A stretch of 64,000 nt of DNA from a bacterium (GTDB lineage: Bacteria; CLD3; SB21), in assembly GCA_013360215.1 (NCBI GenBank), contig JABWCP010000016.1, forward strand, positions 1 through 64,000, read 5' to 3'. Under the pieces are notes generated by a model. The model was not told where the DNA came from, made no database searches, and saw only the letters and a program-made list of their open reading frames with translations. This document shows positions 1 to 64,000 of the stretch, piece by piece; within the stretch, counting starts at the first letter, position 1; the number at the start of each line of letters is the position of its first letter. A program made the position numbers and the translations under genes.

Positions 1-318
1 ATCACGCACTTGCGCCAATACGTTATTGGAAAATTTTACGAAATCATCATTTTTAGCGACGAAATCCGTTTCGCAGTTAATCTCTACCATGACCGCAAAA
101 TTGCGCGCATCGTTGACCGATGAAAGTACGGTACCTTCATTGGCAACACGGCTTTGTTTTTCGGCTGATTTTTTGAGACCGCGTTCACGGAGAATTTCTA
201 CCGCTTTGGCGGCATCCCCGCCGGCTTCAGTGAGTGCTTTTTTGCACTCCATCATACCCGCGCCGGTTTCTTCGCGTAATTTCATTACGGCCGAAGCACT
301 AATTTCTACAGCTGACAT
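1..318 (-). CDS. tsf: Elongation factor Ts, N-terminal part (runs off the window)
   Basis: The reverse strand from ATG at 318 stays open to the window edge and encodes the first 106 residues of EF-Ts, the nucleotide-exchange factor that recycles EF-Tu from its GDP form. The N-terminal UBA-like helical domain is clear, with the ETGAGMMECKKAL signature near residues 17-29. It is followed by the TDFVAKNDDF motif near residues 84-93, which is the EF-Tu contact region in this family. A good ribosome site (AGGAG about 10 bases upstream) supports the start. It lies 50 bp behind rpsB, the usual rpsB-tsf pairing. The C-terminal part is outside the window, so its integrity cannot be judged. Confidence 0.95.
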   Translation of the reverse strand, partial: MSAVEISASAVMKLREETGAGMMECKKALTEAGGDAAKAVEILRERGLKKSAEKQSRVANEGTVLSSVNDARNFAVMVEINCETDFVAKNDDFVKFSNNVLAQVRD

Positions 319-368
319 ATTTTTATAAAACTCCTGTTCCGAGGTTTGTAAAATTCCGGTGCACGGAA

Positions 369-1211
369 TTAATCTTCTTTTTTCACTTCTTTTTTACCGA
401 GACGCTTTTTGTTGAAATTCGTCTCTTCATACTTCATACGGGTTTCATCTTTGACCCGTTCTTCATCCACTTCGGCGATTTCTTTTTCTTTAGCAGCAGC
501 TACGGCGTGTTGGTTGGCTTCCGCAACGGCATCGGCTATAGTTTTGGTGATCGCTTCGATGGATTTGGTCGCGTCATCGTTACCTGGAATTACGTGCTGA
601 ACTGTATCCGGATCGCAATTGGTATCCACGATAGCAAATACGGGAATTCCGAGCACATTGGCTTCTTTGACGGCGATGTGTTCTTTTTTAACATCCACGA
701 CAAATACCGCACCCGGTAATTGTTTCATATCTTCGATACCGCCGAGCACAATCTTAAGTTTGGCTTTTTCGCGCTCCAACATGAGGCGTTCTTTTTTAGT
801 AATCTTTTCAAACGTACCGTCAATTTCTTTTTTCTCGATATTCTTCATGTGCTTGATGCTTTTACGAATTGTCGAGAAATTGGTGAGCATACCGCCCAAC
901 CAGCGTTCCGTCACAAAGAAGGAATTGGCGCGTTTGGCTTCATTTTGAACGATTTCTTTAGCTTGTTTTTTGGTTCCGACAAAAAGAACACGTTCACCGT
1001 TGGCAACAATTTTTGCCAGCGCTTTGCAAGCACCTTCCAGTGAATGGACCGTTTTACGCAAATCCAAAATGTGAATACCGTTCTTTTCCATGAAAATATA
1101 CGGCTTCATTTTGGGATTCCAACGGCGGGTCAAGTGACCAAAGTGTACGCCGGCCGCTAAAAGTTCTTCCGTTTTCTTTTTGGGATCAAATGAGACTTGG
1201 ACTTCAGACAT
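369..1211 (-). CDS. rpsB: 30S ribosomal protein S2
   Basis: This 280-residue protein is uS2, a late-assembling protein of the small subunit that binds at the head-body junction together with S1. Family hallmarks are the [14 protein letters not shown] motif near residue 22, [10 protein letters not shown] near residue 77, [11 protein letters not shown] near residue 102 and the VDTNCDPD motif near residue 195. The last 50 or so residues form a highly charged, Lys/Glu-rich tail beyond the core fold, a common variable extension. The start has a strong AGGAG site. It follows rplM-rpsI and precedes tsf. A terminator lies between rpsI and rpsB, so rpsB-tsf is probably a separate transcription unit with its own structured leader. 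Confidence 0.97.
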
Positions 1212-1234
1212 GAGAAACTCCTTACAGGGTTAAA

Positions 1235-1346
1235 CGACCACTTTCGTCGCTTTTGAGCGAAACTCCGCCGGTAGCAGCGGGGCACCCTCGTTCAAATCAG
1301 AAAGTGTGATTGTTTGAAAATACGCACTGCATGATTCATTCAGTGC
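1235..1346 (-). promoter_or_regulatory. Candidate structured leader of rpsB (possible S2 autoregulatory element)
   Basis: Between the rpsI terminator and the rpsB ribosome site the minus strand can form several short hairpins. One has arms GCACTG/CAGTGC (1324-1346), one CCGC/GCGG (1265-1280), one TCGCT/AGCGA (1247-1260) and one CGAC/GTCG (1235-1249). The last two share bases, so they exclude each other, and the final one ends about 24 bases from the start codon. Ribosomal protein S2 is known to repress its own mRNA in other bacteria. Assigning that role here is inference from position and pairing only. No promoter of good quality was recognised inside this stretch. Confidence 0.35.
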
Positions 1347-1357
1347 TTTGTTTAAAA

Positions 1358-1399
1358 ATATAAAAGAAGTCGGTCACACACATAGCGCGTATGACCGAC
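1358..1399 (-). terminator. Intrinsic terminator after rpsI
   Basis: On the minus strand an 8-bp perfect stem GTCGGTCA/TGACCGAC (1392-1399 with 1369-1376) is followed by a T-rich run (TTCTTTTATATTTTT). It sits 22 bp past the rpsI stop and separates rplM-rpsI from rpsB-tsf. The T-run is interrupted, so termination may be partial. Confidence 0.7.
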
Positions 1400-1420
1400 A
1401 CCACTTTTTCGATTAACGAA

Positions 1421-1810
1421 TTAACGTTTGCTGAACTGGTAACGCTTACGAGCCTTAGCCAAACCGTATTTACGACGTTCTTTCATACGGGGATCGCGGC
1501 TCATCGCACCGATGGGTTTCAGAGCTTTTTTCATCTCTTCATCGATTTTTACGAGGGCACGCGCGATACCAAGACGAATCGCGCCGGCTTGACCACTCGG
1601 TCCGCCGCCACGGGTCAAAGCAATCACATCATATTTGGAACCGGCTTCGACTACCGTCAAAGGTTCGGTCACGTGAATCTGATGCGATCCGCGGGGAAAA
1701 TAATCTTTGATGTCGCGATGGTTGATCGTCACCTTGCCGTTGCCGGGTACGAGGCGAACTCGTGCGGTCGCGGTCTTGCGGCGGCCAACAGCTGCTAATG
1801 GTGCGCTCAT
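1421..1810 (-). CDS. rpsI: 30S ribosomal protein S9
   Basis: This is uS9, 129 residues, whose basic C-terminal tail reaches into the ribosomal P site. The family motifs GRRKTATARVRL at residues 9-20, LTRGGGPSGQAGAIR near residue 65 and the terminal KARKRYQFSKR are all present. That ending is the conserved tRNA-contacting tail. A longer reading from GTG at 1816 is possible, but the AGGAG site would then overlap the start codon. ATG at 1810 has that site at normal spacing and is preferred. It is 19 bp behind rplM, the nearly universal rplM-rpsI pair. Confidence 0.97.
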   Translation of the reverse strand: MSAPLAAVGRRKTATARVRLVPGNGKVTINHRDIKDYFPRGSHQIHVTEPLTVVEAGSKYDVIALTRGGGPSGQAGAIRLGIARALVKIDEEMKKALKPIGAMSRDPRMKERRKYGLAKARKRYQFSKR

Positions 1811-1829
1811 GGTCACTCCTGTTTATAAA

Positions 1830-2270
1830 TTAAAATTTTAACGTTTCAGGATTCTGAGCTGAATGCGGATGTTTTTCGCCCGCATAAATTTTCAGCTTCT
1901 TTATCATTTTAGCGCCGAGCGTGTTTTTGGGCAGCATGCCATGCACGGCCAAATACACAACGCGTTCCGGTTTGGTGCGAATCATATCTTCAAACTTAGT
2001 GATTCGTTGTCCGCCGGGATACATCGTATTATGAATGTATTCTTTGATTTTTGTTTTTTTGCCGGTCAAGCGAACTTTGTCCGCATTCACTACGACCACA
2101 AAATCTCCGCAATCCATATGCGGCGCATAATACGCTTTGTTTTTGCCTTTGAGAATTGACGCTACACGGCTGGCAAAGCGACCCAGTGTTTGGTCAGCAG
2201 CATCCACGACGAACCACTTCTGTTTGATTTGGTCGGCCTTGGGCATCAATGTCTTGTTCGAAACTTTCAC
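1830..2270 (-). CDS. rplM: 50S ribosomal protein L13
   Basis: This is uL13, 146 residues, an early-assembly protein of the large subunit. Recognisable segments are WFVVDAADQTLGRFAS near residue 19, the HMDCGDFVVVVNADKV block near residue 51, and VHGMLPKNTLGAKMIKKLK near residue 109. The start codon is GTG, supported by an AAGGAG site with 8-base spacing. It is the first gene of the rplM-rpsI unit, behind a canonical sigma-70-type promoter. Confidence 0.97.
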   Translation of the reverse strand: MKVSNKTLMPKADQIKQKWFVVDAADQTLGRFASRVASILKGKNKAYYAPHMDCGDFVVVVNADKVRLTGKKTKIKEYIHNTMYPGGQRITKFEDMIRTKPERVVYLAVHGMLPKNTLGAKMIKKLKIYAGEKHPHSAQNPETLKF

Positions 2271-2333
2271 GGTATAAACTCCTTAGAGCCTAAATGTATA
2301 AAAATATTATAACTTACGCATTTTAGGGGACGC

Positions 2334-2362
2334 AATATAATAAACGACCTAAGACAATGCAA
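2334..2362 (-). promoter_or_regulatory. Sigma-70-type promoter of rplM-rpsI
   Basis: The minus strand reads TTGCAT (2357-2362), a 17-base spacer, then TATATT (2334-2339), about 64 bases upstream of the GTG of rplM. Spacing is ideal. It faces a ribosomal protein operon, as expected for a strong housekeeping promoter. It is not the TTTG/TAnnTTTG type described for Bacteroidia. Confidence 0.7.
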
Positions 2363-2490
2363 GAAGTTTTTAATAAAAAAGTAATTGATTATTATTCATG
2401 CGATAAAGACCGTTTTTGTCATTCGCATCCTTTGCTCTAAACCCCTTTTAAACAACGATCTATCAGCCGATTTTTTAATGCCGTATTTGT

Positions 2491-3570
2491 TCAATCATAC
2501 ATTCGAACATTCTTTTCTAAAAAACTGCGCATTGTTTCAGCGGAACGGTTATCATGCACGGCAAACTGTTCCAGTTCGGTTGTATCATTTTTCAAGTAAC
2601 CACCCGGTTGTGTTTTAGAGCCGACACTGATCGAGGTTACGCCAAGCTTCAATGTGCGATTGCGAAAATCGGGTGATTCGCGCGTCGACATCGCTATATC
2701 CCAATCCGGATTGATCCATCGAAATACCGCAATCAAATAATGCAAATCACTCTCAAATACATCGGAGGCTTTATTTTGCACACCGACAGCAGGTCGAATA
2801 CGCGGAAATGAAATAGTGATTTGCAACTTGGGATACGCTTCTTTGAGATACGCCGCATGCATGGCTAAAAAAAACGCATCCACACGCCAGTTCTCAAGCC
2901 CGAGCAAAACACCTAATCCGATTTTCGAAATCCCCGACATCGCAATGCGATCCGGTGTTTCAAGCCGATGGCAGAAATGCGACTTCATTCCGCGCGGATG
3001 ATATAGACGGTAGTTAGTCTCATGATACGTTTCTTGATATATATAAACCCCTTCACACCCGGCTTCGCGGAGTAAAGCGTAGTCATCCGTATTCAACGGT
3101 TGTACCTCGATCCGTACATGGTCAAATAATGTTTTGGCTATACGCACAGCCTCCGCAATATAGGTTACGCCTGCAAATCGACGCTCTTCGCCTGTGACCA
3201 ATAGCACACGACGAACACCCGTCGCCGCTATCGCTTGTAATTCTTTTTCGATCTGTGCTTGATTGAGCACAACGCGTTGAATTTTATTTTCTACACGAAA
3301 TCCACAATACGTACAACTGTTGTGACAATAATTTGACAGATAAAGCGGGGTGTACAAATGAATCGGGCGATGGATTTGCTGTTTAGCTTGTTGAGCTATT
3401 ACATGACGATATGCGTCGGAGGCCGGAGAAAGCAGAGTTATAACGTCTTCGGGAAATTTAATATCAGACGCATCGGCAAGGATATTTTCTACCGATTTTT
3501 TTGTTCGTGTGTCTAAAAGATTCTCTACTACAGGCCAGCGATAAGATTGCCAACGCGAATAAAAAGACAT
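2491..3570 (-). CDS. thiH: 2-iminoacetate (dehydroglycine) synthase, radical SAM tyrosine lyase ThiH
   Basis: ThiH cleaves tyrosine with a 5'-deoxyadenosyl radical to give 2-iminoacetate (dehydroglycine) for the thiazole ring of thiamine, releasing p-cresol. The radical-SAM CxxxCxxC motif is in CHNSCTYCGF near residue 84, and the IEVQPLNTDDYALLREAGC and GLGVLLGLENWR segments match the family. There is no C-terminal Cys cluster of the HydG type, so the hydrogenase-maturation paralogue is unlikely. I start at ATG 3570, 8 bp after the upstream stop, giving 359 residues. A longer reading to 3654 would overlap the previous gene. No other thiamine genes are visible. Its place at the end of the cbb3 operon may be incidental. 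Confidence 0.9.
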   Translation of the reverse strand: MSFYSRWQSYRWPVVENLLDTRTKKSVENILADASDIKFPEDVITLLSPASDAYRHVIAQQAKQQIHRPIHLYTPLYLSNYCHNSCTYCGFRVENKIQRVVLNQAQIEKELQAIAATGVRRVLLVTGEERRFAGVTYIAEAVRIAKTLFDHVRIEVQPLNTDDYALLREAGCEGVYIYQETYHETNYRLYHPRGMKSHFCHRLETPDRIAMSGISKIGLGVLLGLENWRVDAFFLAMHAAYLKEAYPKLQITISFPRIRPAVGVQNKASDVFESDLHYLIAVFRWINPDWDIAMSTRESPDFRNRTLKLGVTSISVGSKTQPGGYLKNDTTELEQFAVHDNRSAETMRSFLEKNVRMYD

Positions 3571-3577
3571 AGTAAGA

Positions 3578-4294
3578 TTAATGTTTGGAACAACAGGATT
3601 CGCTACTACCGGCAGCCACGGCGTGCATATCCGGACTGATATACGGGATACCAAGAGACAGCCCCCTGAGAATCAATAAAACAGCCACGCCACCTACTAC
3701 GACAGGAATCAATCTAGTGATTTTCTGGCGCGTTGTGGTGGTAATGAATTGACCAAAAATTGCAACAGCGGTCATTGCCGGCAACGTGCCCAATCCGAAT
3801 AATGCCATATACAACGCACCTTCCCACGCATGACCTGTGGCCATAGCACCTCCGAGCGCTATGTAGACCAATCCACACGGTAAAAACCCGTTGAGTAAAC
3901 CCAGTGTGAGGAGTGATGTAGGATTGGGATCACGCAGAACTTGACCAAACCATCTCCGCATCGCTGTCCAACCGCCCTGGAGCGATGAGTCCGGCCATAT
4001 TTTTTGTTTGATCGAATTCGGCAGAAAAAGCGCTAACAAAATGGCCACACCAAGCCCAATAGATAATCCTTGTTGGAGCCCAACGGTCTGCAGCGTCGCA
4101 CCAACTGCCCCTACAACCAAACCCATCATGGCATATGTAAAAGCTCGGCCGCCATTGTACAGCAAAGCTGATCTTACCAGCATAAACCACCGACGATCAC
4201 GTTGTGGTATCGCTAATGCCAATGGACCACACATGCCGATACAGTGGAAACTTCCAAGTACACCCACCAATAATGCTGAGTATATTTCAAACAT
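3578..4294 (-). CDS. Sulfite exporter TauE/SafE-like membrane protein of cbb3 operons
   Basis: This 238-residue protein has about six hydrophobic segments. It carries the GSFHCIGMCGPLALAI signature near residues 15-30, with a His-Cys and Met-Cys-Gly-Pro pair typical of the COG2836-type family often coded beside ccoGHIS. Members resemble the DsbD/CcdA membrane fold and are suspected to act in metal (copper) or redox handling during oxidase maturation, though this is not firmly established. The C-terminus ends in SCCSKH, an extra Cys/His cluster that could bind metal (inference). It follows ccoH by 18 bp, so it belongs to the same operon. Confidence 0.8.
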   Translation of the reverse strand: MFEIYSALLVGVLGSFHCIGMCGPLALAIPQRDRRWFMLVRSALLYNGGRAFTYAMMGLVVGAVGATLQTVGLQQGLSIGLGVAILLALFLPNSIKQKIWPDSSLQGGWTAMRRWFGQVLRDPNPTSLLTLGLLNGFLPCGLVYIALGGAMATGHAWEGALYMALFGLGTLPAMTAVAIFGQFITTTTRQKITRLIPVVVGGVAVLLILRGLSLGIPYISPDMHAVAAGSSESCCSKH

Positions 4295-4312
4295 AATAAG
4301 CGACTCGCCGAT

Positions 4313-4759
4313 TTATTCGATGTAAATTACATCTTCAAGATAATAATCATTATTTTCCGATTTCCATTCTAGCTTTGCACGCCACATCCCGGGTAATGCT
4401 TTTTGTAAATCTATCGCTTGCGATCGTAGGCTGTCAAGCTTCAAAGGTACGACGATATCCCGATCGGCATCCGATGCACGATACAAGGTCAGTGTGCCGC
4501 CTGTGATTTGTGAGATTGGCTCAGGAAAAACTACTGTCATCGCACGCTCGGAAATATTCCATGTCGGTTTTTGTTCCAACTTCTTCGTACGTTTGATCGC
4601 TTGAATTCGCTTTTCATAAGCAATCTCATTGTCGTAATAGTTGGTACTTACTAAATCCTCACGACTCATGGAGGAAACAAATACCATTCCAAGAATGAGA
4701 AGCGCAAAACCAACATAGAGCACAGTGATTCGGAATCCCCAGTTTTTAAATAATGACAT
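4313..4759 (-). CDS. ccoH: FixH/CcoH-like cbb3 oxidase assembly protein
   Basis: This small membrane-anchored protein has one N-terminal transmembrane helix (about residues 10-30) followed by a periplasmic domain of about 115 residues. The NYYDNEIAYEKRIQAI segment after the helix is the usual FixH landmark, and the WRAKLEW stretch near the C-terminus also fits. FixH/CcoH is required for stable cbb3 assembly in other bacteria. I start at ATG 4759 (148 residues) behind AAGGA. A GTG at 4774 would add five residues and overlap the ccoG stop. The position between ccoG and the SafE-like gene supports the call. Confidence 0.85.
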   Translation of the reverse strand: MSLFKNWGFRITVLYVGFALLILGMVFVSSMSREDLVSTNYYDNEIAYEKRIQAIKRTKKLEQKPTWNISERAMTVVFPEPISQITGGTLTLYRASDADRDIVVPLKLDSLRSQAIDLQKALPGMWRAKLEWKSENNDYYLEDVIYIE

Positions 4760-4770
4760 ACCTCTTCCTT

Positions 4771-6201
4771 TCACTGCATTGGTGACACAAACGAAGTTTC
4801 TTCGGTTGAAACTTTCATTCCGTCTTTATATACACCTATTTTAATTCTAGTATTCATCGTACGGATTGACTTACGCGGAATATCTACTAAAAACGTAGAC
4901 TCTACCAATTCGTCCGGATGCAACCGCAATTCATGGGTACCGATCAGTGCAATATTACCTTCCACACCTTCAAGTTTAAACTCAATTTGCATCGCATCAA
5001 ATGTCTTATTGAGCACTTTGGCTGTATACACATTCCGTATATCACCATTCTCCATAAGTTGGAAGATCGGTCCTTTCGCGCGTAAAATCGTTGTTTGAAT
5101 ATCTTTACGTTTGAAAAGGAAAACAGACGTCACTGTAATCAATACAGTGAGGACCGCCGAATACAAAACAATACGCGGCGTAATTTTGAAAGGTAATTTT
5201 TGCGAAATAAGATTATATGAGCCGTAGCGGATGAGGTTTTTAGGCCGCTTGATTTTTTCCATGACGGAGTCGCAAGCATCCATACATGCCGTACAGTTAA
5301 CGCATTCCATCTGTGTGCCATTACGAATATCAATTCCTGTCGGGCATACCTGTACGCATAATTTACAATCAATACAGTCACCCAAGTTTTCACCATCGGT
5401 ATTCCCTTTTTTTAGTTTTCCTCGGGGTTCACCACGCTGAAAATCATACATGACACCGATGGAATTTTTATCCAGTAATACGGACTGCAGGCGGCCATAG
5501 GGACAAACATAGATGCAAGCTTGTTCGCGAAAACGGGAAAAGATACCATAGAATATCAGACTAAAAATCGTCATCGCCGTAAAACCGTTGACGTGCATCC
5601 CGATCGGATCGTTGATGATTTTGAATAACTCATCAACACCGATAATATACGCGAGCAAGGTGTTACCGATAACCCACGAAATCGCAAAAAAGATAATATG
5701 CTTAAATGTTTTCTTGAGGATTTTGTCGGCATTCCATGGCGCTTGATCCAATGCGTATTGTTTGGGTCCGTCACCTTCAATCCAGAATTCGATTTTTCTA
5801 AAAACCATTTCCATAAAAATCGTTTGGGGACATGCCCAACCGCACCAAATACGCCCAAATACGGCAGTAAAAAGGACGATAAATATGACGATGGAAAGAA
5901 ACGTGAGCGCAAAAAGATAAAAATCTTGCGGCCAAAAGGCTAAACCAAATAGTATGAATTTTCGCTCCAGTATATTGAGCATGATAAAAGGATGGCCATC
6001 TACTTTGATAAACGGTACGCCAAAAAGCACGACGAGTAGAATGATCGAAACGATCACTCGCCAATGATGAAATGCTCCGGCGACAAGCTTTGGGTAAATC
6101 CAAATACGTGCACCTTTTTTATCAATAATTCCTATACGGTCTCGATACGTTTCACCGTCCGCATTCTTAATCTGCGCTAATTCCTCTTTTATCTCAGCCA
6201 T
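4771..6201 (-). CDS. ccoG: cbb3 oxidase accessory protein CcoG (FixG/RdxA type iron-sulfur membrane protein)
   Basis: This 476-residue protein has about five transmembrane helices and two ferredoxin-like clusters. CGWACPQ lies near residue 122 and CIYVCPYGRLQ near residue 230, in the NapH-like membrane part. CIDCKLCVQVCP (about 275) and CVNCTACMDAC (about 302) form the 4Fe-4S ferredoxin domain. The C-terminal 140 residues after the last helix form an Ig-like periplasmic domain usual for this family. In Rhodobacter CcoG reduces copper(II) during delivery to the cbb3 catalytic subunit; the same role is inferred here. It lies 24 bp after ccoP and overlaps the possible GTG start of ccoH. Confidence 0.95.
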   Translation of the reverse strand: MAEIKEELAQIKNADGETYRDRIGIIDKKGARIWIYPKLVAGAFHHWRVIVSIILLVVLFGVPFIKVDGHPFIMLNILERKFILFGLAFWPQDFYLFALTFLSIVIFIVLFTAVFGRIWCGWACPQTIFMEMVFRKIEFWIEGDGPKQYALDQAPWNADKILKKTFKHIIFFAISWVIGNTLLAYIIGVDELFKIINDPIGMHVNGFTAMTIFSLIFYGIFSRFREQACIYVCPYGRLQSVLLDKNSIGVMYDFQRGEPRGKLKKGNTDGENLGDCIDCKLCVQVCPTGIDIRNGTQMECVNCTACMDACDSVMEKIKRPKNLIRYGSYNLISQKLPFKITPRIVLYSAVLTVLITVTSVFLFKRKDIQTTILRAKGPIFQLMENGDIRNVYTAKVLNKTFDAMQIEFKLEGVEGNIALIGTHELRLHPDELVESTFLVDIPRKSIRTMNTRIKIGVYKDGMKVSTEETSFVSPMQ

Positions 6202-6225
6202 AATACCGCGTAATCAACTTTCTTT

Positions 6226-6891
6226 TTATTGTTTGACCAGATCACCTTGCGGCGCTTTAGCATTCGGTGGATTGGTACCCCGTAGTGTTAGAATATAACT
6301 GGAAACCAAAAGCACATTTTTTTCACCGAGTTGTTTCCAAGAAATCATTCCTTTTTCGGGAACACCTTTCCAAGCCGTTCGCACGACATTATTGATACCC
6401 GCGCCGTGAATCCAATAATCGTCCGTCAGATTAGGCCCGATACCACCTTCGCCCAGTTTACCGTGACAAGGTACACAGTTAACGGTGAAAATCTCTTTGC
6501 CTTTACCGAGGCTTGCGGCATCGGTTAGAGCCGTAAACTCTTTAGTAAGTTCTTCTTCTTTCGGTTTTTCGGCGGCCGGCATAAAGGCTACAACGCCTTT
6601 ATTGGTCGGGTCGGTTGGCTTATAATAATACGGGCCTTTGTAACCGGTACCAAGCACATCAGCTTTTTGATAATTAGGATCCATTTCTTTGGTCCATGTA
6701 TTATCAAATTCTTTTTTGTATTCATCCACCGAGCGATCGCCTATTTCCAAAACATGATAAAATATCAAGTAGATGACAGCCCAAACGATCGTGATGTAAA
6801 ACATATTGACCCACCAGGGCGGGAGTGGATTATCGTATTCGCGAATGCCGTCATAATCATGATCAAGCAATTCATCTTTGACTTCAGCCAT
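6226..6891 (-). CDS. ccoP: cbb3-type cytochrome c oxidase subunit III (CcoP), single haem c
   Basis: CcoP feeds electrons to the catalytic CcoN subunit. The protein has the N-terminal cytoplasmic segment DGIREYDNPLPPWW, one transmembrane helix (about residues 30-50) and a periplasmic cytochrome c domain with one CVPCH haem motif near residue 139. IGPNLTDDYWIHG follows, and the axial Met is probably in GMISWKQL. Proteobacterial CcoP usually has two CxxCH motifs; here only one is visible in 221 residues. ATG 6891 is chosen because a strong GGAGG site, lying inside the last codons of ccoQ, precedes it. A longer reading to 6945 would overlap ccoQ. Confidence 0.95.
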   Translation of the reverse strand: MAEVKDELLDHDYDGIREYDNPLPPWWVNMFYITIVWAVIYLIFYHVLEIGDRSVDEYKKEFDNTWTKEMDPNYQKADVLGTGYKGPYYYKPTDPTNKGVVAFMPAAEKPKEEELTKEFTALTDAASLGKGKEIFTVNCVPCHGKLGEGGIGPNLTDDYWIHGAGINNVVRTAWKGVPEKGMISWKQLGEKNVLLVSSYILTLRGTNPPNAKAPQGDLVKQ

Positions 6892-6892
6892 A

Positions 6893-7096
6893 TTATTTTC
6901 CTCCGTGTTTGTATCCGTTGTTTGATACAGCGATTTCTTCGCCATCGAGCGGCATCGTTTCCATATGGTGCAGATGCCGCTTATCTATACGCACAAGCCA
7001 CGCGATCAGACCCACAAAAAAAACGAAGAAGATCACGAGCGCTATGGTCGGCCATATTTCCAGACCGCCTGCGTTTTCCAAAATGCGACGTAACAT
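6893..7096 (-). CDS. ccoQ: CcoQ/FixQ-like small cbb3 oxidase subunit
   Basis: This 67-residue protein has a single strongly hydrophobic helix (about residues 15-37) followed by a charged tail, as in CcoQ, the small subunit that stabilises cbb3 oxidase. The start ATG overlaps the stop of ccoNO (TAATG), and its stop is followed at once by the ccoP ATG. Its last codons carry the ccoP ribosome site, so the three genes are probably translationally coupled. The family is short and poorly conserved, so the call rests on size, topology and position. Confidence 0.8.
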   Translation of the reverse strand: MLRRILENAGGLEIWPTIALVIFFVFFVGLIAWLVRIDKRHLHHMETMPLDGEEIAVSNNGYKHGGK

Positions 7097-9249
7097 TATT
7101 GTTTCACCTTGATATCGGTTCCCAATCGTTGCAAATACGCGATCAAGGCAACGATTTCTTTATCCGGTGTCGTGGGAAATCCGTTTTGTGTCAAGTCGCC
7201 TGCAACAGCCGTTGCTTGCGCTCTCAAATCATTATTGGCTACCTTCTCATATCCTTTTTCATACGGCACACCTACGATCTGCATGGCCGAAATTTTCTTT
7301 TCTGTCGTTGATATATCGAGACTATTTTCAAAAAGCCACGGGTAGGCCGGCATGATCGAACCCGGTGAAATAGCTCTGGGATCCATCATGTGACTATAAT
7401 GCCATGAATTCGTGTATTTGCCGCCGACGCGATGCAAATCCGGACCTGTACGTTTTGAGCCCCATTGGAACGGGTGATCATAGACGTATTCGCCGGCTTT
7501 GGAGTATTCGCCATAGCGTTCCGTTTCGGAACGGAAAGGACGCACAAGCTGCGAGTGGCAAGTATAACATCCTTCACGGATATAAATATCACGCCCTTGT
7601 AATTCCAGCGGTGAATAGGGTTTGACACTGGCAATAGTCGGAATATTGGATTCCACTGCAAACGTAGGAACGATTTCCAAAATACCGCCGATAGCAACGG
7701 CGATCAGCGTTAAAACGATAAACGGTAAAGGCTTGCGTTCGATAAGGCGATGATAATACGATTGGCCATGTTGCACATATTCTTTAGTCAATGCCGGCGC
7801 TTCCGCTTTTTCGTCGGCAACAAACTGACCTTGTTTCGCCGTTTTGATGAGATTGTAAACCATGATAAACATGGATGCAAAGAACATCGTACCGCCGATC
7901 GAACGAATCACGTACATCGGGATGATCTGCGTTACCGTTTCAAGAAAATTAAAATATTGTAGTGTACCTTCCGGTGTGAATTGTTTCCACATCAGACCTT
8001 GCGTAATACCGGCCCAATACATCGGTACCGCGTAAAACACTATACCGAGAAATCCTAACCAAAAATGCGCGTTGGCTAATTTTTTAGAGTACAATGTGGT
8101 ATTCCACATTTTGGGTACAAGCCAGTATAAAATACCGAAAGTCAGGAACCCGTTCCATCCGAGTGCGCCGATATGTACGTGCGCGATCGTCCAATCCGTA
8201 AAGTGGCTAAGCGCATTGACATTTTTTATTGAAAGCATCGGACCTTCAAATGTTGCCATACCATAAGCGGTCACAGCAACCACCATAAATTTGATCACCG
8301 GTTCTTCACGTACTTTATCCCAAACGCCACGTAACGTAAGAAGACCATTGATCATACCGCCCCAACTCGGTGCAATGAGCATGATCGAAAAAACAGAACC
8401 CAACGATTGAGCCCAATCCGGAAGCGCACTATAAAGCAAATGGTGCGGGCCTGCCCAGATATATAAAAAGATCAATGCCCAAAAGTGAATGATCGAAAGA
8501 CGATACGAGTACACAGGACGATTAGCCGCCTTGGGCATAAAATAATACATCAATCCGAGATACGGCGTCGTAAGGAAAAACGCTACGGCATTATGGCCGT
8601 ACCACCACTGTACCAGCGCATCCTGCACGCCGGCAAACACCGAATAACTCTTGAACCATCCTGCGGGAATGGCCAGCGAATTGACGACATGCAACATAGT
8701 GACCGTTACCCATGTGGCGATATAAAACCAAATCGCGACATACATGTGGCGTTCGCGGCGCTTGATGATCGTACCGAACATATTGATACCAAATACGATC
8801 CACACGAGTGCAATGGCGATATCGATCGGCCATTCTAATTCTGCATATTCTTTACCGCTGGTAATACCAAGCGGCAAGGTGATTGCGGCCGAAACGATGA
8901 TCAGCTGCCACCCCCAAAAGTGAATATTACTCAACGTATCGCTGAAAAGCCTTGCTTTGCAAAGTCGCTGCAGCGAATAGTAGAGACCCATAAAAATCCC
9001 GTTACCGACAAACGCAAATATAACCGCATTGGTATGCAGCGGCCTGATGCGTCCAAATGTCAACCAAGGGATATTCAGGTTAAGCGCCGGCATATAAAGC
9101 TGGATGGCAATGATCACGCCGACCAGCATACCGACAATACCGAAAATAACAGATGCGATAGCAAACTTCCGCACGATACCATTGTCGTACTCAAATTGTT
9201 CGAGCCGACCTGCCACCTGCGGTTCATGCGCTACGGATGTCTTTTCCAT
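7096..9249 (-). CDS. ccoNO: Fused cbb3 oxidase subunits I and II (CcoN-CcoO)
   Basis: This 717-residue protein joins the haem-copper catalytic subunit to the monohaem cytochrome subunit, so the complex reduces O2 at high affinity with both parts on one chain. The first 480 or so residues are CcoN: about twelve helices, RPLHTNAVIFAF with the low-spin haem ligand, IWAGPHHLLYSALPDW with His ligands of the copper site, and AHVHIGALGWNG near the C-terminal end. After a helix near residue 510 comes CcoO, with GRDIYIREGCYTCHSQLVRP and the CxxCH near residue 563, and the IMPAYPW segment with the likely axial Met. The fusion is known in several FCB lineages. GGAG lies 11 bases upstream of the ATG. Confidence 0.97.
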   Translation of the reverse strand: MEKTSVAHEPQVAGRLEQFEYDNGIVRKFAIASVIFGIVGMLVGVIIAIQLYMPALNLNIPWLTFGRIRPLHTNAVIFAFVGNGIFMGLYYSLQRLCKARLFSDTLSNIHFWGWQLIIVSAAITLPLGITSGKEYAELEWPIDIAIALVWIVFGINMFGTIIKRRERHMYVAIWFYIATWVTVTMLHVVNSLAIPAGWFKSYSVFAGVQDALVQWWYGHNAVAFFLTTPYLGLMYYFMPKAANRPVYSYRLSIIHFWALIFLYIWAGPHHLLYSALPDWAQSLGSVFSIMLIAPSWGGMINGLLTLRGVWDKVREEPVIKFMVVAVTAYGMATFEGPMLSIKNVNALSHFTDWTIAHVHIGALGWNGFLTFGILYWLVPKMWNTTLYSKKLANAHFWLGFLGIVFYAVPMYWAGITQGLMWKQFTPEGTLQYFNFLETVTQIIPMYVIRSIGGTMFFASMFIMVYNLIKTAKQGQFVADEKAEAPALTKEYVQHGQSYYHRLIERKPLPFIVLTLIAVAIGGILEIVPTFAVESNIPTIASVKPYSPLELQGRDIYIREGCYTCHSQLVRPFRSETERYGEYSKAGEYVYDHPFQWGSKRTGPDLHRVGGKYTNSWHYSHMMDPRAISPGSIMPAYPWLFENSLDISTTEKKISAMQIVGVPYEKGYEKVANNDLRAQATAVAGDLTQNGFPTTPDKEIVALIAYLQRLGTDIKVKQ

Positions 9250-9254
9250 GACGT

Positions 9255-9437
9255 TTAATTCTCCGTGGATGATGAAGGGTTTGAGGTTATGTGATTTTGA
9301 TTTTCGTCTAATAGCATGCGCATCGCGGGTGTATGCGTATCTTCATACTGTCCCCTGTTCATGGCCCATAAAAATGCAGCCAAAAAACCAAACGCCAGCA
9401 TCAGGCTGACGGCGATAAGTACAACTAATATGTTCAT
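9255..9437 (-). CDS. ccoS: cbb3 oxidase assembly protein CcoS
   Basis: This 60-residue protein has one N-terminal helix (NILVVLIAVSLMLAFGFLAA) followed by FLWAMNRGQYEDTHTPAMRML, close to the CcoS signature in which a Gln-(Tyr/Phe)-Asp/Glu-Asp motif follows the helix. CcoS is needed for cofactor insertion into cbb3 oxidase. The ATG at 9437 overlaps the ccoI stop (ATGA), so the two are translationally coupled. A longer reading from 9506 would run through the ccoI 3' end and is not supported. Confidence 0.9.
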   Translation of the reverse strand: MNILVVLIAVSLMLAFGFLAAFLWAMNRGQYEDTHTPAMRMLLDENQNHITSNPSSSTEN

Positions 9438-11911
9438 ACGTTTCTTAATGAAGATATCGGTACCTCCGGTACCGTTTTTAAAAGTTGATTTTTTCTTGCT
9501 ATCCATCGAACGGCTATAACCGTGAAGGCTACCACGGAGATTGCTGAAATAGGCATGATCACTGCCGCAGCTACCGGCGCCAAAAGACCTTGCACAGCTA
9601 AAGTAACAGCCACAAGGTTATATAGTAGTGTGAGTCCGAACGCCGCGTACACTGTTTTTTTGGTTTGTCTAGCAAAAATTAAAAAACGCGCTAACTGTGG
9701 CAGCGCTTTAACATCCATGATCGCATCGGAACTCGGCGTGAACGCAGCCGTGTTTTCGGCAATCGCTACGCCCACATCGCTCTGCTTGAGCGCTCCGGCA
9801 TCATTGAGTCCGTCGCCAATCATCAAAACACGACGTCCGGACACCTGCTGCTGCCGAATAAATTGTAGTTTATCTATCGGTAATTGCCTAAAAAGCATTA
9901 CCGCACGGTTGGTAAACAATTGCTCTAGCCGATTTTTTTCACGGTCACTGTCTCCGGAGAGTACGAAAAGTTGATAGTCCTTCGGTATGACTTTGCTCAG
10001 GTATTCTGTGCCTTCTCGAAATTCTGATAAAATTGTAAAACACCCCAAAAGCGATCCATCAATCACAATATGCACCTGACTGCGTTGCGCATCACTGTAA
10101 AATGGGGAGTTTTCTGCCGACGGTAACCCTTCTAGCCATGCCAAGGAACCGATTTTCACATGATGACCATGTACGGTTGCTGTAATTCCTTTACCTGATA
10201 TTTCTTCATACCGATCAACGACATACGTTTCAACGTGATCCAGATGGTCATATACTGCACGGCTAAGCGGGTGTGTAGAATTACGAACTACGGCAGCAAT
10301 AATAGCTTGCTGTTCTTTGGTCAACGGGCTTCCTTCAAACGAAACCGATGAACTTTGCGACTTAGTCAACGTTCCTGTTTTGTCAAAAACGATCGTATTG
10401 ATCGCTGCTAGGTTTTCTACGACATGATAGTTTTTAATATAAAGTTGCTGCTCCGACAGTACGCGCAATGCGGTGCCAAATGTAAAGGGAATGGAGAGAG
10501 GTAAACCGCACCCGCAGGAAACAATCAGAACCGAAGTCACCGTGTCAATCAACATGGCCGGATCGGTCGCATACCAATACACGCCCGTCATAACGGCGAT
10601 TGTTAATACGGCCGCCGTAAAATACTTGGCCACCGTATTGGAAATATTCTGAATTCGACTTTCCGATGAACCCGTGAAGGCTTCTTGATTCCACAACTGT
10701 TGCAAATAACTTTGTGATACTTCTTTGACCACTTCCACTTCGATAGCGGAACCGGTTTGACGCCCTCCGGCAAAAATTTTATCACCCTGCATCACCGATA
10801 CAGGTATACTTTCCCCGGTAACAAAACTATAATCAATCGTCGCAATCCCATTGATCAATACGCTATCCGCCGGTATGAGCTCCTGATAACGAACAATTAA
10901 CACATCTCCAACCCGCACCTGTTCGATCGGTATCACTATGGCGGAATCGCCTGTTTTTTTCTGTACCGCAAGCGGAAAATAGGATTTCAGATTGCGTTCA
11001 AACGACAACGTATAAAATGTTTTTTTCTGAAATATTTTTCCTATCAAAAGAAAAAAAGTAAGCCCTGCCAGCGAATCCAAATAACCGGAGCCGAATCCGT
11101 GGGTGATATCCCAAAGGCTGCGAACGATCAACGTCGTTATACCGATCGAAATCGGTACGTCCATCGTGATCGTTTTTTCTTTTAGCGCATTAAATGCTGA
11201 CGAAAAAAAACCGCTCACGGCATATAGTAACGGCAGCGCTACCACGATGCTTAAATATCTAAAATAATCCCTCAGTGGCGCCTCGATCTGCCCGCCGGCA
11301 AGGTAGTCGGGTAATGCCAGCAACATAATGTTACCAAAACAAAAACCGGCTATACCTAACTTGATATATAGATGACGCTCGACGGCAGGTGCTGTAGCCC
11401 CAGCTTTATCGTGCCTTGAAAAATCGGGTTCATAACCTATCGAAGCAAGCCTTTCCGCTATCTGCCGCAATGATGTCAATCGATCATCAAATAGGATATA
11501 AGCTTCCTTACGTAGGAAATCTACACGTACCGATTGTATACCGGATTCCATTTTATGCAGATGTTCCAAAAGCCAGATGCATGCGCTACAATGAATTTGC
11601 GGTAAAAATAACGTTACACGAACACGATGATCATGTTCGAACTGTATAAATGAACTCCGTAACTCAGGTATATCCAGAAATTCATATTTAACATTAACTT
11701 TGGCTTTAGGAAGGGAGCGCGCGCCGTCTTTAAGATCGTAATATTCCCCCAGATCATGCTCGTGCAAAATTTGATAAACCCATTGGCATCCTTGGCAGCA
11801 AAATGTTTTTCCGCTGATTTGGACTGTGTCCGTATCGCAAATATCACCACAATGAATACACGTTTGCTTGGATTGAATAGTTGTTTCTGCCATAGACGGT
11901 GAGTTAGACAT
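9434..11911 (-). CDS. ccoI: Copper-transporting P1B-type ATPase CcoI with Cys-Gly-Cys membrane motif
   Basis: This 825-residue heavy-metal P-type ATPase is the copper exporter that supplies cbb3 oxidase. It starts with a Cys-rich metal-binding domain (CIHCGDICD near residue 18, CCQGC near 38), then an HMA-like domain with CSACIWLLEH near residue 109. The core follows: VTGES near 367, DKTGTLT near 510 (phosphorylated Asp), STHPL in the nucleotide domain and GDGLNDAGAL near 698. The transmembrane ion site, normally Cys-Pro-Cys, reads SCGCGLPLSIPF near residue 468, so the proline is replaced by glycine. All other catalytic motifs are intact. No good ribosome site is seen before ATG 11911. Confidence 0.93.
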   Translation of the reverse strand: MSNSPSMAETTIQSKQTCIHCGDICDTDTVQISGKTFCCQGCQWVYQILHEHDLGEYYDLKDGARSLPKAKVNVKYEFLDIPELRSSFIQFEHDHRVRVTLFLPQIHCSACIWLLEHLHKMESGIQSVRVDFLRKEAYILFDDRLTSLRQIAERLASIGYEPDFSRHDKAGATAPAVERHLYIKLGIAGFCFGNIMLLALPDYLAGGQIEAPLRDYFRYLSIVVALPLLYAVSGFFSSAFNALKEKTITMDVPISIGITTLIVRSLWDITHGFGSGYLDSLAGLTFFLLIGKIFQKKTFYTLSFERNLKSYFPLAVQKKTGDSAIVIPIEQVRVGDVLIVRYQELIPADSVLINGIATIDYSFVTGESIPVSVMQGDKIFAGGRQTGSAIEVEVVKEVSQSYLQQLWNQEAFTGSSESRIQNISNTVAKYFTAAVLTIAVMTGVYWYATDPAMLIDTVTSVLIVSCGCGLPLSIPFTFGTALRVLSEQQLYIKNYHVVENLAAINTIVFDKTGTLTKSQSSSVSFEGSPLTKEQQAIIAAVVRNSTHPLSRAVYDHLDHVETYVVDRYEEISGKGITATVHGHHVKIGSLAWLEGLPSAENSPFYSDAQRSQVHIVIDGSLLGCFTILSEFREGTEYLSKVIPKDYQLFVLSGDSDREKNRLEQLFTNRAVMLFRQLPIDKLQFIRQQQVSGRRVLMIGDGLNDAGALKQSDVGVAIAENTAAFTPSSDAIMDVKALPQLARFLIFARQTKKTVYAAFGLTLLYNLVAVTLAVQGLLAPVAAAVIMPISAISVVAFTVIAVRWIARKNQLLKTVPEVPISSLRNV

Positions 11912-11941
11912 TTTTTTGTTAGACGGTTTCGAAATTACAAT

Positions 11942-11974
11942 GAGGATAAAGGAATCCTCTGTCAGAATTTCTGA
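11942..11974 (-). promoter_or_regulatory. Inverted repeats at the start of the cbb3 operon leader
   Basis: TCAGAATTTCTGA (11962-11974) is a perfect 6+1+6 palindrome at the predicted transcription start, where a repressor could bind. Just downstream, GAGGAT (11942-11947) and ATCCTC (11954-11959) can form a 6-bp hairpin in the leader RNA. Both are visible directly; their function is inference. This and the two neighbouring regulatory entries cover the 396-bp gap 11912-12307, in which I see no gene. Confidence 0.4.
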
Positions 11975-11980
11975 TAACTA

Positions 11981-12009
11981 ATTATAATTTTTTTACAATT
12001 CCTTCTCAA
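11981..12009 (-). promoter_or_regulatory. Sigma-70-type promoter of the cbb3 oxidase operon
   Basis: The minus strand reads TTGAGA (12004-12009), a 17-base spacer, then consensus TATAAT (11981-11986). The predicted start lies near 11974, giving a leader of about 63 nt before ccoI. A 19-bp imperfect palindrome AAAGATG-TGAAT-CATCTTT (12008-12026) overlaps the upstream edge of the -35 box, where an activator or repressor could act. No clear FNR consensus (TTGAT-N4-ATCAA) is present. Confidence 0.65.
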
Positions 12010-12220
12010 AGATGTGAATCATCTTTAAGTATGACTTTTATCAGGCAATATCGTTTTTTCATTAGATTAATTATCATAAGATGAAGTTTTATTTATATTT
12101 AAATAAATTTAAACAATTAAAATAAACTACATTCCTGATTTAATACCATTTATATAATACATGATTTCAGATGTTTTTTAGAGTTAATCAATTTTGGTTG
12201 GAATAAATTTTAAAAATAAA

Positions 12221-12258
12221 TGTTGCAACATTAGGTGTTATAACATATATTAACCTAA
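12221..12258 (+). promoter_or_regulatory. yceI promoter with two overlapping palindromic operators
   Basis: TTGCAA (12223-12228), a 17-base spacer and TATATT (12246-12251) form a good sigma-70 promoter about 50 bases before the yceI start. The -35 box lies inside the perfect palindrome TGTTGCAACA (12221-12230). A second perfect palindrome, TGTTATAACA (12236-12245), ends exactly at the -10 box. Their centres are 15 bp apart. The arms TTAGGT (12231-12236) and ACCTAA (12253-12258) form a further inverted repeat across the -10 region. Such an arrangement fits repression by a dimeric regulator; the MarR-type gene downstream at 12986 is the obvious candidate (inference). Confidence 0.6.
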
Positions 12259-12307
12259 TTAGTTCATAATCCACTTAACCGTTCTAAACATAAACAGGAG
12301 TTACCAG

Positions 12308-12892
12308 ATGAATCGCATGATGGTTTTTGCCGCCGCATTGCTTATCAATGTAAGCGCATTTGCACAGTCCAATTGGGGTGTTGATGTTTCTCACTCCAAT
12401 GTTCTTTTCACAGTTTCCCACCTTGTTGTTTCCGATGTACAAGGCTATTTCAAAGAATTTGATGCAACCCTAGGTTACAGCAAAGAAGATTTTTCTGATG
12501 CTACCGCTACGATGACCATCAAAGTCAACAGTATCAATACGGGAATCGAAAAACGCGATGCACACCTTAAAGCTGACGATTTTTTTGCGGCCGACAAATT
12601 TGCTGACATTACATTTGCAAGCAAATCATTCAAAAAAACCGGTAAAAACACGTTTAAAATAACCGGCGATCTCACTATGCGTGGTACCACTAAAACCGTG
12701 GAATTAGACGCTGTGTATCGCGGCGAGATCAAAGATCCGTGGGGCAATACCAAATCCGGCTGGAAAATCAATGGCACCGTCAATCGTTTTGATTACGGCC
12801 TCAAATGGAATGCCGCAATGGAAACAGGTGGACTTGTCGTAGGAGAAAATGTTGATATTACCATTAACCTCGAAATGGTAAAAAAGAAATAA
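12308..12892 (+). CDS. YceI family periplasmic lipid-binding-like protein
   Basis: This 194-residue protein has a signal peptide (cleavage likely after AFAQ, residue 20) and one YceI domain. Landmarks are WGVDVSHSNVLFTVSHL at the start, the DFFAADKFADITFAS motif near residue 94, GDLTMRGTTKTVELD near 119, and NRFDYGLKWN near 160. YceI proteins are lipocalin-like barrels that bind polyisoprenoids in solved structures; their physiological role is often unclear, with links to stress and acid/base response. A strong AGGAG site precedes ATG. It is a single-gene unit: an operator-laden promoter upstream, a strong terminator downstream. Confidence 0.92.
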   Translation: MNRMMVFAAALLINVSAFAQSNWGVDVSHSNVLFTVSHLVVSDVQGYFKEFDATLGYSKEDFSDATATMTIKVNSINTGIEKRDAHLKADDFFAADKFADITFASKSFKKTGKNTFKITGDLTMRGTTKTVELDAVYRGEIKDPWGNTKSGWKINGTVNRFDYGLKWNAAMETGGLVVGENVDITINLEMVKKK

Positions 12893-12912
12893 ACCCCCTT
12901 TTCCCCTTATAT

Positions 12913-12950
12913 AAGAGGCGACGCAACTTCGGTTCGTCGCCTCTTTTTTA
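12913..12950 (+). terminator. Intrinsic terminator after yceI
   Basis: A 9-bp GC-rich stem GAGGCGACG/CGTCGCCTC (12915-12923 with 12935-12943), with an 11-base loop, is followed by TTTTTTA. It lies 22 bp past the yceI stop and should stop most readthrough into marR. Confidence 0.9.
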
Positions 12951-12985
12951 TTTAATATCACTCATAGTTTTTTTACATTAATACC

Positions 12986-13435
12986 ATGCGTATCGAAGAG
13001 CGAATACATCAAAAGAAATTTCGTAACGAATACCATAAGCTTTTAGCTAATATCGCCTACCACCATCACTGGCTTATGGTCGAGCAACAAAAATTACTGA
13101 AACCGTTTGGCATTTCATTTACTCAATGGAATGCCTTAAGTATCTTACGCGGCCAATATCCCCATGCGGCTTCGATTCTTTTGATCAAAGAACGCATGAT
13201 TGATCAAAGTTCGGATGTGTCACGTTTGGTTTCACGATTATTACATAAAAAATGGGTTACGCGAACTACTTGTCCGAAAGATCGTCGTCAGGTTGATGTC
13301 GTCATAACACAAAAAGGCCTTGACCTGCTTGCTCAGATTGATCCCTTAGCTGAACAATTTGAAAGCCTGATTACTCATCTTGACGAAAAAGATGCGCAAT
13401 TGGTTAATAGCATCATGGATAAATTGAGAAAGTAA
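12986..13435 (+). CDS. MarR family transcriptional regulator
   Basis: This 149-residue protein has the winged helix-turn-helix layout of MarR dimers. An N-terminal helix is followed by FGISFTQWNALSIL near residue 46, recognition-helix region SSDVSRLVSRLLHKKWV near residue 75, and the wing with the family signature CPKDRRQVDVVITQKG near residue 93. MarR proteins usually repress nearby genes and release DNA on binding a small ligand or on thiol oxidation. The palindromes on the yceI promoter are a plausible target. No good ribosome site is visible; its own promoter was not identified. Confidence 0.9.
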   Translation: MRIEERIHQKKFRNEYHKLLANIAYHHHWLMVEQQKLLKPFGISFTQWNALSILRGQYPHAASILLIKERMIDQSSDVSRLVSRLLHKKWVTRTTCPKDRRQVDVVITQKGLDLLAQIDPLAEQFESLITHLDEKDAQLVNSIMDKLRK

Positions 13436-13439
13436 AATC

Positions 13440-14372
13440 ATGCGTTTTTTTATTCTCTTATGTCTATTTAATTTCTCAGCTTGCTCCGTCAAACAGTCAT
13501 CGCCTATTACAGAACAACCTTTTACCCCCTCACACGAATTTAGTTCCTATTGGTATCAAGGGCAGGCTGAAATTACACGTTATGAACTCACGCAAGCCCG
13601 CTATGGCGAATTACGTAAGGGAAATGCAATTTTAATTTTTGTCACGGAGGATTTTCTCACCGAAAAACAAGTCAAATTAGAAAATTATACACCCGATTCG
13701 AAGGCGCATTCAATCCCCATTTTGAAGCTTAATTTTGTTTCAAATTTTAATACCGGCATATACAGCTATTCACCGATGGTTTCCGCATTTATGCCGCTTG
13801 ATACATCTCGCTACCGCTACCCTATCAAAATCACCGGTTCCGTCCAAGAGTGGTGCGGTCTTGTATTTACTCAAATCAATCATCGTAACAATCAATTTAA
13901 CGTACAGAGTTATTCATACTTCGAAAATGAAGGCGACGAATCATATCCTCTTGAACCTGCCTGGCTTGAAGATGCATTGTGGACTAAGGGGCGCCTTGGC
14001 CCGACCGCTTTGCCTACCGGCCGTATTCGAATAATCCCGGGACTTACCCAATCACGATTTTTACACCGTCGTCTGGGTGTGGAAACGGCTGAAGCCTCGA
14101 TTCAGGAGTTACCCGATGATCGCGGACAAACAGGTCCAATCATTTCATACAAAATCGAATATACATCCTACGATCGTACACTCATCATCAACTTCAAAAA
14201 AGCGTGGCCTCACGAGATTACTTCGTTTGAAGGAATTTATATGGATGGTTTTGGGGAAAAAGCCAAGAAACTGCACTCCATTGGCATCAGGACACACACC
14301 ATTAAAACAGACTATTGGACTAAAAATACCAATGCGGACTCCACCTATCGTGAATTGTTGGGCCTTAAATGA
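13440..14372 (+). CDS. Predicted lipoprotein of a conserved Bacteroidota-type family, function unknown
   Basis: This 310-residue protein has a short signal peptide ending in the lipobox FSAC (Cys at residue 15), so it is probably an outer- or inner-membrane lipoprotein. The body contains SYWYQGQAEITRYELTQARY near residue 35 and a SVQEWCGLVFTQINH segment near residue 136. These recall a family widespread in Bacteroidota that databases sometimes label septum formation inhibitor Maf. There is no sign of the real Maf nucleotide-pyrophosphatase fold here, so that label should not be trusted. It starts 4 bp after marR and overlaps the next gene by 4 bp (ATGA), so it is cotranscribed with the HAD gene. 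Confidence 0.75.
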   Translation: MRFFILLCLFNFSACSVKQSSPITEQPFTPSHEFSSYWYQGQAEITRYELTQARYGELRKGNAILIFVTEDFLTEKQVKLENYTPDSKAHSIPILKLNFVSNFNTGIYSYSPMVSAFMPLDTSRYRYPIKITGSVQEWCGLVFTQINHRNNQFNVQSYSYFENEGDESYPLEPAWLEDALWTKGRLGPTALPTGRIRIIPGLTQSRFLHRRLGVETAEASIQELPDDRGQTGPIISYKIEYTSYDRTLIINFKKAWPHEITSFEGIYMDGFGEKAKKLHSIGIRTHTIKTDYWTKNTNADSTYRELLGLK

Positions 14373-14977
14373 TACGAGCTATTTTTTTTGATCTTGGAAA
14401 AGTACTTGTAGATTTTGATTGGAATACTGCGGCTGAACATATTTCTCGCAAGTCTGAACTCAAAATCACTGAAATCATTTATCGTTGCACAGCCAGCGAC
14501 ATAGCCATTGCATTTGAATGTGGGCAATTAGATTCAAAAGAGTTCCTTGAAAAACTAAAATTGAGTTTGAGATTTCGAGGAACAAACAATGAACTTCATT
14601 CTTTGTGGACTGAAATTTTTACCCCCATCCATAATAACATTGAACTGCTTTATCGGTTGAAACCACACTATACTTTAGGTTTGATTTCCAATACAAACAC
14701 ACTTCATTTCGATTATATCTGCAACACGTATGATTTTACCAAAGAATTTGACAAACTAATACTATCATACGAAGTTGGTGCGATGAAACCCGCTCGACAA
14801 ATCTTTGAAAAAGCCATTGTCGGTATGAGCCTTCACTCTGAAGAAATAATTTTTATTGATGATATTGCGAAAAATCTAGTTGGCGCTACGGACTTAGGTT
14901 GGCAGACTATACATTATACCGGGCACGACGCCTTGATAAAAAATCTACAAATATTTAATGTTATCATATTAAAATAG
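14369..14977 (+). CDS. HAD-family hydrolase (phosphatase-like)
   Basis: This 202-residue protein is a class I HAD hydrolase of the HAD-IA type. Motif I is FFDLGKVLVDFD (residues 6-17), with nucleophile Asp and Gly instead of the second Asp, as in YihX-like phosphatases. Motif II is LISNTN near residue 108, motif III Lys is in GAMKPARQIF near residue 137, and motif IV is FIDDIAKN near residue 166. A helical cap lies between motifs I and II. Substrate is unknown; YihX relatives dephosphorylate sugar phosphates. The start overlaps the lipoprotein stop, which suggests coupled translation. Confidence 0.85.
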   Translation: MIRAIFFDLGKVLVDFDWNTAAEHISRKSELKITEIIYRCTASDIAIAFECGQLDSKEFLEKLKLSLRFRGTNNELHSLWTEIFTPIHNNIELLYRLKPHYTLGLISNTNTLHFDYICNTYDFTKEFDKLILSYEVGAMKPARQIFEKAIVGMSLHSEEIIFIDDIAKNLVGATDLGWQTIHYTGHDALIKNLQIFNVIILK

Positions 14978-14978
14978 A

Positions 14979-15008
14979 AAAGAGGGGTTCAATCGAACCC
15001 CTCTTTTA
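14979..15008. terminator. Bidirectional terminator between the HAD gene and gdhA
   Basis: A stem of about 12 bp (AAAGAGGGGTTC/GAACCCCTCTTT) with the 4-base loop AATC ends in T-runs on both strands. It serves the converging HAD gene (plus) and gdhA (minus, stop at 15032). Confidence 0.9.
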
Positions 15009-15031
15009 TCAATATTAATTTCAAATCGCTT

Positions 15032-16372
15032 TTATACCAAACCTTGATCCATCATAGCGTTAGCGACTTTTAAGAATCCGGCAATATTTCCTCCAACCAC
15101 ATAGTTACCCGGGTGACCGTATTCTTTTGCTGTATGCAATGACGTATCGTGTATACTCTTCATGATACCACGCAGACGTTGATCCACCTCTTCAGCGGAC
15201 CACGGCAACCGCATACTGTTTTGTGTCATTTCCAGACCGGATGTTGCTACACCGCCGGCATTGGAAGCTTTACCGGGTGAAAACAGAATACCGGCTTGTT
15301 TGAACACTTCGTAGGCATCCAGAGTACTCGGCATATTAGCGCCTTCGCAAACGCAGATACATCCGTTTTTTACAAGCTCTTTGGCGTCTTCGACGCCAAG
15401 TTCATTTTGTGTAGCGCATGGTACGGCAACATCCACTTTTACACTCCATGGACGTTTGCCGGCATGATACTCTACTTTGAACTCATCAGCGTAATCTTTG
15501 ACGCGGTCTTTACCGCTTGCACGCATTTTGAGCATATAATTTATTTTTTCACCTTGAATGCCGTCTTTGTCATATACGAAACCATCGGGACCTGAAATAG
15601 TAACTACTTTGCCGCCCAATTCCGAAATTTTAAGTGCCGCACCCCAAGCCACATTGCCAAATCCCGATACGGCAAAGGTCAACCCTTTAATGTCTTTACC
15701 TTTGGTGCGCAGCATTTCTTGTGCAAAATAGGTAACGCCAAATCCTGTAGCTTCCGGACGAATCAAAGAACCGCCCCAGTTGATACCTTTACCCGTGAGA
15801 ACACCGGTAAATTCATTTTTCAGCCTCTTATATTGACCAAAAAGAAATCCGATTTCGCGACCACCGACGCCGATATCCCCTGCGGGAACATCCAGATCGG
15901 CACCGATATGTCTGTACAGTTCCGTCATAAAACTTTGGCAAAAGCGCATCACTTCGTTATCACTTTTTCCTTTGGGATCAAAATCCGAACCGCCTTTTCC
16001 GCCGCCCATGGGCAGCGTAGTTAGGCTATTTTTGAAAACCTGTTCAAAAGCCAAAAACTTTAAAATCCCGAGATTGACGGACGGGTGAAAACGTAAACCA
16101 CCCTTATACGGCCCGATAGCGCTGTTCATTTGCACGCGAAAGCCGCGATTGATATGTATTTCTCCCTGGTCGTCTTGCCAAGGAACACGAAACATGACTA
16201 CACGTTCCGGTTCGACCATACGCTCTAATATTTTAGCCGTACGATATTCCGGATGACGGTCTAATACCGGTTCTAATGATTCGGCCACTTCTTGGACTGC
16301 TTGATGAAATTCCGGCTCCGCCGGATTTTTGGCTTTAACTTGCGCCAAAACCGATTTGACGTAGTCTGACAT
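15032..16372 (-). CDS. gdhA: Glutamate dehydrogenase (hexameric, probably NADP-dependent)
   Basis: This 446-residue enzyme interconverts 2-oxoglutarate plus ammonium and glutamate. The size matches the small hexameric class. Landmarks are the substrate-site segment YKGGLRFHPSVN near residue 88, the catalytic-Lys loop LPMGGGKGGSDFDP near residue 120, PAGDIGVGGREIGFL near 160, the Rossmann motif GFGNVAWGAA near 237, and CEGANMPST near 343. Coenzyme choice cannot be proved from the sequence; the resemblance to biosynthetic GDH favours NADP. A purine-rich site (AGGTAGAGG) lies upstream of the ATG. It stands alone, with a 596-bp non-coding gap before the next gene. Confidence 0.95.
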   Translation of the reverse strand: MSDYVKSVLAQVKAKNPAEPEFHQAVQEVAESLEPVLDRHPEYRTAKILERMVEPERVVMFRVPWQDDQGEIHINRGFRVQMNSAIGPYKGGLRFHPSVNLGILKFLAFEQVFKNSLTTLPMGGGKGGSDFDPKGKSDNEVMRFCQSFMTELYRHIGADLDVPAGDIGVGGREIGFLFGQYKRLKNEFTGVLTGKGINWGGSLIRPEATGFGVTYFAQEMLRTKGKDIKGLTFAVSGFGNVAWGAALKISELGGKVVTISGPDGFVYDKDGIQGEKINYMLKMRASGKDRVKDYADEFKVEYHAGKRPWSVKVDVAVPCATQNELGVEDAKELVKNGCICVCEGANMPSTLDAYEVFKQAGILFSPGKASNAGGVATSGLEMTQNSMRLPWSAEEVDQRLRGIMKSIHDTSLHTAKEYGHPGNYVVGGNIAGFLKVANAMMDQGLV

Positions 16373-16915
16373 ACTATGCCTCTACCTGGATTAATTAAAA
16401 CAAATTTTATTCATTTCCGCGCAAATCTCGTTATTTATACTCTGAAAGTCAATATTTTTGGAATGTTATCTGGCGTGAGAGACTCTAGTTACCCCCATAT
16501 TTCGCTAAATTAATTTGGCTTGTGATTGGAATAAATATAGGCCTGCAACTTTATGTTTTAAAACACTCACTTATAGTATTATGGCGTGTAAGTTTGACCG
16601 CATACTTTTGGTTTCCGCTAATTTATGAATATATGTGAGATCTATCCCACATGGAGAGGTCAGCAATATCTTTTAGTTAAATTATTTTTAATTGGGCTAA
16701 AGAAGAACATGCTACATTGTAGCCAATAGGACGAATGCCGATCCTACTATCATGTAGGCATTATTTAAAGAGTGCTCCTTATCGACCAATATACGTACCC
16801 ACCCTTATCCCGAAAGCAGTAAAATAGTTCGCTCGTGCCTGTAGGATTTTCTGGTGAGCATGTAAAGCTTTCCATATTTAGTTGTTGCCCATTAATTGTT
16901 CTCCTATGAATTTTC
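16373..16915. other. Non-coding gap with three inverted repeats; possible regulatory RNA or gdhA control region
   Basis: No convincing gene is present; the longest open frames have no family resemblance. Three inverted repeats stand out. ATGTG-a-GAT/ATC-c-CACAT (16633-16652) could be an operator. ATTGGgCTA/TAGCCAAT (16691-16727) also contains the palindrome GCTACATTGTAGC. AATGCC/GGCATT (16734-16762) contains an inner TAC/GTA pairing. The last two follow each other as hairpins with a short AT-rich tail, like a small RNA, but neither has a proper T-run. A strong promoter for gdhA was not recognised. Confidence 0.3.
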
Positions 16916-16949
16916 CAAAAAAAAACCCTTCCTCGATGAGGAAGGGTTC
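16914..16949 (-). terminator. Intrinsic terminator of the receptor/secreted-protein/PorV cluster
   Basis: On the minus strand an 11-bp stem AACCCTTCCTC/GAGGAAGGGTT with a three-base loop is followed by an unbroken T-run. It lies about 20 bp past the PorV-like stop and closes the cluster. Confidence 0.92.
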
Positions 16950-16968
16950 TTGTCAAAGGAAGATATTC

Positions 16969-18000
16969 TTAGAATTTAAACCCGACGGAAAAACGATGTG
17001 TTCCGCCAAGAATTCCCATATTCAAATAACCGTAATCAACAGTAGCTCCAAAGCTGTCGTTGAATTTATAATCAACACCAGCGCCCATAGTCAAACCGCT
17101 CATACCAGCATCGCTACCGGTATTATAGTCACGGTCTTTTTTCAATGTCGAAGTGTAGCCTGCGCGAGCAAAAAACATATTTTGGAATCCATATTCCAAT
17201 CCAAAATTTGTACGGCTGGCTTGAAAACTGTTAATATTTTGCTCTAACATACCCGTAATCGAATTCTGTTCGTTACGCATCAAATCCATACTGGCACCAA
17301 AATTAACAGAAGCCGGCATATTGAAGAATTCAGACTCATATGCCAAATAAGCCGTTTCGTTCGTCAAAGGATCAACTGTAATGGTTTGTAGGAGACCATC
17401 ACCTTTGTATGATGCTTGAGGGCCAAGGTTGTTTACAACAAAACCTAACTTCAAACCACGGAAATCGGTGTTATAGGTAAAGCCAAAATCAAACGCATAA
17501 TTGCTCGCGCTAACAAGATCAATTTGCGAATTGATAAATTTGACCGTTAAACCGCCGCTTACTCGATCCGTGACTTGTTTGGCAAAAGTTACACCTACGG
17601 AAAGTTCGTAAGGTGCATAATTTCCAATTCCGCCATCAGGATTTGCTTCACTTGTGCGCTGAATATCGCCATAACTCATGTAGTTAATGCTGGCGCCGAT
17701 CACACCTGCATCACCCATGGGAAATGTTATCGCACCGTAGTTTGAAGAAATGCCTGCAAAATGATTCAAATAAGAAAAACTAAATGTCGGCGAAGTAGCT
17801 GCTGACACATTAGCCGGATTCCAATAAATAGCATTGGCACCGGATGTCGTAGTAATGCCCGATTGGCCGAGCGCGACTTCACGTGCGCCCATCGGAACTT
17901 TGAGGAACATAAAGCCGGCCGTACCGCGCTTTTCTTCACCTGCAAAAGCATTGATGGTGTACATCAGTGCCAAAGCTAAGGCTAATATCTTATGTTTCAT
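16969..18000 (-). CDS. PorV/PorQ-family outer membrane beta-barrel protein
   Basis: This 343-residue protein has a signal peptide (cleaved near NAFAG, residue 20) and the conserved N-terminal block AGFMFLKVPMGAREVALGQS followed by ANAIYWNPANVSAA. These mark the PorV/PorQ (FadL-like) family; the rest alternates like a beta-barrel and ends in a terminal Phe (FSVGFKF), the usual BAM signal. PorV homologues shuttle substrates of the type IX secretion system to the attachment complex. Here it sits 71 bp behind a large protein with a sorting-like C-terminus, which fits such a role (inference). I start at ATG 18000 behind AAGGAG; the 22-residue upstream extension has no support. Confidence 0.85.
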   Translation of the reverse strand: MKHKILALALALMYTINAFAGEEKRGTAGFMFLKVPMGAREVALGQSGITTTSGANAIYWNPANVSAATSPTFSFSYLNHFAGISSNYGAITFPMGDAGVIGASINYMSYGDIQRTSEANPDGGIGNYAPYELSVGVTFAKQVTDRVSGGLTVKFINSQIDLVSASNYAFDFGFTYNTDFRGLKLGFVVNNLGPQASYKGDGLLQTITVDPLTNETAYLAYESEFFNMPASVNFGASMDLMRNEQNSITGMLEQNINSFQASRTNFGLEYGFQNMFFARAGYTSTLKKDRDYNTGSDAGMSGLTMGAGVDYKFNDSFGATVDYGYLNMGILGGTHRFSVGFKF

Positions 18001-18071
18001 ACTTTCTCCTTTTGTGATTAGTAGTCCCGCCGACAATGTCGGCGGGGTTACTTTAAACTGCTTCAATACGA

Positions 18072-21000
18072 TTATCGAATATCCGGACCGCTAATCGTAT
18101 ATTTCTCCATGATGACAGCAAATTTCACTGTCTTCTTACCATATCCAGGAGCGTCAACTAACGCAATATACATTCCGCTTGCAACACCATCACCGGTTTC
18201 GTTCAGCAGATCCCATATTTCTGTGCTGGTTTGGGCTGCTGTCGCATCGAAAGTGATATCCAACGGATTGGTATTTAAACGATCGTTGTTGGAACCTGCA
18301 GTATGACGCAACGTGCGCACAAGGTCACCGGCGACAGTAAATATACGGATCGTACATGTACCCGGCAGACCTGTGAATTTGACGCGTTTGTCAAATAAGC
18401 TAGCCTGGTATGTCGAACGGCCGTAGTAAGGATTAGGTACTACAAGAATACCATCCATACCTTTTTTCTTTGCACTGGATGTCGTAGCCGTTTTACCAGC
18501 CGTCGTAGAATAAGTGTATGTATCCGACGGTGTAAGTACGTGATTTACACGGAATTTGAACGTACCATTATCAATCCAGTTGGAGAAGATATTATGACGT
18601 TCTGCTGCCGTGATAGCCGTTCCACCATCTGAGCCGGCACCGCGAGCCGTGACATATAAGCCATGTAACGTCGCCGCATCGGCATCCGGCGCTGAAGAAA
18701 CTGCGTCACCACGATATCCCATCCACATGACAGCGTAGGAAACTTTATCATATGGCGCAGTATAAAAGCCCAGAGCGCGCGTACCGCCGCTATAGGAGTT
18801 GGTGTCAAAGTATGTATAGTTAAAGCGACCGACACCACCTGAAGTGTAAGAATTAACACCGTCCATTGTCCAAGCATCGAATGTATCACGATCGCGGAAG
18901 TTCACTTCGATTTGACGCGGAGCGGTATTACCGTCTGTTTCATCCACTTCGAACACGGAGAAAGGAGCCAACGTAGTATCATTAGAAGCCGCGGTGGAAC
19001 CTGTGCCGTGTTTGTAAATGACCTGCCATCCCGAAGGATCGCGGCTCATCACGATATCAAAGTCACGACGATCCGGTATCTCAACGCCACCGATACCCCA
19101 GAATTCTTCAGTAAACTCAATAACTCCACCAAATTCGGTAAGCCCGCCGGGACCTGACCACCAGCGAGTTTCTTTTCCTAATCCTGTGCGATAAGCACCG
19201 TATTCGTATGAAGAACTCTTCCAACCGCTGGCATCTGTTACTTTGATCATAACGCCATCAACGATGCCGAATTCTTCCTGATCCGGATGACCCGCTTGGG
19301 CAATCGTTGTGTTAAATAAGCGATCATCGTACACATAGTCGCTATCATTAGGAGCGGTCTTATCCGGATTATAAACTCCATTATTATCCACATCCACGTA
19401 CGTATCGGGATTGTCCACAAGATTTGAAAAAGCAACCGTCTGATTCGTTGTCGTATTGATCACGCGATACGCGAGTGTTCCTTCGGCGATACCATGGAGC
19501 GGTTTGCCATCCGCCGAATCATTGGTTGTAAACATTTCGATACGGTAGTTATTACCAGTCACTGCACCGGGATTGACCACTTCGATTTCGACAACGCCGT
19601 CGCTTGGTCCTGCGTGTGTAAGCGTTGAAACTGAACCGTTAAAGTCGTTTCCTGCCACGGCCGCCATCGGCGTAACGGCGGTCACATTGGAGCCCGTTGA
19701 GGTCTCAAGTGAACGCGGCACAACCGCAAACGGGTAAGGTACATTACCCATCAAAGGATCATTAATTAAAACATTGGCTATAGCAATGTAAGGCTGAGCA
19801 TCATATGCCGTAACAGAATAATAATATGTCGTAAGATTGGTTACTTCTTCATCTACATAGCTATAACGCAAACCATTATCAGTGCCCAGGATTATTTCAC
19901 GGCTTGAGAGGGTACCATTGGCATCAAAATACAGCTCCCGAATTCCCGTGATACCGTTATTATCATCATATTGCGCGAGCTGCGTAAAGGAGCCGGGTAA
20001 ACCGGTCAAACTGCGATATACGCGATATCCTTCGAAGTCCATCACACGATAATCTGCGGTATATGGGGTTTCTGGATTCGTGGTACGTATATAGGCTTTA
20101 TTGGGATCGCCGAAATGATCTTCGGAATATTCCGAATTATTTTTCCAAGTTACAACTACTTTTCCGTCCAAACCGGCCAAGGACATTAGAGGTACATCCG
20201 GCGCTGACGGCGCTGCCAAATCCGCATCAAAAATAGTCTGGATCAAGTCATCCGTAGCAAACATTTTAGCTACGGCATTAAGGTTATCTACCGTACTGTT
20301 GGTACGATTTACATTAGCACCGACCACACCGGCCCAAACTTCCTGACGTGCACCGGCAACCACTTCAAACGGGCCTACACCGTGTAGAATACGTTTATCC
20401 GTTGGATTCGCATCAAGGGGGCCGGTCTGCGAAACAGGATCACCAGGGAAGAACCAACCACCATACGAATTTGGGCTAACTGATCCGGCATTAGTCAAGC
20501 CTCTTAATAAGTTATAACGTTCCGTGTTATTATTAGGATCGCCATTGTTATTGTACGTATTAAGCGTCGTAGCGCCAAGCCAAATCGAATCGCCACCTAA
20601 TGTGCGACTAGCTACTAAACCAATATTTTCATCAATAACTTTCACTTTTTTATGACCAGCGTTTTTGACAGCCAAAAAAGGCGAAACACTTGCCGCAGAA
20701 ACTACAGGACCCTGGAAGAAATCAAAACCAACGGCCGAATGAGCATCACTTTCATCAACATTGTATACGAAGCCCAAACCGCGTGAAGAGTCGGAACCGA
20801 TTAAATCGTTGCCCGAATTATCCACATCGGCATCCATCCACAGACCCAAATAAGAATTCGGATAATTTGTGTTGGTTTTGTTGTCAAATATGAACTTCAA
20901 AAAGACGCCATCGCCCGCATCACCGCGATCGGCTAATACGATGGATTCGAGGGTAATTTGAATACCAAGACCGGCATAGGGACTGGAGGTTGTACCTTCC

Positions 21001-21614
21001 TGGCTCAGTGTGGTATCCAAATCATTGAAAACAGCCCACGTAATGCCTACACCGCCAGAGGAATATAAGTAGGGATCACCTGATGAAGTTTTATCACCAG
21101 GCCATGCTAGCCAATCCGCATTGTTTTCACTGGAGGCGTCTCCAGATTTCTCGTCAATATAGTATACTTTATATTCAGGAAGCAGCGGATCCGCAGCTGT
21201 CAACTGTTCAAATGGAACGTTGGAGTTCGTGATCGGACCAGGTTGAAACTCCGTTCCAAACTGAGTCTCAGACACAACCGGTACACCATTCTTGATAGTA
21301 CCCAACCATGCACCGGCTGCGAACACGATGGTGACATTACTTCCCTGAGGGAATTCGCCTCCTGCGTTATTACCATTTTCGTCGGCATCCGGCGAATCAT
21401 ACATAAAGGAACCTTGATTACGCATTACGTAATTCCAATTCGTTCCTTTACGTTTAACAAATATAATGTCCACAATATCCGGTTTACGTAATTTCATTTT
21501 AAGACGCGTATTCGCATCTACTTTTGCAATACTTGCAGTATTCATCGTTGCTATTAAGGCGACTACCGCCGCAACGACTACCGCAGGTATTACTATCCAC
21601 TTTTTCATACTCAT
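18072..21614 (-). CDS. Very large secreted protein with fibronectin-like region and type IX-like C-terminal sorting domain
   Basis: This 1180-residue protein has an N-terminal hydrophobic signal (about residues 5-27) and no later membrane segment. Residues 30-450 are rich in Asp/Asn/Gly/Ser with aromatic residues and match no enzyme I recognise. Residues 480-610 look like a fibronectin type III fold (VVTWKNN, FEGYRVYRSL, YYYSVTAYD). From about residue 1053 comes a C-terminal domain with VVPNPYYGRS, TGLPGTCTIRIFTVAGDLVRT and GDGVASGMYIALV. This is the layout of sorting/FlgD-like C-terminal domains of secreted proteins in FCB bacteria. Being placed between a TonB-dependent receptor and a PorV-like barrel, it is probably exported and surface-attached. 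AGGAG lies before ATG 21614. Confidence 0.75.
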   Translation of the reverse strand: MSMKKWIVIPAVVVAAVVALIATMNTASIAKVDANTRLKMKLRKPDIVDIIFVKRKGTNWNYVMRNQGSFMYDSPDADENGNNAGGEFPQGSNVTIVFAAGAWLGTIKNGVPVVSETQFGTEFQPGPITNSNVPFEQLTAADPLLPEYKVYYIDEKSGDASSENNADWLAWPGDKTSSGDPYLYSSGGVGITWAVFNDLDTTLSQEGTTSSPYAGLGIQITLESIVLADRGDAGDGVFLKFIFDNKTNTNYPNSYLGLWMDADVDNSGNDLIGSDSSRGLGFVYNVDESDAHSAVGFDFFQGPVVSAASVSPFLAVKNAGHKKVKVIDENIGLVASRTLGGDSIWLGATTLNTYNNNGDPNNNTERYNLLRGLTNAGSVSPNSYGGWFFPGDPVSQTGPLDANPTDKRILHGVGPFEVVAGARQEVWAGVVGANVNRTNSTVDNLNAVAKMFATDDLIQTIFDADLAAPSAPDVPLMSLAGLDGKVVVTWKNNSEYSEDHFGDPNKAYIRTTNPETPYTADYRVMDFEGYRVYRSLTGLPGSFTQLAQYDDNNGITGIRELYFDANGTLSSREIILGTDNGLRYSYVDEEVTNLTTYYYSVTAYDAQPYIAIANVLINDPLMGNVPYPFAVVPRSLETSTGSNVTAVTPMAAVAGNDFNGSVSTLTHAGPSDGVVEIEVVNPGAVTGNNYRIEMFTTNDSADGKPLHGIAEGTLAYRVINTTTNQTVAFSNLVDNPDTYVDVDNNGVYNPDKTAPNDSDYVYDDRLFNTTIAQAGHPDQEEFGIVDGVMIKVTDASGWKSSSYEYGAYRTGLGKETRWWSGPGGLTEFGGVIEFTEEFWGIGGVEIPDRRDFDIVMSRDPSGWQVIYKHGTGSTAASNDTTLAPFSVFEVDETDGNTAPRQIEVNFRDRDTFDAWTMDGVNSYTSGGVGRFNYTYFDTNSYSGGTRALGFYTAPYDKVSYAVMWMGYRGDAVSSAPDADAATLHGLYVTARGAGSDGGTAITAAERHNIFSNWIDNGTFKFRVNHVLTPSDTYTYSTTAGKTATTSSAKKKGMDGILVVPNPYYGRSTYQASLFDKRVKFTGLPGTCTIRIFTVAGDLVRTLRHTAGSNNDRLNTNPLDITFDATAAQTSTEIWDLLNETGDGVASGMYIALVDAPGYGKKTVKFAVIMEKYTISGPDIR

Positions 21615-21657
21615 TGTATAACTCCTGTATTTGATAACTATCTTCGCTTGTAATATA

Positions 21658-21685
21658 GAGGGTGCTTTCGGATGAAAGCACCCTC
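21658..21685 (-). promoter_or_regulatory. Intercistronic 12-bp hairpin without T-run
   Basis: A perfect 12-bp inverted repeat GAGGGTGCTTTC/GAAAGCACCCTC with a 4-base loop lies 12 bp after the TonB-receptor stop and 44 bp before the next start. On the transcribed strand it is followed by TATATTAC rather than a T-run. It is more likely a partial attenuator or a 3'-end stabiliser setting the receptor above the downstream genes than a full terminator (inference). Confidence 0.6.
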
Positions 21686-21696
21686 CGGATCATACA

Positions 21697-24633
21697 TTAG
21701 AAATTGAAGATAACGCCAAGACGTGCTTGACGGGGTGTATCCCAACTAAAGCCATCATGATGATTGACATCATATTGTGGCAATCTACGTGCTTTTTCTA
21801 CTTTTGAATAGTCGTTCCATTCAGGCGAATTGATAAAACCTGAATCATCAGCACGACCACTACTTGCAAATACCGTGTTCACGTTTTTACGATCAAGAAG
21901 GTTTAACACTTGGACGTAAAGATTGACATTCATGTTCTCATTGATATAAAACGTCTTATCCGCTTTCATATCAATGCGGAATGTCCACGGTGAGCTTTGT
22001 GAATTACGGCGTGCTGTAGCATTACCTGCCGGTACACCAGTTTGCTGGATCGCTACTACCGTCGTCGGAGTATACGGGAAACCACTACCAGCGGACACGA
22101 GGAAGTTTAGTCCTGCATTCTCAATGATATTCATACCTCCTACGGACGGGCCCTCACCTTTACCATTACGCACATCTACATTGGCATTAATGTTGTGACG
22201 TTGATCAAAATTCAAAGGGGCATTAAAACGGGCCGTGTTGAATCCAAGCCAGGAAGCACGGAAATTAGAATTTGTTCCCGAACCTGACCCTGTAGCTGTC
22301 TGCAGAGTATAAGCCAAACGACCGGAGAATTTACCTATACGACGGGCCTCAAGTGAAATATTCACGCCCTGTATAACGCCGGCATCCTCGTTATCATAGA
22401 TGATTAATCCATTGGGTATCGAAGTGATCGGGCTTGAATTCACAAGATCCGTAATATCCTTGTAGTATGCTCCGACGTCAAGTGCTACCTTATCACTCAA
22501 CGCACGGCGAAGTCCGACTTCATATTGTGTGCTCTTTTCAGCTTGAAGATTGGGATTTCCCAATGTCGTTGCAAACGGAGCATTTAACGATTGTTTTTCG
22601 AGAAATGCCGGGGAAACATACAAATCTTGCAAATTTGGCTGTTGGAAGAATCTACCATAGCTCATACGGAACTGCGTTTTTTCAGAAATCGGGAAGCTGA
22701 TCGAAAAACGCGGAGAAATACGATGGTCTGTCTTAGCTGAAGTATAGTCTTCTGAGCCTAAAACTTGATCAGCACCGGTAGGATTACCTAGATCTTTAAC
22801 ACGTTTCACACCGGGGTTAAACGCGTCATAACGAATACCAGCACGCAATACTAATCCTTCGTATTCTAGTTTGTCTTGAACAAACGTCGAGAAACTTGTC
22901 GGATGCGGAGGTCCCATAATCGGAGTTTCCGCATTTAGATTATCAGAATTAACCTTCTTAAATTTGATTTTGCCAGATGAAGTGACATAGCCTTTGTATC
23001 CGATGTTATCATTGGAACCTGTAACCGGATTGTCAATATCAAGGATATTCAAATAACGAATCGTGTGATAAAAATAATCCGCACCAATTTTGATCTGATT
23101 GTGCTTATCCAATTGGTTGGTATAGTTGGCTTTGAACGCAATATACTGGTCATCATCACGACGATAATTGAGTATGCCGTTATTCGGATCAAAAAGGAGA
23201 TTATCCGCTTCGTACGTTCTAAAACCTGTTGAACCTTTTTGACGATCCGCATATTCACCCACATTATCAAACTCAAGAAAATCATTCATGAGCTTACGGG
23301 TATTGGAAAAATAGTTGATCCCCAAATCAAAAAAGCTGTTTTGATCCATAGTATAGGTTGCTATAGTACCTACGTTTAGGTTTTGAATCTCACGGCGAAG
23401 ATTGTCGGCGAGAGACAACGTTCTGGCAACCGTATTGCTACGGCGGACCGTATTACTATAATTACCCGATACGTCAATTCGCAGTTTGTTCGGCATTACG
23501 TCAAAGGTTAACTTGGCTTGAAGGTTTGTTCCTCTATCGGAATTAATACCCGCGCCGGAAAGACCGTCAGGACGTGCACCTTTTTTATATTTTACATTGC
23601 CGTTTTTGTCAGTTTTCCAAATAACGGTATCAATCGGTACTTTAGGCGTACTACTAGGCGTATCACCATCACCATCATGGTCATACAAACGGGCACCTTT
23701 TTCAAGTTCAAACTCAGGATAGCCCCAAACACTAGGTTCCGCATCATCTATTTCACGCACTTCACCGGAAACAAAGAACCGAATCATGTTATTATTCGGA
23801 ATCAACGGTCCACCGAAACCCGCACTCAACACTTTATAACCATAGGTTTCCGCAATACCGAGACCGGCCGGATCACCGACAGCTTCGATATTACCGCTAT
23901 AACGTTGCGAGCCTGATTTCGTTGTCACTTGAATAATACCCGATTGATTACGTCCGTATTCCGCATCAAAACCACCAGTAATCACTTGCACTTCTTCCAC
24001 GGCACCCGAAGGTACATTGGCATTGGAAGTACCGGTCAAAAGGTTGTTTTGTTGGAAACCGTCCATATATACACCGGTTTCAGACGAACGACCGCCGCGA
24101 ACATTGACATTGGCAGTACCACCGTCAAGGTTACGGGTATTGCTGACCACGATACCGACGCCAAGGTTAGCCGCCGCCTGGAAACCACGAACCGGCAGGT
24201 TCTTGATTTCTTCAGCCGTCGTAACGGACATCGTCATGGTTTGATCTTTTTGGATCAAAGGACGCTCGGCAACAACTACCTGCTCTTCGCCAGATACCGA
24301 CGTAGCAGAAATTTCGAAGTCCAAACGTGTCGTAAAGTCCGGAATCACACGGACGTTTTGTTTGGTCAACTTCGTGTAACCGATCATGCTTGTGGCCACC
24401 GTATAAACACCGGCGGGAACGTTGAGGATCGTGTACTCACCTTTGGCGTTGGTCGTTGCGCCCATGGAAGTACCCTCGATCAGGATATTCACACCCGGAA
24501 GTGCGTCACCCGATTCCTTGTCTTTTACCACACCGGTGATCTTGCCCGTATTACCTGCAAACAGGTACATCGGAAGCAAGAACACCATTGTTGCCACCAG
24601 CAACAATCGTTTTAGTCTCGTACTACCAGACAT
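21697..24633 (-). CDS. TonB-dependent outer membrane receptor with CarboxypepD_reg-like domain
   Basis: From ATG 24633 the 978-residue protein has a signal peptide (to about residue 26). A CarboxypepD_reg-like domain follows (GKITGVVKDKESGDALPGVN, then TTNAKGEYTILNVPAGVYTV). Next come the plug domain with NVNVRGGRSSETGVYMDGF and the segment ITGGFDAEYGRNQSGIIQVT, and a long 22-strand-type barrel ending LGVIFNF. Such receptors import large or scarce ligands using TonB energy; the ligand here is unknown. No SusD-like partner is beside it; the neighbour is the 1180-residue secreted protein. An in-frame ATG at 24717, also with a strong GGAGG site, would add 28 residues before the signal peptide. 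Confidence 0.92.
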   Translation of the reverse strand: MSGSTRLKRLLLVATMVFLLPMYLFAGNTGKITGVVKDKESGDALPGVNILIEGTSMGATTNAKGEYTILNVPAGVYTVATSMIGYTKLTKQNVRVIPDFTTRLDFEISATSVSGEEQVVVAERPLIQKDQTMTMSVTTAEEIKNLPVRGFQAAANLGVGIVVSNTRNLDGGTANVNVRGGRSSETGVYMDGFQQNNLLTGTSNANVPSGAVEEVQVITGGFDAEYGRNQSGIIQVTTKSGSQRYSGNIEAVGDPAGLGIAETYGYKVLSAGFGGPLIPNNNMIRFFVSGEVREIDDAEPSVWGYPEFELEKGARLYDHDGDGDTPSSTPKVPIDTVIWKTDKNGNVKYKKGARPDGLSGAGINSDRGTNLQAKLTFDVMPNKLRIDVSGNYSNTVRRSNTVARTLSLADNLRREIQNLNVGTIATYTMDQNSFFDLGINYFSNTRKLMNDFLEFDNVGEYADRQKGSTGFRTYEADNLLFDPNNGILNYRRDDDQYIAFKANYTNQLDKHNQIKIGADYFYHTIRYLNILDIDNPVTGSNDNIGYKGYVTSSGKIKFKKVNSDNLNAETPIMGPPHPTSFSTFVQDKLEYEGLVLRAGIRYDAFNPGVKRVKDLGNPTGADQVLGSEDYTSAKTDHRISPRFSISFPISEKTQFRMSYGRFFQQPNLQDLYVSPAFLEKQSLNAPFATTLGNPNLQAEKSTQYEVGLRRALSDKVALDVGAYYKDITDLVNSSPITSIPNGLIIYDNEDAGVIQGVNISLEARRIGKFSGRLAYTLQTATGSGSGTNSNFRASWLGFNTARFNAPLNFDQRHNINANVDVRNGKGEGPSVGGMNIIENAGLNFLVSAGSGFPYTPTTVVAIQQTGVPAGNATARRNSQSSPWTFRIDMKADKTFYINENMNVNLYVQVLNLLDRKNVNTVFASSGRADDSGFINSPEWNDYSKVEKARRLPQYDVNHHDGFSWDTPRQARLGVIFNF

Positions 24634-24988
24634 AATGTCCTCCTTCTGTTGGTTATTAAGAGCGTGTACGATGAATGAATTTTTTTCGATAAGTTTAGTA
24701 ATCATATCTTTTCTCATTTACCTCCTTTGTAAATGCACATAGATAAGAAATGTGTTTTTCCGACTTGACATCTGCTTCTGAGATTAATTCGACCTACCCT
24801 TTCGTTTTTTTGTGAAAGAATCAGCACTACGGTTACAAGCGTGCCGCCCTCTCCTTCACATCATACTCAAGGATACTGCTTTCAGAGAACAGTTTTAAGA
24901 GAACGTTATTAAAAAGATTTGTTTACAACCCGGCAACAAGCTTTTTGAAAAGACTAGGGACACTTATTGCACAAGATAAGGTTTTACA
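24634..24988 (-). promoter_or_regulatory. Long leader of the TonB-receptor mRNA with two ribosome sites
   Basis: The predicted transcript starts near 24988, leaving about 355 nt before ATG 24633. It contains a 9-bp inverted repeat TGTGAAGGA/TCTTTCACA (24811-24819 with 24852-24860, one G-U pair) enclosing a second small stem GCAC/GTGC. It also contains two GGAGG sites, one 3 bases before ATG 24717 and one 5 bases before ATG 24633, in the same frame. A long leader on a receptor gene suggests post-transcriptional control, but I recognise no known riboswitch. Confidence 0.4.
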
Positions 24989-24994
24989 ATAAAC

Positions 24995-25023
24995 AATATA
25001 GGCGGCCTTAAAATTATTGTCAA
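24995..25023 (-). promoter_or_regulatory. Sigma-70-type promoter of the TonB-receptor cluster
   Basis: The minus strand has consensus TTGACA (25018-25023), a 17-base spacer and TATATT (24995-25000). It is the strongest-looking promoter in the window and points at the receptor, the secreted protein and the PorV-like gene. Confidence 0.8.
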
Positions 25024-25310
25024 GCTTTTTTTGGGAACCCGGTTTTACTTGGTTTTAAGACCACGATGGGCACTTTGAGCTAATCAATAAAACCTTAATA
25101 CCTAGATAATATTCCCGCCCTAATTACAAAACTACCGAAAAAACGAAAGAAATAAGTTTTCCACCCCCTTCTAAATTTTTTAAATTTTTTCATTCATACG
25201 TAGAATCCGGACATGACACGCTCTTTTCATGCACATATCCGCAATACCGGTACCGTAATAATAGAAGTACGATGCGTTGTGGTTTTATTACAAAGTTTTT
25301 TAAAAAGATT

Positions 25311-25339
25311 TTGCGCCAACACGATTTAATCTATATATT
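25311..25339 (+). promoter_or_regulatory. Possible promoter of smc
   Basis: TTGCGC (25311-25316), a 17-base spacer and TATATT (25334-25339) lie about 150 bases before the smc start. The -35 box is weak. The rest of the 25024-25491 gap is AT-rich and I see no gene or strong hairpin in it. Confidence 0.4.
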
Positions 25340-25491
25340 AGCCGCCCCAAAGCGAAATGATACGCTTTTTCGTGTTATTTAGTATGGATATACTATAATA
25401 ATACAGTGCTAGTTTACTAAAAGATGATTTCCTGATTAACAGGAAACTTATTTAAATTTTGATTTTGTTAGGCTTATAAGGAAATAACGGC

Positions 25492-28400
25492 ATGTATTTG
25501 TCACGGCTTGAAGTTTTCGGTTTTAAAACATTTGCGCAGAAAGTGGATCTTCGTTTTGACGAGGGTATCACCAATATCGTCGGCCCCAACGGCTGTGGTA
25601 AGTCCAACGTCGTAGATGCCCTCCGCTGGTCACTCGGTGAACAAAAAGCCAGTATCCTGCGTTCCGAAAAAATGGAAAACGTCATTTTTAACGGAACCAA
25701 ACAACGTAAGCCCCTCAATTTTGCCGAAGTCAGTCTGACCATACAGAACACCAAAGGTATCCTGCCGACGGAATATACCGAAGTCACGATCACCCGTCGG
25801 ATATACCGATCCGGTGAAAGCGAATATTTCCTAAACCGCCTCCCTTGCCGCCTCAAAGATATCAATGATCTTTTTATGGATACCGGTATGGGCGCGGACG
25901 CGTACTCCGTGATAGAGCTCAAGATGGTCGAACAAATCTTGTCCGATAAAACGGAAGACCGCCGGAAAATGTTCGAAGAAGCGGCGGGCATTACCAAATA
26001 TAAAATTCGTCGTCGTCAGACGTTTAACAAACTGCAAACGACCAAACTCGATCTCAACCGCGCCAACGATATCATCGTCGAAATCGAAAAAAAGGTCAAT
26101 TCCCTCAAACGCCAAACTCAAAAAGCCAAGCGCCACATGAAACTGTCCGCCCGTCTCAAATTGGCGGAAGTCCAACTGGCGCATCATGAATACCAAAAGT
26201 TTGCCGCGCAACTGGCGCCGATGGCCGAAAAACTGGAAAACCTCGAGTTTGTCGCCGAACAAATGCTGGGCGAAATTTCCAAAAAAGAAGCCGAAGTCGA
26301 GGCCATGAATACCGGCCTGATCGAGCGCGAACAAAGTTTACGTGCGATCCAACTGCAACTCGAAGAGCAGGATAAAAAAATCAAAACAATCGAGGATGAA
26401 ATCCTCGTCAGCCGCGAGCGCAAAAAAAATCTTGAAGCGATGATAGGTCGCTATGCAGAAGAAAAAACCGCATTGGAAGCCAAGCGCGAACAACTGCAAG
26501 CCCGCATCACCGAACTCTCCGCGACGCTCGCCGATTTGGAATCGCAATACAACGGTATGTCCGGAACCGTCGAAGCCAAAAAAACGGAAATGCTGGAGTT
26601 TGACCAGCAGATACAAGCCAAACGTACCGAACTGGATACCGTACGTAAACAATCCGTACAACTCATCGACGAAGTGGCTAAAAAACGCAATGCGTTTCAA
26701 CTCACTAAAAACAATATCCAGAATATCGAACGCAAAATCGCCGATCTGCATCGCGAAGGCGAATTTCATAACACCTCATCCGAAGACGCGATCAGCGCGC
26801 TGGATGAAAAACGCTATGAAAAGAAAAAACTCGGCGAACAAGTTGAAGCGTTGCGTAATAAAATAACGGCTGACCAATCGGCTTTAGATACGCTTCGCCA
26901 TACACTGGACGATTTGCGCTCTAAAAAGCTGCATGATGAGGCCGAAATCAAAGCGCTGCATGCCAAGATGGCTATTATTCAAAAAGCCATCGAAAATCAT
27001 GAAGGGTTTCCCGAAAGCGTTCAGTATATCCTATCTTCCAAACCGTCCGGCATTCAAGCAACGGTCGCCGATATGATCGCGACGGATGATACGTACAAAA
27101 AAGCAATCGAAACTGCACTCGGCGATTCCTTCGCCTACCTTGTGGCCGGCGGAAGTGATCACGTGCACGACGCGCTGACCCAGCTCAATACCAACAAAAA
27201 AGGCAGTGCGACATTCCTCAATCGTCAAAAAATCGGGCAATTCAAACCTGCTTTTGAAGCCGAAGCACTTGCTTCCGTACGCGGCGAGATCATCGGAATG
27301 GCTACCGAACTGGTGCGATGTGATGATCCGGCAATGGCGCGTCTGCTTTTGAGCGATGTGGTGATCGTCGAAAATTTTGAAAAAGCAACGCGGCTTGCCG
27401 ATCAATTTCCCGCTGTACGTTTCGTCACATTGCAAGGTGAAATCGTCAAAGGCAATTATCTCATCAAAGGCGGCGGTACCGTCAAATCATCCGATAGCCT
27501 TATCGGTCAACGCGAAGCTTTGAATAAACTGCAGGATCAGTTATCCCAATACGAAGCCTCCGTTCGCCGTTATCAGGACGAACTGCAGACTACCGACACT
27601 ACGCTGCGCGAACTCACCCAGACGATCGCAAATAATCAAAATCTTCTGAAGAATACTGAGCAAAAATTTGTCGCTCTGGAAAAAGAAATAGCCCAATCCG
27701 AATACGAACAAAAACGTTCTCGTGAATCCTTGACACGCAATGAGGATGCGCTTCTGCAAGCGCAGCGTGAGATGGAAGCGTTTCAGCTTACCATCGAAGA
27801 TATGGGGCCTGAAATGGATGAACTCGAAGGCCGGCGCGGTTCGCTCGAACTTGAAACCCGGCGCATGGAACAACAGCTCGCCGAACTGGAAAAGCAGCGG
27901 CGCGAACGTTCCGAAGGATTCAACGAAATGATTTCATCCTTTCTCCGTATGGAAGGAGAAATCAAAACAAACCGCAACAATATCGAATCCAGCCGCACAC
28001 AAATTGCAGATATTGAAGCAACCATTCTTCGTCGCGAAGAAGAAACTGTCGCCGCTGAAAATGAAATTGCCCGTATGGGTGACGTTTTCACCGAACGCGA
28101 AGGCGAACTCATCACTCTTTCGCGTGAACGCGACGTGATCGAACGCAACCGCGATGCCGAAGGTACCGAAGTCGCCCGTCTGCGTGAAACGACCGGAAAA
28201 ATAGAAGCCGAGTTGAAAAAAATGCGCCGTCAGCGCGAAGAATTCCTCAACTCACGCCATACCATGGAGCAAGAAACGACCAATCTTCGTTTTGAACTTC
28301 GTGCGCTGGAAGAACGCATCAAACGCGATCACGATTTTGACTTGACCAAAGACTCCATCGAAATACTGATCCTCAGTACGGAACCCGGCAGTAAAGAAGA

Positions 28401-29307
28401 GGAATCCGAAGAAGATGCACCGGAGAGCGCTCCGGATACCGCGCCGCAGGAAGTATCTGGCGTCGAAAATCAGGAAATGAATATTGATGAAGTGCTGGAA
28501 AGCGATCTTGTTTCCGATGCATCGCAAGCACCTGAGACGGCATCTTTTGATCCGGAGGCGACTAAACTCGAAATAGATGAACTGCGCCGTAAACTCAAGA
28601 GTATCGGCCCGGTTAACATGGAAGCATTTGCTGAATTTCAAACGGAAAAAGAACGCCTTGATGTATTGCTCAAACAGCGTCAGGATTTGCTGGACGCCGA
28701 AGCGCAACTTTTGGAAACGATCAATGCCATCAATGAACAGGCACAAAAACAGTTCATGGAAGTCTTTGAAAAAATCCGTGCTAATTTTATCAAGATATTT
28801 ACGGGTTTATTTGTTGATTCCGAAGCCGATCTCAAACTGGAAGCCAATGAAGATATTCTGGAAGCCAATATTGATATTTTAGCCCGACCGACCGGCAAAA
28901 AAATCCAACACATTCAGCTGCTCTCCGGCGGTGAAAAAACACTAACGGCTATTTCTTTACTTTTTGCCATCTACCTTGTCAAACCTAGCCCATTCTGTAT
29001 TTTGGATGAAGTGGATGCGCCGCTGGATGACACCAATATTGATAAATTCACTAAAATCCTCAAAGACTTCTCCAAGGATACTCAGTTTATCGTTGTAACG
29101 CACAATAAGCGTACGATGGAAGCTGCGCGTAATATTTTTGGTATCACCATGCAGGAAGCCGGCGTATCCAAAGTCGTATCGGTTAAATTTTCCAATCGCG
29201 GCGATGTCAGCAAAACCGACGATATCGAGCAATTTATCAACGAAAATCAGGTCGAAGACCTGACGAAAGAAGTCAAAGACACACCGCCGTCGCCGAGCGT
29301 TGCGTGA
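25492..29307 (+). CDS. smc: Chromosome segregation protein SMC
   Basis: SMC dimers with ScpA/ScpB organise and separate sister chromosomes. The 1271-residue protein has the N-terminal ATPase head with GPNGCGKSN (residues 32-40) and two long Glu/Lys/Arg-rich coiled coils. A hinge lies around residues 510-650, and the C-terminal head carries the signature LLSGGEKT near 1143 and Walker B FCILDEVDAPLDD near 1168. It is longer than the usual 1150-1190 because of an acidic, Ser/Pro/Ala-rich insertion (about residues 964-1023) just before the C-terminal head, plus a tail after it. AAGG precedes ATG at a slightly long spacing. It is not next to scpA/scpB here. Confidence 0.96.
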   Translation: MYLSRLEVFGFKTFAQKVDLRFDEGITNIVGPNGCGKSNVVDALRWSLGEQKASILRSEKMENVIFNGTKQRKPLNFAEVSLTIQNTKGILPTEYTEVTITRRIYRSGESEYFLNRLPCRLKDINDLFMDTGMGADAYSVIELKMVEQILSDKTEDRRKMFEEAAGITKYKIRRRQTFNKLQTTKLDLNRANDIIVEIEKKVNSLKRQTQKAKRHMKLSARLKLAEVQLAHHEYQKFAAQLAPMAEKLENLEFVAEQMLGEISKKEAEVEAMNTGLIEREQSLRAIQLQLEEQDKKIKTIEDEILVSRERKKNLEAMIGRYAEEKTALEAKREQLQARITELSATLADLESQYNGMSGTVEAKKTEMLEFDQQIQAKRTELDTVRKQSVQLIDEVAKKRNAFQLTKNNIQNIERKIADLHREGEFHNTSSEDAISALDEKRYEKKKLGEQVEALRNKITADQSALDTLRHTLDDLRSKKLHDEAEIKALHAKMAIIQKAIENHEGFPESVQYILSSKPSGIQATVADMIATDDTYKKAIETALGDSFAYLVAGGSDHVHDALTQLNTNKKGSATFLNRQKIGQFKPAFEAEALASVRGEIIGMATELVRCDDPAMARLLLSDVVIVENFEKATRLADQFPAVRFVTLQGEIVKGNYLIKGGGTVKSSDSLIGQREALNKLQDQLSQYEASVRRYQDELQTTDTTLRELTQTIANNQNLLKNTEQKFVALEKEIAQSEYEQKRSRESLTRNEDALLQAQREMEAFQLTIEDMGPEMDELEGRRGSLELETRRMEQQLAELEKQRRERSEGFNEMISSFLRMEGEIKTNRNNIESSRTQIADIEATILRREEETVAAENEIARMGDVFTEREGELITLSRERDVIERNRDAEGTEVARLRETTGKIEAELKKMRRQREEFLNSRHTMEQETTNLRFELRALEERIKRDHDFDLTKDSIEILILSTEPGSKEEESEEDAPESAPDTAPQEVSGVENQEMNIDEVLESDLVSDASQAPETASFDPEATKLEIDELRRKLKSIGPVNMEAFAEFQTEKERLDVLLKQRQDLLDAEAQLLETINAINEQAQKQFMEVFEKIRANFIKIFTGLFVDSEADLKLEANEDILEANIDILARPTGKKIQHIQLLSGGEKTLTAISLLFAIYLVKPSPFCILDEVDAPLDDTNIDKFTKILKDFSKDTQFIVVTHNKRTMEAARNIFGITMQEAGVSKVVSVKFSNRGDVSKTDDIEQFINENQVEDLTKEVKDTPPSPSVA

Positions 29308-29555
29308 TACTGTAAAAGTACACCGTCCATCCATTCACCGATCCGTCGAAATGTACGAATTTGCGCAATAATTCAACGCGTTGCTGCGTTCCGATTACAT
29401 TTTTTTTCTCGCCTGTGCTAATTCCTGCTCCTTGTTAAGTTTTGTTACCATTTTTTAAATTCATCGCACACCTTATCACATCAATTTTTTATTGGCTAAC
29501 ACCGTGCGAACATCTTATATTTTCAAAATACCGGCTATCGTATTCGGCTCTCACT

Positions 29556-30197
29556 ATGGAATCTATAGACTTTAAAAAACAGCGTGCACAGCGTATCGTG
29601 CGTTCGCTTGCCCGCTCGTATCCTGACGCACGATGCCGACTGACCTATCATGATGCGTTTGAGCTGCTCATCAAAACTATCCTCTCTGCCCAATGCACCG
29701 ATGAGCGTGTCAATTTTGTCGGCGAAACGCTTTTCCGAAAATACCGTTCTCCTGAAGATTTTATTCAGGTTCCGCAGGCCGAACTTGAAAACGATATCCG
29801 CTCCATCGGTTTTTTTCGGAGTAAAGCGCGGCACATTCAAGCGTGTTGCCGCACGCTCATACAAAACTTCAACGGATGCGTTCCGAGTACTATGGATGAA
29901 TTGGTCACCTTATCCGGCGTAGGACGAAAAACAGCTAATGTTATTTTGGGTAATATTTATAATATTCCATCCTTGGCCGTGGATACACACGTGATAAGGA
30001 TCAGCCGGCTGCTTAAACTAACGCGTCACACGGAGGCCGAATCCATTGAAGCCGATCTTATGAAAATTCTTTCGCCTAAAGATTGGGTTATGTTTTCACA
30101 CCGCGTTCAAATGCACGGTCGGACTGTGTGTATTGCCCGTCGCCCTCAGTGCGATCATTGTTCCTTAGCTAAAGATTGCCCGTCCGCAAATAAATAA
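29556..30197 (+). CDS. nth: Endonuclease III (DNA glycosylase/AP lyase)
   Basis: Endonuclease III excises oxidised pyrimidines and nicks the abasic site. The 213-residue protein has the helix-hairpin-helix LSGVGRKTANV near residue 118 with the catalytic Lys, the catalytic Asp in VDTHVIR near residue 142, and a C-terminal 4Fe-4S site with Cys spacing 6-2-5 (CIARRPQCDHC then DC). The open frame extends upstream to 29442, but the extra 38 residues are hydrophobic and unlike the family, so ATG 29556 is chosen; no clear ribosome site is seen. The 248 bp after smc hold nothing recognisable. Confidence 0.95.
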   Translation: MESIDFKKQRAQRIVRSLARSYPDARCRLTYHDAFELLIKTILSAQCTDERVNFVGETLFRKYRSPEDFIQVPQAELENDIRSIGFFRSKARHIQACCRTLIQNFNGCVPSTMDELVTLSGVGRKTANVILGNIYNIPSLAVDTHVIRISRLLKLTRHTEAESIEADLMKILSPKDWVMFSHRVQMHGRTVCIARRPQCDHCSLAKDCPSANK

Positions 30198-30201
30198 AAA
30201 A

Positions 30202-33200
30202 ATGAACCCTACGCGCCGTCTCCTGATCATTGCTTTTTTTTTCAGCGCTATCCCGGCATTGGGCCAACGCCTCTTCGTTCGCCATTATTCGACCGCCGAA
30301 GGGTTGCCTCAAAATCAGGTTTTTGCCATTCATCAGGATCAACATGGTTTTCTTTGGTTTGGAACCGGCGGCGGCCTCAGCCGATACGACGGGCGTCAAT
30401 TTCGCAATTACACCAAAGAACATGGCCTAGCCAGTAATGTCATCCGGGCCATTCATCGCGACAAAGATCAAAACCTTTGGTTGGCTACCGATGAAGGTAT
30501 CAGTTGTTACTTAGCCCAACGCGACACATTTATCAGTTATCATTCCGATCATATCGGCCAAGGTACGGTGCGCGCTATAGCCGGAGACGATCGCCGGCTC
30601 TGGTTTGCTACGGCCGGCGGACTTACGCGTTATGATTTTAACGATCATTCGTTTATAAACTTTACCACGGCCAACGGTTTACCTGCCAATCTCGTTCAAG
30701 CCGTTACTGTAACGGCCTACGGGAAAGTTTTCATCGGAACCAATCAGGGACTGGCTGTGATGCACGATCCGGTCAGTGATCGTATCGAACAAGTTCCAAT
30801 CCCTGGAAATAACAAATTACTTCTCCATGTCGAAGCGCTTTATTGTGATGCACGCAACCGTATTTTTGCCGGAACGCAAGGCGGTGTCATACGCATTGAC
30901 AGTCTCAAACCGGAAATCATCAGCACAGCGGACGGTCTTACCAATCCTGTCATCCGAGGTATTACAAGCGACCAATCCGGTCACATCTGGTTTGCTACCG
31001 AAGACGGGCTTTATGTCATGACCCGATCAGAGCGCCCTTACTTATTTAACAGCTACACCACACGCAATGGTTTTTTTGCCAATCAATATTACGCTGTTTT
31101 TCAGGATTCCGAAAACAACCTTTGGTTTGGCTCCTCCCGCGGTGTCAGTAAACTGATTTCCGCTGACCTCATTTCATACACCGAAGCAGAAGGTCTTGGC
31201 AACGATGTCGTGATCGGCATAACAAAGGCTACGGATAAAACATGGTATATTACTACCAACGACGGTATTTCCATTTTTCGCGAAGGACGGTTTCAGAACC
31301 TGTCAGACACAGAAGGTCTCATTGCCAAAGAAATATGGGATGCCGCAACGGATTCGGCGGGAGTAATATGGTTAGCGACCTATCGCGGTCTTCAGGCTTT
31401 GCTTCCCAAAGAACCGCGCACGCGGCTTCCGATACATACCAAACTTCCGCGTGCAGGCACTATATCATCCGGATATTACAATCTTACCTTACCGCCTAAC
31501 GATTTTATACATAATAACCGCATCGTGGATGTTTTGGTTGACCGCCGCGGACGCATTTGGTTTGCCAGCACGGATAAAGGAACGGGTTACGTTGAAATCA
31601 ATTCGACCGGTGAAATTTCCGTTCGAACATTTACTACCGCAGACGGTTTGTACAGTAACAACGTATGGATGATCTATGAGGACCGGCGCGGGCAAATATG
31701 GGCGGGCACGATCGGCGGCGGTATAGCGCGTTGGGATGAGGTATCTCAGCGTTTTACCAGCCTCAATAAAGGTCGCGGGCTTTCGGACGATGTCGCATTA
31801 AGTATTTACGAAGACCGACGCGGCGGTTTATGGATCGGCACTGAGCGCGGCGCGATGCGTTTGGCACCGGAAATCGTGAGCGGAGATTCTTTTCCCGGCG
31901 ATCTGCGTTCATACATTAGATTAGTGTCTAAACGCGACGGCTTGTCCGATAATACCATCAATGCGATTGTGGAAGATTCGGAAGGCATGATTTGGCTGGG
32001 TACGAATAACGGGCTTAATCAATTTAATCCCGAAACCGGGCTGACGCTTCAAGTTTACAACAAAAAGCGAGGCCTTATTGACAATGAAGTAAGTACACAA
32101 AACGCACTGCGCTTTTATGATCACGAGACCTTGATCGTCGGTACCAGTGCCGGTATCACGTTGCTGCCATTACGTTCATTTCGCTCGCCCCTACCGACCC
32201 GACCTGTTGTTTTGATGCAAGAATTTATGGCCGAAGATAATGCCAACAAAACGACCCGGTTGATCCCCATTGCCATGCGCCCCGATACAAACGTTTCGGA
32301 TGCATTTTTCAGTACACTTCGTACATCCGTACCGGTGGTCAGTTATCTCGAAAACAATATCACATTTCGTTTTGTAGCGCCGTCGTTTAAAGATGAAAAT
32401 GATGTGCGGTACCGTTACCGTTTACGCGGCTTTGACCGATTTTGGTCGGACCCGACGCCGGAAAATCATGTGCGTTATACCAACCTCAACGACGGTGATT
32501 ACGTATTTGAGGTAATCGCCGGCAACGGCAATGGCGCCTGGAGCGACGTTCCCACCCGCGTAACGTTTTCTGTCATGACGCCCCTATGGAAAAGCTGGTG
32601 GTTCATCACTTTTTCAATCACATTTTTCAGTTTAAGCATTTATACCGCTTATAAGTTCCGCGCCAATATCGCACGCCAACGCACCGCCGAACTTGAACAA
32701 AAAGTATTGCAGCGTACACGCGAATTGGTCGTACAGAAAGAGACCGTCGAGCGTATTTTGAACGAACTCAAAGAAACGCAGATCCATCTGATACACTCCG
32801 AAAAAATGGCTTCACTTGGTCAGATGGTAGCCGGCATTGCGCATGAGATCAATAATCCGGTCGCTTTCGTCAAAGGTAATATTTCATTATTGGAACGGCG
32901 GCTTCATGATCTGGAACGCGTATTCACCAGTTTCTCCGACGTTTTTGATTTCTACGATAAATTCAACGAATTCAGCGACGATCTACACAAAGATTTTCGC
33001 GCCAAACTGGAAGAAATAGATCGTATTATTGCGTCGACGCGATTTGAAAAATTTTTAGGCGATCTGCCTCAAGTTGTCAACGAAATGCGGGACGGAGTGG
33101 ATCGCACGCAAAAAATCGTAGAAGATCTGCGAAATTTTTCACGTCTGGACGAATCGCAATTCAAAGAAATTTCCATCATTGATAGCATTGAATCCACACT

Positions 33201-33627
33201 CAACATACTCAAAAACGAGTATAAAACGCGTATTACCATTCATCGCAATTTCGGCGACGTGCCACCGGTGTATTGCAATCCGGGTCATATCAATCAAGTT
33301 TTTATGAATTTGCTGCAAAATGCTTTTCAAGCGATCGAAGGTGACGGCAACGTTTGGATTCGCGTTGTAGCTGCCAGTAATAACATTTTAATCGCTATTC
33401 GCGACGACGGTAAAGGCATTCCCGGAGAAATTCAAAACCGCGTTTTTGATCCTTTTTTCACAACGAAACCGGTCGGTAAAGGTACGGGGCTTGGTCTGGC
33501 TATTTCATACAAAATCATCGAAGCACACAAAGGCACGATTTTCTTTGAGAGCACCCCGCAGCAGGGAACTGAATTTAAAATAACATTACCGATACGCCGC
33601 TTGGCCGATCTCCAAAAGCCGGAATAA
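30202..33627 (+). CDS. Sensor histidine kinase with two-component-regulator propeller and Y_Y_Y domain
   Basis: This 1141-residue sensor starts with a signal peptide (to about residue 21). A large periplasmic double beta-propeller follows (about 25-690), built from repeats such as DQHGFLWFGTGGGLSRYDG and DRRGQIWAGTIGGGIARWD. Then come a Y_Y_Y domain (about 700-790), one transmembrane helix (about 797-817), a short coiled coil and the kinase. The phospho-acceptor His is in GIAHEINNP near residue 880; the ATPase boxes are NLLQNAFQA (about 1036), DDGKGIP (about 1068) and GTGLGLAIS (about 1094). An insertion separates the H box from the ATP domain. No receiver or DNA-binding domain follows and no response regulator is nearby. 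It starts 4 bp after nth. Confidence 0.92.
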   Translation: MNPTRRLLIIAFFFSAIPALGQRLFVRHYSTAEGLPQNQVFAIHQDQHGFLWFGTGGGLSRYDGRQFRNYTKEHGLASNVIRAIHRDKDQNLWLATDEGISCYLAQRDTFISYHSDHIGQGTVRAIAGDDRRLWFATAGGLTRYDFNDHSFINFTTANGLPANLVQAVTVTAYGKVFIGTNQGLAVMHDPVSDRIEQVPIPGNNKLLLHVEALYCDARNRIFAGTQGGVIRIDSLKPEIISTADGLTNPVIRGITSDQSGHIWFATEDGLYVMTRSERPYLFNSYTTRNGFFANQYYAVFQDSENNLWFGSSRGVSKLISADLISYTEAEGLGNDVVIGITKATDKTWYITTNDGISIFREGRFQNLSDTEGLIAKEIWDAATDSAGVIWLATYRGLQALLPKEPRTRLPIHTKLPRAGTISSGYYNLTLPPNDFIHNNRIVDVLVDRRGRIWFASTDKGTGYVEINSTGEISVRTFTTADGLYSNNVWMIYEDRRGQIWAGTIGGGIARWDEVSQRFTSLNKGRGLSDDVALSIYEDRRGGLWIGTERGAMRLAPEIVSGDSFPGDLRSYIRLVSKRDGLSDNTINAIVEDSEGMIWLGTNNGLNQFNPETGLTLQVYNKKRGLIDNEVSTQNALRFYDHETLIVGTSAGITLLPLRSFRSPLPTRPVVLMQEFMAEDNANKTTRLIPIAMRPDTNVSDAFFSTLRTSVPVVSYLENNITFRFVAPSFKDENDVRYRYRLRGFDRFWSDPTPENHVRYTNLNDGDYVFEVIAGNGNGAWSDVPTRVTFSVMTPLWKSWWFITFSITFFSLSIYTAYKFRANIARQRTAELEQKVLQRTRELVVQKETVERILNELKETQIHLIHSEKMASLGQMVAGIAHEINNPVAFVKGNISLLERRLHDLERVFTSFSDVFDFYDKFNEFSDDLHKDFRAKLEEIDRIIASTRFEKFLGDLPQVVNEMRDGVDRTQKIVEDLRNFSRLDESQFKEISIIDSIESTLNILKNEYKTRITIHRNFGDVPPVYCNPGHINQVFMNLLQNAFQAIEGDGNVWIRVVAASNNILIAIRDDGKGIPGEIQNRVFDPFFTTKPVGKGTGLGLAISYKIIEAHKGTIFFESTPQQGTEFKITLPIRRLADLQKPE

Positions 33628-33727
33628 GCTTGTATCAAAATAAGAGATGTATTATCTTTTTTTTGATTTTAACTTTCATTTTAACCACATCAACTTACCG
33701 CCACTCCAAACGTTCTAAGGAGTCTAT

Positions 33728-35017
33728 ATGATTAAAAAAGCTTCATTATCTTACGATGATAAAGTGCTGGATTTACCGCTGATCACCGGCACTGAAAACG
33801 AACAAGCCGTGGACATCGGCAAACTGCGCGGTGCTACGGGACTTGTCACCATGGACCCGGGTTACGGCAATACCGGTGCATGCCATTCCGGTATCACGTT
33901 TCTTGACGGCGAAAAGGGTATTCTTCGCTACCGCGGATATAATATTCAGGATTTGTGCGAAAGTTCTAATTTCCAAGAAGTCAGCTATCTGTTGATTCAT
34001 GGCGAACTGCCGTCGGCACAACAACTCGAAGAATTTAAACGCGGTATCACGCGTCATACCATGCTGCACGAGTCGCTGCGCAAACTTTACGATGCCTATC
34101 CGCGCGATGCCCATCCGATGGCGCTTTTGTCTTCCATCGTGTGTTCGCTATCCACGTTTTATCAGGATTCCATTGATCCGTTGAATAAAAAACATGTGGA
34201 AATTTCGATCTTCCGTTTGCTTGCCAAAATTCCGACGATAGCGGCCTATGCTTACAAAAAATCCATCGGCCAGCCTTTCATGTATCCGAATAATTCGCTC
34301 AGTTACTGTGCCAATTTTCTGAATATGATGTTTGCAGTTCCTGCCGAACCGTATGAAGTGGATCCGGAAATCGAAAAAGCACTTGATCTGCTTTTTATTT
34401 TACATGCCGATCACGAACAAAACTGTTCAACGTCAACTGTACGTATGGTGGGCAGCAGCCAAGCCAATCTTTTTGCGGCTATTTCAGCCGGCATTTGTGC
34501 ACTGTGGGGACCGCTTCACGGCGGCGCCAATCAGGAGGTGCTTGAGATGCTGCAGGAAATTCACAACGACGGCGGTGATGTCAAAAAATATGTGGAAAAA
34601 GCTAAAGATAAAAATTCCACATTCCGTTTGATGGGATTCGGTCATCGTGTATATAAGAACTTCGACCCGCGCGCAACGATCATCAAAAAAACCTGCGATC
34701 GTGTATTATCAAAACTCGGCGTAAATGATCCTTTGCTCGACATCGCGCACCAACTCGAAGAAGCCGCTTTAAAAGATCCGTATTTCATCGAAAAGAAGCT
34801 ATATCCCAACGTAGACTTCTACAGCGGTATTATTTACAAAGCGATGGGATTCCCTGTCGAAATGTTTACGGTGCTTTTTGCCATCGGACGTATGCCCGGA
34901 TGGATCGCTCAGTGGAAAGAAATGATGGAATCCAAAGAAACGCGCATCGGACGCCCACGCCAGATCTATACCGGATCGGCAGAGCGCCCTTATACGCCGA
35001 TTCATAAACGCGGATAA
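33728..35017 (+). CDS. gltA: Citrate synthase
   Basis: Citrate synthase condenses acetyl-CoA with oxaloacetate at the entry to the TCA cycle. The 429-residue protein has the substrate-binding ILRYRGYNIQDL near residue 60, first catalytic His in GPLHGGANQEVL near residue 261, second in FGHRVYKNFDPRA near residue 303, and catalytic Asp in NVDFYSG near residue 360. The length and NADH-site-free look suggest the type I-like group, though this is a guess. A strong AAGGAG site precedes ATG. It is a single-gene unit ending in a good terminator. Confidence 0.96.
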   Translation: MIKKASLSYDDKVLDLPLITGTENEQAVDIGKLRGATGLVTMDPGYGNTGACHSGITFLDGEKGILRYRGYNIQDLCESSNFQEVSYLLIHGELPSAQQLEEFKRGITRHTMLHESLRKLYDAYPRDAHPMALLSSIVCSLSTFYQDSIDPLNKKHVEISIFRLLAKIPTIAAYAYKKSIGQPFMYPNNSLSYCANFLNMMFAVPAEPYEVDPEIEKALDLLFILHADHEQNCSTSTVRMVGSSQANLFAAISAGICALWGPLHGGANQEVLEMLQEIHNDGGDVKKYVEKAKDKNSTFRLMGFGHRVYKNFDPRATIIKKTCDRVLSKLGVNDPLLDIAHQLEEAALKDPYFIEKKLYPNVDFYSGIIYKAMGFPVEMFTVLFAIGRMPGWIAQWKEMMESKETRIGRPRQIYTGSAERPYTPIHKRG

Positions 35018-35035
35018 AAGTTTTCCCTGAAACTA

Positions 35036-35068
35036 AAAACCGGCATAATTTCATGCCGGTTTTTTTTA
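35036..35068 (+). terminator. Intrinsic terminator after gltA
   Basis: An 11-bp stem AAAACCGGCAT/ATGCCGGTTTT with a short loop is followed by an eight-base T-run, about 20 bp past the gltA stop. Confidence 0.92.
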
Positions 35069-35166
35069 TCTTCAGTTTGAAGAAGTTAGATAAATTAAAC
35101 ATATTGCGTTACGATCTTCGCTCGCACAGCAACTTCGTTTTATTTTCTTTTACTATAGGAAAAATC

Positions 35167-35601
35167 ATGCGTATCGTAGCGCAGCGTGTTAACAAAGCCC
35201 ATGTATCGGTAGATGGTCGCATCACCGGTGCAATCGAAAAGGGTCTCGTTTTACTCATCGGCATTAAAAACGGCGACACATCGGCTGATGTAAAATTTTT
35301 TGCGGGAAAATGCCTCCACCTCCGCATCTTCGAAGATGCCGAAGGAAAAATGAATCGCAGTATTATAGATGCCAAAGGCTCTATACTCGCAGTTTCTCAA
35401 TTTACGCTTTATGCCGATACAACCAAAGGACGACGGCCTAATTTTTTGGAAGCCGCGAGGCCGGAATTAGCCGAACCGCTGTATAATGAATTTGTCACGC
35501 ACTTACGAGCGCACAATATACACGTTGAAACCGGCATTTTTGGTGCCCTGATGGAAGTGGAAATTCACAACTCCGGCCCGGTCACGATTATTATGGAATA
35601 A
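35167..35601 (+). CDS. dtd: D-aminoacyl-tRNA deacylase
   Basis: Dtd removes D-amino acids (and glycine) mis-charged onto tRNA. The 144-residue size is typical. Both family signatures are present: SQFTLYAD near residue 78 and the Gly-cisPro motif NSGPVT near residue 135, which forms the chiral-selective pocket. The N-terminal MRIVAQRVNKAHVSVDG is also diagnostic. ATG 35167 with an upstream AGGA is chosen; the longer reading to 35053 runs through the gltA terminator. lptD follows after 9 bp, so the two are probably cotranscribed. Confidence 0.96.
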   Translation: MRIVAQRVNKAHVSVDGRITGAIEKGLVLLIGIKNGDTSADVKFFAGKCLHLRIFEDAEGKMNRSIIDAKGSILAVSQFTLYADTTKGRRPNFLEAARPELAEPLYNEFVTHLRAHNIHVETGIFGALMEVEIHNSGPVTIIME

Positions 35602-35610
35602 AAACGACGC

Positions 35611-38175
35611 ATGAATTTTTTCCCTCGCATCTCACTATTGTATTTCCATCTTTCACACTTGATCGTATTGAGCTTTTTCACAGCGCTTGCACAAACGGCT
35701 TCCGATTCTTCGTCTATTGCTACACAGAAAGATTCTTCCCAAACTCCCGGTAACGGCGTGGATACGATGATCTACTACGGTGCCGATACTACCGAAGGCA
35801 CGCTGAATAATTCAACCGTGGTTCTCAAAAACAATGCATGGGTCCGGTTTAAAGGGATTGAAATCAAAGCCGCTAAAATCACCATTGATCAGCCCCGCAA
35901 GATCATGATCGCCGAGGCTGTACCCGACTCCATCGATTCACTCGGCCAAGTGGCGCGCTATCGCGGTATACCCGAATTCACCGAATCCGGCCAGATGTTT
36001 CACGGTAATGTGATGGAGTACAATTTTGAAACCAAGCGCGGTAAAGTCGTCATGGGCGAGACCAAAATGCAGGATGGCTTTTATTACGGCTCTACCATAC
36101 GAAAAATCGGCGACAGTACGTTATATATACGCGGCGGACGATTTACGACATGCGATGAGAAGGAACCGCATTTTTTCTTCCGCACCAAAGAAATGAAACT
36201 TTCTGTGCGGGATAAAGTCGTCGCCAAACCGGTGATATTATACATACATGAAGTGCCGATTTTCGCCATTCCGTTTGGTGTGTTTCCCAGTAAAGGCGGA
36301 CGCGCTTCCGGTATAACTCCTCCCGTTTATTTTGAGACACCCGGCGGCGAGAGACAAATTCGCAATTTCGGTTATTATTGGGCGCCCAACGACTATTTTG
36401 ATGCGCTCCTGCAAGCCGATTATTTAGATAAATCCGGTTATCAATTTCACGGCGGGGGCAACTACGCCAAACGTTATCATTATTCCGGACGAATGGATTT
36501 TTCCTATTCTCAATTGCATTCACTTAGCACGACAAGCTATAACGATAACCGAACAACCGCCGGGGCACTCAGCCTCACCCATGCGCATACTTTGAGCGAA
36601 CGATCCAATCTCAACGCCGATATTCGCTACCAGAGCAGTAAAAATTATTTTCAGAATACCAGTATCAACCAGCAGCAAATATTAAATCGTCAGCAGAATT
36701 CGAATGTCAGTTACAATAATACATTCGACTGGGGCGGCATATCTGCCAGCGCATCACATTCTCGTAATTTGGACAACGGTCAAAGTTCGCTAACATTTCC
36801 CAATGCGACGATCAGCAAATCGTCGGCGGCCGTGATACCCAAATCCGAAGAACGTCGCAACGAGCCGGACCGCTGGTATCACACGATTCGTTATTCGTAT
36901 AGTGCTAATCTGCTCGGACGACGTGAAATCGCCAATGATACTTCAGACGTGCAAAACGGGTACGGTCTACGGCACAATGCAGGATTCAATGCGCCATTCA
37001 AAGTGTTTTCGTATTTTACATTCAACCCCAATATCAATGTCGTCGAGACGTGGTACGATCGCCGTCATGAGAATTTCGGCTATCGCGCCAATGGTCAGGA
37101 CACCAGCGTCGTCAAACGCGGATTTTATGCCACGCACACGTATAGCATGGGCGCATCGCTTTCGACGAAAGTTTACGGTACGAGCAATCCCAATCTGTTG
37201 GGGTTAAAAACTTTTCGTCATGTCATGACTCCGAGTGTGAGTATTAATTACACGCCCGATTTTTCCGAATCAAAATGGGGATATTATGAATCGGTTCAAG
37301 ATACGTCGGGGAAAACCGTACGTAAAGACCGCTACGGAAAAAATCTGACGTTTGGCGGAACACCTTCCGGACGCCAGCTCTCCATGGGCTTCGGGCTCGC
37401 GCATACATTTCAAGCCAAAGTCAAAACTTCCAAAAAAGACAGCACGCAACACGACCCTGATGTACGAAAAATAGATATTATGAATATCAACAATGGCCTT
37501 AGTTACAATTTTGAAGCCGAAGAATTTAAGCTTTCCAATCTGACTACTTCTATCACGGTAGCCAATGATTTAGCCAAAAACGTAAGTTTATCCATGAATC
37601 TTACGCATGATTTTTACAAATTTGATACGACACTCAACCGCCGTATTAATAAATTCAGAAGCTTCCCGCGCTTGATCAATGCGGGTATCACCGGAGGATT
37701 TAGCGTCGAAGGCGGTTCCGGCACATCTTCAACATCATCGAGTTCCACACTTTCAACAACGGCCTCGACTACACCGCAAGGCACGGTGACACCCAACTAC
37801 GGGCAATCATACTTGCCGTCACAACGCGAGCTGCCGAGCGGCGTTCCGTGGAACGCCCGTTTTGATTTTAATTACGACATTCGGCGACTTGATCCGCATA
37901 ATGTAACCAAAACATTTAACGGAAGTGTCAGCGCTGGCACGCGCATTACTCAAAATTGGCAAATTAATTATTCGGCGCAGATCAACTTACTCAAAGAGAA
38001 AATTGTCAGCCAGAGTTTTTCGTTTGTTCGTGATCTCCATTGCTGGACGATGCGCTTTGATTGGACGCCTACCGGCCCGGCCGCAGGTTATTTTTTCGTC
38101 ATTCAGGTCAAATCTACGCAGCTCCAGGATATCAAACTGCAACGTACCGACTATGGCAATCGCATTTTCCAATAG
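35611..38175 (+). CDS. lptD: LPS-assembly protein LptD
   Basis: LptD forms the outer-membrane channel through which lipopolysaccharide reaches the cell surface. The 854-residue protein has an N-terminal signal peptide (cleavage near ALAQ). A periplasmic OstA/LptA-like beta-jellyroll follows (about residues 55-200), including FHGNVMEYNFETKRGKVV. The IPFGVFPSKGGRASGITPP block (about residue 215) marks the start of the barrel. A Ser/Thr-rich stretch (about residues 705-730) sits in a late barrel segment. The periplasmic part has a single CDE cysteine, so the four-Cys disulfide pattern of E. coli is not evident. No lptE is seen nearby. Confidence 0.88.
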   Translation: MNFFPRISLLYFHLSHLIVLSFFTALAQTASDSSSIATQKDSSQTPGNGVDTMIYYGADTTEGTLNNSTVVLKNNAWVRFKGIEIKAAKITIDQPRKIMIAEAVPDSIDSLGQVARYRGIPEFTESGQMFHGNVMEYNFETKRGKVVMGETKMQDGFYYGSTIRKIGDSTLYIRGGRFTTCDEKEPHFFFRTKEMKLSVRDKVVAKPVILYIHEVPIFAIPFGVFPSKGGRASGITPPVYFETPGGERQIRNFGYYWAPNDYFDALLQADYLDKSGYQFHGGGNYAKRYHYSGRMDFSYSQLHSLSTTSYNDNRTTAGALSLTHAHTLSERSNLNADIRYQSSKNYFQNTSINQQQILNRQQNSNVSYNNTFDWGGISASASHSRNLDNGQSSLTFPNATISKSSAAVIPKSEERRNEPDRWYHTIRYSYSANLLGRREIANDTSDVQNGYGLRHNAGFNAPFKVFSYFTFNPNINVVETWYDRRHENFGYRANGQDTSVVKRGFYATHTYSMGASLSTKVYGTSNPNLLGLKTFRHVMTPSVSINYTPDFSESKWGYYESVQDTSGKTVRKDRYGKNLTFGGTPSGRQLSMGFGLAHTFQAKVKTSKKDSTQHDPDVRKIDIMNINNGLSYNFEAEEFKLSNLTTSITVANDLAKNVSLSMNLTHDFYKFDTTLNRRINKFRSFPRLINAGITGGFSVEGGSGTSSTSSSSTLSTTASTTPQGTVTPNYGQSYLPSQRELPSGVPWNARFDFNYDIRRLDPHNVTKTFNGSVSAGTRITQNWQINYSAQINLLKEKIVSQSFSFVRDLHCWTMRFDWTPTGPAAGYFFVIQVKSTQLQDIKLQRTDYGNRIFQ

Positions 38176-38275
38176 CGATTAAAAAAATCGTGGTTTGAAA
38201 ATAAAAGAAACTTGTCTCGTTGTAATACGTAAACAACTTAATCTTATTCTCATCATTATCCATGTCGGAGGAGTT

Positions 38276-38662
38276 ATGAATGTTTTGAACAGCACTTTTT
38301 TGCTGCGCCTTGCCGTTTCGATTACGTTATTCATGCACAGCGTGCCGGGCATGTTTAACGGCGGCGTCAATAATTTCGGTACTTTTTACCTCAACGAAGT
38401 CGGGTTTGCACCTCTAGGTGTTCCGCTGGCGTGGGCTATTAAGCTGTCGCATGTAGCGGCAATTTTTTGCCTGATGTTTGAGAAATACGTAAAGCTGGCT
38501 TCGCTAGTAACGATATTTATTCTGCTCGCCGGTATCGTAATGGTGCACTATCCGGATGGCTGGTATGTGGTTGGCGGGGGACGTAACGGAATGGAATTTA
38601 ATGTGCTTCTGATTTTTGTTTTACTGGCTATTATGTTCCCCAATGGGCTAAAGAAAAATTGA
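38276..38662 (+). CDS. DoxX-like integral membrane protein
   Basis: This 128-residue protein has four hydrophobic segments and a DoxX-type layout: LLRLAVSITLFMHSVPGMFN in helix 1, then GVPLAWAIKLSHVAAIFCLM, and a C-terminal helix after GRNGMEFNVLLIFV. DoxX-like proteins are small membrane proteins of varied, mostly unproved roles (quinone-linked or thiosulfate metabolism in a few cases). ATG 38276 directly follows GGAGGAGTT, a very strong ribosome site; the longer reading to 38195 is not supported. It ends before a bidirectional terminator. Confidence 0.75.
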   Translation: MNVLNSTFLLRLAVSITLFMHSVPGMFNGGVNNFGTFYLNEVGFAPLGVPLAWAIKLSHVAAIFCLMFEKYVKLASLVTIFILLAGIVMVHYPDGWYVVGGGRNGMEFNVLLIFVLLAIMFPNGLKKN

Positions 38663-38685
38663 TATATACTTTTTAAGCTTCTCAT

Positions 38686-38718
38686 AAAAAACGCTGCATG
38701 GTTTGTGCAGCGTTTTTA
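38686..38718. terminator. Bidirectional terminator between the DoxX-like gene and uvrA
   Basis: A 12-bp stem AAAAACGCTGCA/TGCAGCGTTTTT with a 7-base loop gives T-runs on both strands, serving the converging DoxX-like gene and uvrA (stop at 38737). Confidence 0.9.
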
Positions 38719-38736
38719 TTTTTAATGTTTTCGAAT

Positions 38737-41484
38737 TTATCTTTTCAGATACGACTTTAAATGTTTTCCGGTATATGAATTCCCAACCTGCGCTACTTCT
38801 TCGGGCGTGCCGGTGGCAACGATCGTACCGCCTTTATCGCCGCCCTCCGGACCGAGATCAATGATGTAGTCGGCACACTTGATCACATCGAGATTGTGTT
38901 CGATGACGATGATGGAATGACCGGCTTCGATCAGTTTGTTAAAGCTCGTTAACAGTTTATTGATATCTTCAAAATGCAAACCGGTTGTCGGTTCATCCAT
39001 AATATACAGCACGTGATCGCCCGATTTGTCCGCCAAATGAGCCGCTAATTTGACGCGTTGCGCTTCGCCGCCGGACAAAGTCGTTCCCGCCTGACCGAGT
39101 TTGAGATACCCCAAGCCAACGTCGTCCAACACCTGAAGTTTTTTTACAATTTTAGGATGCGCTTTAAAAAACGTCAACGCTTCGGTGATGGACATTTCCA
39201 ACACATCATGGATATTCTTATCGTGAAAATGTACTTCTAAAACTTCTTTTTTATAACGCTTACCTTTACACTCTTCGCATTCGAGATACACGTCGGCAAG
39301 AAACTGCATTTCCACCAAAATTTGTCCCGCACCTTCACAGACTTCGCATCGCCCCCCCGGCACATTAAACGAGAAGGTTCCCGATTGATAGCCACGCATT
39401 TTAGCGGTCGGCGTGGCTGCAAATACGTCACGAATCAGATCAAATACTTTGACGTATGTCGCCGGGTTGCTGCGCGGAGTGCGCCCGATGGGCTGCTGAT
39501 CCACCATTTCGATAGCATCCACATGCTCCACACCGAGTATTTCTTTGTGCAATCCGATTTTATTAGACCATTGACCTTTTTTTCGCATAGCCGCGGCATA
39601 CAAAATGTCATGTATCAGTGTGCTTTTACCGGAACCGCTGACGCCGGTGATGCACACAAACATGCCCAGCGGAAACTGAGCATCAATTCGTTTGAGATTA
39701 TTTTCTGCGGCACCTTTAAGAACGATAGATTGGCCTCTACCTTGACGCCGTTCGGATGGAAGTGTAATTTCTTTTCGACCGGAGAGATACAATCCTGTCA
39801 GCGATGATGTGCTTTGACAAATCGCCGCATGATCCCCCTGAAACACCACTTCTCCGCCGTACATACCCGCACGAGGGCCCATATCAATAATTTCGTGGCA
39901 AGAAGCCATCATATCGCGGTCATGCTCCACGACGACGACGGTGTTGCCTATCGCCTGAAGATTTTTAAGTATATGAATGAGTTTATCATTATCGCGCGGA
40001 TGCAAACCAATACTGGGTTCATCCAAAATATACAAAGAGCCGACCAACGCCGATCCAAGCGACGTCGCCAAACTAATACGTTGCGCTTCGCCGCCGGAGA
40101 GTGTCCCGGCCAGACGATTGCATGTCAGGTATTCGAGCCCGACATTTTTCAGATAGTTATAACGTTTGAGAATTTCTTCCAACGGGCGGCGTGCAATCTC
40201 ACGATCCATTTCCGATAATTGAATGTTTTCAAAAAAATGTACGGCTTCACTAACCGTCATATCATTGATTTCGTGAATCGTTTTATCGGCGACTTTAACA
40301 CAATTGGCATCCGCACGCAGACGTGAACCGCCGCAATCCGAGCACGTCACATAACCCCGGTATTTGCTGAGTAAAACACGCACGTGCATTTTGTAGGTTT
40401 TGCTTTCGAGCCATTTAAAATATTCACGAATTCCGTCAAATCCGTCTCCGCCTTGCATGACTTTTTCGTATTGCTCTTTGGTAAGATCCATGACCGGAAT
40501 GTTCAGCGGAAAGCCGTTTTTCTTAGCCGCTTTTTCCAATCGTTCCTGAAAATCGGCGTAACCGTCCGTCGTCCACGGTTTGATCGCACCTTCCTTAAGT
40601 GTTTTGGTTCGATCCGGTATGACGAGATCCATATCTACTTCGATCTTATTTCCAAAACCCTGACATGACGGACAAGCGCCGTACGGATTATTAAACGAGA
40701 ATAAACGCGGATCAGGTTCGATATATGCCGTGCCGCACGCATTGCATTCAAACTTATTGGAGAAACGAAGCGTTTCGCCTTCCATTATTTGAACGATCAT
40801 TTTGCCTTCACCGTTGAGAAAAGCGGTTTCGACCGAATCGGCAATACGCGCTTTTTCTTCTTTGTTTACAGCGATACGATCTACAAGTACACGGACTGTT
40901 TTTTGTTTCAGGATTTTTTTTACGATGGCTTCGTCATTGAGCTCAGCGATAACATCATCCACGATCAAACGCGTAAAGCCCTTTTCGTGAAGTGACAAAA
41001 TCGTTTGTTCGTTAGCCGCGAGTTCAAAAAGAACATGTAATTTGGTTCGTTCCGGCAAAGCGAGAATCCGTTGTACGACATAACCGACGGTATCTTTTCG
41101 AACCAATGCACCGCAATTTCGGCAGTATGTTTTTCCTGCACGACCAAAGAGCAAACGGAGAAAATCATAAATTTCCGTCACCGTCCCCACCGTTGAGCGC
41201 GGATTTTTGGCCAAAGTGCGCTGTTCGATGGCCAACGCGGGGCTGATACCTTTGATATGATCCACTTCCGGTTTGTCCATGCGCTCCAGAAATTGGCGCG
41301 CATACGCCGATAGTGATTCGACATACCGCCTTTGGCCTTCCGCATACAGCGTATCAAACGCTAATGAAGATTTGCCGGAACCACTGACGCCGGTGATCAC
41401 GATGAATTTGTTTCGTGGAATATTGAGGCTGATATTTTTGAGATTGTGTACGCGTGCACCGCGTATTTCGATCATGGGTTCCAT
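38737..41484 (-). CDS. uvrA: Excinuclease ABC subunit A
   Basis: UvrA finds DNA damage and loads UvrB in nucleotide excision repair. The 915-residue protein has two ABC ATPase modules: Walker A GVSGSGKSSLAFDT near residue 33 and GVSGSGKSTLIHD near residue 613. It has signature motifs LSGGEAQRISLA and LSGGEAQRVKLA, and the C-terminal zinc module CEVCEGAG with CEECKGKRY. Other Cys pairs (CRNCGA, CNACG, CPSCQG) fit the insertion domains. It ends the long minus-strand run, 4 bp after the GT9 gene. An in-frame ATG three codons later is an equal start candidate. Confidence 0.97.
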   Translation of the reverse strand: MEPMIEIRGARVHNLKNISLNIPRNKFIVITGVSGSGKSSLAFDTLYAEGQRRYVESLSAYARQFLERMDKPEVDHIKGISPALAIEQRTLAKNPRSTVGTVTEIYDFLRLLFGRAGKTYCRNCGALVRKDTVGYVVQRILALPERTKLHVLFELAANEQTILSLHEKGFTRLIVDDVIAELNDEAIVKKILKQKTVRVLVDRIAVNKEEKARIADSVETAFLNGEGKMIVQIMEGETLRFSNKFECNACGTAYIEPDPRLFSFNNPYGACPSCQGFGNKIEVDMDLVIPDRTKTLKEGAIKPWTTDGYADFQERLEKAAKKNGFPLNIPVMDLTKEQYEKVMQGGDGFDGIREYFKWLESKTYKMHVRVLLSKYRGYVTCSDCGGSRLRADANCVKVADKTIHEINDMTVSEAVHFFENIQLSEMDREIARRPLEEILKRYNYLKNVGLEYLTCNRLAGTLSGGEAQRISLATSLGSALVGSLYILDEPSIGLHPRDNDKLIHILKNLQAIGNTVVVVEHDRDMMASCHEIIDMGPRAGMYGGEVVFQGDHAAICQSTSSLTGLYLSGRKEITLPSERRQGRGQSIVLKGAAENNLKRIDAQFPLGMFVCITGVSGSGKSTLIHDILYAAAMRKKGQWSNKIGLHKEILGVEHVDAIEMVDQQPIGRTPRSNPATYVKVFDLIRDVFAATPTAKMRGYQSGTFSFNVPGGRCEVCEGAGQILVEMQFLADVYLECEECKGKRYKKEVLEVHFHDKNIHDVLEMSITEALTFFKAHPKIVKKLQVLDDVGLGYLKLGQAGTTLSGGEAQRVKLAAHLADKSGDHVLYIMDEPTTGLHFEDINKLLTSFNKLIEAGHSIIVIEHNLDVIKCADYIIDLGPEGGDKGGTIVATGTPEEVAQVGNSYTGKHLKSYLKR

Positions 41485-41488
41485 ATAC

Positions 41489-42481
41489 TTACGATTTGAT
41501 AAATGGCTTTAATCCGAATTTCGAAGTGGTCAATGTTTGTACGACTTGTTCGAGCGTCACCTGATTAACATCGCGGCCGTTACGAATCACGGTATGTTTT
41601 TCACCGTAAGGTCCGATATGCCGCTCATCTTTGGGTCCAAAAATTGCAAACACCGGTGTTCCTACGGCGGTCGAAAGATGCATAATTCCGGAATCGTTAG
41701 AAACAAAAAAATGCGCTTGTGCGATCAACGCTGCGGTCTCTTCCAAAGTACACTGTCCTGCAAAATTGAGCGGCTTATGCTGAGCCTGCTCCATAATTTT
41801 TCGCACATCATCCGCTTCATCTTTACCGCCGACAATAAAAACTGTTGCATCGTATGTAGTATATAAATAATCCGCCAAAGCAGCATAACGTTCCGGCGGC
41901 CAACGCTTGAAAGCTGCGGCAGGGTTGCAGCCGGGATGAAAACCAATGACAAGTTTTTTCCTGTCATGTGCTATTTTAGTTTTCATTTTGGCTAGCGCAA
42001 CATCGCTGATATGAAATTTTGGTGATGGTTTTGACCAGTGATTAACTTTTAAAAAATGAAGCAGTTCAAGATTACATTCCAACCGATGAACGCCTTCACC
42101 GATCGGAGTAAGTGCATGATACAAGACATCTAAGTTTCTAGGAAATTTGTGCGGTGAGTGATGTTTGATTCGAACCGGTATACCCGCTAAAACAGGAAGT
42201 AAAAGTTGCGAGTAGGTGTTCGACGGAATGGCACCGATATACAGATCAAACTTTTCTTTGCGTATTTTTCCAACCAACCCGAGATATTTTTTTATCGACG
42301 AAATATCCATCGCCCAGATTTTTTGAATACCCGGATGCGAACGAAACACATGCTGTGTAGCAGCACTACAGAGAACATGTATGTGAGACTGCGGAAAGTT
42401 ATTTTGAATTTCGTTCAACAACGGCTGCGCCATCAGCGCGTCACCGATACCGGCGGAAATACTAAGGAGAATTTTTTCCAT
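41489..42481 (-). CDS. Glycosyltransferase family 9 (ADP-heptose:LPS heptosyltransferase-like)
   Basis: This 330-residue protein has the GT9 two-domain GT-B layout. It shows ISAGIGDALMAQPLL at the N-terminus, GFHPGCNPAAAFKRWP near residue 180 and the nucleotide-binding FVSNDSGIMHLSTAVGTPVFAIFG near residue 260. Such enzymes add heptose to the LPS inner core. The exact acceptor is unknown. Together with lptD and the polysaccharide genes it points to a heptose-containing envelope glycolipid. It lies 21 bp after the asnB-like gene. Confidence 0.88.
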   Translation of the reverse strand: MEKILLSISAGIGDALMAQPLLNEIQNNFPQSHIHVLCSAATQHVFRSHPGIQKIWAMDISSIKKYLGLVGKIRKEKFDLYIGAIPSNTYSQLLLPVLAGIPVRIKHHSPHKFPRNLDVLYHALTPIGEGVHRLECNLELLHFLKVNHWSKPSPKFHISDVALAKMKTKIAHDRKKLVIGFHPGCNPAAAFKRWPPERYAALADYLYTTYDATVFIVGGKDEADDVRKIMEQAQHKPLNFAGQCTLEETAALIAQAHFFVSNDSGIMHLSTAVGTPVFAIFGPKDERHIGPYGEKHTVIRNGRDVNQVTLEQVVQTLTTSKFGLKPFIKS

Positions 42482-42502
42482 TTATTATAAAAAAACCATA
42501 GG

Positions 42503-44356
42503 TTACATTTTCTTATAATATGTATCATACCAACGCGCCAAAAACCAAAGACTCCAAATGCGTGAAGCATGGTTTTTGGAACTGTTTAAATGGGTTGTAA
42601 TCATGGTCTCTATAAAATGAAGGTTCATATGTTCTTTGATCAATTCACAATCCATTATTTCGCGATGAATCATACGGGTTAAATCGGGATTAGATTTGAA
42701 CCAGTCTCGCATCGGTAGCGAAAAACCGCGTTTATTTCGATAGATCAGTTCTTTAGGGAATTGTGGCTCCAATATTTTTTTTAGCACATATTTTTTTTCA
42801 CTTTTACGCATTCTCATCGAAACCGGCATTTGTGCCGCAAGTTCAATAACCTTGTGATCAAGCAGAGGAACTCTGACTTCAATAGAATGCGCCATGCTGG
42901 CTCTATCCACTTTTGTGAGACCATTTTCAGGTAAATAGGTATGCATATCTATATTTTGCATTTTATTCAAAAGCGCATCGGAGCTATTCATATAAGAGTC
43001 GAATAATCGTTCCCGATGTTCTACAGGGAATTTCATCATATCTGCGATTTGGGCCGAATGAAAAATATTAATCATACCGTAATAACGAGTCATATCTGAT
43101 TGCGAATGAAATCGAAGATAATTTTTTCCAAGTATACTCTGCGGCCAAAAAGTGGCTATTTTTGATAACCAATCTTTATTTAACCATGAATTTGATTGGG
43201 ACCATTCCAAAAGTTGTTCGTATCGTTTATAACCGCCAAATACTTCGTCACCGCCATCGCCCGACAAAGCTACAGTCACATGAGATCGGATTATTTTTGC
43301 AATTTGATATGTTGGTACAGCGGAACTGTCTGCAAAAGGTTCATCATAAGCATATACTAAATTCGATAAAATCGTATTGAGATCTGTCGCTTGCACGCTC
43401 TTTTCAACATGTCGGCTTTGTATGATAGCAGACACCTGACGAGCGTACGCGCTTTCGTCAAACTTGCTTTCGTTCATACTGATCGTAAACGTATTGATAG
43501 CGCCAACGTGTTTTGCCATAAAATGAGACACGATAGTAGAATCAATACCCCCGCTTAAAAACGATCCGACAGGCACATCGCTGATCATATGCATGCGGAC
43601 AGAATCTGAAACGACGGATTCAATTTTATCGATCCATACTGTATCGTTATGCGCTCCATCTGTATATTGGCCAAACTGAATGTCCCAGTAGCATTTGTTT
43701 TTCATATTATGTTTGTCCCCATCAAACGTAATATGGAGCCAGTGAGCCGGAGGTAGCTTTTTTATTCTATTATAAATGGAGGACGGAGAAGGCACATAAC
43801 CATATTGCAGGTATTCACGCATTGCTGAATAGTCAATAGTGCGATCTATACTTTTATCTTGAAGAATGGCTTTTATCTCTGAGCCAAATAAAAACTTATT
43901 CTGATCTGCGTAATAATAAATGGGTTTAATTCCAACTCGATCTCTTGCCAAAAAAAGCGATTTGGTACGTTCATCCCAAATGGCTAATGCGAACATTCCA
44001 CGGAATCGGTCTAAGCAACTTGCCCCCCACTGTAGATAAGCTTTAAGAATAACTTCTGTGTCGCTTTGGGTACGAAAGTTCCAACCTAATTTTATTAGTT
44101 CCTCCCTAACTTCACCAAAATTATATGTCTCACCGTTATATACTATGCAAGACTTGCCGTCGTCATCATACATCGGTTGTTGACCTGTTTTCAGATCAAT
44201 GATACTTAAACGACGATGCGCTAATCCGACATGTTGACGAATAAAAAAACCATCGCCATCAGGGCCACGATGAGCCAAGGCATCACCCATCGCCTTAAGT
44301 AAAAACTCATTAACGGGCTCACCAGAAAAATTCATTACACCTGCAATGCCACACAT
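42503..44356 (-). CDS. Asparagine synthase-like glutamine amidotransferase of a polysaccharide locus
   Basis: This 617-residue protein has the class II glutaminase domain (nucleophile Cys2 in MCGIAGVMNF, then AHRGPDGDGFF and SDTEVILKAYLQWG) and the ATP-pyrophosphatase synthetase domain with SFLSGGIDSTIVSHF near residue 265 and ALSGDGGDEVFGGYKRY near 370. It could be asparagine synthetase proper. AsnB-like proteins inside exopolysaccharide loci, however, often amidate sugars or carrier-linked intermediates, so function here is open. GAGG lies before the ATG. Confidence 0.88.
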   Translation of the reverse strand: MCGIAGVMNFSGEPVNEFLLKAMGDALAHRGPDGDGFFIRQHVGLAHRRLSIIDLKTGQQPMYDDDGKSCIVYNGETYNFGEVREELIKLGWNFRTQSDTEVILKAYLQWGASCLDRFRGMFALAIWDERTKSLFLARDRVGIKPIYYYADQNKFLFGSEIKAILQDKSIDRTIDYSAMREYLQYGYVPSPSSIYNRIKKLPPAHWLHITFDGDKHNMKNKCYWDIQFGQYTDGAHNDTVWIDKIESVVSDSVRMHMISDVPVGSFLSGGIDSTIVSHFMAKHVGAINTFTISMNESKFDESAYARQVSAIIQSRHVEKSVQATDLNTILSNLVYAYDEPFADSSAVPTYQIAKIIRSHVTVALSGDGGDEVFGGYKRYEQLLEWSQSNSWLNKDWLSKIATFWPQSILGKNYLRFHSQSDMTRYYGMINIFHSAQIADMMKFPVEHRERLFDSYMNSSDALLNKMQNIDMHTYLPENGLTKVDRASMAHSIEVRVPLLDHKVIELAAQMPVSMRMRKSEKKYVLKKILEPQFPKELIYRNKRGFSLPMRDWFKSNPDLTRMIHREIMDCELIKEHMNLHFIETMITTHLNSSKNHASRIWSLWFLARWYDTYYKKM

Positions 44357-44376
44357 AAATGTAACCTCAAATTTTA

Positions 44377-45603
44377 TTATTCGAAAAGTTCCGAATAAAC
44401 TCTCAATGAGTTCTTATAAAACCGTTTAACATTGTATTTTTCAACCACTAGGCGGTGACCACTCTCACCCAATCGCTGCGCCAAAATCGGATCAGCTCGT
44501 AACTGTTCAACAATTCCCGGCATCTCCGATGGAGTATTTATAATATAACCGCAGTTTTGACCTAATATAATCTCTGCAGGACCACCGCTATCGAAAAAAA
44601 CAACTACAGGCTTCTTTTTATACATAGCTTCAACCAATGATACACCAAATGTTTCGTTATCAGAGGATAATACAAACAGATTCATCGCAGACATTGCATC
44701 AGATGGATTTTCAAGAATACCTGTAAACGTTACTTTATCAAGCATGTTGTTATGCGCGACAAATTGTTTGAGGGTTTGTTCTAGAATTGTATCGCCGCCG
44801 CCAACGACAACTAAGTGGAAATCTTTTAAATTCGAAATCATTGAAAATCCCATGAGAAGCCTATCTAAGCGTTTGCGAGTGTCAAACCGACATACAGTTC
44901 CAATCAAAAAAACATTTTTATCAATATTATATGATGCACGAAAACCTGTTTCATCGCCTTTTCTATTATTGAATTCGATACCATTCATTACTATGCGTAT
45001 TTTCTGGGGTTGAATGCCATATTTCTCAACGGCACTTTTAGCGGTATAGCGGCTATTAGCGATTAAATAAGTACACCACTTGCGGAGAAATAGCTCGAAA
45101 TATTTTCGTTTAATAAGTCTGTATAATGAACGTCTGTTAGGAATTTTTGATTGGGAAGTATTCTCCTTTGCCGGTAATTTTATTAATTGATCGCCCCTAC
45201 GGCCATCATCGCTGCGTCGTCTCCATATTGTTTTTTTTATTTTTTTCGCCAAAACGAAGAACACATCCCTTAAGCTTTTCTTGTTAAGCAAATATATTCC
45301 TGATAAACGATATATGAGCGGTTTCCCTGATAAAATACCCGCCAAAAAAAATTTCCAATCTACAAAGTGAAAAACAATAATGTCTTGTTTATCCATTAAA
45401 TTAATCATCTCTCGTAAATCAGTTACGTCGCAATAAACTGGAATTCCTAACGATTTTATTTTTTTAAAATAAGGACCAACAGGATATTTAAAAAAAACCG
45501 AAGTTTGAGTTCTTTGATCTTTTGATTCTTCATTTAAAAGTATATAAAGAACTTTCTCTCGTCCGCCGATATTTCCGTTGCTTATGATGTGAAGTAGTTT
45601 CAT
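44377..45603 (-). CDS. Glycosyltransferase family 4
   Basis: This 408-residue GT-B retaining glycosyltransferase has MKLLHIISNGNIGGREKVL at the N-terminus. The C-terminal nucleotide-sugar domain contains FLIGTVCRFDTRKRLDRLL near residue 230 and the EX7E motif DNETFGVSLVEAMYKKKPVV near residue 318. Sugar and acceptor are unknown. A Lys/Arg-rich insert (about residues 130-170) lies between the domains. Its ATG overlaps the deacetylase stop (ATGA). It is AT-rich like its neighbours. Confidence 0.88.
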   Translation of the reverse strand: MKLLHIISNGNIGGREKVLYILLNEESKDQRTQTSVFFKYPVGPYFKKIKSLGIPVYCDVTDLREMINLMDKQDIIVFHFVDWKFFLAGILSGKPLIYRLSGIYLLNKKSLRDVFFVLAKKIKKTIWRRRSDDGRRGDQLIKLPAKENTSQSKIPNRRSLYRLIKRKYFELFLRKWCTYLIANSRYTAKSAVEKYGIQPQKIRIVMNGIEFNNRKGDETGFRASYNIDKNVFLIGTVCRFDTRKRLDRLLMGFSMISNLKDFHLVVVGGGDTILEQTLKQFVAHNNMLDKVTFTGILENPSDAMSAMNLFVLSSDNETFGVSLVEAMYKKKPVVVFFDSGGPAEIILGQNCGYIINTPSEMPGIVEQLRADPILAQRLGESGHRLVVEKYNVKRFYKNSLRVYSELFE

Positions 45604-46604
45604 ATATCTCTGCCATAGTACTGTGTAGAGTCACTCAAACCGATGGAGTGGACAGAATGGCAACCATATAAGTAATCTAACGTGTACCTGATGGTACTTA
45701 TTATTTGATCAACTTCTAATGGCGATTGCGCATACGGGCTCGCACCAGATTGTAATTCATTACTATGGAACATCATATTCAGTACTATAGGTTCATGAGC
45801 ATTATGAATCTTAATATGATTTTTAATAAGAGTTATCAAGCTATCAGCATTGGTAACTCTCGGTCTTAATGAATATGTTTTTTCTCTTTTCTTTGCAAAG
45901 AGAATACGTGAGAACTTTCTTATTTCGTTTTGTTCTGAAAGTGGTTTTCCTATGAAAAAAGGGATTCGCTGAAAAAGCCAATTATGAACGGTCATTGGCA
46001 CATGTAATATTTTGCAAGTTTCTTGTTTTCCAAAATTCATCCAGTTTTGCACATCAGGATAAAATGGCTTAACCGGAGTATAGTAAAAGTTATATGTGGC
46101 TTTCCCTGTTTTAATTATGTTAAAAGGTAATAAACTGGAGTCAACACTATATCCAAGTTCCGCTAAAATGCGCCATGTATTTTGCCCGATGCCAAACCTT
46201 CCGGCACGGAAGGACTTCGGCATATATCCGAACTTGATCTTAAATAGTTCTGTAAGTGTTCTAAGCTTTTCTCGTTCCAAAGTTTCATTGTAATCAGATT
46301 GAAAATCGTTAGTCCATCTTGGATTTTGAACCTTATCAGGGTCAATGAATTCACCATGTAAATGTGTACCTAATTCGCATCGATCCTGAATTGATTTAAA
46401 ATAACTCACACTTTCTTCATTATACATTACTTCAGGGCTCAATAGATAGGTTGGTTTTATTTTATATCCATCCAACATAGGTTGAAGTTTTTCAGCTACA
46501 CCTTCGTAAATATTACGAAACGAAATCGGATATGGAATACTCCAATCGATACTTTTGTCGCACTCAGTATCAATCGATACTATGAAGAAAACAACTCTAT
46601 TCAT
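45600..46604 (-). CDS. Polysaccharide deacetylase (NodB-like)
   Basis: This 334-residue protein has a NodB-type fold: SIDTECD near residue 10 (metal/catalytic Asp pair), THLHGEF near residue 81 (His-x-x-His-like metal site, here H-L-H), and KSFRAGRFGIG near residue 135. NodB enzymes remove N-acetyl groups from sugars in polysaccharide or lipid-linked form. The rest of the protein is less conserved. No signal peptide is apparent, so it may act on the cytoplasmic face (inference). It follows the GT39-like gene by 43 bp. Confidence 0.75.
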   Translation of the reverse strand: MNRVVFFIVSIDTECDKSIDWSIPYPISFRNIYEGVAEKLQPMLDGYKIKPTYLLSPEVMYNEESVSYFKSIQDRCELGTHLHGEFIDPDKVQNPRWTNDFQSDYNETLEREKLRTLTELFKIKFGYMPKSFRAGRFGIGQNTWRILAELGYSVDSSLLPFNIIKTGKATYNFYYTPVKPFYPDVQNWMNFGKQETCKILHVPMTVHNWLFQRIPFFIGKPLSEQNEIRKFSRILFAKKREKTYSLRPRVTNADSLITLIKNHIKIHNAHEPIVLNMMFHSNELQSGASPYAQSPLEVDQIISTIRYTLDYLYGCHSVHSIGLSDSTQYYGRDI

Positions 46605-46647
46605 ACGATCATTATACTAAATAGCAGTCAACTTGGTAAGTTTGATT

Positions 46648-47898
46648 TTATAGTTTTTGCAATAAAAGCCTTAGAATCGTACGAAACTGAAAGCTAACAA
46701 AAAAAACTGCGACTCCGTAAAAGGAAAACGTCAGCCACCGATTCCTCAAGCGATTTATATATGTTAAGATGATTTGATAGCCGGCCAGCATAGCAAAAGA
46801 AAAGAGAACATGATACAATGTAAGTACTCTGGGTGTGATAAAAAAAAACAAATAAAAACATGTTAACCCAATACCTAATGCGATGAATCTTCGATATATT
46901 GAATTCCAAAACATCACACCAGCTATCAAAAAGCAACACCCTATCCACGAATAGGTAGAAATCAAATAGTAAAAAAAACGCTCTGTATTATGTGGCAGAC
47001 GCTCGAGTATTTTACTACCAAAACTAGCCATATACTCCGTTGCCCCCCCCGCCTCTTCAGCATTATCCCATACTCGATGTATGACGTCATATCGCGCATT
47101 ATCGTTTGTTGGATTTTGGTAAGGACTGTTCAATTCGCCAAGGACAAGATTGACATATGTTTTACCGCTTAGTTGCCAAGAGCCAGTCTGATTTTTAAGA
47201 AACAAACTATACGGCAAATAGAGAACTATAAAACATAATACAGCAACCCATTTGACGTTTCGATTATTAAAAGCACTTAATGAAATCACTACAAGCCCCA
47301 ACAGAATCCCTTCCGGTTTAGTTAAAGACAATATTCCCCATAACATGCCTAACATAATTCCCCAAGTAAGGCCCTTATTTTCTTTTCCTATAATAGATGC
47401 CCAAATTAGAGATAAAAACAAAAAAATCATCGGTAACTCTGCATAGCCTCTCCCAGCCTGAATCAAAAACTGAGAATTAAATACAAAGAACATTAACCCG
47501 ACTGTACAGAGATGAGAGCAAAAACCCATCAACTGTAAAATTTTTTTCATCAAGATCGCGGATAAGACATACGAAGCAATTCCTATTCCCAGCAGTGTAG
47601 GCCATTCTACCAAAGTTAGAAAATAAAGAAGTCCTATAAAAATAGGATATCCTGGCGGCAAAACAATATCATAATTATCGTTTAATACGATTCCTTTTCC
47701 ACTAAACAAGCCGCGAGAAATATTAAAATACTCCCATGGGTCATTGAAGGCCATTAAATCATACGGATTACTAATATACCATGCCGTTGAAGCTAAAAGC
47801 ATCAATATCAAAATATCTGCATGATTTTGGATGTAAATAAGAAAACTCTTCTGCCTGTTTCGAAGTTGGAGAGCTTTTATTCTTGTATTTTTACCCAT
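46648..47898 (-). CDS. GT39/ArnT-like integral membrane glycosyltransferase
   Basis: This 416-residue protein has about nine to ten hydrophobic helices and a conserved first periplasmic loop, FNDPWEYFNISRGLFSGKG, with the Asp-Pro that resembles the catalytic loop of GT39/GT83-type enzymes using polyprenyl-phosphate sugars. YDIVLPPGYPIFIGLLYF and LTKPEGILLGL fit the family. It could add a single sugar to the polymer or a lipid; an O-antigen polymerase is the alternative. The coding strand carries a run of eight G (47043-47050 as C on the plus strand), still in frame. Start ATG overlaps the methyltransferase stop. Confidence 0.7.
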   Translation of the reverse strand: MGKNTRIKALQLRNRQKSFLIYIQNHADILILMLLASTAWYISNPYDLMAFNDPWEYFNISRGLFSGKGIVLNDNYDIVLPPGYPIFIGLLYFLTLVEWPTLLGIGIASYVLSAILMKKILQLMGFCSHLCTVGLMFFVFNSQFLIQAGRGYAELPMIFLFLSLIWASIIGKENKGLTWGIMLGMLWGILSLTKPEGILLGLVVISLSAFNNRNVKWVAVLCFIVLYLPYSLFLKNQTGSWQLSGKTYVNLVLGELNSPYQNPTNDNARYDVIHRVWDNAEEAGGATEYMASFGSKILERLPHNTERFFYYLISTYSWIGCCFLIAGVMFWNSIYRRFIALGIGLTCFYLFFFITPRVLTLYHVLFSFAMLAGYQIILTYINRLRNRWLTFSFYGVAVFFVSFQFRTILRLLLQKL

Positions 47899-48602
47899 TA
47901 TCGTTTTGTAGCAATAAATATCATATTTTGACTGAATGGGTTATAGGAAAACATTTTGAAAATAACCTCAATTACTCGAAATATCATACTGGAAACAATA
48001 TCAGGGATAACTTTAGGTAAGTAAACCAGGCCATCATTCATTATTATTCGATCAACATTAAATCCTTGTTTTTCGAGAGCGGCTACAATTTCCTTTCTTG
48101 AATAATATCTCGCAGAAGATTTTTTTTTTCTTTTCAAATATCGTGTGATATATTTTCTACCGCCATATTTATTAGGAGTCAGAATCAACAAATGCCCGTT
48201 TTTTTTTAGAATGCGATGACATTCTTTGAGAACATTTTCTACATCAACATATTCTAACAAACCGACAGAATAAATCACCTCTAATGATTCGTTTTCAATC
48301 CCTGTTTTTTGTGCATCTCCGAGAATGAAGTCAGCTTTTGGATAACGTCTTTTCGCCACATTCAACATATTTTGCGAAACCTCTAAACCTAATACTCTAT
48401 TGGCCGATTCCAAAGCAAAACCTAAATAAGCTCCTGAACCACATCCCAAATCCAATACATTTCGTTTATCACAAAACGAACGAATATGTTCTACGAGAAT
48501 TGGATGCCAGTGGTCGTACAGATATTTCTCGAACACATTACGGTTTTTTCGGTTTTCGTATTGATCTACCGAAATAGTATCATAATAAAGTTTATCATTC
48601 AT
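47898..48602 (-). CDS. Class I SAM-dependent methyltransferase
   Basis: This 234-residue protein has the Rossmann SAM-binding motif NVLDLGCGSGAYLGFAL near residue 48, followed by ADFILGDAQKTGI near residue 93 and SVGLLEYVDVENVL near residue 110. The last 70 residues lie beyond the core and may bind substrate. The methyl acceptor is unknown; sugar O-methylation or polymer capping fits the locus. It overlaps the flippase gene upstream by 8 bp and the GT39-like gene downstream by 1 bp. Confidence 0.87.
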   Translation of the reverse strand: MNDKLYYDTISVDQYENRKNRNVFEKYLYDHWHPILVEHIRSFCDKRNVLDLGCGSGAYLGFALESANRVLGLEVSQNMLNVAKRRYPKADFILGDAQKTGIENESLEVIYSVGLLEYVDVENVLKECHRILKKNGHLLILTPNKYGGRKYITRYLKRKKKSSARYYSRKEIVAALEKQGFNVDRIIMNDGLVYLPKVIPDIVSSMIFRVIEVIFKMFSYNPFSQNMIFIATKR

Positions 48603-50151
48603 TAGAGTTCTTTTTTTTAAATGGTAGTTTTCTGAGAATCTTATTCAAAATCATTCGATCATCTTGAGTTAGTCCCAATAGAATTAAAACGCTAACGTAT
48701 AGGACGGCGAACATGATTATATGGATTAAAAAAGTGAGATCATAAAAGGGTAATTGATACCAGCTCGAAAAAGCGACAATGATAAAAGCCGAAATTAACG
48801 TTGCAACAAAAGGTTTTAATAATAAAAAATCAAATGGATGTATTTTTAGTATATACAACGTTTCGACAGTCGTGAGTATTGTCAAAAACGCTATTGAAAA
48901 AAAATTTCCGATCGCTGCGCCATACATCCCATAGTTTTGAATTAAAATAGGCATTAGAACTAAGTTGATGACGGCCATTACTATGGAGTTAATAACATTA
49001 ATGCGCACACGCCCTGTCATAAGTATGACATTTCCTGATAGACCCAAAAAATCATGAATCAAATTTCCAATACTCAAAATGGCCACTAACTCAAAGCCAG
49101 CTGTAAATTCTTTACCAAAGACCCCGAGAATGTCTTTACTAAAAAGTATGATAATCAAGCATATAGGTAAACTAAGCGTAACACTCCACTTAGTTGCAGT
49201 TTTATATAATTGGTTTAGCTCTTGTATTTTGCCAGCAGTATACAACTCTGCCGCCATTGGACCAAAAACTGAGGAAATCGAGTAATGTGGTAGGTAAATT
49301 AATGGTTGTAGACGCAGAGCTAGTGTGTATATCCCAATCTCCGGTAATGTAGCGTAATATCCCAGAAAAAGAATATCAAGTTGGTAGGTGTATTTACTTA
49401 AAAGCGAATTAGCGAAGAGCGCCGAAGAAAACTTTATCATTTTCTTCTTTTCTATTTCAACGGGTATTGATCTATCCCTGAGCTCAGGAACTATCCGAAA
49501 AAGATAAAATGCCGAAACAGTAAGCACGACAATATCTTGAATAATATTCGAACCAAGTGCTGCGTAGAGGTTAAAATCCAACAACAATAAAGATACAAGA
49601 CTTATAATTTTGGCAGCTGGACCTAACACATCATTTGCCAAAACTTTGTATTGAACAAACTGATATCCCACTAGTGATGATAGAAATGCCTGATATAATG
49701 CTGTCAGTAATATTGAGACAGCGTAAAATTGAAACGCTTTTGTAACAAAATTTGAGAAATATTCTTCCGAAACAGTCTCAGGTCTATGGATAAATAAATC
49801 GCAAAATACATCAGGGAAGAATAGAATAAAACATGCTGCCATCGCACTCATCACTACAGAGACGCGGATGGTCGTAAATACAGACCCTTTAATTAATGAT
49901 TTTGACCCTATGGCTTTGTAAGTGGGTATAAATCGTAAATTCATTCCATTAAAACCAAAGCTGGATAAATTAGCAAGCATGGATCCCCACGACTGAACTA
50001 ATGAAAATATTCCATATAACTCTGCTCCTAGAAAGCGAGTTGTAATGACACTTGTAATAGGTGCCCAAATTAGACCGAAAACACTTCCAATACCAGAAAT
50101 AGCAAAGTTTTTGGCTAATTTAGTTATATTTTTTTGTCGAGCGTCGCCCAA
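48595..50151 (-). CDS. Wzx-like oligosaccharide flippase (MOP/MATE superfamily)
   Basis: This 518-residue protein has about 12-14 hydrophobic segments in the layout of Wzx/RfbX translocases, which move undecaprenyl-linked sugar repeats across the inner membrane. The N-terminus NFAISGIGSVFGLIWAPITS and TRFLGAELYGIFSLVQSWGS is typical. The start is TTG with GAGG close upstream; there is no good ATG in the first 49 codons. A separate polymerase (Wzy) was not recognised in the window. Confidence 0.85.
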   Translation of the reverse strand: MGDARQKNITKLAKNFAISGIGSVFGLIWAPITSVITTRFLGAELYGIFSLVQSWGSMLANLSSFGFNGMNLRFIPTYKAIGSKSLIKGSVFTTIRVSVVMSAMAACFILFFPDVFCDLFIHRPETVSEEYFSNFVTKAFQFYAVSILLTALYQAFLSSLVGYQFVQYKVLANDVLGPAAKIISLVSLLLLDFNLYAALGSNIIQDIVVLTVSAFYLFRIVPELRDRSIPVEIEKKKMIKFSSALFANSLLSKYTYQLDILFLGYYATLPEIGIYTLALRLQPLIYLPHYSISSVFGPMAAELYTAGKIQELNQLYKTATKWSVTLSLPICLIIILFSKDILGVFGKEFTAGFELVAILSIGNLIHDFLGLSGNVILMTGRVRINVINSIVMAVINLVLMPILIQNYGMYGAAIGNFFSIAFLTILTTVETLYILKIHPFDFLLLKPFVATLISAFIIVAFSSWYQLPFYDLTFLIHIIMFAVLYVSVLILLGLTQDDRMILNKILRKLPFKKKNSNE

Positions 50152-50219
50152 AGAACCTCATCTTAAGGATTCACCAATGGTAGGTGAGAAAATTAAATAA
50201 AGAAAGTAGCGATAGACCA

Positions 50220-51167
50220 CTATGTCGACCGAAAATAATCGACAAATCGCTCTATTCCGATATTAATACTAACCGATGGTTTATACCCTATTAACCTTTT
50301 AGCTTTACTTATATCCGCATATGTTTTCTGTACATCCCCCGGCTGATTGGGCATCCACCGAATTTGAGCTTTTTTTCCTAGTGCTTTTTCTATCGTATTG
50401 ACCAGGTCTATGAGAGAAATCGTTTGCGATTCGCCGAGATTTAATATTTCATATCCGCGAAGACCGTCAATGCATTGCATTATCCCATGAACAATATCAT
50501 CCACATACGTATAATCGCGAAACGTCTGTCCATCACCAAATAAAGTGATCGGTTTGCCTTCATCTATCAAACGGGTAAACAAATGAATCGCCATCTCAGG
50601 CCTTTGGCGAGGGCCATACACCGTAAAAAATCGTAAGCAAAACGCATCGATCCCAAATAAATGATGATAGGTATAAGCCAAAACTTCACATGCCTTTTTG
50701 GTCGCGGCATATGGTGATATGGCATGATCTACATTGTCTGTCTCATGGTAAGGAACTTTTTCATTATTACCATACACGGATGAAGAGGACGCGAGTAGGA
50801 GTTTCTTTACATTGTGGGCTCGCATCGCTTCCAAAATATTCATCGTACCCTCAACATTGACCTTCTGATAAATTTTGGGATCTTGGATGGAGGGACGCAC
50901 CCCGGCACGTGCCGCCAAATGAATTACCAAATCAAGCTTCGATTCGGAAAAAATACGACTCATCAAATCAGCGTCTAGAATATCACCACGTAACAACCGA
51001 AAACCGGGACTTTGAATAGCGTTAGTAAGATTTTTTTCTTTAATCGCAGGATCATAAAAATGATCAAAATTATCCAAACCGACGACTTCGTGGCCCGCTT
51101 TCAAAAGTGCATCCGTAACATGCGAACCGATAAAACCCGCACATCCGGTCACTAATATTTTACTCAT
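50220..51167 (-). CDS. Nucleotide-sugar epimerase/dehydratase (UDP-glucuronate 4-epimerase-like)
   Basis: This 315-residue extended SDR has the NAD site TGCAGFIGSH (residues 7-16), LDNFDHFYDPAIKEKNL typical of UDP-glucuronate 4-epimerases, catalytic Ser in SSSSVYG near residue 127, and catalytic YAATK near residue 153. It probably makes a sugar nucleotide for the exported polymer; the substrate cannot be fixed from the sequence. Its ATG overlaps the end of the Wzc-like gene by 4 bp. A 68-bp gap with a weak 5-bp hairpin separates it from the flippase. Confidence 0.88.
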   Translation of the reverse strand: MSKILVTGCAGFIGSHVTDALLKAGHEVVGLDNFDHFYDPAIKEKNLTNAIQSPGFRLLRGDILDADLMSRIFSESKLDLVIHLAARAGVRPSIQDPKIYQKVNVEGTMNILEAMRAHNVKKLLLASSSSVYGNNEKVPYHETDNVDHAISPYAATKKACEVLAYTYHHLFGIDAFCLRFFTVYGPRQRPEMAIHLFTRLIDEGKPITLFGDGQTFRDYTYVDDIVHGIMQCIDGLRGYEILNLGESQTISLIDLVNTIEKALGKKAQIRWMPNQPGDVQKTYADISKAKRLIGYKPSVSINIGIERFVDYFRST

Positions 51168-53425
51168 GCTTTTACACCTTCTTCGCTCGTGCTGATACGT
51201 TGTGACTTGGAAAGATAATACCCGTCGTATGCATATTTATAATAATTCTTCCGCTCATCTGCGTAATCATTCATCACGATACCGATGATGTTGGCACGAA
51301 CACCTTTTAAATTGTGAATAGCATTTTGGAGTTGCGACTTCGGCGTTACGGCATGTTTGACCACCATAAGCACCGCGTCAACTTTAGAAGCCAGAATAAC
51401 TGAATCCGTCAACAACATTACAGGCGCGGTATCGTATACGACGATATCAAACTTTTTCTCTAATTCGTTCATCATAAAATTCATACGCAAGCTGGAGAAA
51501 ATTTCTGAATGATCTTTAGCGTCTCTACCGACGGTAAGTGAATGAAGGTTGTTAATCGATGTTTTTTGAAGTGCCGTATCTAAATCCGTTTGGCCTAAAA
51601 TAATATCAGTAAGACCCGGTTGCTCCTGTATATCAAATAACATATGATGCTTGGCCTTACGTAGATCCGTATCCACTATACACACACGATGTCCCATATC
51701 CGCAAACGAAATAGCCAAATTGACCGCCGTTGTTGTTTTACCTTCTCCAGGACCCGCACTCGCCACAAGCAACGAGCGAATCGGCGAATCAATATTGGCA
51801 AACTGAATATTTGTACGCAACGAACGGTAACGCTCCGATACAAACGAACGCGGATTAAACTGTGAAATCATCGCTTTCCGACGAATTTCATTCTTATCTT
51901 CTTCCTCATCTTTGGTTTTGATTTTATTGATTTTTTTCCGCAAACCCTGTACAGCATTATCTTCATCGCCTACATTGATCGGAGGTATACGTCCGACAAC
52001 AGCGATCGATGTAACCGAACTGATCGCTGCAATCGATTTGATTCGATTATCCATAAATTCTAACCCCACCGCAATGGCAATACCTATAATTAAACCCAGC
52101 ACGGTTCCGACGAAAATATTGGTAAACACTTTATTATAGATCGCTATCGGTTCCTTGGCGGGATCAATAATTTTCAGGCTCCCTGTACTACCGTAATACT
52201 GAATCGACAAACTTTCTTTTTGTTTTATCAGTGAACTCAAACGTTCTTCGTAAACTTGTTTCAACCGCAATAGTCGGGAAATATCAATCGCATCTTGCAA
52301 CAGATTAGGGTTTTTCTTTTCGAAGTTAGTCAAAAGCCCGCTAAACAACCGTGCCTGACCTTTGAGTAAAAAAAGCTCAATCTCTTCCGTATTTTTTTTA
52401 TCCCATATCGTCTTCCACACCTGGCTCATATCACCACTAACCGTATTGTCCGAACCGGTTTTAACGGACGACAGCAGCGTGTAATACTGACTACGCAGGT
52501 CAGCGATTTGACGATCTATCCGCTGTACCTCGGGATTTTCTACAGCATCCGAACCAAGCTTTTCATATAAAACCGCTTTTTGCGATGTCAACTGTTCGAT
52601 CTGTAACTTGATTTGTTTTTCTTCTGAGGATTCGGCTGCCGCATAAGAGGACGAACCCGTAAGACGCCGTTGGATCGAATCTAATTGTGAGTTGAGAGCG
52701 TTAATATTAGAACTGCGGATTTGTATTTGCGTTTCAAATTCCGCTAATTTTTCCTTCATGAGAAGCACTTTAGCCAGAGGGCCTTCCGATTGTTTGATAT
52801 TAACGTCCGTCTTTTTCTGTAGGGCCTGAAGCTCCACTTCCGTTTTTTCAAGATTATTTCTAGTCACTTCCACTTGTTCGTCAATGAATTCAATACTCCG
52901 CTGAAGCCCTTCCCGATCCAGCTCCGTCACGCGCGATTTCAAAACGTCCGTCGTCACTTCAATCATTTTTTTAACCAAAAACGAATCATAGTTCACCGCC
53001 GATATTTCGATGAACTGCTCTACTTCTTTATATGGCTTGAGTGTAACCTGAGATGAGGATACGCTTTTAAGCGCCGTGACCGTTTCAGCATCATTACGTT
53101 CGCTCAACACGACACGTTCGAGTTCCTTACGAAACCGCTGATTAAAAAGATCCGTTGTTATGATAACTTCATAATAACCGAAATCCTGCGATCCTAAGGC
53201 TATTTTTTGCTGTTGAGGAACATTAGCAAAAGCCAGATTGGATAACCCGTTATCAAAAAACAACAGTGCCGAAGAACGATATAAGGTCGGTTTACTCAAC
53301 GAGTAATACGAAACTATACCGGAGAACACGATGAAAACTGTAAGTACAATCCACTTGTGCATCAATACAGTTTGCAGGATCGCGCGCGCGTCAATCCCTT
53401 GTTTATCATCGTTTAAGTCACTCAT
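51164..53425 (-). CDS. Wzc-like polysaccharide copolymerase/tyrosine autokinase
   Basis: This 753-residue protein sets polymer chain length and energises export. It has an N-terminal Wzz domain between two membrane helices (about residues 26-45 and 430-450) with a long periplasmic coiled coil. The cytoplasmic BY-kinase has Walker A AGPGEGKTTTAVNLA near residue 558, Walker A' VDTDLRKAKHH near 590 and Walker B VVYDTAPVML near 670. A C-terminal Tyr cluster (DYADERKNYYKYAYDGYYL, near residue 722) is the autophosphorylation site. A Lys/Glu-rich stretch follows the second helix. It lies 26 bp after the Wza-like gene. Confidence 0.94.
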   Translation of the reverse strand: MSDLNDDKQGIDARAILQTVLMHKWIVLTVFIVFSGIVSYYSLSKPTLYRSSALLFFDNGLSNLAFANVPQQQKIALGSQDFGYYEVIITTDLFNQRFRKELERVVLSERNDAETVTALKSVSSSQVTLKPYKEVEQFIEISAVNYDSFLVKKMIEVTTDVLKSRVTELDREGLQRSIEFIDEQVEVTRNNLEKTEVELQALQKKTDVNIKQSEGPLAKVLLMKEKLAEFETQIQIRSSNINALNSQLDSIQRRLTGSSSYAAAESSEEKQIKLQIEQLTSQKAVLYEKLGSDAVENPEVQRIDRQIADLRSQYYTLLSSVKTGSDNTVSGDMSQVWKTIWDKKNTEEIELFLLKGQARLFSGLLTNFEKKNPNLLQDAIDISRLLRLKQVYEERLSSLIKQKESLSIQYYGSTGSLKIIDPAKEPIAIYNKVFTNIFVGTVLGLIIGIAIAVGLEFMDNRIKSIAAISSVTSIAVVGRIPPINVGDEDNAVQGLRKKINKIKTKDEEEDKNEIRRKAMISQFNPRSFVSERYRSLRTNIQFANIDSPIRSLLVASAGPGEGKTTTAVNLAISFADMGHRVCIVDTDLRKAKHHMLFDIQEQPGLTDIILGQTDLDTALQKTSINNLHSLTVGRDAKDHSEIFSSLRMNFMMNELEKKFDIVVYDTAPVMLLTDSVILASKVDAVLMVVKHAVTPKSQLQNAIHNLKGVRANIIGIVMNDYADERKNYYKYAYDGYYLSKSQRISTSEEGVKA

Positions 53426-53451
53426 AGATATCCTGTACTTTCTATGTGGTA

Positions 53452-54441
53452 TTACAATAAACCAGCTTGTTTGGAAAGGAAAATCAAGGTTAAGATCGTC
53501 GCCGCGTAACTCAACACTTGAAATATCGTTTTCAGCGTAAACTTTTTCGCCGGCACAAATACAATATCGCCGGGTTGCACGAGCGGAACCGAACCACCTT
53601 TGGCCTTGAGAACCGCTTCTACATCGACGATTTCTTCCGTTTGCGCGACGCCGATACGACGTATCAATTTGACAGTGCGAATCGAAGCATCATCTTTGGG
53701 ACCGCCTGCCAAAAAAATCACATCCACCAGATTCGCACCGGGAAATAATTCGTAATTACCGGGTTTTCCCACAGCACCGAGTACATTAGCATATACTGCA
53801 CCATAAATAGACGGAACAAAAATAACATCACCGTCACGCAAAGCAGGCAGTTTCCTGATATCGCCGGTTTCTACTATGATGGAAACCATGGGCACTTCAA
53901 TTTCTTCACGCAAACTTGTTTCGGGGTTGATACGAATAAGTTTCGTTCGATCCAAATCACTGCGCACAGTCGCGCCGCCCGCCGTCGCAATAGCACCTTG
54001 AATAGTGTGGTTACGGGGAATTTTATGCGAACCCGGCTGAACGACTGAACCGAGAACAATCACTTCGATCATTTCATCTTTAGCATAGGCCACGATCACT
54101 TCGGCGCGCCCGCCGATATATTGCGAAAGTCGGGCCGATAAGATATTCGTCAATTGTTCGACGCTCATACCGTCCACTTTGATATCCTTCATGAAAGGAT
54201 ATTTGATGGTACCATCGGCTTCGACTTTGATTTGTTTAGGTAATTCGTCATGGCCGTAGACCACGACATCCAGAATATCACCCGGTCTGATTTTGCGATC
54301 AGCACGTATTTGCGATAAAGCATCCGTTTTGAGCGAATCTTTTGTTTGTGCGTAAAGCTGGCTCGCACTACTGCTCATGGAAATTACCATCAGCAATCCG
54401 GTGACAAACATTTTCAAAAAATTATTTTTCTTCATGTACAT
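53452..54441 (-). CDS. Wza-like polysaccharide export protein with SLBB domains
   Basis: This 329-residue protein has a signal peptide (cleavage near LYAQ) and the Poly_export domain RKIRPGDILDVVVYGHDEL near residue 50. One or two SLBB domains follow (VLGSVVQPGSHKIPRN near 135 and VLGAVGKPGNYELFPGANL near 225), and a C-terminal hydrophobic helix ends the protein. It should form or feed the outer-membrane export pore. Unlike E. coli Wza it lacks a lipobox Cys. The start overlaps the end of the upstream gene; ATG 54441 has GAGG 9 bases upstream, ATG 54435 is the alternative. Confidence 0.9.
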   Translation of the reverse strand: MYMKKNNFLKMFVTGLLMVISMSSSASQLYAQTKDSLKTDALSQIRADRKIRPGDILDVVVYGHDELPKQIKVEADGTIKYPFMKDIKVDGMSVEQLTNILSARLSQYIGGRAEVIVAYAKDEMIEVIVLGSVVQPGSHKIPRNHTIQGAIATAGGATVRSDLDRTKLIRINPETSLREEIEVPMVSIIVETGDIRKLPALRDGDVIFVPSIYGAVYANVLGAVGKPGNYELFPGANLVDVIFLAGGPKDDASIRTVKLIRRIGVAQTEEIVDVEAVLKAKGGSVPLVQPGDIVFVPAKKFTLKTIFQVLSYAATILTLIFLSKQAGLL

Positions 54442-55420
54442 TCGATAACGCCTCTTTGAGACTAAAATTAGTTTTAATCCAATATCCGACACCAATAACT
54501 ATCTGCGCGGCATAATTGAAAGCATGTATGACGATGGCAAATCCAAGCGCAACCTCCCGATCTACACGAAACATCATAAGACTCTGCTTGACGACTTCAT
54601 GAAATGTACCCACATAACCCGGTGCCGCCGGAATCATCACAGCAAACGAAGAAAAAGTCATCACGATGGTCGCATCAATAAGGTCCAGCATCGCCAGTTC
54701 AGGGGCATTGCATGCTTTGAACATAATCCATATTGAGAAGGTATAAACAGCCCAGATCAAAAAACTCAGCACAGCAATGACTACGGTTGTACCCAAAGCA
54801 TGCGTAAATGTAATTCCCGACACAAAAGATCGTAAAAGACGATCTACGCGTTGCTTGAGACTATCCGGAAAAACTGAAATCATGGATTGCACCAAGCGGC
54901 ATGTGGCTTCCGTATTTTTTACAAGCAGAATCATGAAAATAATAGCTGCTAAATCTATAGCACCGACAACAATGCCGGCCGTTTTGATCCATTCCGGAAA
55001 AGGAAAGATAATTACCAGTACACCAAAAACCGTCAACAACGAAATCACATCAATGACACGTTCCACCACCACCGTTGCCATCGAGGCCGTAAAGGAAATC
55101 TGATGTTCTTTTTTTAGAATATAACCTCGCGCTATTTCTCCAAGACGGAACGGCAAAATGTTGTTGATCATAAATCCGATACTGACATTTGAAAACAGAC
55201 TAAGCGTCGGCACGTCTTTTAAAGGAGCCAATAAAAACTTCCATCGCCAGGCACGAAGCCATAAGCTAAATTGATTGATGATCACTGAAAAAATCACAAG
55301 CGTCAGACTGATCGAAGTTAATGAGGAACCCAGTTGTGTCCAATCTATACCGCGTGTCGCAAGCCATACAAAAAAAACACTAACCAAAACATTAAGCAGA
55401 AGAAATAGTATTTTTTTCAA
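54422..55420 (-). CDS. LPG-synthase-transmembrane (AglD/UPF0104-like) flippase-type membrane protein
   Basis: This 332-residue protein has about eight hydrophobic helices. Its signatures NISLIFVSVIINQFSLWLRAWR-like region near residue 45, GFMINNILPFRLGEIARGY near residue 82 and AAPGYVGTFHEV near residue 265 match the lysylphosphatidylglycerol-synthase transmembrane family. In aminoacyl-PG synthases this domain flips lipid; stand-alone members have unproved roles, probably in lipid or lipid-linked sugar movement. The start is TTG behind GGAG. It sits 12 bp after the lolA-like gene and overlaps the Wza-like start. Confidence 0.8.
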   Translation of the reverse strand: MKKILFLLLNVLVSVFFVWLATRGIDWTQLGSSLTSISLTLVIFSVIINQFSLWLRAWRWKFLLAPLKDVPTLSLFSNVSIGFMINNILPFRLGEIARGYILKKEHQISFTASMATVVVERVIDVISLLTVFGVLVIIFPFPEWIKTAGIVVGAIDLAAIIFMILLVKNTEATCRLVQSMISVFPDSLKQRVDRLLRSFVSGITFTHALGTTVVIAVLSFLIWAVYTFSIWIMFKACNAPELAMLDLIDATIVMTFSSFAVMIPAAPGYVGTFHEVVKQSLMMFRVDREVALGFAIVIHAFNYAAQIVIGVGYWIKTNFSLKEALSNVHEEK

Positions 55421-55432
55421 GTTACACTCCGG

Positions 55433-56068
55433 TCATCGCAAATCAATCACATCCATACCGGTTTCCGGCGTGAATGTAAAAAGATTCATATTCATCGGCT
55501 GATCTATTTCGACGTGGGTAAACTCGTATGTAACTTGATTACCCTCCAAATCAGCGTATTCTATTTTTTGGGTGATCCACGTATCGGAAGGCACCCAGAT
55601 CTTCATGCTTTGCACAAAATCATCACGGTCCCGCGGATCAAGCTTGAGCACATAAACCAATCGGCCGTTGATCGTTTCCGTTTTGATGACTTCGGCAATA
55701 AATTTTTCCAAATAATCATACAAAAAATATTTGGGCATAAACAGGCTACGGCTGTTCTTTTTCAGTTTATCAATAATCACCTGATTATTGACTTCCGAAT
55801 ATTGCCACACCGACTCCCCGTTGGTGATATTGAGTTGTTGACCCAGCTCATAGCGAATATTGTTTTCCTTTTTGAAGAACAATTTACCCTGAGCACTCTG
55901 ACTTTTTCCGGTCAGTTTCCATTTGAAACGGTAATCAAACGAAAACGAAAAACTGTCCGTTTTTTTATACTTGTTTTGCACTTTACGGATGACCGACTGT
56001 GCGTCTTCCGGTTTACCTTGGGCCCAAACACCGGAAAGAGCTATCAAACTTACGATCAAATACTTCAA
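55433..56068 (-). CDS. LolA-like outer-membrane lipoprotein carrier protein
   Basis: LolA carries lipoproteins from the LolCDE transporter across the periplasm. From TTG 56068 (GGAG 8 bases upstream) the 211-residue protein begins with a clean signal peptide ending SGVWAQG. An open-barrel domain follows: QGKLFFKKENNIRYEL near residue 60, SVWQYSEVNNQVIID near residue 85 and FTHVEIDQPMNMNLFTFTP near the C-terminus. The longer frame to 56104 also starts at TTG and is less likely. FtsK-LolA adjacency is frequent in FCB genomes. Confidence 0.82.
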   Translation of the reverse strand: MKYLIVSLIALSGVWAQGKPEDAQSVIRKVQNKYKKTDSFSFSFDYRFKWKLTGKSQSAQGKLFFKKENNIRYELGQQLNITNGESVWQYSEVNNQVIIDKLKKNSRSLFMPKYFLYDYLEKFIAEVIKTETINGRLVYVLKLDPRDRDDFVQSMKIWVPSDTWITQKIEYADLEGNQVTYEFTHVEIDQPMNMNLFTFTPETGMDVIDLR

Positions 56069-56124
56069 ACGATAAACTCCATTCTTTGGAAAATGGTTAT
56101 ACAATAAACATAATCAAACGAACA

Positions 56125-59100
56125 CTAATTCATATACATCGCCATCTGATCTTCGGTAATAAGCACCTGGCGCGGTTTGGCTCCATCAGGTGCGCTTACG
56201 ATACCCGCACGTTCCAGTTGATCAATAAGCCTTGCCGCACGGGCGTAGCCGACAGATAGACGGCGCTGCAAAAGCGAAGCTGAACCTTGATTGTGTTTGA
56301 CGACGATCTCCATCGCCTGATTAAAAAGTTCATCAAATCCCGACGAATCCACCTCACCGCCTTCGTTCTCTTCACGCGGTTCTTCTTTCACCATAAAATC
56401 ACGACGCGGGAATGCCTGCATGCGGTTTATAAAATCAACGATGGTTTCCGTTTCCTGCGTCGAAGTAAACGCGTTTTGGATACGTATCGGCACTTGCCCC
56501 GGCGGCATAAAAAGCATGTCGCCTTTGCCGAGTAACTGCTCCGCGCCGCCCATGTCCAGGATGGTTCGCGAATCAATCTTGGAACGCACTGCGTATGCTA
56601 TACGCGCCGGAAAATTGGCTTTGATCAAGCCGGTCAAAACATCTACCGAAGGACGTTGTGTGGCGACAATCAGGTGAATACCGACAGCACGCGCCATCTG
56701 TGCAAGGCGCGTTATGGATGTTTCTATTTCGCGCGGCGCCGTCATCATGAGATCGGCAAGCTCATCAATGATCGCAACGATGTATTCCAATTTGTAATGC
56801 TGATATTTGCCATCGTGCGGCATCCGACCTTCTTTCCAACGCTTATTATAATCTTCCAAATTACGCACATTGGCCTCCGCCAATTTTTCATAACGCTCTT
56901 CCATTTCTTCGACAAGCGCTTTGAGAATAAGCTTCGCGTTTTCCGGTTTTGTGATGACGTCTTCAATTACTTCACCGCGATGATTGCGCAGGGAAATCAA
57001 ATGATGATTTTTTAACCTGCGATATAACGCCAATTCGACCTTCTTGGGATCCACCATGATAAACTTCACTTCCGACGGATCGAACTGATACAGAAGACTG
57101 GTGATGATCGAATTGATACCTACCGATTTACCGGCACCCGTCGTACCGGCGATCAGCAAGTGTGGCATTTTGGCGAGATCTTCGAAATGAATATGACCGT
57201 CTATCGTTTTCCCCAATGCCAAACCCAGTTTGTATTTGTTTTTCGCATCGCGAAATGACGGATCTTCAAAAAGACTGCGAATCATCACAGGCTCGGCTTT
57301 GAGTTTTGGTATCTCGACTTGTATCGTGCCTTTGCTGGTAACCGGTACCATACGCACGGATTTGACTTTGAGGGACAGTGCAAGTTCGTCTTCTAAGCCC
57401 GTGATTTTGGAAATTTTTAATCCCGACGGTAATTCCAGTTGATAAATAGCTACCACCGGTCCACCGTATTCCGTAGCCACCACTTTGGTTGCAATGCCAA
57501 ACTCAGCCAGCTTGGCGATGATCTGTTCAACTTTTGTATTAAGGTAGCCGATTTCTTCCGGAGTTAATTTTTCAAGTGACTGCGTAGGCTCCAGCAAATC
57601 AATAGAAGGAAACTTATATTTTTTTCGCGCTTGTGAATTTTCTTTATCAAAATCAATCGCGGGTTCGGGTTTCGGCGCTTCCTTTTTTACGGCTTTGACC
57701 GACGCCGCCAAAGCCTCCGCTTCTTGTGCTGTTTCGGGAAGAGTCACTTCCGGTTGCGGCTCTTCCTGCGTTACGGGATTAACATCGTTCGATGATAGTT
57801 GTGATGCATCCGTACTGTCCGACACGATCGTATGAATATCTTCTTTTGGCGCTTCTTGGGTTTCGACAATATCTTCGATTTTTACCGTTTGTGTTTTCGG
57901 TTTACGCGCCGGCTTCATATCAAGACGCGTTTTTGCACGTTCAAGCTCGGCTGTTTCTTCTTTGACCCATTCTTTCTCCCACTCAATATGTTGATGCTCC
58001 GCATCAAACATACTGCGGGCAAGGTCTTTGAAGTCGGCATCCGCCATATCAAGATCGGCATCTTCCGGTCTTATCGTCAAATCTTTTGCTGGTTCGACCA
58101 CACGCGGTTTCGGGCTCTCAGTAACAGGTGTATTTGCGGGCGCCGTCGTTTCTTCCTGAGGCAAATCCTGATGGGAATCGGTATGACCTGCGGATGCTGA
58201 AAGTTCTTCCAGCTTGGTGCGATTAATCGAGAATTTTTTATCAATATGTCCGATCGCTTTGAGATCTCGGACAAACTGCGTATCCATCCCTAAATCTGTT
58301 CCCGTGATTGCATCGCGTTTAGGCTCCTCTGCTTTAGCCTGCACGGCGACCAATTCTTCCGGTGCTTTTTCTTCCTTGATCGCCGGGGCAATCGTCGTAC
58401 TTTGTTTCGTTGTGACCTGAGGAATTTCTGTTTTTACCGGTTCGTTAACTTTTTCAGTTTTTGCAGACGTCGGGGATACTGACGTTTTAATGGTTTTTTT
58501 CTGCAAGTACTCAGGGATTAGCGGTTTTTCAGCAGCATCTTCACTGACATTGTCAGGCTCATCCTCAGAAACTTCACTCTCTTTTTCCAACAACTCCTGC
58601 TGACGGGATTTGAATTTGGAAATCGTGCCGGTCGTCGTGCGATACGATGTGAAAAGAATATTTTTGATCGCAGGGATAAGATCGGCGATACTCACGCGGG
58701 TAACCATCGTAATCCAGATGAGCGAAAAAACAACCCAGATCGTCACGCTGCCAAAGCCGCCAAGCCACGTGTACAGCTGATGCGCGAGCATACCGCCCAA
58801 CATGCCGCTCGCATTCCAGTTTTCGGAATGATCCAACGCACCCGGTATCGCCAGCCACGTTGAAACAATCAACATCAGCGTGAGGATATAAAACGCAAAC
58901 TGATTGACGAGAAAAATGCTTTTGTGCGTAAAGAAGAGCCAACCATATACCAAAAATAAAATCGGTACTGCAACAAAGGGGTAACCGAAGGTATAACCTA
59001 CCAAATAATGAGATAACATCGCACCGACCGGACCGAGCAGGTTTTGCAATTGCCCAGCCCTCCAAAGCTCCATGATCGTGCCGGGTTGTTCATTAGCAAC

Positions 59101-59286
59101 ATGCGTCACAACCGACAAAATAGACAATAAACTCACGGTCATCAGCAGCAAACCAAAGATTTCTTCTTTGAGTTTGATGCCAAGATTGAGTTTCAGCCCC
59201 TTTGGCGGCTGCGGCTTTTGAGGTATCTTACCTTTCGGCGATTCGGCCGCTTTGGGTTTGGGATTATTTTTTTTCTTTGACGCCAT
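56125..59286 (-). CDS. ftsK: DNA translocase FtsK
   Basis: FtsK sits at the division septum and pumps chromosome ends apart. The 1053-residue protein has four hydrophobic helices in the first 210 or so residues and a long acidic Pro/Glu/Thr-rich linker (about 230-560). The RecA-like motor has Walker A GTTGAGKSVGIN near residue 712 and IIDELADLMM near residue 840. The C-terminal gamma domain is also present (SASLLQRRLSVGYARAARLIDQLE near residue 1005), which recognises polar KOPS-type sequences. No ribosome site is evident before ATG 59286. gcvT ends 43 bp upstream. Confidence 0.96.
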   Translation of the reverse strand: MASKKKNNPKPKAAESPKGKIPQKPQPPKGLKLNLGIKLKEEIFGLLLMTVSLLSILSVVTHVANEQPGTIMELWRAGQLQNLLGPVGAMLSHYLVGYTFGYPFVAVPILFLVYGWLFFTHKSIFLVNQFAFYILTLMLIVSTWLAIPGALDHSENWNASGMLGGMLAHQLYTWLGGFGSVTIWVVFSLIWITMVTRVSIADLIPAIKNILFTSYRTTTGTISKFKSRQQELLEKESEVSEDEPDNVSEDAAEKPLIPEYLQKKTIKTSVSPTSAKTEKVNEPVKTEIPQVTTKQSTTIAPAIKEEKAPEELVAVQAKAEEPKRDAITGTDLGMDTQFVRDLKAIGHIDKKFSINRTKLEELSASAGHTDSHQDLPQEETTAPANTPVTESPKPRVVEPAKDLTIRPEDADLDMADADFKDLARSMFDAEHQHIEWEKEWVKEETAELERAKTRLDMKPARKPKTQTVKIEDIVETQEAPKEDIHTIVSDSTDASQLSSNDVNPVTQEEPQPEVTLPETAQEAEALAASVKAVKKEAPKPEPAIDFDKENSQARKKYKFPSIDLLEPTQSLEKLTPEEIGYLNTKVEQIIAKLAEFGIATKVVATEYGGPVVAIYQLELPSGLKISKITGLEDELALSLKVKSVRMVPVTSKGTIQVEIPKLKAEPVMIRSLFEDPSFRDAKNKYKLGLALGKTIDGHIHFEDLAKMPHLLIAGTTGAGKSVGINSIITSLLYQFDPSEVKFIMVDPKKVELALYRRLKNHHLISLRNHRGEVIEDVITKPENAKLILKALVEEMEERYEKLAEANVRNLEDYNKRWKEGRMPHDGKYQHYKLEYIVAIIDELADLMMTAPREIETSITRLAQMARAVGIHLIVATQRPSVDVLTGLIKANFPARIAYAVRSKIDSRTILDMGGAEQLLGKGDMLFMPPGQVPIRIQNAFTSTQETETIVDFINRMQAFPRRDFMVKEEPREENEGGEVDSSGFDELFNQAMEIVVKHNQGSASLLQRRLSVGYARAARLIDQLERAGIVSAPDGAKPRQVLITEDQMAMYMN

Positions 59287-59329
59287 TCAAATGTTATTAG
59301 AATTCATATTTAACCAAGACGCCTTGTCT

Positions 59330-60445
59330 CTAGAAATCCGAACTGGGATCCCCGTTATAAAACGGCGTCGGCGATACTTTAGCGTTAAGCTCACGGCCGC
59401 GTGCATTGATCTTGAGCATCGTACCGTCTTTTGCCAATGCCGTCTCTACGTACCCCACGGCAATCGCACGTTGTAAACTCGGCGAAAATGTACCGCTAGT
59501 CACTACGCCGACTTTTCGTCCGTCCGACATGATGTCGTAACCGTGACGCGCCGGTATTTTTCCTTCGACTTCAAGACCGACTAATTTCCTCTTAACGCCA
59601 TCGGCTTTTATTTTTTGTAATGCTTCGCGCCCGATAAACTCGCCTTTATTCAGTTTGGTGATCCAGCCGAGCGAAGCCTCAAGCGGGTTTGTCGTTTCAT
59701 CAATATCGTTGCCATACAAGCGGTAATTCATCTCCAAACGCAGCGTATCCCGCGCACCAAGACCGGCTAAACCGATATTGTATTTTTCACCGGCTTTCAT
59801 CACCGCATTCCATATCTGATCGGCAAACTTCGTATTGAAATACAGTTCAAAACCTTTCTCTCCGGTATATCCGGTACGTGAAATTGTCATCGGCACGCCG
59901 TCCACTTCGCCCTCGCGGAACCAATAAAATTTGATGTCCGACAGATTGGTTTTTGTCAGCGACTGTACGACTTCTTTTGCGTGGGGTCCCTGAATCGCAA
60001 GCAACGCAATATCGTCGCTGATATTTTCCAATTGGAGATGAGAAGGGCAATGCGATTTTACCCAATTAAAATCTTTTTCCATATTGGATGCGTTGACGAC
60101 AAGCATAAATTTTTTATCGTTGTATTTGTACACGATCAGATCGTCCACAATACCGCCGTCGGGTTTGCACATCGCGGAATACTGTGCCTGCGTATCGGCC
60201 ATTTTAGAAACATCATTGACCGTAATTTTTTGTACAAAATCTGCCGCGCCTTCGCCGGTTACCATAAATTCGGCCATGTGTGACACATCAAATACACCGA
60301 CGGCTGTCCGGACGCGTTGATGTTCGACGATATCGCCGTCATAACGAATCGGCATATAATAGCCTGCAAAATCGGCCATTTTAGCACCGGCTGCGATATG
60401 TTTATCGTAGAACGGTGTTTTTTGGGGGTTAGTTGAAGTACTCAA
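59330..60445 (-). CDS. gcvT: Aminomethyltransferase (glycine cleavage T protein)
   Basis: GcvT transfers the aminomethyl carbon from the H protein to tetrahydrofolate. The 371-residue protein shows MADFAGYYMPIRYDG near residue 23, GVFDVSHMAEFMVTG near residue 49, SRTGYTGEKGFELYF near residue 192 and the catalytic Asp region in LGARDTLRLE near residue 230. The start is TTG with GGAG 8 bases upstream, behind a good promoter. No gcvH or gcvP is beside it. YgfZ-like paralogues lack several of these motifs, so true GcvT is favoured. Confidence 0.93.
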   Translation of the reverse strand: MSTSTNPQKTPFYDKHIAAGAKMADFAGYYMPIRYDGDIVEHQRVRTAVGVFDVSHMAEFMVTGEGAADFVQKITVNDVSKMADTQAQYSAMCKPDGGIVDDLIVYKYNDKKFMLVVNASNMEKDFNWVKSHCPSHLQLENISDDIALLAIQGPHAKEVVQSLTKTNLSDIKFYWFREGEVDGVPMTISRTGYTGEKGFELYFNTKFADQIWNAVMKAGEKYNIGLAGLGARDTLRLEMNYRLYGNDIDETTNPLEASLGWITKLNKGEFIGREALQKIKADGVKRKLVGLEVEGKIPARHGYDIMSDGRKVGVVTSGTFSPSLQRAIAVGYVETALAKDGTMLKINARGRELNAKVSPTPFYNGDPSSDF

Positions 60446-60488
60446 AATATGTTCTCCAAATTCTTTACTACTTAAAAATGACTTATTT

Positions 60489-60516
60489 ACTATATCAGTC
60501 AGTTCACAAAAGACAA
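60489..60516 (-). promoter_or_regulatory. Sigma-70-type promoter of gcvT
   Basis: The minus strand has TTGTCT (60511-60516), a 16-base spacer and TATAGT (60489-60494), about 45 bases upstream of the TTG start of gcvT. It may also drive ftsK and the genes beyond, as the next gaps are short. Confidence 0.6.
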
Positions 60517-60532
60517 TCTACTTTCAATTTTC

Positions 60533-61711
60533 TTACAATTTCTTCATCGCTTTATCAATTCGTTCCAGTGCCAATTTGATATTATCGAGCGAATTGGCAT
60601 AAGAAAACCGGAGATACCCTTCACCGAAACTGCCGAATGCTGTCCCGGATAAAGCTGCGACACCGGCTTCATTGAGCAGATAATCCGCGAGTTTACGCGA
60701 ATCCAAACCGGTTTTGATGATATTGGGAAATACATAAAACGCACCCAACGGTTTTTTGCAGGAAAAACCCTTGATCGCATTGAGTCCGTCCACGATAAAA
60801 TCGCGGCGTTTTTCAAATTCGGTGACCATCGCATTCACGCTGTCTTGCGGCCCCTGCAACGCTTCGATGCATGCTTTTTGTACAAAACTATTCGTACACG
60901 AATTACTGTTGGTTTGCAGTTTGGAAACCATTGCTGCGAGATCTTTGGGCATCACACCAAAACCGGCGCGCCATCCGGTCATGGCATACGTTTTGGAAAA
61001 TCCGTCCAAAATAATCGTGCGTTCTTTCATGCCCGGAAGACTGGCTATGGAATAATGTTCGTACCCGTACATGATGCGTGAATAAATTTCATCGGACATC
61101 ACGTAACAATTATATTGTTTGACGATCGCCGCTATATCTTCGATATCTTTTTTGCTAAACACCCCGCCGGTCGGATTGGCCGGCGAATTGATAATCACAA
61201 GTTTGGTTTTAGGCGAAATTTTTTCCTTCAGTTCGTTCACATCAAAGGTAAAATTTTTTTCTTCGCTGATGTGCAGCGGCACGGCTTTACCGCCGACAAA
61301 ATTGATCATGGACTCATAAATCGGAAAACCGGGATTAGGATAAATCACTTCATCGCCCGGGTCAATCAAGGCCATGATGGGGAAAAATATGATCGGTTTA
61401 CCGCCGGGCGTGACGACCACTTCGTCCGGATGGGCTTCGATATGACGGGTTTGGGAAACATAATCGGCAATCGCTTTGCGCAAATCGGGCAAACCGGGTG
61501 ACGGCCCATAATGCGTCCATCCTTCACGTAGCGCTTTTATCGCCGCTTCGGAAATATTGGTCGGCGTGTCAAAATCCGGTTCGCCGATTTCCAAATGTAC
61601 GATGTGTTTTCCTTGCGCCTCCAAAGCCTTGGCTTTTACGAGCACTTCAAAAGCCGTTTCGGTTCCCAAACGACTCATGGCCGAAGCCGGAGCAACTTTA
61701 AAATCTGACAT
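60533..61711 (-). CDS. Pyridoxal-phosphate aminotransferase, class I (aspartate aminotransferase-like)
   Basis: This 392-residue fold-type I transaminase has HLEIGEPDFDTP near residue 38, GWTHYGPSPGLPDLRKAI near residue 70 and NSPANPTGGVFSKKDI near residue 155. The PLP-binding Lys is in DGFSKTYAMTGWRAG near residue 238, and the substrate-binding Arg is in GYLRFSYANS near residue 368. The family includes aspartate, alanine and aromatic transaminases, and specificity cannot be told. ATG 61711 is preferred to a TTG two codons earlier. GGGAG lies upstream. Confidence 0.92.
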   Translation of the reverse strand: MSDFKVAPASAMSRLGTETAFEVLVKAKALEAQGKHIVHLEIGEPDFDTPTNISEAAIKALREGWTHYGPSPGLPDLRKAIADYVSQTRHIEAHPDEVVVTPGGKPIIFFPIMALIDPGDEVIYPNPGFPIYESMINFVGGKAVPLHISEEKNFTFDVNELKEKISPKTKLVIINSPANPTGGVFSKKDIEDIAAIVKQYNCYVMSDEIYSRIMYGYEHYSIASLPGMKERTIILDGFSKTYAMTGWRAGFGVMPKDLAAMVSKLQTNSNSCTNSFVQKACIEALQGPQDSVNAMVTEFEKRRDFIVDGLNAIKGFSCKKPLGAFYVFPNIIKTGLDSRKLADYLLNEAGVAALSGTAFGSFGEGYLRFSYANSLDNIKLALERIDKAMKKL

Positions 61712-61779
61712 GCCCAAAACTCTCCCGTGTTATTAAAGCTAAATCTCTAATAAAAAAGAATTTACCGTTTTTAAATGGT

Positions 61780-61808
61780 TTTATCAAGAAATTATTCCCT
61801 TGTGTCAA
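61780..61808 (-). promoter_or_regulatory. Promoter of the aminotransferase gene
   Basis: Consensus TTGACA (minus strand, 61803-61808), a 17-base spacer and GATAAA (61780-61785). The -35 box sits exactly at the border of the tandem repeat at 61803-61851. A second possibility (TTGATA, 17 bases, TAAATT) lies just downstream. Confidence 0.5.
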
Positions 61809-61851
61809 GGCAAAATAGAAATGTCCTAATATAGCAAAGTAGAAATGTCCT
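61803..61851. repeat. 24-bp-period tandem repeat, possibly a solitary insertion-sequence end
   Basis: Two copies of an 18-bp unit, GCAAAATAGAAATGTCCT (61810-61827) and GCAAAGTAGAAATGTCCT (61834-61851), differ at one base and are spaced 24 bp apart. They are preceded by TGTCAA. Several IS21/IS481-type elements have terminal tandem repeats of this sort and begin with TG, so this may be the remnant of one end. No transposase gene or partner end is present in the window. The identity is inference from pattern alone. Confidence 0.4.
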
Positions 61852-61868
61852 GTTAGAAAGCCGGGTAT

Positions 61869-63416
61869 TTATCCGCTGTAACTGCGATCCAAACTTCGGT
61901 ATTGGATTGCTTCGCTGACGTGTTCGGCGCGAATGGCCGGAGCATTGGCACAATCGGCAATCGTCCGCGCTACTTTAAGAATACGATCGTATGCCCGCGC
62001 AGATAACCCCAGTTTGGTAATCGCGAGTTTCATCAATTCCTGACTGCGTGCATCGATCGTACAAAATTCGCGAATGGCGCGCGACTCCATATCCGCATTA
62101 CAGTACACAGGCTGGCCTTTTTTACGCAGAGATTCAAATCGTTTTAACTGAATTTGCCGCGCTTTTTTAACGCGTTCGCGGATCGCCGAGGAGGTTTCGC
62201 CGTGGCCTTCGGCAGAAAGTTCTTTATATTTTATCGCCGGACAGTCAATATGAATATCAATACGATCCAGAAGTGGCCCCGATATTTTGGCCATGTAGCG
62301 CTGGATCATACCCGGATTACAAGTACAGCGATTGCCGGGATCGGTGTGAAATCCGCACGGGCAAGGATTCATCGCGCAAGCGAGCATAAAATTAGCCGGG
62401 TACGTCAGCGACATTTCAGCGCGACTAATGGTAACATGCCCATCCTCCAAAGGTTGGCGCATGACCTCCAATACGTTTTTTTTAAATTCCGGTAATTCAT
62501 CAAGAAAAAGTACGCCGTGATGCGCAAGACTGACTTCACCGGGTTTGGGAATATGTCCCCCGCCGATCAGTCCCGCGTCGGAGATCGTATGGTGCGGTGA
62601 ACGAAAAGGACGCAGGGTAACCAGCGGCGTATTCTGCGGCAAAAAACCGGCGACAGAATGAATTTTGGTTGTTTCCAGCGCCTCATCCGGTGTCAGATCA
62701 GGCAGTATTGTCGGGATACGTTTGGCTAACATCGTTTTACCGCTTCCGGGCGGACCGATCATAATGATGTTATGGCCTCCGGCGGCCGCAATCTCCAGCG
62801 CTCGCTTGGCATGTTCCTGCCCTTTGACATCACGAAAGTCCACCGGCATAGCCGGAGCCTGATCAAAAAGTGCCGACATATCTACCTGGTGCGGTGCGAT
62901 GTGTTTTTGTCCGTTGAGAAATTGAACAGCATCCGATAATGCGTTGACAGGTATAACTTCTAAACCTTCAGCCATGGCGGCTTCGGCGGCATTACCGGCC
63001 GGTACGATGATGCCTTTGATATGTTCGCGGCGGGCGCGAAGCGCAAGAGACAACACACCGTTGATGGGTCGCAAACTTCCATCCAAACTCAATTCACCGA
63101 CGACCACGTATTCCTCCGTACGATGGGACTCGATCTGACCGTGCGCGGCCAAAATACCCACGGCGATCGGGAGATCAAACCCGGAACCTTCTTTCCGCAA
63201 ATCCGCCGGTGCAAGATTGATCGTAATGCGTTTGATCGGAAATGTAAAACCGGAGTTTTTGATTGCCGCATTAACGCGCTCTTTGCTTTCGCGGACGGCA
63301 TTATCCGGTAAACCGACCGTGATAAAACCGGGTACGGCGCCCTCCAGATGCGCTTCGACTTTGATGATAAAAGCATCAATACCAAATGTAGTCGCGGATA
63401 AAATCTGTGCTAACAT
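61869..63416 (-). CDS. comM: ComM/YifB-family AAA+ ATPase (Mg-chelatase-like)
   Basis: This 515-residue protein has the N-terminal LonC-like domain (TVGLPDNAVRESKERV near residue 37) and AAA+ ATPase with Walker A GPPGSGKTMLAKRIP near residue 219. HHTISDAGLIGGG near residue 275, FLDELPEFKKNVLEVMR near residue 305 and a Cys-rich segment (CAMNPCPCG with a later CTC, near residue 344) follow. ComM is a hexameric helicase that helps integrate transforming DNA by branch migration in naturally competent bacteria; it also occurs widely outside them. GGGGG lies before ATG. Confidence 0.94.
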   Translation of the reverse strand: MLAQILSATTFGIDAFIIKVEAHLEGAVPGFITVGLPDNAVRESKERVNAAIKNSGFTFPIKRITINLAPADLRKEGSGFDLPIAVGILAAHGQIESHRTEEYVVVGELSLDGSLRPINGVLSLALRARREHIKGIIVPAGNAAEAAMAEGLEVIPVNALSDAVQFLNGQKHIAPHQVDMSALFDQAPAMPVDFRDVKGQEHAKRALEIAAAGGHNIIMIGPPGSGKTMLAKRIPTILPDLTPDEALETTKIHSVAGFLPQNTPLVTLRPFRSPHHTISDAGLIGGGHIPKPGEVSLAHHGVLFLDELPEFKKNVLEVMRQPLEDGHVTISRAEMSLTYPANFMLACAMNPCPCGFHTDPGNRCTCNPGMIQRYMAKISGPLLDRIDIHIDCPAIKYKELSAEGHGETSSAIRERVKKARQIQLKRFESLRKKGQPVYCNADMESRAIREFCTIDARSQELMKLAITKLGLSARAYDRILKVARTIADCANAPAIRAEHVSEAIQYRSLDRSYSG

Positions 63417-63451
63417 AAACCCCCTTCATCGCAAATTTTTTTTAAAAAAAT

Positions 63452-63481
63452 TAAATATGGATGCGGAAGGTTTTCTGTCAA
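63452..63481 (-). promoter_or_regulatory. Sigma-70-type promoter of comM
   Basis: The minus strand has consensus TTGACA (63476-63481), an 18-base spacer and TATTTA (63452-63457), about 36 bases before the ATG. It directly follows the terminator of the upstream gene. Confidence 0.6.
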
Positions 63482-63492
63482 AAAATGACAAT

Positions 63493-63532
63493 AAAAAAAC
63501 GGCTCCGGGATTTTTTAACCGAAAGCCGTTTA
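63493..63532 (-). terminator. Intrinsic terminator of the gene entering from the right edge
   Basis: The minus strand forms an AAACGGCT/AGCCGTTT stem, extended by CGG/CCG, and ends in a seven-base T-run, about 20 bp past the stop at 63552. Confidence 0.85.
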
Positions 63533-63551
63533 ATGGGACGAATTGTATTTT

Positions 63552-64000
63552 TTAGTTTTTGATTACAGACGGTAAACGACCCGGCGTAAAAGGCGCGCCA
63601 TAACGATCCATCTGCTGTTCTATGCGTTTGATCTCCGCATCAGTCTCCTGGAGTGCACGAAGTAATCCTTCAAATTGTGCAGCCGCCACGTCATACAAAT
63701 GCTGAAATGTAGTTGTCGCATCCGATGTGGTAGTCCACAGATTACCGGTGATGATTTCGACGCGCCCCCGCAACGATGTCGGCGGCACACCTTCATACAG
63801 CGCACGCAATCCGTCACCATTCATTTGACGTTGAATACGTTTGAGTTTATCCTCTGCAGCGACCACAGCTGCATACGTTCCTTCGGGAAGCTTTGCCGTT
63901 TCGATCACGGCTTGTTTGAGCAACGGTATTTTCTCCACCATACTCTCACGGTAGGCATCCGCACTGCTGATAGCCCGGATCAGTTCGGCTACTTTTTTAT
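63552..64000 (-). CDS. C-terminal end of a probable VPS10/sortilin-like beta-propeller protein (runs off the window)
   Basis: The frame is open from the right edge to 63552, so an in-frame Met at 63941 is internal and only the last 149 or so residues are seen. They are helical and charged, with LKRIQRQMNGD in the middle and the ending GAPFTPGRLP. That helical tail with a closing GAPxTPGRLP is what I recall from large secreted glycosyl-hydrolase-annotated proteins with VPS10/BNR propellers (COG4447-like). The catalytic or propeller part is outside the window, so function is not assignable. Confidence 0.55.
   Translation of the reverse strand, partial: KKVAELIRAISSADAYRESMVEKIPLLKQAVIETAKLPEGTYAAVVAAEDKLKRIQRQMNGDGLRALYEGVPPTSLRGRVEIITGNLWTTTSDATTTFQHLYDVAAAQFEGLLRALQETDAEIKRIEQQMDRYGAPFTPGRLPSVIKN

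Follow-up and report, generated by a model that had tools for sequence, protein, structure and literature searches.

The analyzed stretch of bacterial DNA, hereafter the window, is 64,000 nucleotides long. Slightly beyond its 12-kb position, a gene for a YceI family protein is followed on the same strand by a gene for a MarR family regulator, and the DNA upstream of yceI carries two palindromes superimposed on a promoter-like sequence. The features considered here are the following.

12219..12232, no strand: putative operator site 1, a perfect 14-bp palindrome AATGTTGCAACATT with the core TGTTGCAACA at 12221-12230, over the -35 region and at the same offset in relatives
12223..12251, plus strand: putative core promoter TTGCAA-17-TATATT, a consensus match only in the window, overlapped by the operator
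12236..12245, no strand: putative operator site 2, TGTTATAACA, 15 bp from site 1 and abutting the -10 box
12308..12892, plus strand: yceI, YceI family (PF04264), 194 aa, with an N-terminus that by eye resembles a signal peptide
12915..12949, plus strand: terminator-like hairpin with a T-run between yceI and marR; 12915-12950 folds at -18.9 kcal/mol
12986..13435, plus strand: marR, MarR family (PF01047), 149 aa, presumed to bind the operator

Profile searches support both family assignments, with 147 bits for the YceI protein (cut-off 23.7) and 30 bits for the regulator (cut-off 24.6). None of 11 NCBIfam equivalog families (SlyA, MprA, HpaR, MarR, OhrR and others) reached its cut-off for the regulator, the best score being that of SlyA, 36.4 bits against the 120 needed. 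An AlphaFold2 model of the regulator (pLDDT 91.1, pTM 0.80) matched E. coli MarR in complex with operator DNA (5h3r_B; Z 15.8, 137 aligned residues, rmsd 2.6), and DNA-bound structures of MarR, MftR, PecS and MepR were among its matches. As modeled, the protein has the winged helix-turn-helix fold of MarR regulators complete with dimerization helices, a fold that alone shows no function. Binding of an isoprenoid or another lipid-like ligand is a trait of the YceI family. The physiological role of YceI proteins is called unclear in the available part of one report (PMC5350466).

On the minus strand, a divergent cluster (7096-11911) encodes a CcoI/FixI-like copper P-type ATPase, identified with Pfam. 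Two more ORFs of this cluster were judged by eye: a small one is CcoS-like, and one of 717 aa looks like a fusion of a cbb3 oxidase catalytic subunit with a cytochrome c subunit.

The initial annotation had described two perfect 10-bp palindromes with a 15-bp centre spacing, locked onto a TTGCAA-17-TATATT promoter, and both palindromes were located in the sequence with exactly this spacing. The left one overlies the -35 hexamer (12223-12228) and the right one ends where the -10 hexamer (12246-12251) begins, the promoter-like pair itself ending 56 bp before the yceI start codon. The left palindrome grows symmetrically to 14 bp, whereas the right one does not extend beyond its 10 bp. The same annotation had marR following yceI immediately. 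The gene is indeed downstream, but it starts 93 bp past the yceI stop codon, behind the hairpin, so that simple cotranscription may not hold in this genome and autoregulation of marR in the window is doubtful. The hairpin, which is absent from the output of a simple terminator scan, consists of a 9-bp stem, a bulge, 3 further base pairs, a TTCG loop and the T-run. In six of 12 YceI–MarR loci, marR starts 6-19 bp after the YceI match; in two of the loci described below (L036 and L038) it lies 6-15 bp past yceI, unlike in the window. In one related genome (G006; L004, L010), marR appears by eye to have its own promoter, TTGACC-17-TATTAT, 40 bp before the gene; this promoter ends near the ATG, and the mRNA may be leaderless.

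How much of this arrangement could be due to chance? Single TGTTNNAACA words are not significantly enriched in the window (3 found, mean of 1.76 expected; 22 of 100 shuffles reach 3), and neither are sigma-70-like hexamers, of which 2 were found in a 1.1-kb stretch against 4.9 expected. The tandem pattern with up to two mismatches occurs once, against a mean of 0.04, a count reached by 4 of 100 shuffles. For the pair without mismatches, a first-order Markov model of the window predicts 4.7e-5 occurrences per 64 kb and 0.0027 per genome; the 3.72-Mb genome contains one. Allowing two mismatches, the yceI site remains the sole match genome-wide, and no further pair targets were found in this genome at that threshold; since the reversed-pattern control also gives one match, two-mismatch matches in the genome are at background level. 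A coincidence of palindromes, or an RNA element in place of an operator, would agree with the chance-level frequency of the single words. Set against this are the very low expectation for the pair, its conservation across phyla and its position upstream of the presumed transcription start, in a region (11900-13200) where no Rfam match was found. We therefore reject chance as the origin of the pair and discard the RNA element; taken together, they retain practically no probability.

The phylum of the window was represented by nine genomes; throughout, yceI starts were set mechanically. A close YceI homolog (E <= 1e-20) is encoded in six of the nine, and in all six a gene for this MarR adjoins it: in the window, in four genomes at 49-62% identity, and in G008, where the contig ends within marR. 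A genome of the same family that lacks YceI (G005, 85% complete) also lacks the MarR, and two genomes of another family have no such YceI and only a MarR relative at 31-36% identity. The pair was expected upstream of yceI orthologs if it is functional, and in all five readable genomes of the family, the window included, two copies beginning with TGTT precede yceI at a 15-bp period. Outside the window these read TGTTATAACA-TTAAA-TGTTTAAACT (G004), TGTTTAACCG-TTATA-TGTTTGAACA (G006), TGTTTAGACG-TTATA-TGTTTAAACG (G007) and TGTTTAACCG-TTATA-TGTTTAAACA (G008), and the three latter genomes show a left copy with a largely decayed right half. G004 has a second yceI (L008) with no TGTTNNAACA in the 400 bp upstream and no MarR search match on its contig.

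A scan of named genomes with an alignment of this MarR subfamily left 80 loci, judging by their titles largely from Bacteroidota, Ignavibacteria and Chlorobi. YceI is detectable by tblastn near the MarR gene in only 12 of them; in one more (L109), Pfam recognized a more distant YceI. Defining the pair by at most two mismatches in 16 fixed bases, we found it at the 15-bp spacing in 39 of the 80 loci. The reversed pattern gave 2 loci, and shuffling of two-base blocks, which does not strictly preserve dinucleotides, gave 1. When the centre spacing was set to other values between 11 and 30 bp, 0-7 loci matched, the 7 belonging to 30 bp, which is twice the period. The 39 loci contain 41 matches, every one of them upstream of the MarR gene. 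From 14 loci whose best match had three mismatches, eight were added by eye on the basis of context, giving 47 of 80; several of the remaining 33 have little upstream sequence, and three (L035, L040 and L007) have no upstream DNA at all. In two loci from metagenome-assembled genomes, L036 and L038, assigned by title to Chlorobiaceae and Melioribacteraceae, respectively, both palindromes are letter-identical to those of the window. Where yceI is duplicated (L037), the site precedes the first copy, and where the target gene is not yceI the position of the operator is unchanged. The motif thus tracks the MarR subfamily even where YceI is absent, which supports the regulator proposed by the initial annotation. 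From the sequence relationships, the pairing of operator and regulator is well supported, and the palindrome pair is very probably the landing site of the adjoining MarR protein.

Alignment of 57 distinct sites, with duplicates dropped and three-mismatch loci included, defined the anatomy of this operator more closely. Selecting sites by their number of mismatches exaggerates conservation at the 16 fixed columns; the flanks, the spacer and a box at +25 played no part in the selection. Among such unpicked columns, A at -3 (88%), T at -4 (79%), T at +10 (81%) and A at +14 (84%) are conserved as well. The box at +25 reads TAnnTTTG, which we take to be the Bacteroidota -7 element, in 25 of the 57 sites and TAnnTT in 11 more (36/57). 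The twin operator thus occupies a constant position relative to the core promoter. It is this box after the operator in relatives that backs the promoter call, for which the hexamers in the window alone would be insufficient.

Are both palindromes needed? It could be that only site 1 is a true operator, occupied by one dimer on a palindrome of 14-16 bp, and that the likeness of site 2 arises from constraints on the -10/-7 region. Site 1 indeed has the stronger consensus (15.5 bits vs 11.8 for site 2, both inflated by picking) and the 14-bp extension in the window, and it is kept in three MarR-linked yceI loci (L070, L075 and L100) where site 2 is degenerate or absent. Yet the TGTT of site 2 is held at exactly 15 bp though the -10/-7 box does not require it, with G at +16 present in 57 of 57 sites (a column used for selection), and G006-G008 retain site 2 better than site 1. 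On balance, a single-site operator appears unlikely. The idea in the initial annotation that one dimeric regulator binds twice fits the strict 15-bp period, as far as spacing can tell.

The DNA pattern and the yceI genes also served as starting points. A gene-blind search with the pattern TGTTGCAACNNNTNNTGTTNNNACNTA at zero mismatches matched four of 395 genomes from the phylum of G017 (control 0), in all four cases before a relative of the window MarR. One of these is the MarR operon L088, already in the set above; the other three (L125-L127) are new, and each precedes a yceI-marR pair, with MarR proteins 52-65% identical to that of L036. In 20 MarR-bearing genomes, a one-mismatch search returned 11 matches in 10 genomes (control 0), of which 10 are MarR-operon sites; the other 10 genomes, including those of L037, L039 and L054, whose sites differ, were unmatched by this strict pattern. 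An extra one-mismatch copy of the operator (L124, G014:C82:5971-5997) has no recognized MarR or target gene within 1.9 kb; the same genome has another copy at its MarR operon.

Thirty yceI loci from 61 genomes were divided into 12 in which yceI is followed by this MarR and 18 in which it is not. With up to three mismatches, the pair precedes nine of the 12 but only two of the 18 (Fisher p 0.0012), and with up to two mismatches, six and one (p 0.0086). Two of the 12 (L128 and L137) were known from the MarR-first scan, and without them the count is 7/10. Three MarR-followed genes (L132, L134 and L138) have nothing similar to the pair upstream, and in L135 the match is placed further upstream, at -134. 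Weaker MarR-like matches, at 28-32% identity, occur at other places in three of the 18 loci (L139, L141 and L143); in L143, one of the two loci of this group with the pair, a distantly related MarR is encoded upstream. Conservation before orthologous yceI genes, to which the initial annotation had tied its reading, was therefore found in four designs: with orthologs of the family, MarR-first, gene-blind from DNA, and YceI-first with a comparison group.

The comparison group itself provides an argument for a different regulator, of the CRP/FNR, TetR or some other type, encoded elsewhere, with the MarR neighbor being incidental. A single exact TGTTNNAACA lies within 250 bp upstream of seven of the 18 Bacteroidota yceI genes without this MarR (L143, L145, L151, L152, L154, L155 and L156), where about 0.1 would be expected in all, although the seven are not all independent, as L151, L152 and L155 look alike. 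The palindrome is thus not exclusive to linked MarR genes and also occurs before yceI genes whose regulator is elsewhere or unrecognized, a possible sign of an unlinked regulator with the same specificity. On the other hand, the pair follows the MarR subfamily where other genes replace yceI, and MarR neighbors were present in four of four genomes of the gene-blind search. That the MarR gene is a mere bystander is therefore, in our view, highly improbable.

We consider it likely that the palindromes constitute a twin MarR operator at which two dimers repress yceI, with an electrophile- or quinone-type signal as the more tentative means of their release. Without inducer, one MarR dimer would sit on each palindrome, 15 bp apart. 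With site 1 over the -35 region and site 2 against the -10 box, RNA polymerase could not load, and yceI would be silent. In response to an inducer, most likely a quinone or another electrophile, MarR would let go and YceI would be made. The sequence comparisons establish the anatomy, its statistical significance, the conserved 15-bp spacing, the promoter position and the link to the MarR subfamily in different phyla and with different target genes; that MarR binds and represses, that two dimers are involved and what kind of compound induces release is our inference. Some MarR-family proteins are activators, and the same sites might in principle serve to activate yceI. A protein covering the -35 region and touching the -10 box would be expected to exclude RNA polymerase, and MepR, which has the same layout at mepA, is a repressor according to the accessible part of its description (PMC3617543). 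Activation would accordingly come as a considerable surprise.

The genes controlled by the sister operators may provide clues to the signal. After manual removal of five ORFs and addition of four, we clustered the 94 proteins encoded between operator and MarR gene in 47 loci; families were assigned by running Pfam on a single member of each of the ten largest clusters. The larger clusters are DoxX (24), YceI (9, two of them in L037), nitroreductase (9) and CDGSH iron-sulfur proteins (9), followed by an 80-residue protein without a family (8), pirin (7), small thioredoxin (7) and FMN reductase (6). TehB-like methyltransferases (5), LigB-type dioxygenases (3) and seven singletons make up the rest. 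The protein of about 80 residues (eight copies, among others in L065, L057, L088 and L053) is mostly encoded beside the small thioredoxin, and its representative has no Pfam or NCBIfam match. In Bacteroides fragilis, pirins are described as oxygen-induced and FurA-independent in the iron response, in the part of that study at hand (PMC11304471). Only yceI lies downstream of the operator in the window; nitroreductase, FMN reductase and LigB dioxygenase belong to the sister operons.

The ligand- or redox-controlled switch suggested by the initial annotation would follow from the MarR family together with this operon content. A conserved thiol switch across the subfamily is not supported by the alignment: C96, the candidate redox cysteine, is present in nine of 14 YceI-linked MarR proteins, the one in the window included, but in only six of 67 others, while C121 is found in 51 of the 67 and in one of the 14. 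No single cysteine thus accounts for the subfamily, and we reject a universal redox cysteine.

MarR repressors with paired sites are already known as a kind. For the twin operator and its regulon, no earlier description was found in the literature searched, which was covered mostly by title and included few subscription journals; nor did the letters of TGTTGCAACA turn up on this subject by title among the matches listed. The closest layout is that of Staphylococcus aureus MepR at mepA, where, in the available text, a high- and a low-affinity site overlap the -35 and -10 regions and the repressor may bind as two dimers (PMC3617543). MepR thus resembles the yceI system in being a MarR-family repressor with paired sites over -35/-10. 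It differs in its GTTAG motif, found by eye on neither strand of 12219-12251, in its efflux-pump target and in sequence, the window MarR being 18% identical to it over the model.

The nearest published MarR regulator that we found for Bacteroidota is BmoR of Bacteroides fragilis. As far as the accessible text describes it, it represses the gene just upstream of its own, binds in gel shift experiments and is involved in redox balance (PMC6158253). The repressor type, the phylum and the placement of the target are shared with the yceI system, whereas the operator of BmoR is a single site with TTTCC repeats and the gene it controls encodes a pyridine nucleotide-disulfide oxidoreductase. Given the operator and target described there (PMC6158253), we do not regard BmoR as the same system.

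With regard to function, the MhqR, QsrR, YodB and CatR repressors of Firmicutes are similar. In the portions of the sources available, their targets include nitroreductases, quinone or azo reductases and ring-cleaving dioxygenases (PMC6798810, PMC12893000), and these MarR-type repressors have target families in common with the sister operons, whose content resembles the quinone regulons of MhqR and QsrR. The MhqR operator is one 9-9 bp inverted repeat, TATCTCGAA-aTCGAaATA, at -6 to +12, and residues F11, F39, E43 and H111 are given for the MhqR-type ligand pocket (PMC6798810, PMC12893000). Here, by contrast, TGTTNNAACA occurs twice, and YceI is not among the targets of MhqR, QsrR, YodB or CatR named in those portions. 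A regulator beside a YceI-family gene is known from Burkholderia xenovorans: MgxR (Bxe_B3018), whose effector in the accessible text is methylglyoxal (PMC4349456). It shares with the window this neighborhood, and its effector is an electrophile, but its operator, of the GAATGATCGTTC type, is unrelated (PMC4349456).

It is the likeness of the sister-operon enzymes to MhqR, YodB, CatR and QsrR targets, together with this methylglyoxal-responsive regulator beside a YceI gene, that points to a quinone or another electrophile as the inducer. This is the weakest step of our model, and we advance it tentatively, as falling somewhat short of an even chance. We are similarly guarded about a broader proposal, which we regard as possible without leaning toward it: that the MarR subfamily is an undescribed family of electrophile- or quinone-stress regulators in Bacteroidota, Ignavibacteria and the small phylum of the window, with the tandem operator TGTTGCAACA-N5-TGTTnnnAC and with operons that form one detoxification repertoire. 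If so, YceI would be a quinone- or isoprenoid-binding part of an electrophile/quinone response. YceI is widespread, and a regulator shared with redox, possibly quinone-handling, operons turns its signal into a testable hypothesis. The operator, with its fixed bases, spacing and promoter offset, is precise enough to predict the regulon in Bacteroidota.

Follow-up and report, generated by a model that had tools for sequence, protein, structure and literature searches.

Known systems most similar to the locus

PorU and PorZ, two proteins of the type IX secretion system (T9SS), retain their C-terminal domain (CTD), PorV serving as the anchor of the former and PorQ as that of the latter (PMC5562754). 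Compared with other cargoes, both carry a few additional residues at the C terminus (PMC11285876). In the type B pairs SprB-SprF and PG1035-PorP, the gene directly after that of the cargo encodes the cargo's own FadL-like barrel, of the PorP/SprF type, which secretes and anchors the cargo (PMC9143113, PMC12618676). Among importers, the TonB-dependent receptor (TBDR) BtuB bears a non-SusD lid, the surface lipoprotein BtuG (PMC10404256).

The window, that is, the whole stretch of 64,000 nucleotides that was analyzed, contains a three-gene cluster encoding a TBDR, a large secreted protein (ORF2), and a PorV-like barrel (Table 1). This trio looks like an undescribed surface capture-and-uptake machine; no published account of it was found among open-access PMC papers, an absence that is not proof. 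As in the PorU-PorV and PorZ-PorQ pairs, a CTD protein would be kept on the surface by a barrel of the PorV/PorQ family, and the ORF2 CTD matches those of PorU and PorZ. However, ORF2 has no match to the C25 peptidase or the PorZ propeller, its C-terminal extension has an exact length and exceeds theirs, and a TBDR belongs to the unit. The order of cargo gene and barrel gene is that of the type B pairs, whereas the CTD is type A or PorZ-like, the barrel is of the PorV family, and a TBDR gene lies upstream. A TBDR gene directly upstream of a large putative surface partner is reminiscent of SusC-SusD, but here the genome lacks SusD, the TBDR is below the SusC/RagA cut-off, and ORF2 is a putative cargo of the T9SS rather than a lipoprotein. 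The latter difference also separates ORF2 from BtuG, which it would resemble as a lid.

A TBDR is also linked to a secreted protein in the Oar-PopC system of Myxococcus. Oar bears a carboxypeptidase-regulatory-like N-terminal domain, as does the TBDR in the window; PopC is not known to carry a T9SS CTD or to have a PorV partner.

The three-gene cluster and its products

Table 1. Features of the cluster (positions in the window)
Feature	Position	Strand	Remark
Intrinsic terminator of the cluster	16921..16951	-	14-bp stem and T-tract
PorV/PorQ-family FadL-like barrel	16969..18066	-	probable start ATG 18000, not TTG 18066
ORF2, 1180 aa, secreted surface protein of the triad family	18072..21614	-	predicted N-terminal signal helix
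C-terminal extension of ORF2, residues 1165-1180	18075..18122	-	follows invariant CTD lysine K1164
Type IX CTD of ORF2, residues ~1032-1167	18114..18521	-	closest to PorZ/PorU CTDs
Conserved N-terminal beta-rich domain of ORF2, residues ~50-465	20220..21467	-	mostly high-confidence prediction
Asp-rich loop of ORF2, DADVDNSGNDLIGSD, residues 261-275	20790..20834	-	conservation, 67 homologues
TBDR, 1006 aa, CarboxypepD_reg domain, plug and TonB-dependent barrel	21697..24717	-	Pfam
TonB-box-like segment of TBDR, EEQVVVAERPLI, residues 144-155	24253..24288	-	conserved in triad TBDRs
Promoter-like site TTGACA-N17-TATATT	24995..25023	-	near chance level in region

The preliminary description of the window had proposed a cluster of a receptor, a sorted protein without a recognizable enzyme domain, and a barrel of the PorV/PorQ type, with no SusD-like partner, driven by a single strong promoter and closed by a clean terminator. 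All of this agrees with the open reading frames, the Pfam and NCBIfam matches, and the analyses below, except that the promoter stands only in part. The terminator, overlooked by a simple scanner, has z = -4.5, and none of 200 shuffles was as good. The promoter-like site is present and matches 11 of 12 consensus positions, but 26 such sites were found in the region versus 21 expected by chance, and the distance to the TBDR start is ~280-360 nt, so that one strong promoter for the whole cluster is a plausible reading of the sequence. The window contains no Rfam elements, and a phage origin was rejected, there being no match among 50,697 phage records.

The TBDR consists of the CarbopepD_reg_2, Plug, and TonB barrel domains, with PF07715 and PF00593 over the cut-off; in-frame starts at 24717 and 24633 are each preceded by a good Shine-Dalgarno sequence. 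The segment VVVAERPLI, conserved ahead of the plug, is TonB-box-like (consensus V.VVAERPLI in the TBDRs of 73 triads) and could be the site of contact with TonB. The SusC/RagA model TIGR04056 has no listed match to this TBDR, the relatives' TBDRs score 71-86 bits against a cut-off of 368, and SusD/RagB (PF07980) is absent from this genome and the 10 nearest ones, the control being positive. Thus the cluster is not a SusCD system.

No Pfam or NCBIfam domain was found in ORF2 outside the CTD. The best PDB match of its structure model is PorZ, all other matches having a query TM-score below 0.2. These include Foldseek matches to copper amine oxidase and to GH65/GH94/GH116-type enzymes, which are weak (rmsd mostly >9 A); together with the lack of enzyme families, this led us to reject an enzymatic role. 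In the Asp-rich loop, D261 and D263 are invariant among 67 homologues, and D270 and D275 are conserved in more than 90% of them; this pattern suggests a possible metal site.

The sorting-like CTD is real: over its last 141 aa, ORF2 matches the CTD part of PorZ with an E-value of 1.9e-7. Among 33 CTDs of the family, PorZ is matched by all 33, PorU by 20, and the type A model TIGR04183 by 30 (E<=0.01), while CHU_C (type B) is matched by four. The CTD in the window is listed solely against PorZ, and the TIGR04183 assignment therefore holds for the family as a whole and indirectly for this protein. The downstream barrel scores 197 bits with the PorV family model NF033709 (cut-off 90), and does not reach the PorV and PorQ equivalog cut-offs (88 and 129 bits versus 250 and 220). 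The best PDB matches of its model are PorV chains in T9SS complexes 8gl6 (8gl6_F) and 6h3i (6h3i_F). The PorP/SprF model TIGR03519 has no listed match to this barrel, and a relative's barrel has 29 bits versus 90.55. A type B CTD (TIGR04131) with a PorP/SprF barrel was rejected, since the CTDs match TIGR04183 and PorZ and the barrel does not match TIGR03519.

Conservation of the triad and the C-terminal extension

Conserved synteny of the three families was surveyed across FCB genomes in 79 named loci, chosen by ORF2 motifs alone. Complete TBDR-ORF2-PorV triads, adjacent and in the same order and strand, are present in 57 of them, and seven further loci run into a contig end after ORF2; the first locus set had yielded 23 strict triads. 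Median gaps within triads are 26 and 19 nt. The three families are strongly co-conserved rather than scattered, and the preliminary interpretation thus withstands this test. The triad loci are spread over much of the FCB superphylum (Calditrichota, Zixibacteria, Ignavibacteria, Marinimicrobia, Bacteroidetes, and Handelsmanbacteria), and a search of plasmids produced a sole result, a triad in the same order on plasmid pRMAR01 of Rhodothermus marinus. As a sign of co-evolution, pairwise distances of the triad genes are correlated at 0.87-0.90 over 73 triads, in part due to the species phylogeny. In three genomes with two subfamilies, the TBDR, ORF2, and PorV switch subfamily together.

A new observation is the association between the ORF2 tail and the PorV gene. 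The number of residues after the CTD lysine is 16 in the window and its relatives, 13 in most triads, and five in most lone paralogs. In the main subfamily with its own PorV, the last residue is usually Phe or Tyr, and the exact tail length is kept in 66 of 71 ORF2s. A PorV gene is immediately downstream of 72 of 77 tailed ORF2s versus 2 of 24 untailed ones; the exceptions are thus five tailed ORF2s that lack PorV and two untailed ones that have it. In Rhodothermus-type triads, all nine ORF2s end five residues after the lysine. Hence the tail is unnecessary for pairing with PorV and is not a universal mark of the triad. The earlier suggestion that the barrel is dedicated to ORF2 is strengthened by the near confinement of the fixed-length tail to PorV-adjacent ORF2s and by other one-cargo-one-barrel gene neighbors in the same genome; we consider this pairing well supported.

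Proposed function and alternatives

We suggest that ORF2 is exported, by virtue of its CTD, via the SprA-type translocon of its own genome, where an SprA_N match lies in a frame of 2385 aa on contig C4; SprA is present in 29 of 31 ORF2-bearing genomes, and 78 genomes have neither. The PorV-family barrel encoded downstream would collect ORF2 at the translocon and then remain bound to its uncleaved CTD and C-terminal extension. Anchored in this way, ORF2 would cover or flank the TBDR encoded with it and capture a ligand, which the TBDR would import using TonB energy. Thus ORF2 would do the job of the SusD and BtuG lipoprotein lids of Bacteroides, being built from a T9SS cargo. We assign a probability of roughly 45% to this reading as a whole. 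Of its parts, the barrel is probably a stable anchor, while for ORF2 as the ligand-capture partner of the TBDR the odds are about even.

The PorV-like barrel might instead anchor a structural or adhesive ORF2, such as an S-layer-like coat or an adhesin, next to an uncapped TBDR that is just co-regulated or serves envelope physiology. The precedent for pairs of cargo and barrel is strong, and no recognized ligand-binding domain was found in ORF2. Moreover, lone ORF2s without TBDR or PorV exist in multiple copies in this genome (contigs C8, C11, and C14) and at one KSB1 locus, so partnership with a TBDR is not intrinsic to ORF2. However, the TBDR is conserved as tightly as the barrel, being directly upstream of ORF2 in 64 of the 79 loci, and its tree follows that of ORF2, which makes this explanation unlikely.

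If the barrel were a recycling shuttle, it would pass ORF2 to a sortase for cleavage, followed by covalent attachment or release, as with ordinary type A cargo. Indeed, a PorU-like C25 protein with a CTD (343 bits versus the PorU cut-off of 420) adjoins its own PorV-like gene on contig C28, and this putative sortase might cleave the ORF2 CTD, which argues against anchoring. But there is no need to encode a recycling shuttle alongside every cargo, the ORF2 CTDs are closest to those of the retained PorZ and PorU, and the paired forms of ORF2 bear the fixed extension. We regard a shuttle as improbable.

The expectation of type IX genes elsewhere in the genome is borne out by SprA and the PorU-like protein, but not by the motor: GldL and GldM (PorL/PorM) have no match at E<=0.001 in this genome, a result limited by profile sensitivity, and the system is thus not a canonical Bacteroidota T9SS. 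Both are undetected in all SprA-bearing genomes of the sample. This gap, and the conserved TonB-box-like motif, would fit a TBDR that drives or completes the secretion or surface placement of ORF2 in place of the motor, just as Oar, with ExbBD-TonB, is required for PopC secretion (PMC6434023). Yet the other CTD proteins of the genome, the PorU-like protein and the lone ORF2s, have no adjoining TBDR, and the motor genes may be too divergent for the profiles used, which do miss real genes: one genome matches GldL and GldM but not SprA_N. TonB-powered export is therefore very improbable.

Finally, a unit sensing a surface cue rather than importing a nutrient, as the long N-terminal extension of the TBDR might suggest, is hardly probable at all, since this extension is a common carboxypeptidase-regulatory-like domain and not an STN signaling domain, and the genes flanking the cluster encode an SMC-like protein and glutamate dehydrogenase, no sigma/anti-sigma pair being seen next to the cluster.

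More tentatively, the proposed capture-and-uptake unit may represent a third architecture of energized outer-membrane uptake, widespread in FCB bacteria, in which a T9SS-secreted lid of a TBDR, exported through SprA without a recognizable motor, is permanently retained by a dedicated barrel of the PorV family via a CTD with a coded retention tail. One may then ask how SprA is powered where GldL/GldM-like motors are unrecognizable, and the R. marinus plasmid triad makes the idea testable in culture. If true, the exact-length tail would be a candidate readable signal telling T9SS cargo that is retained apart from cargo that is released, PorV paralogs and the many "hypothetical" T9SS proteins of a large family would acquire a function, and two-part outer-membrane importers would be explained in FCB bacteria without SusD, here in a Calditrichota family.

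Gene content of the cluster

The three genes of the cluster are listed together with their surroundings in the table below. The TonB-dependent receptor (TBDR) has carboxypeptidase-regulatory-like, plug, and barrel domains, and the PorV-like protein scores 197 bits against the PorV/PorQ subfamily cut-off of 90, but falls outside both equivalogs, PorV and PorQ. The 1180-aa secreted protein, ORF2, matched no family when compared with Pfam. The flanking genes have no evident link to the cluster. Two in-frame ATGs of the TBDR gene, at 24633 and 24717, are 84 nt apart and are each preceded by a strong Shine-Dalgarno sequence; the upstream one (24717) gives an extra 28-aa leader ahead of the signal peptide.

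Features of the cluster and its surroundings in the window
Feature	Position	Strand	Remark
TBDR	21697-24717	minus	first gene in transcription order
ORF2	18072-21614	minus	second gene in transcription order
PorV-like barrel	16969-18066	minus	third gene in transcription order
Strong intrinsic terminator	16921-16951		3' of PorV-like gene
Glutamate dehydrogenase	15032-16372		flanking gene
SMC-like protein	25492-29307		flanking gene, judged from sequence
Sensor kinase, 1141 aa	30202-33627		~5.5 kb from cluster; Reg_prop propeller repeats, Y_Y_Y, HATPase

Judged by its sequence, the C-terminal domain (CTD) of ORF2 is a type IX secretion (T9SS) CTD: among 33 CTDs of the ORF2 family, TIGR04183 matches 30, the CTD part of PorZ all 33, and that of PorU 20. 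PorZ (5m11) was the sole match below E 0.1 (E 0.029) in a PDB sequence search with the ORF2 profile, and is the best structural match of the predicted ORF2 model. PorU and PorZ, both T9SS proteins, keep their CTDs and are held at the surface by PorV and PorQ (PMC5562754). The N-terminal domain is predicted to be beta-rich and has a conserved Asp-rich loop, features that would fit a part in binding a ligand or a metal.

Conservation of the triad

Loci were gathered by ORF2 alone, so neither the TBDR nor the PorV gene was a criterion for choosing them. The first set, comprising regions of the window's own genome, 40 regions from other genomes, and Rhodothermus marinus, contained 23 strict triads, that is, TBDR, ORF2, and PorV genes adjacent in that order on one strand. 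A scan of 84,980 species genomes gave 79 named loci. Of these, 57 are complete triads in which order and strand are kept (median gaps 26 and 19 nt), and in 7 others TBDR-ORF2 is followed by the contig end. Titles of the complete triads include Zixibacteria, Ignavibacteria, Melioribacter, Neomarinimicrobiota, Calditrichota, Handelsmanbacteria, 'Bacteroidetes', and Flavobacteriales, and the R. marinus plasmid pRMAR01 bears a triad. For the 19 TBDR and 8 PorV-family genes of the window's genome, given its size, we estimate the chance of both flanks on the right sides at ~1e-5 per locus.

Comparison of the three protein trees over 73 non-redundant triads gave correlations of 0.87-0.90, versus permutation maxima of ~0.2. 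Species descent contributes to this correlation; it does not by itself give the subfamily switch common to all three genes in G061, G053, and G008, sampled genomes with two triad subfamilies.

In the window's subfamily, ORF2 extends exactly 13 residues past the invariant CTD lysine in 66 of 71 triads and 16 residues in four, the window and its family relatives. The tail consensus is roughly K-L-A-[VI]-[IF]-Q-E-[QE]-[QE]-x-L-D-x-[FY], with Phe or Tyr last in 51 of 65 tails. Lone ORF2s, which lack PorV and TBDR neighbours, mostly stop 5 residues past the lysine, including copies in the window's genome about half identical to its ORF2. Among intact cases, a PorV-family gene lies immediately downstream of 72 of 77 tailed versus 2 of 24 untailed ORF2s (Fisher p ~2e-15, not a true probability as the sequences are related). 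Triads of the Rhodothermus type have no tail.

Some lineages have genes of their own downstream of the triad, for a PIG-L deacetylase, a GWxTD protein, CTD proteins bearing a CBM56-like module, and M6 and C39 peptidases. These genes hint at varied substrates and do not belong to the core unit. At several Ignavibacteria/Bacteroidetes loci (L129, L131, L132, L134, L150, L151, L166, L169, L183), the gene next after PorV encodes a protein of ~455 aa; that of L129, the sole one scanned, is a GWxTD-domain protein. On pRMAR01 (L034), peptidoglycan-recognition and serine-hydrolase genes come after the triad, which lies no more than about 6 kb from a type I-U CRISPR cas7 gene.

Type IX machinery and ORF2 paralogues

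The window's genome, G000 (3.72 Mb, completeness rated 100%; window on contig C16), contains SprA_N (PF14349), the mark of the T9SS translocon SprA, in a frame of 2385 aa. SprA_N was found in 37 of 117 sampled genomes (G000-G116): SprA is present in 29 of 31 ORF2-positive genomes, 8 genomes have SprA without ORF2, and 78 have neither. All SprA-positive genomes have the translocon without a detectable GldL/GldM motor, the profile search giving no convincing match in these 37; the only convincing GldM and GldL matches were in G069, where SprA_N was not found, so that the sensitivity of the profiles limits what these absences mean. SusD was absent from the 11 nearest genomes, G000 included.

G000 has 19 TBDR plugs and 8 PorV-family matches. 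On contig C28, the gene directly upstream of another PorV-family gene encodes a PorU-like C25 protein that carries a CTD of its own, and a CTD protein adjoins each of the PorV-family genes on C13 and C12; 'one CTD protein, one barrel' is therefore a habit of this genome. One PorV-family barrel gene (L022:2989-4095; G000:C11:82989-84095) sits within the ATP synthase operon, with atpG-like and atpD-like genes on either side.

The ORF2 paralogues of G000, on C8, C11, C14, C10, and C41/C33 (the last two being N-terminal pieces at contig ends), have no directly adjoining TBDR or PorV gene within reach of the contigs. C11, C14, C33, and C41 all end within these paralogues, somewhere around residues 104-179, which suggests that the N-terminal domain contains near-identical repeats (recent duplication or gene conversion). 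Elsewhere (L066, L067, L069, L177, L179), lone ORF2 paralogues, nearly all untailed, form tandem arrays with no PorV or TBDR gene between them.

Proposed mechanism and relation to known systems

Of the steps in the proposed mechanism, the best supported is the pairing of ORF2 with the PorV-like protein as its dedicated barrel. PorV takes type A cargo from SprA via the CTD (PMC10994853), and a PorP/SprF barrel whose gene lies beside the cargo gene both secretes and anchors type B cargo (PMC12618676, PMC9143113). The triad shares with type B systems the barrel gene beside the cargo, but differs in its type A/PorZ-like CTD and PorV-family barrel, to which the same cargo-barrel logic would be transferred. 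The steady presence of the TBDR and a conserved TonB-box-like segment suggest that anchored ORF2 acts with the TBDR. By analogy with SusCD or BtuB-BtuG, where a TBDR has a ligand-capture partner, we infer that in the simplest form anchored ORF2 would capture a ligand and hand it over to the TBDR; capture and hand-over have a precedent in BtuB-BtuG (PMC10404256).

A literature search found no description of the trio among the open-access papers that it covered. Resembling PorU-PorV and PorZ-PorQ in its matching CTD, and the other systems as described, the triad is a full member of none of them, and we file it as a dedicated cargo-barrel pair joined with a TBDR in one unit.
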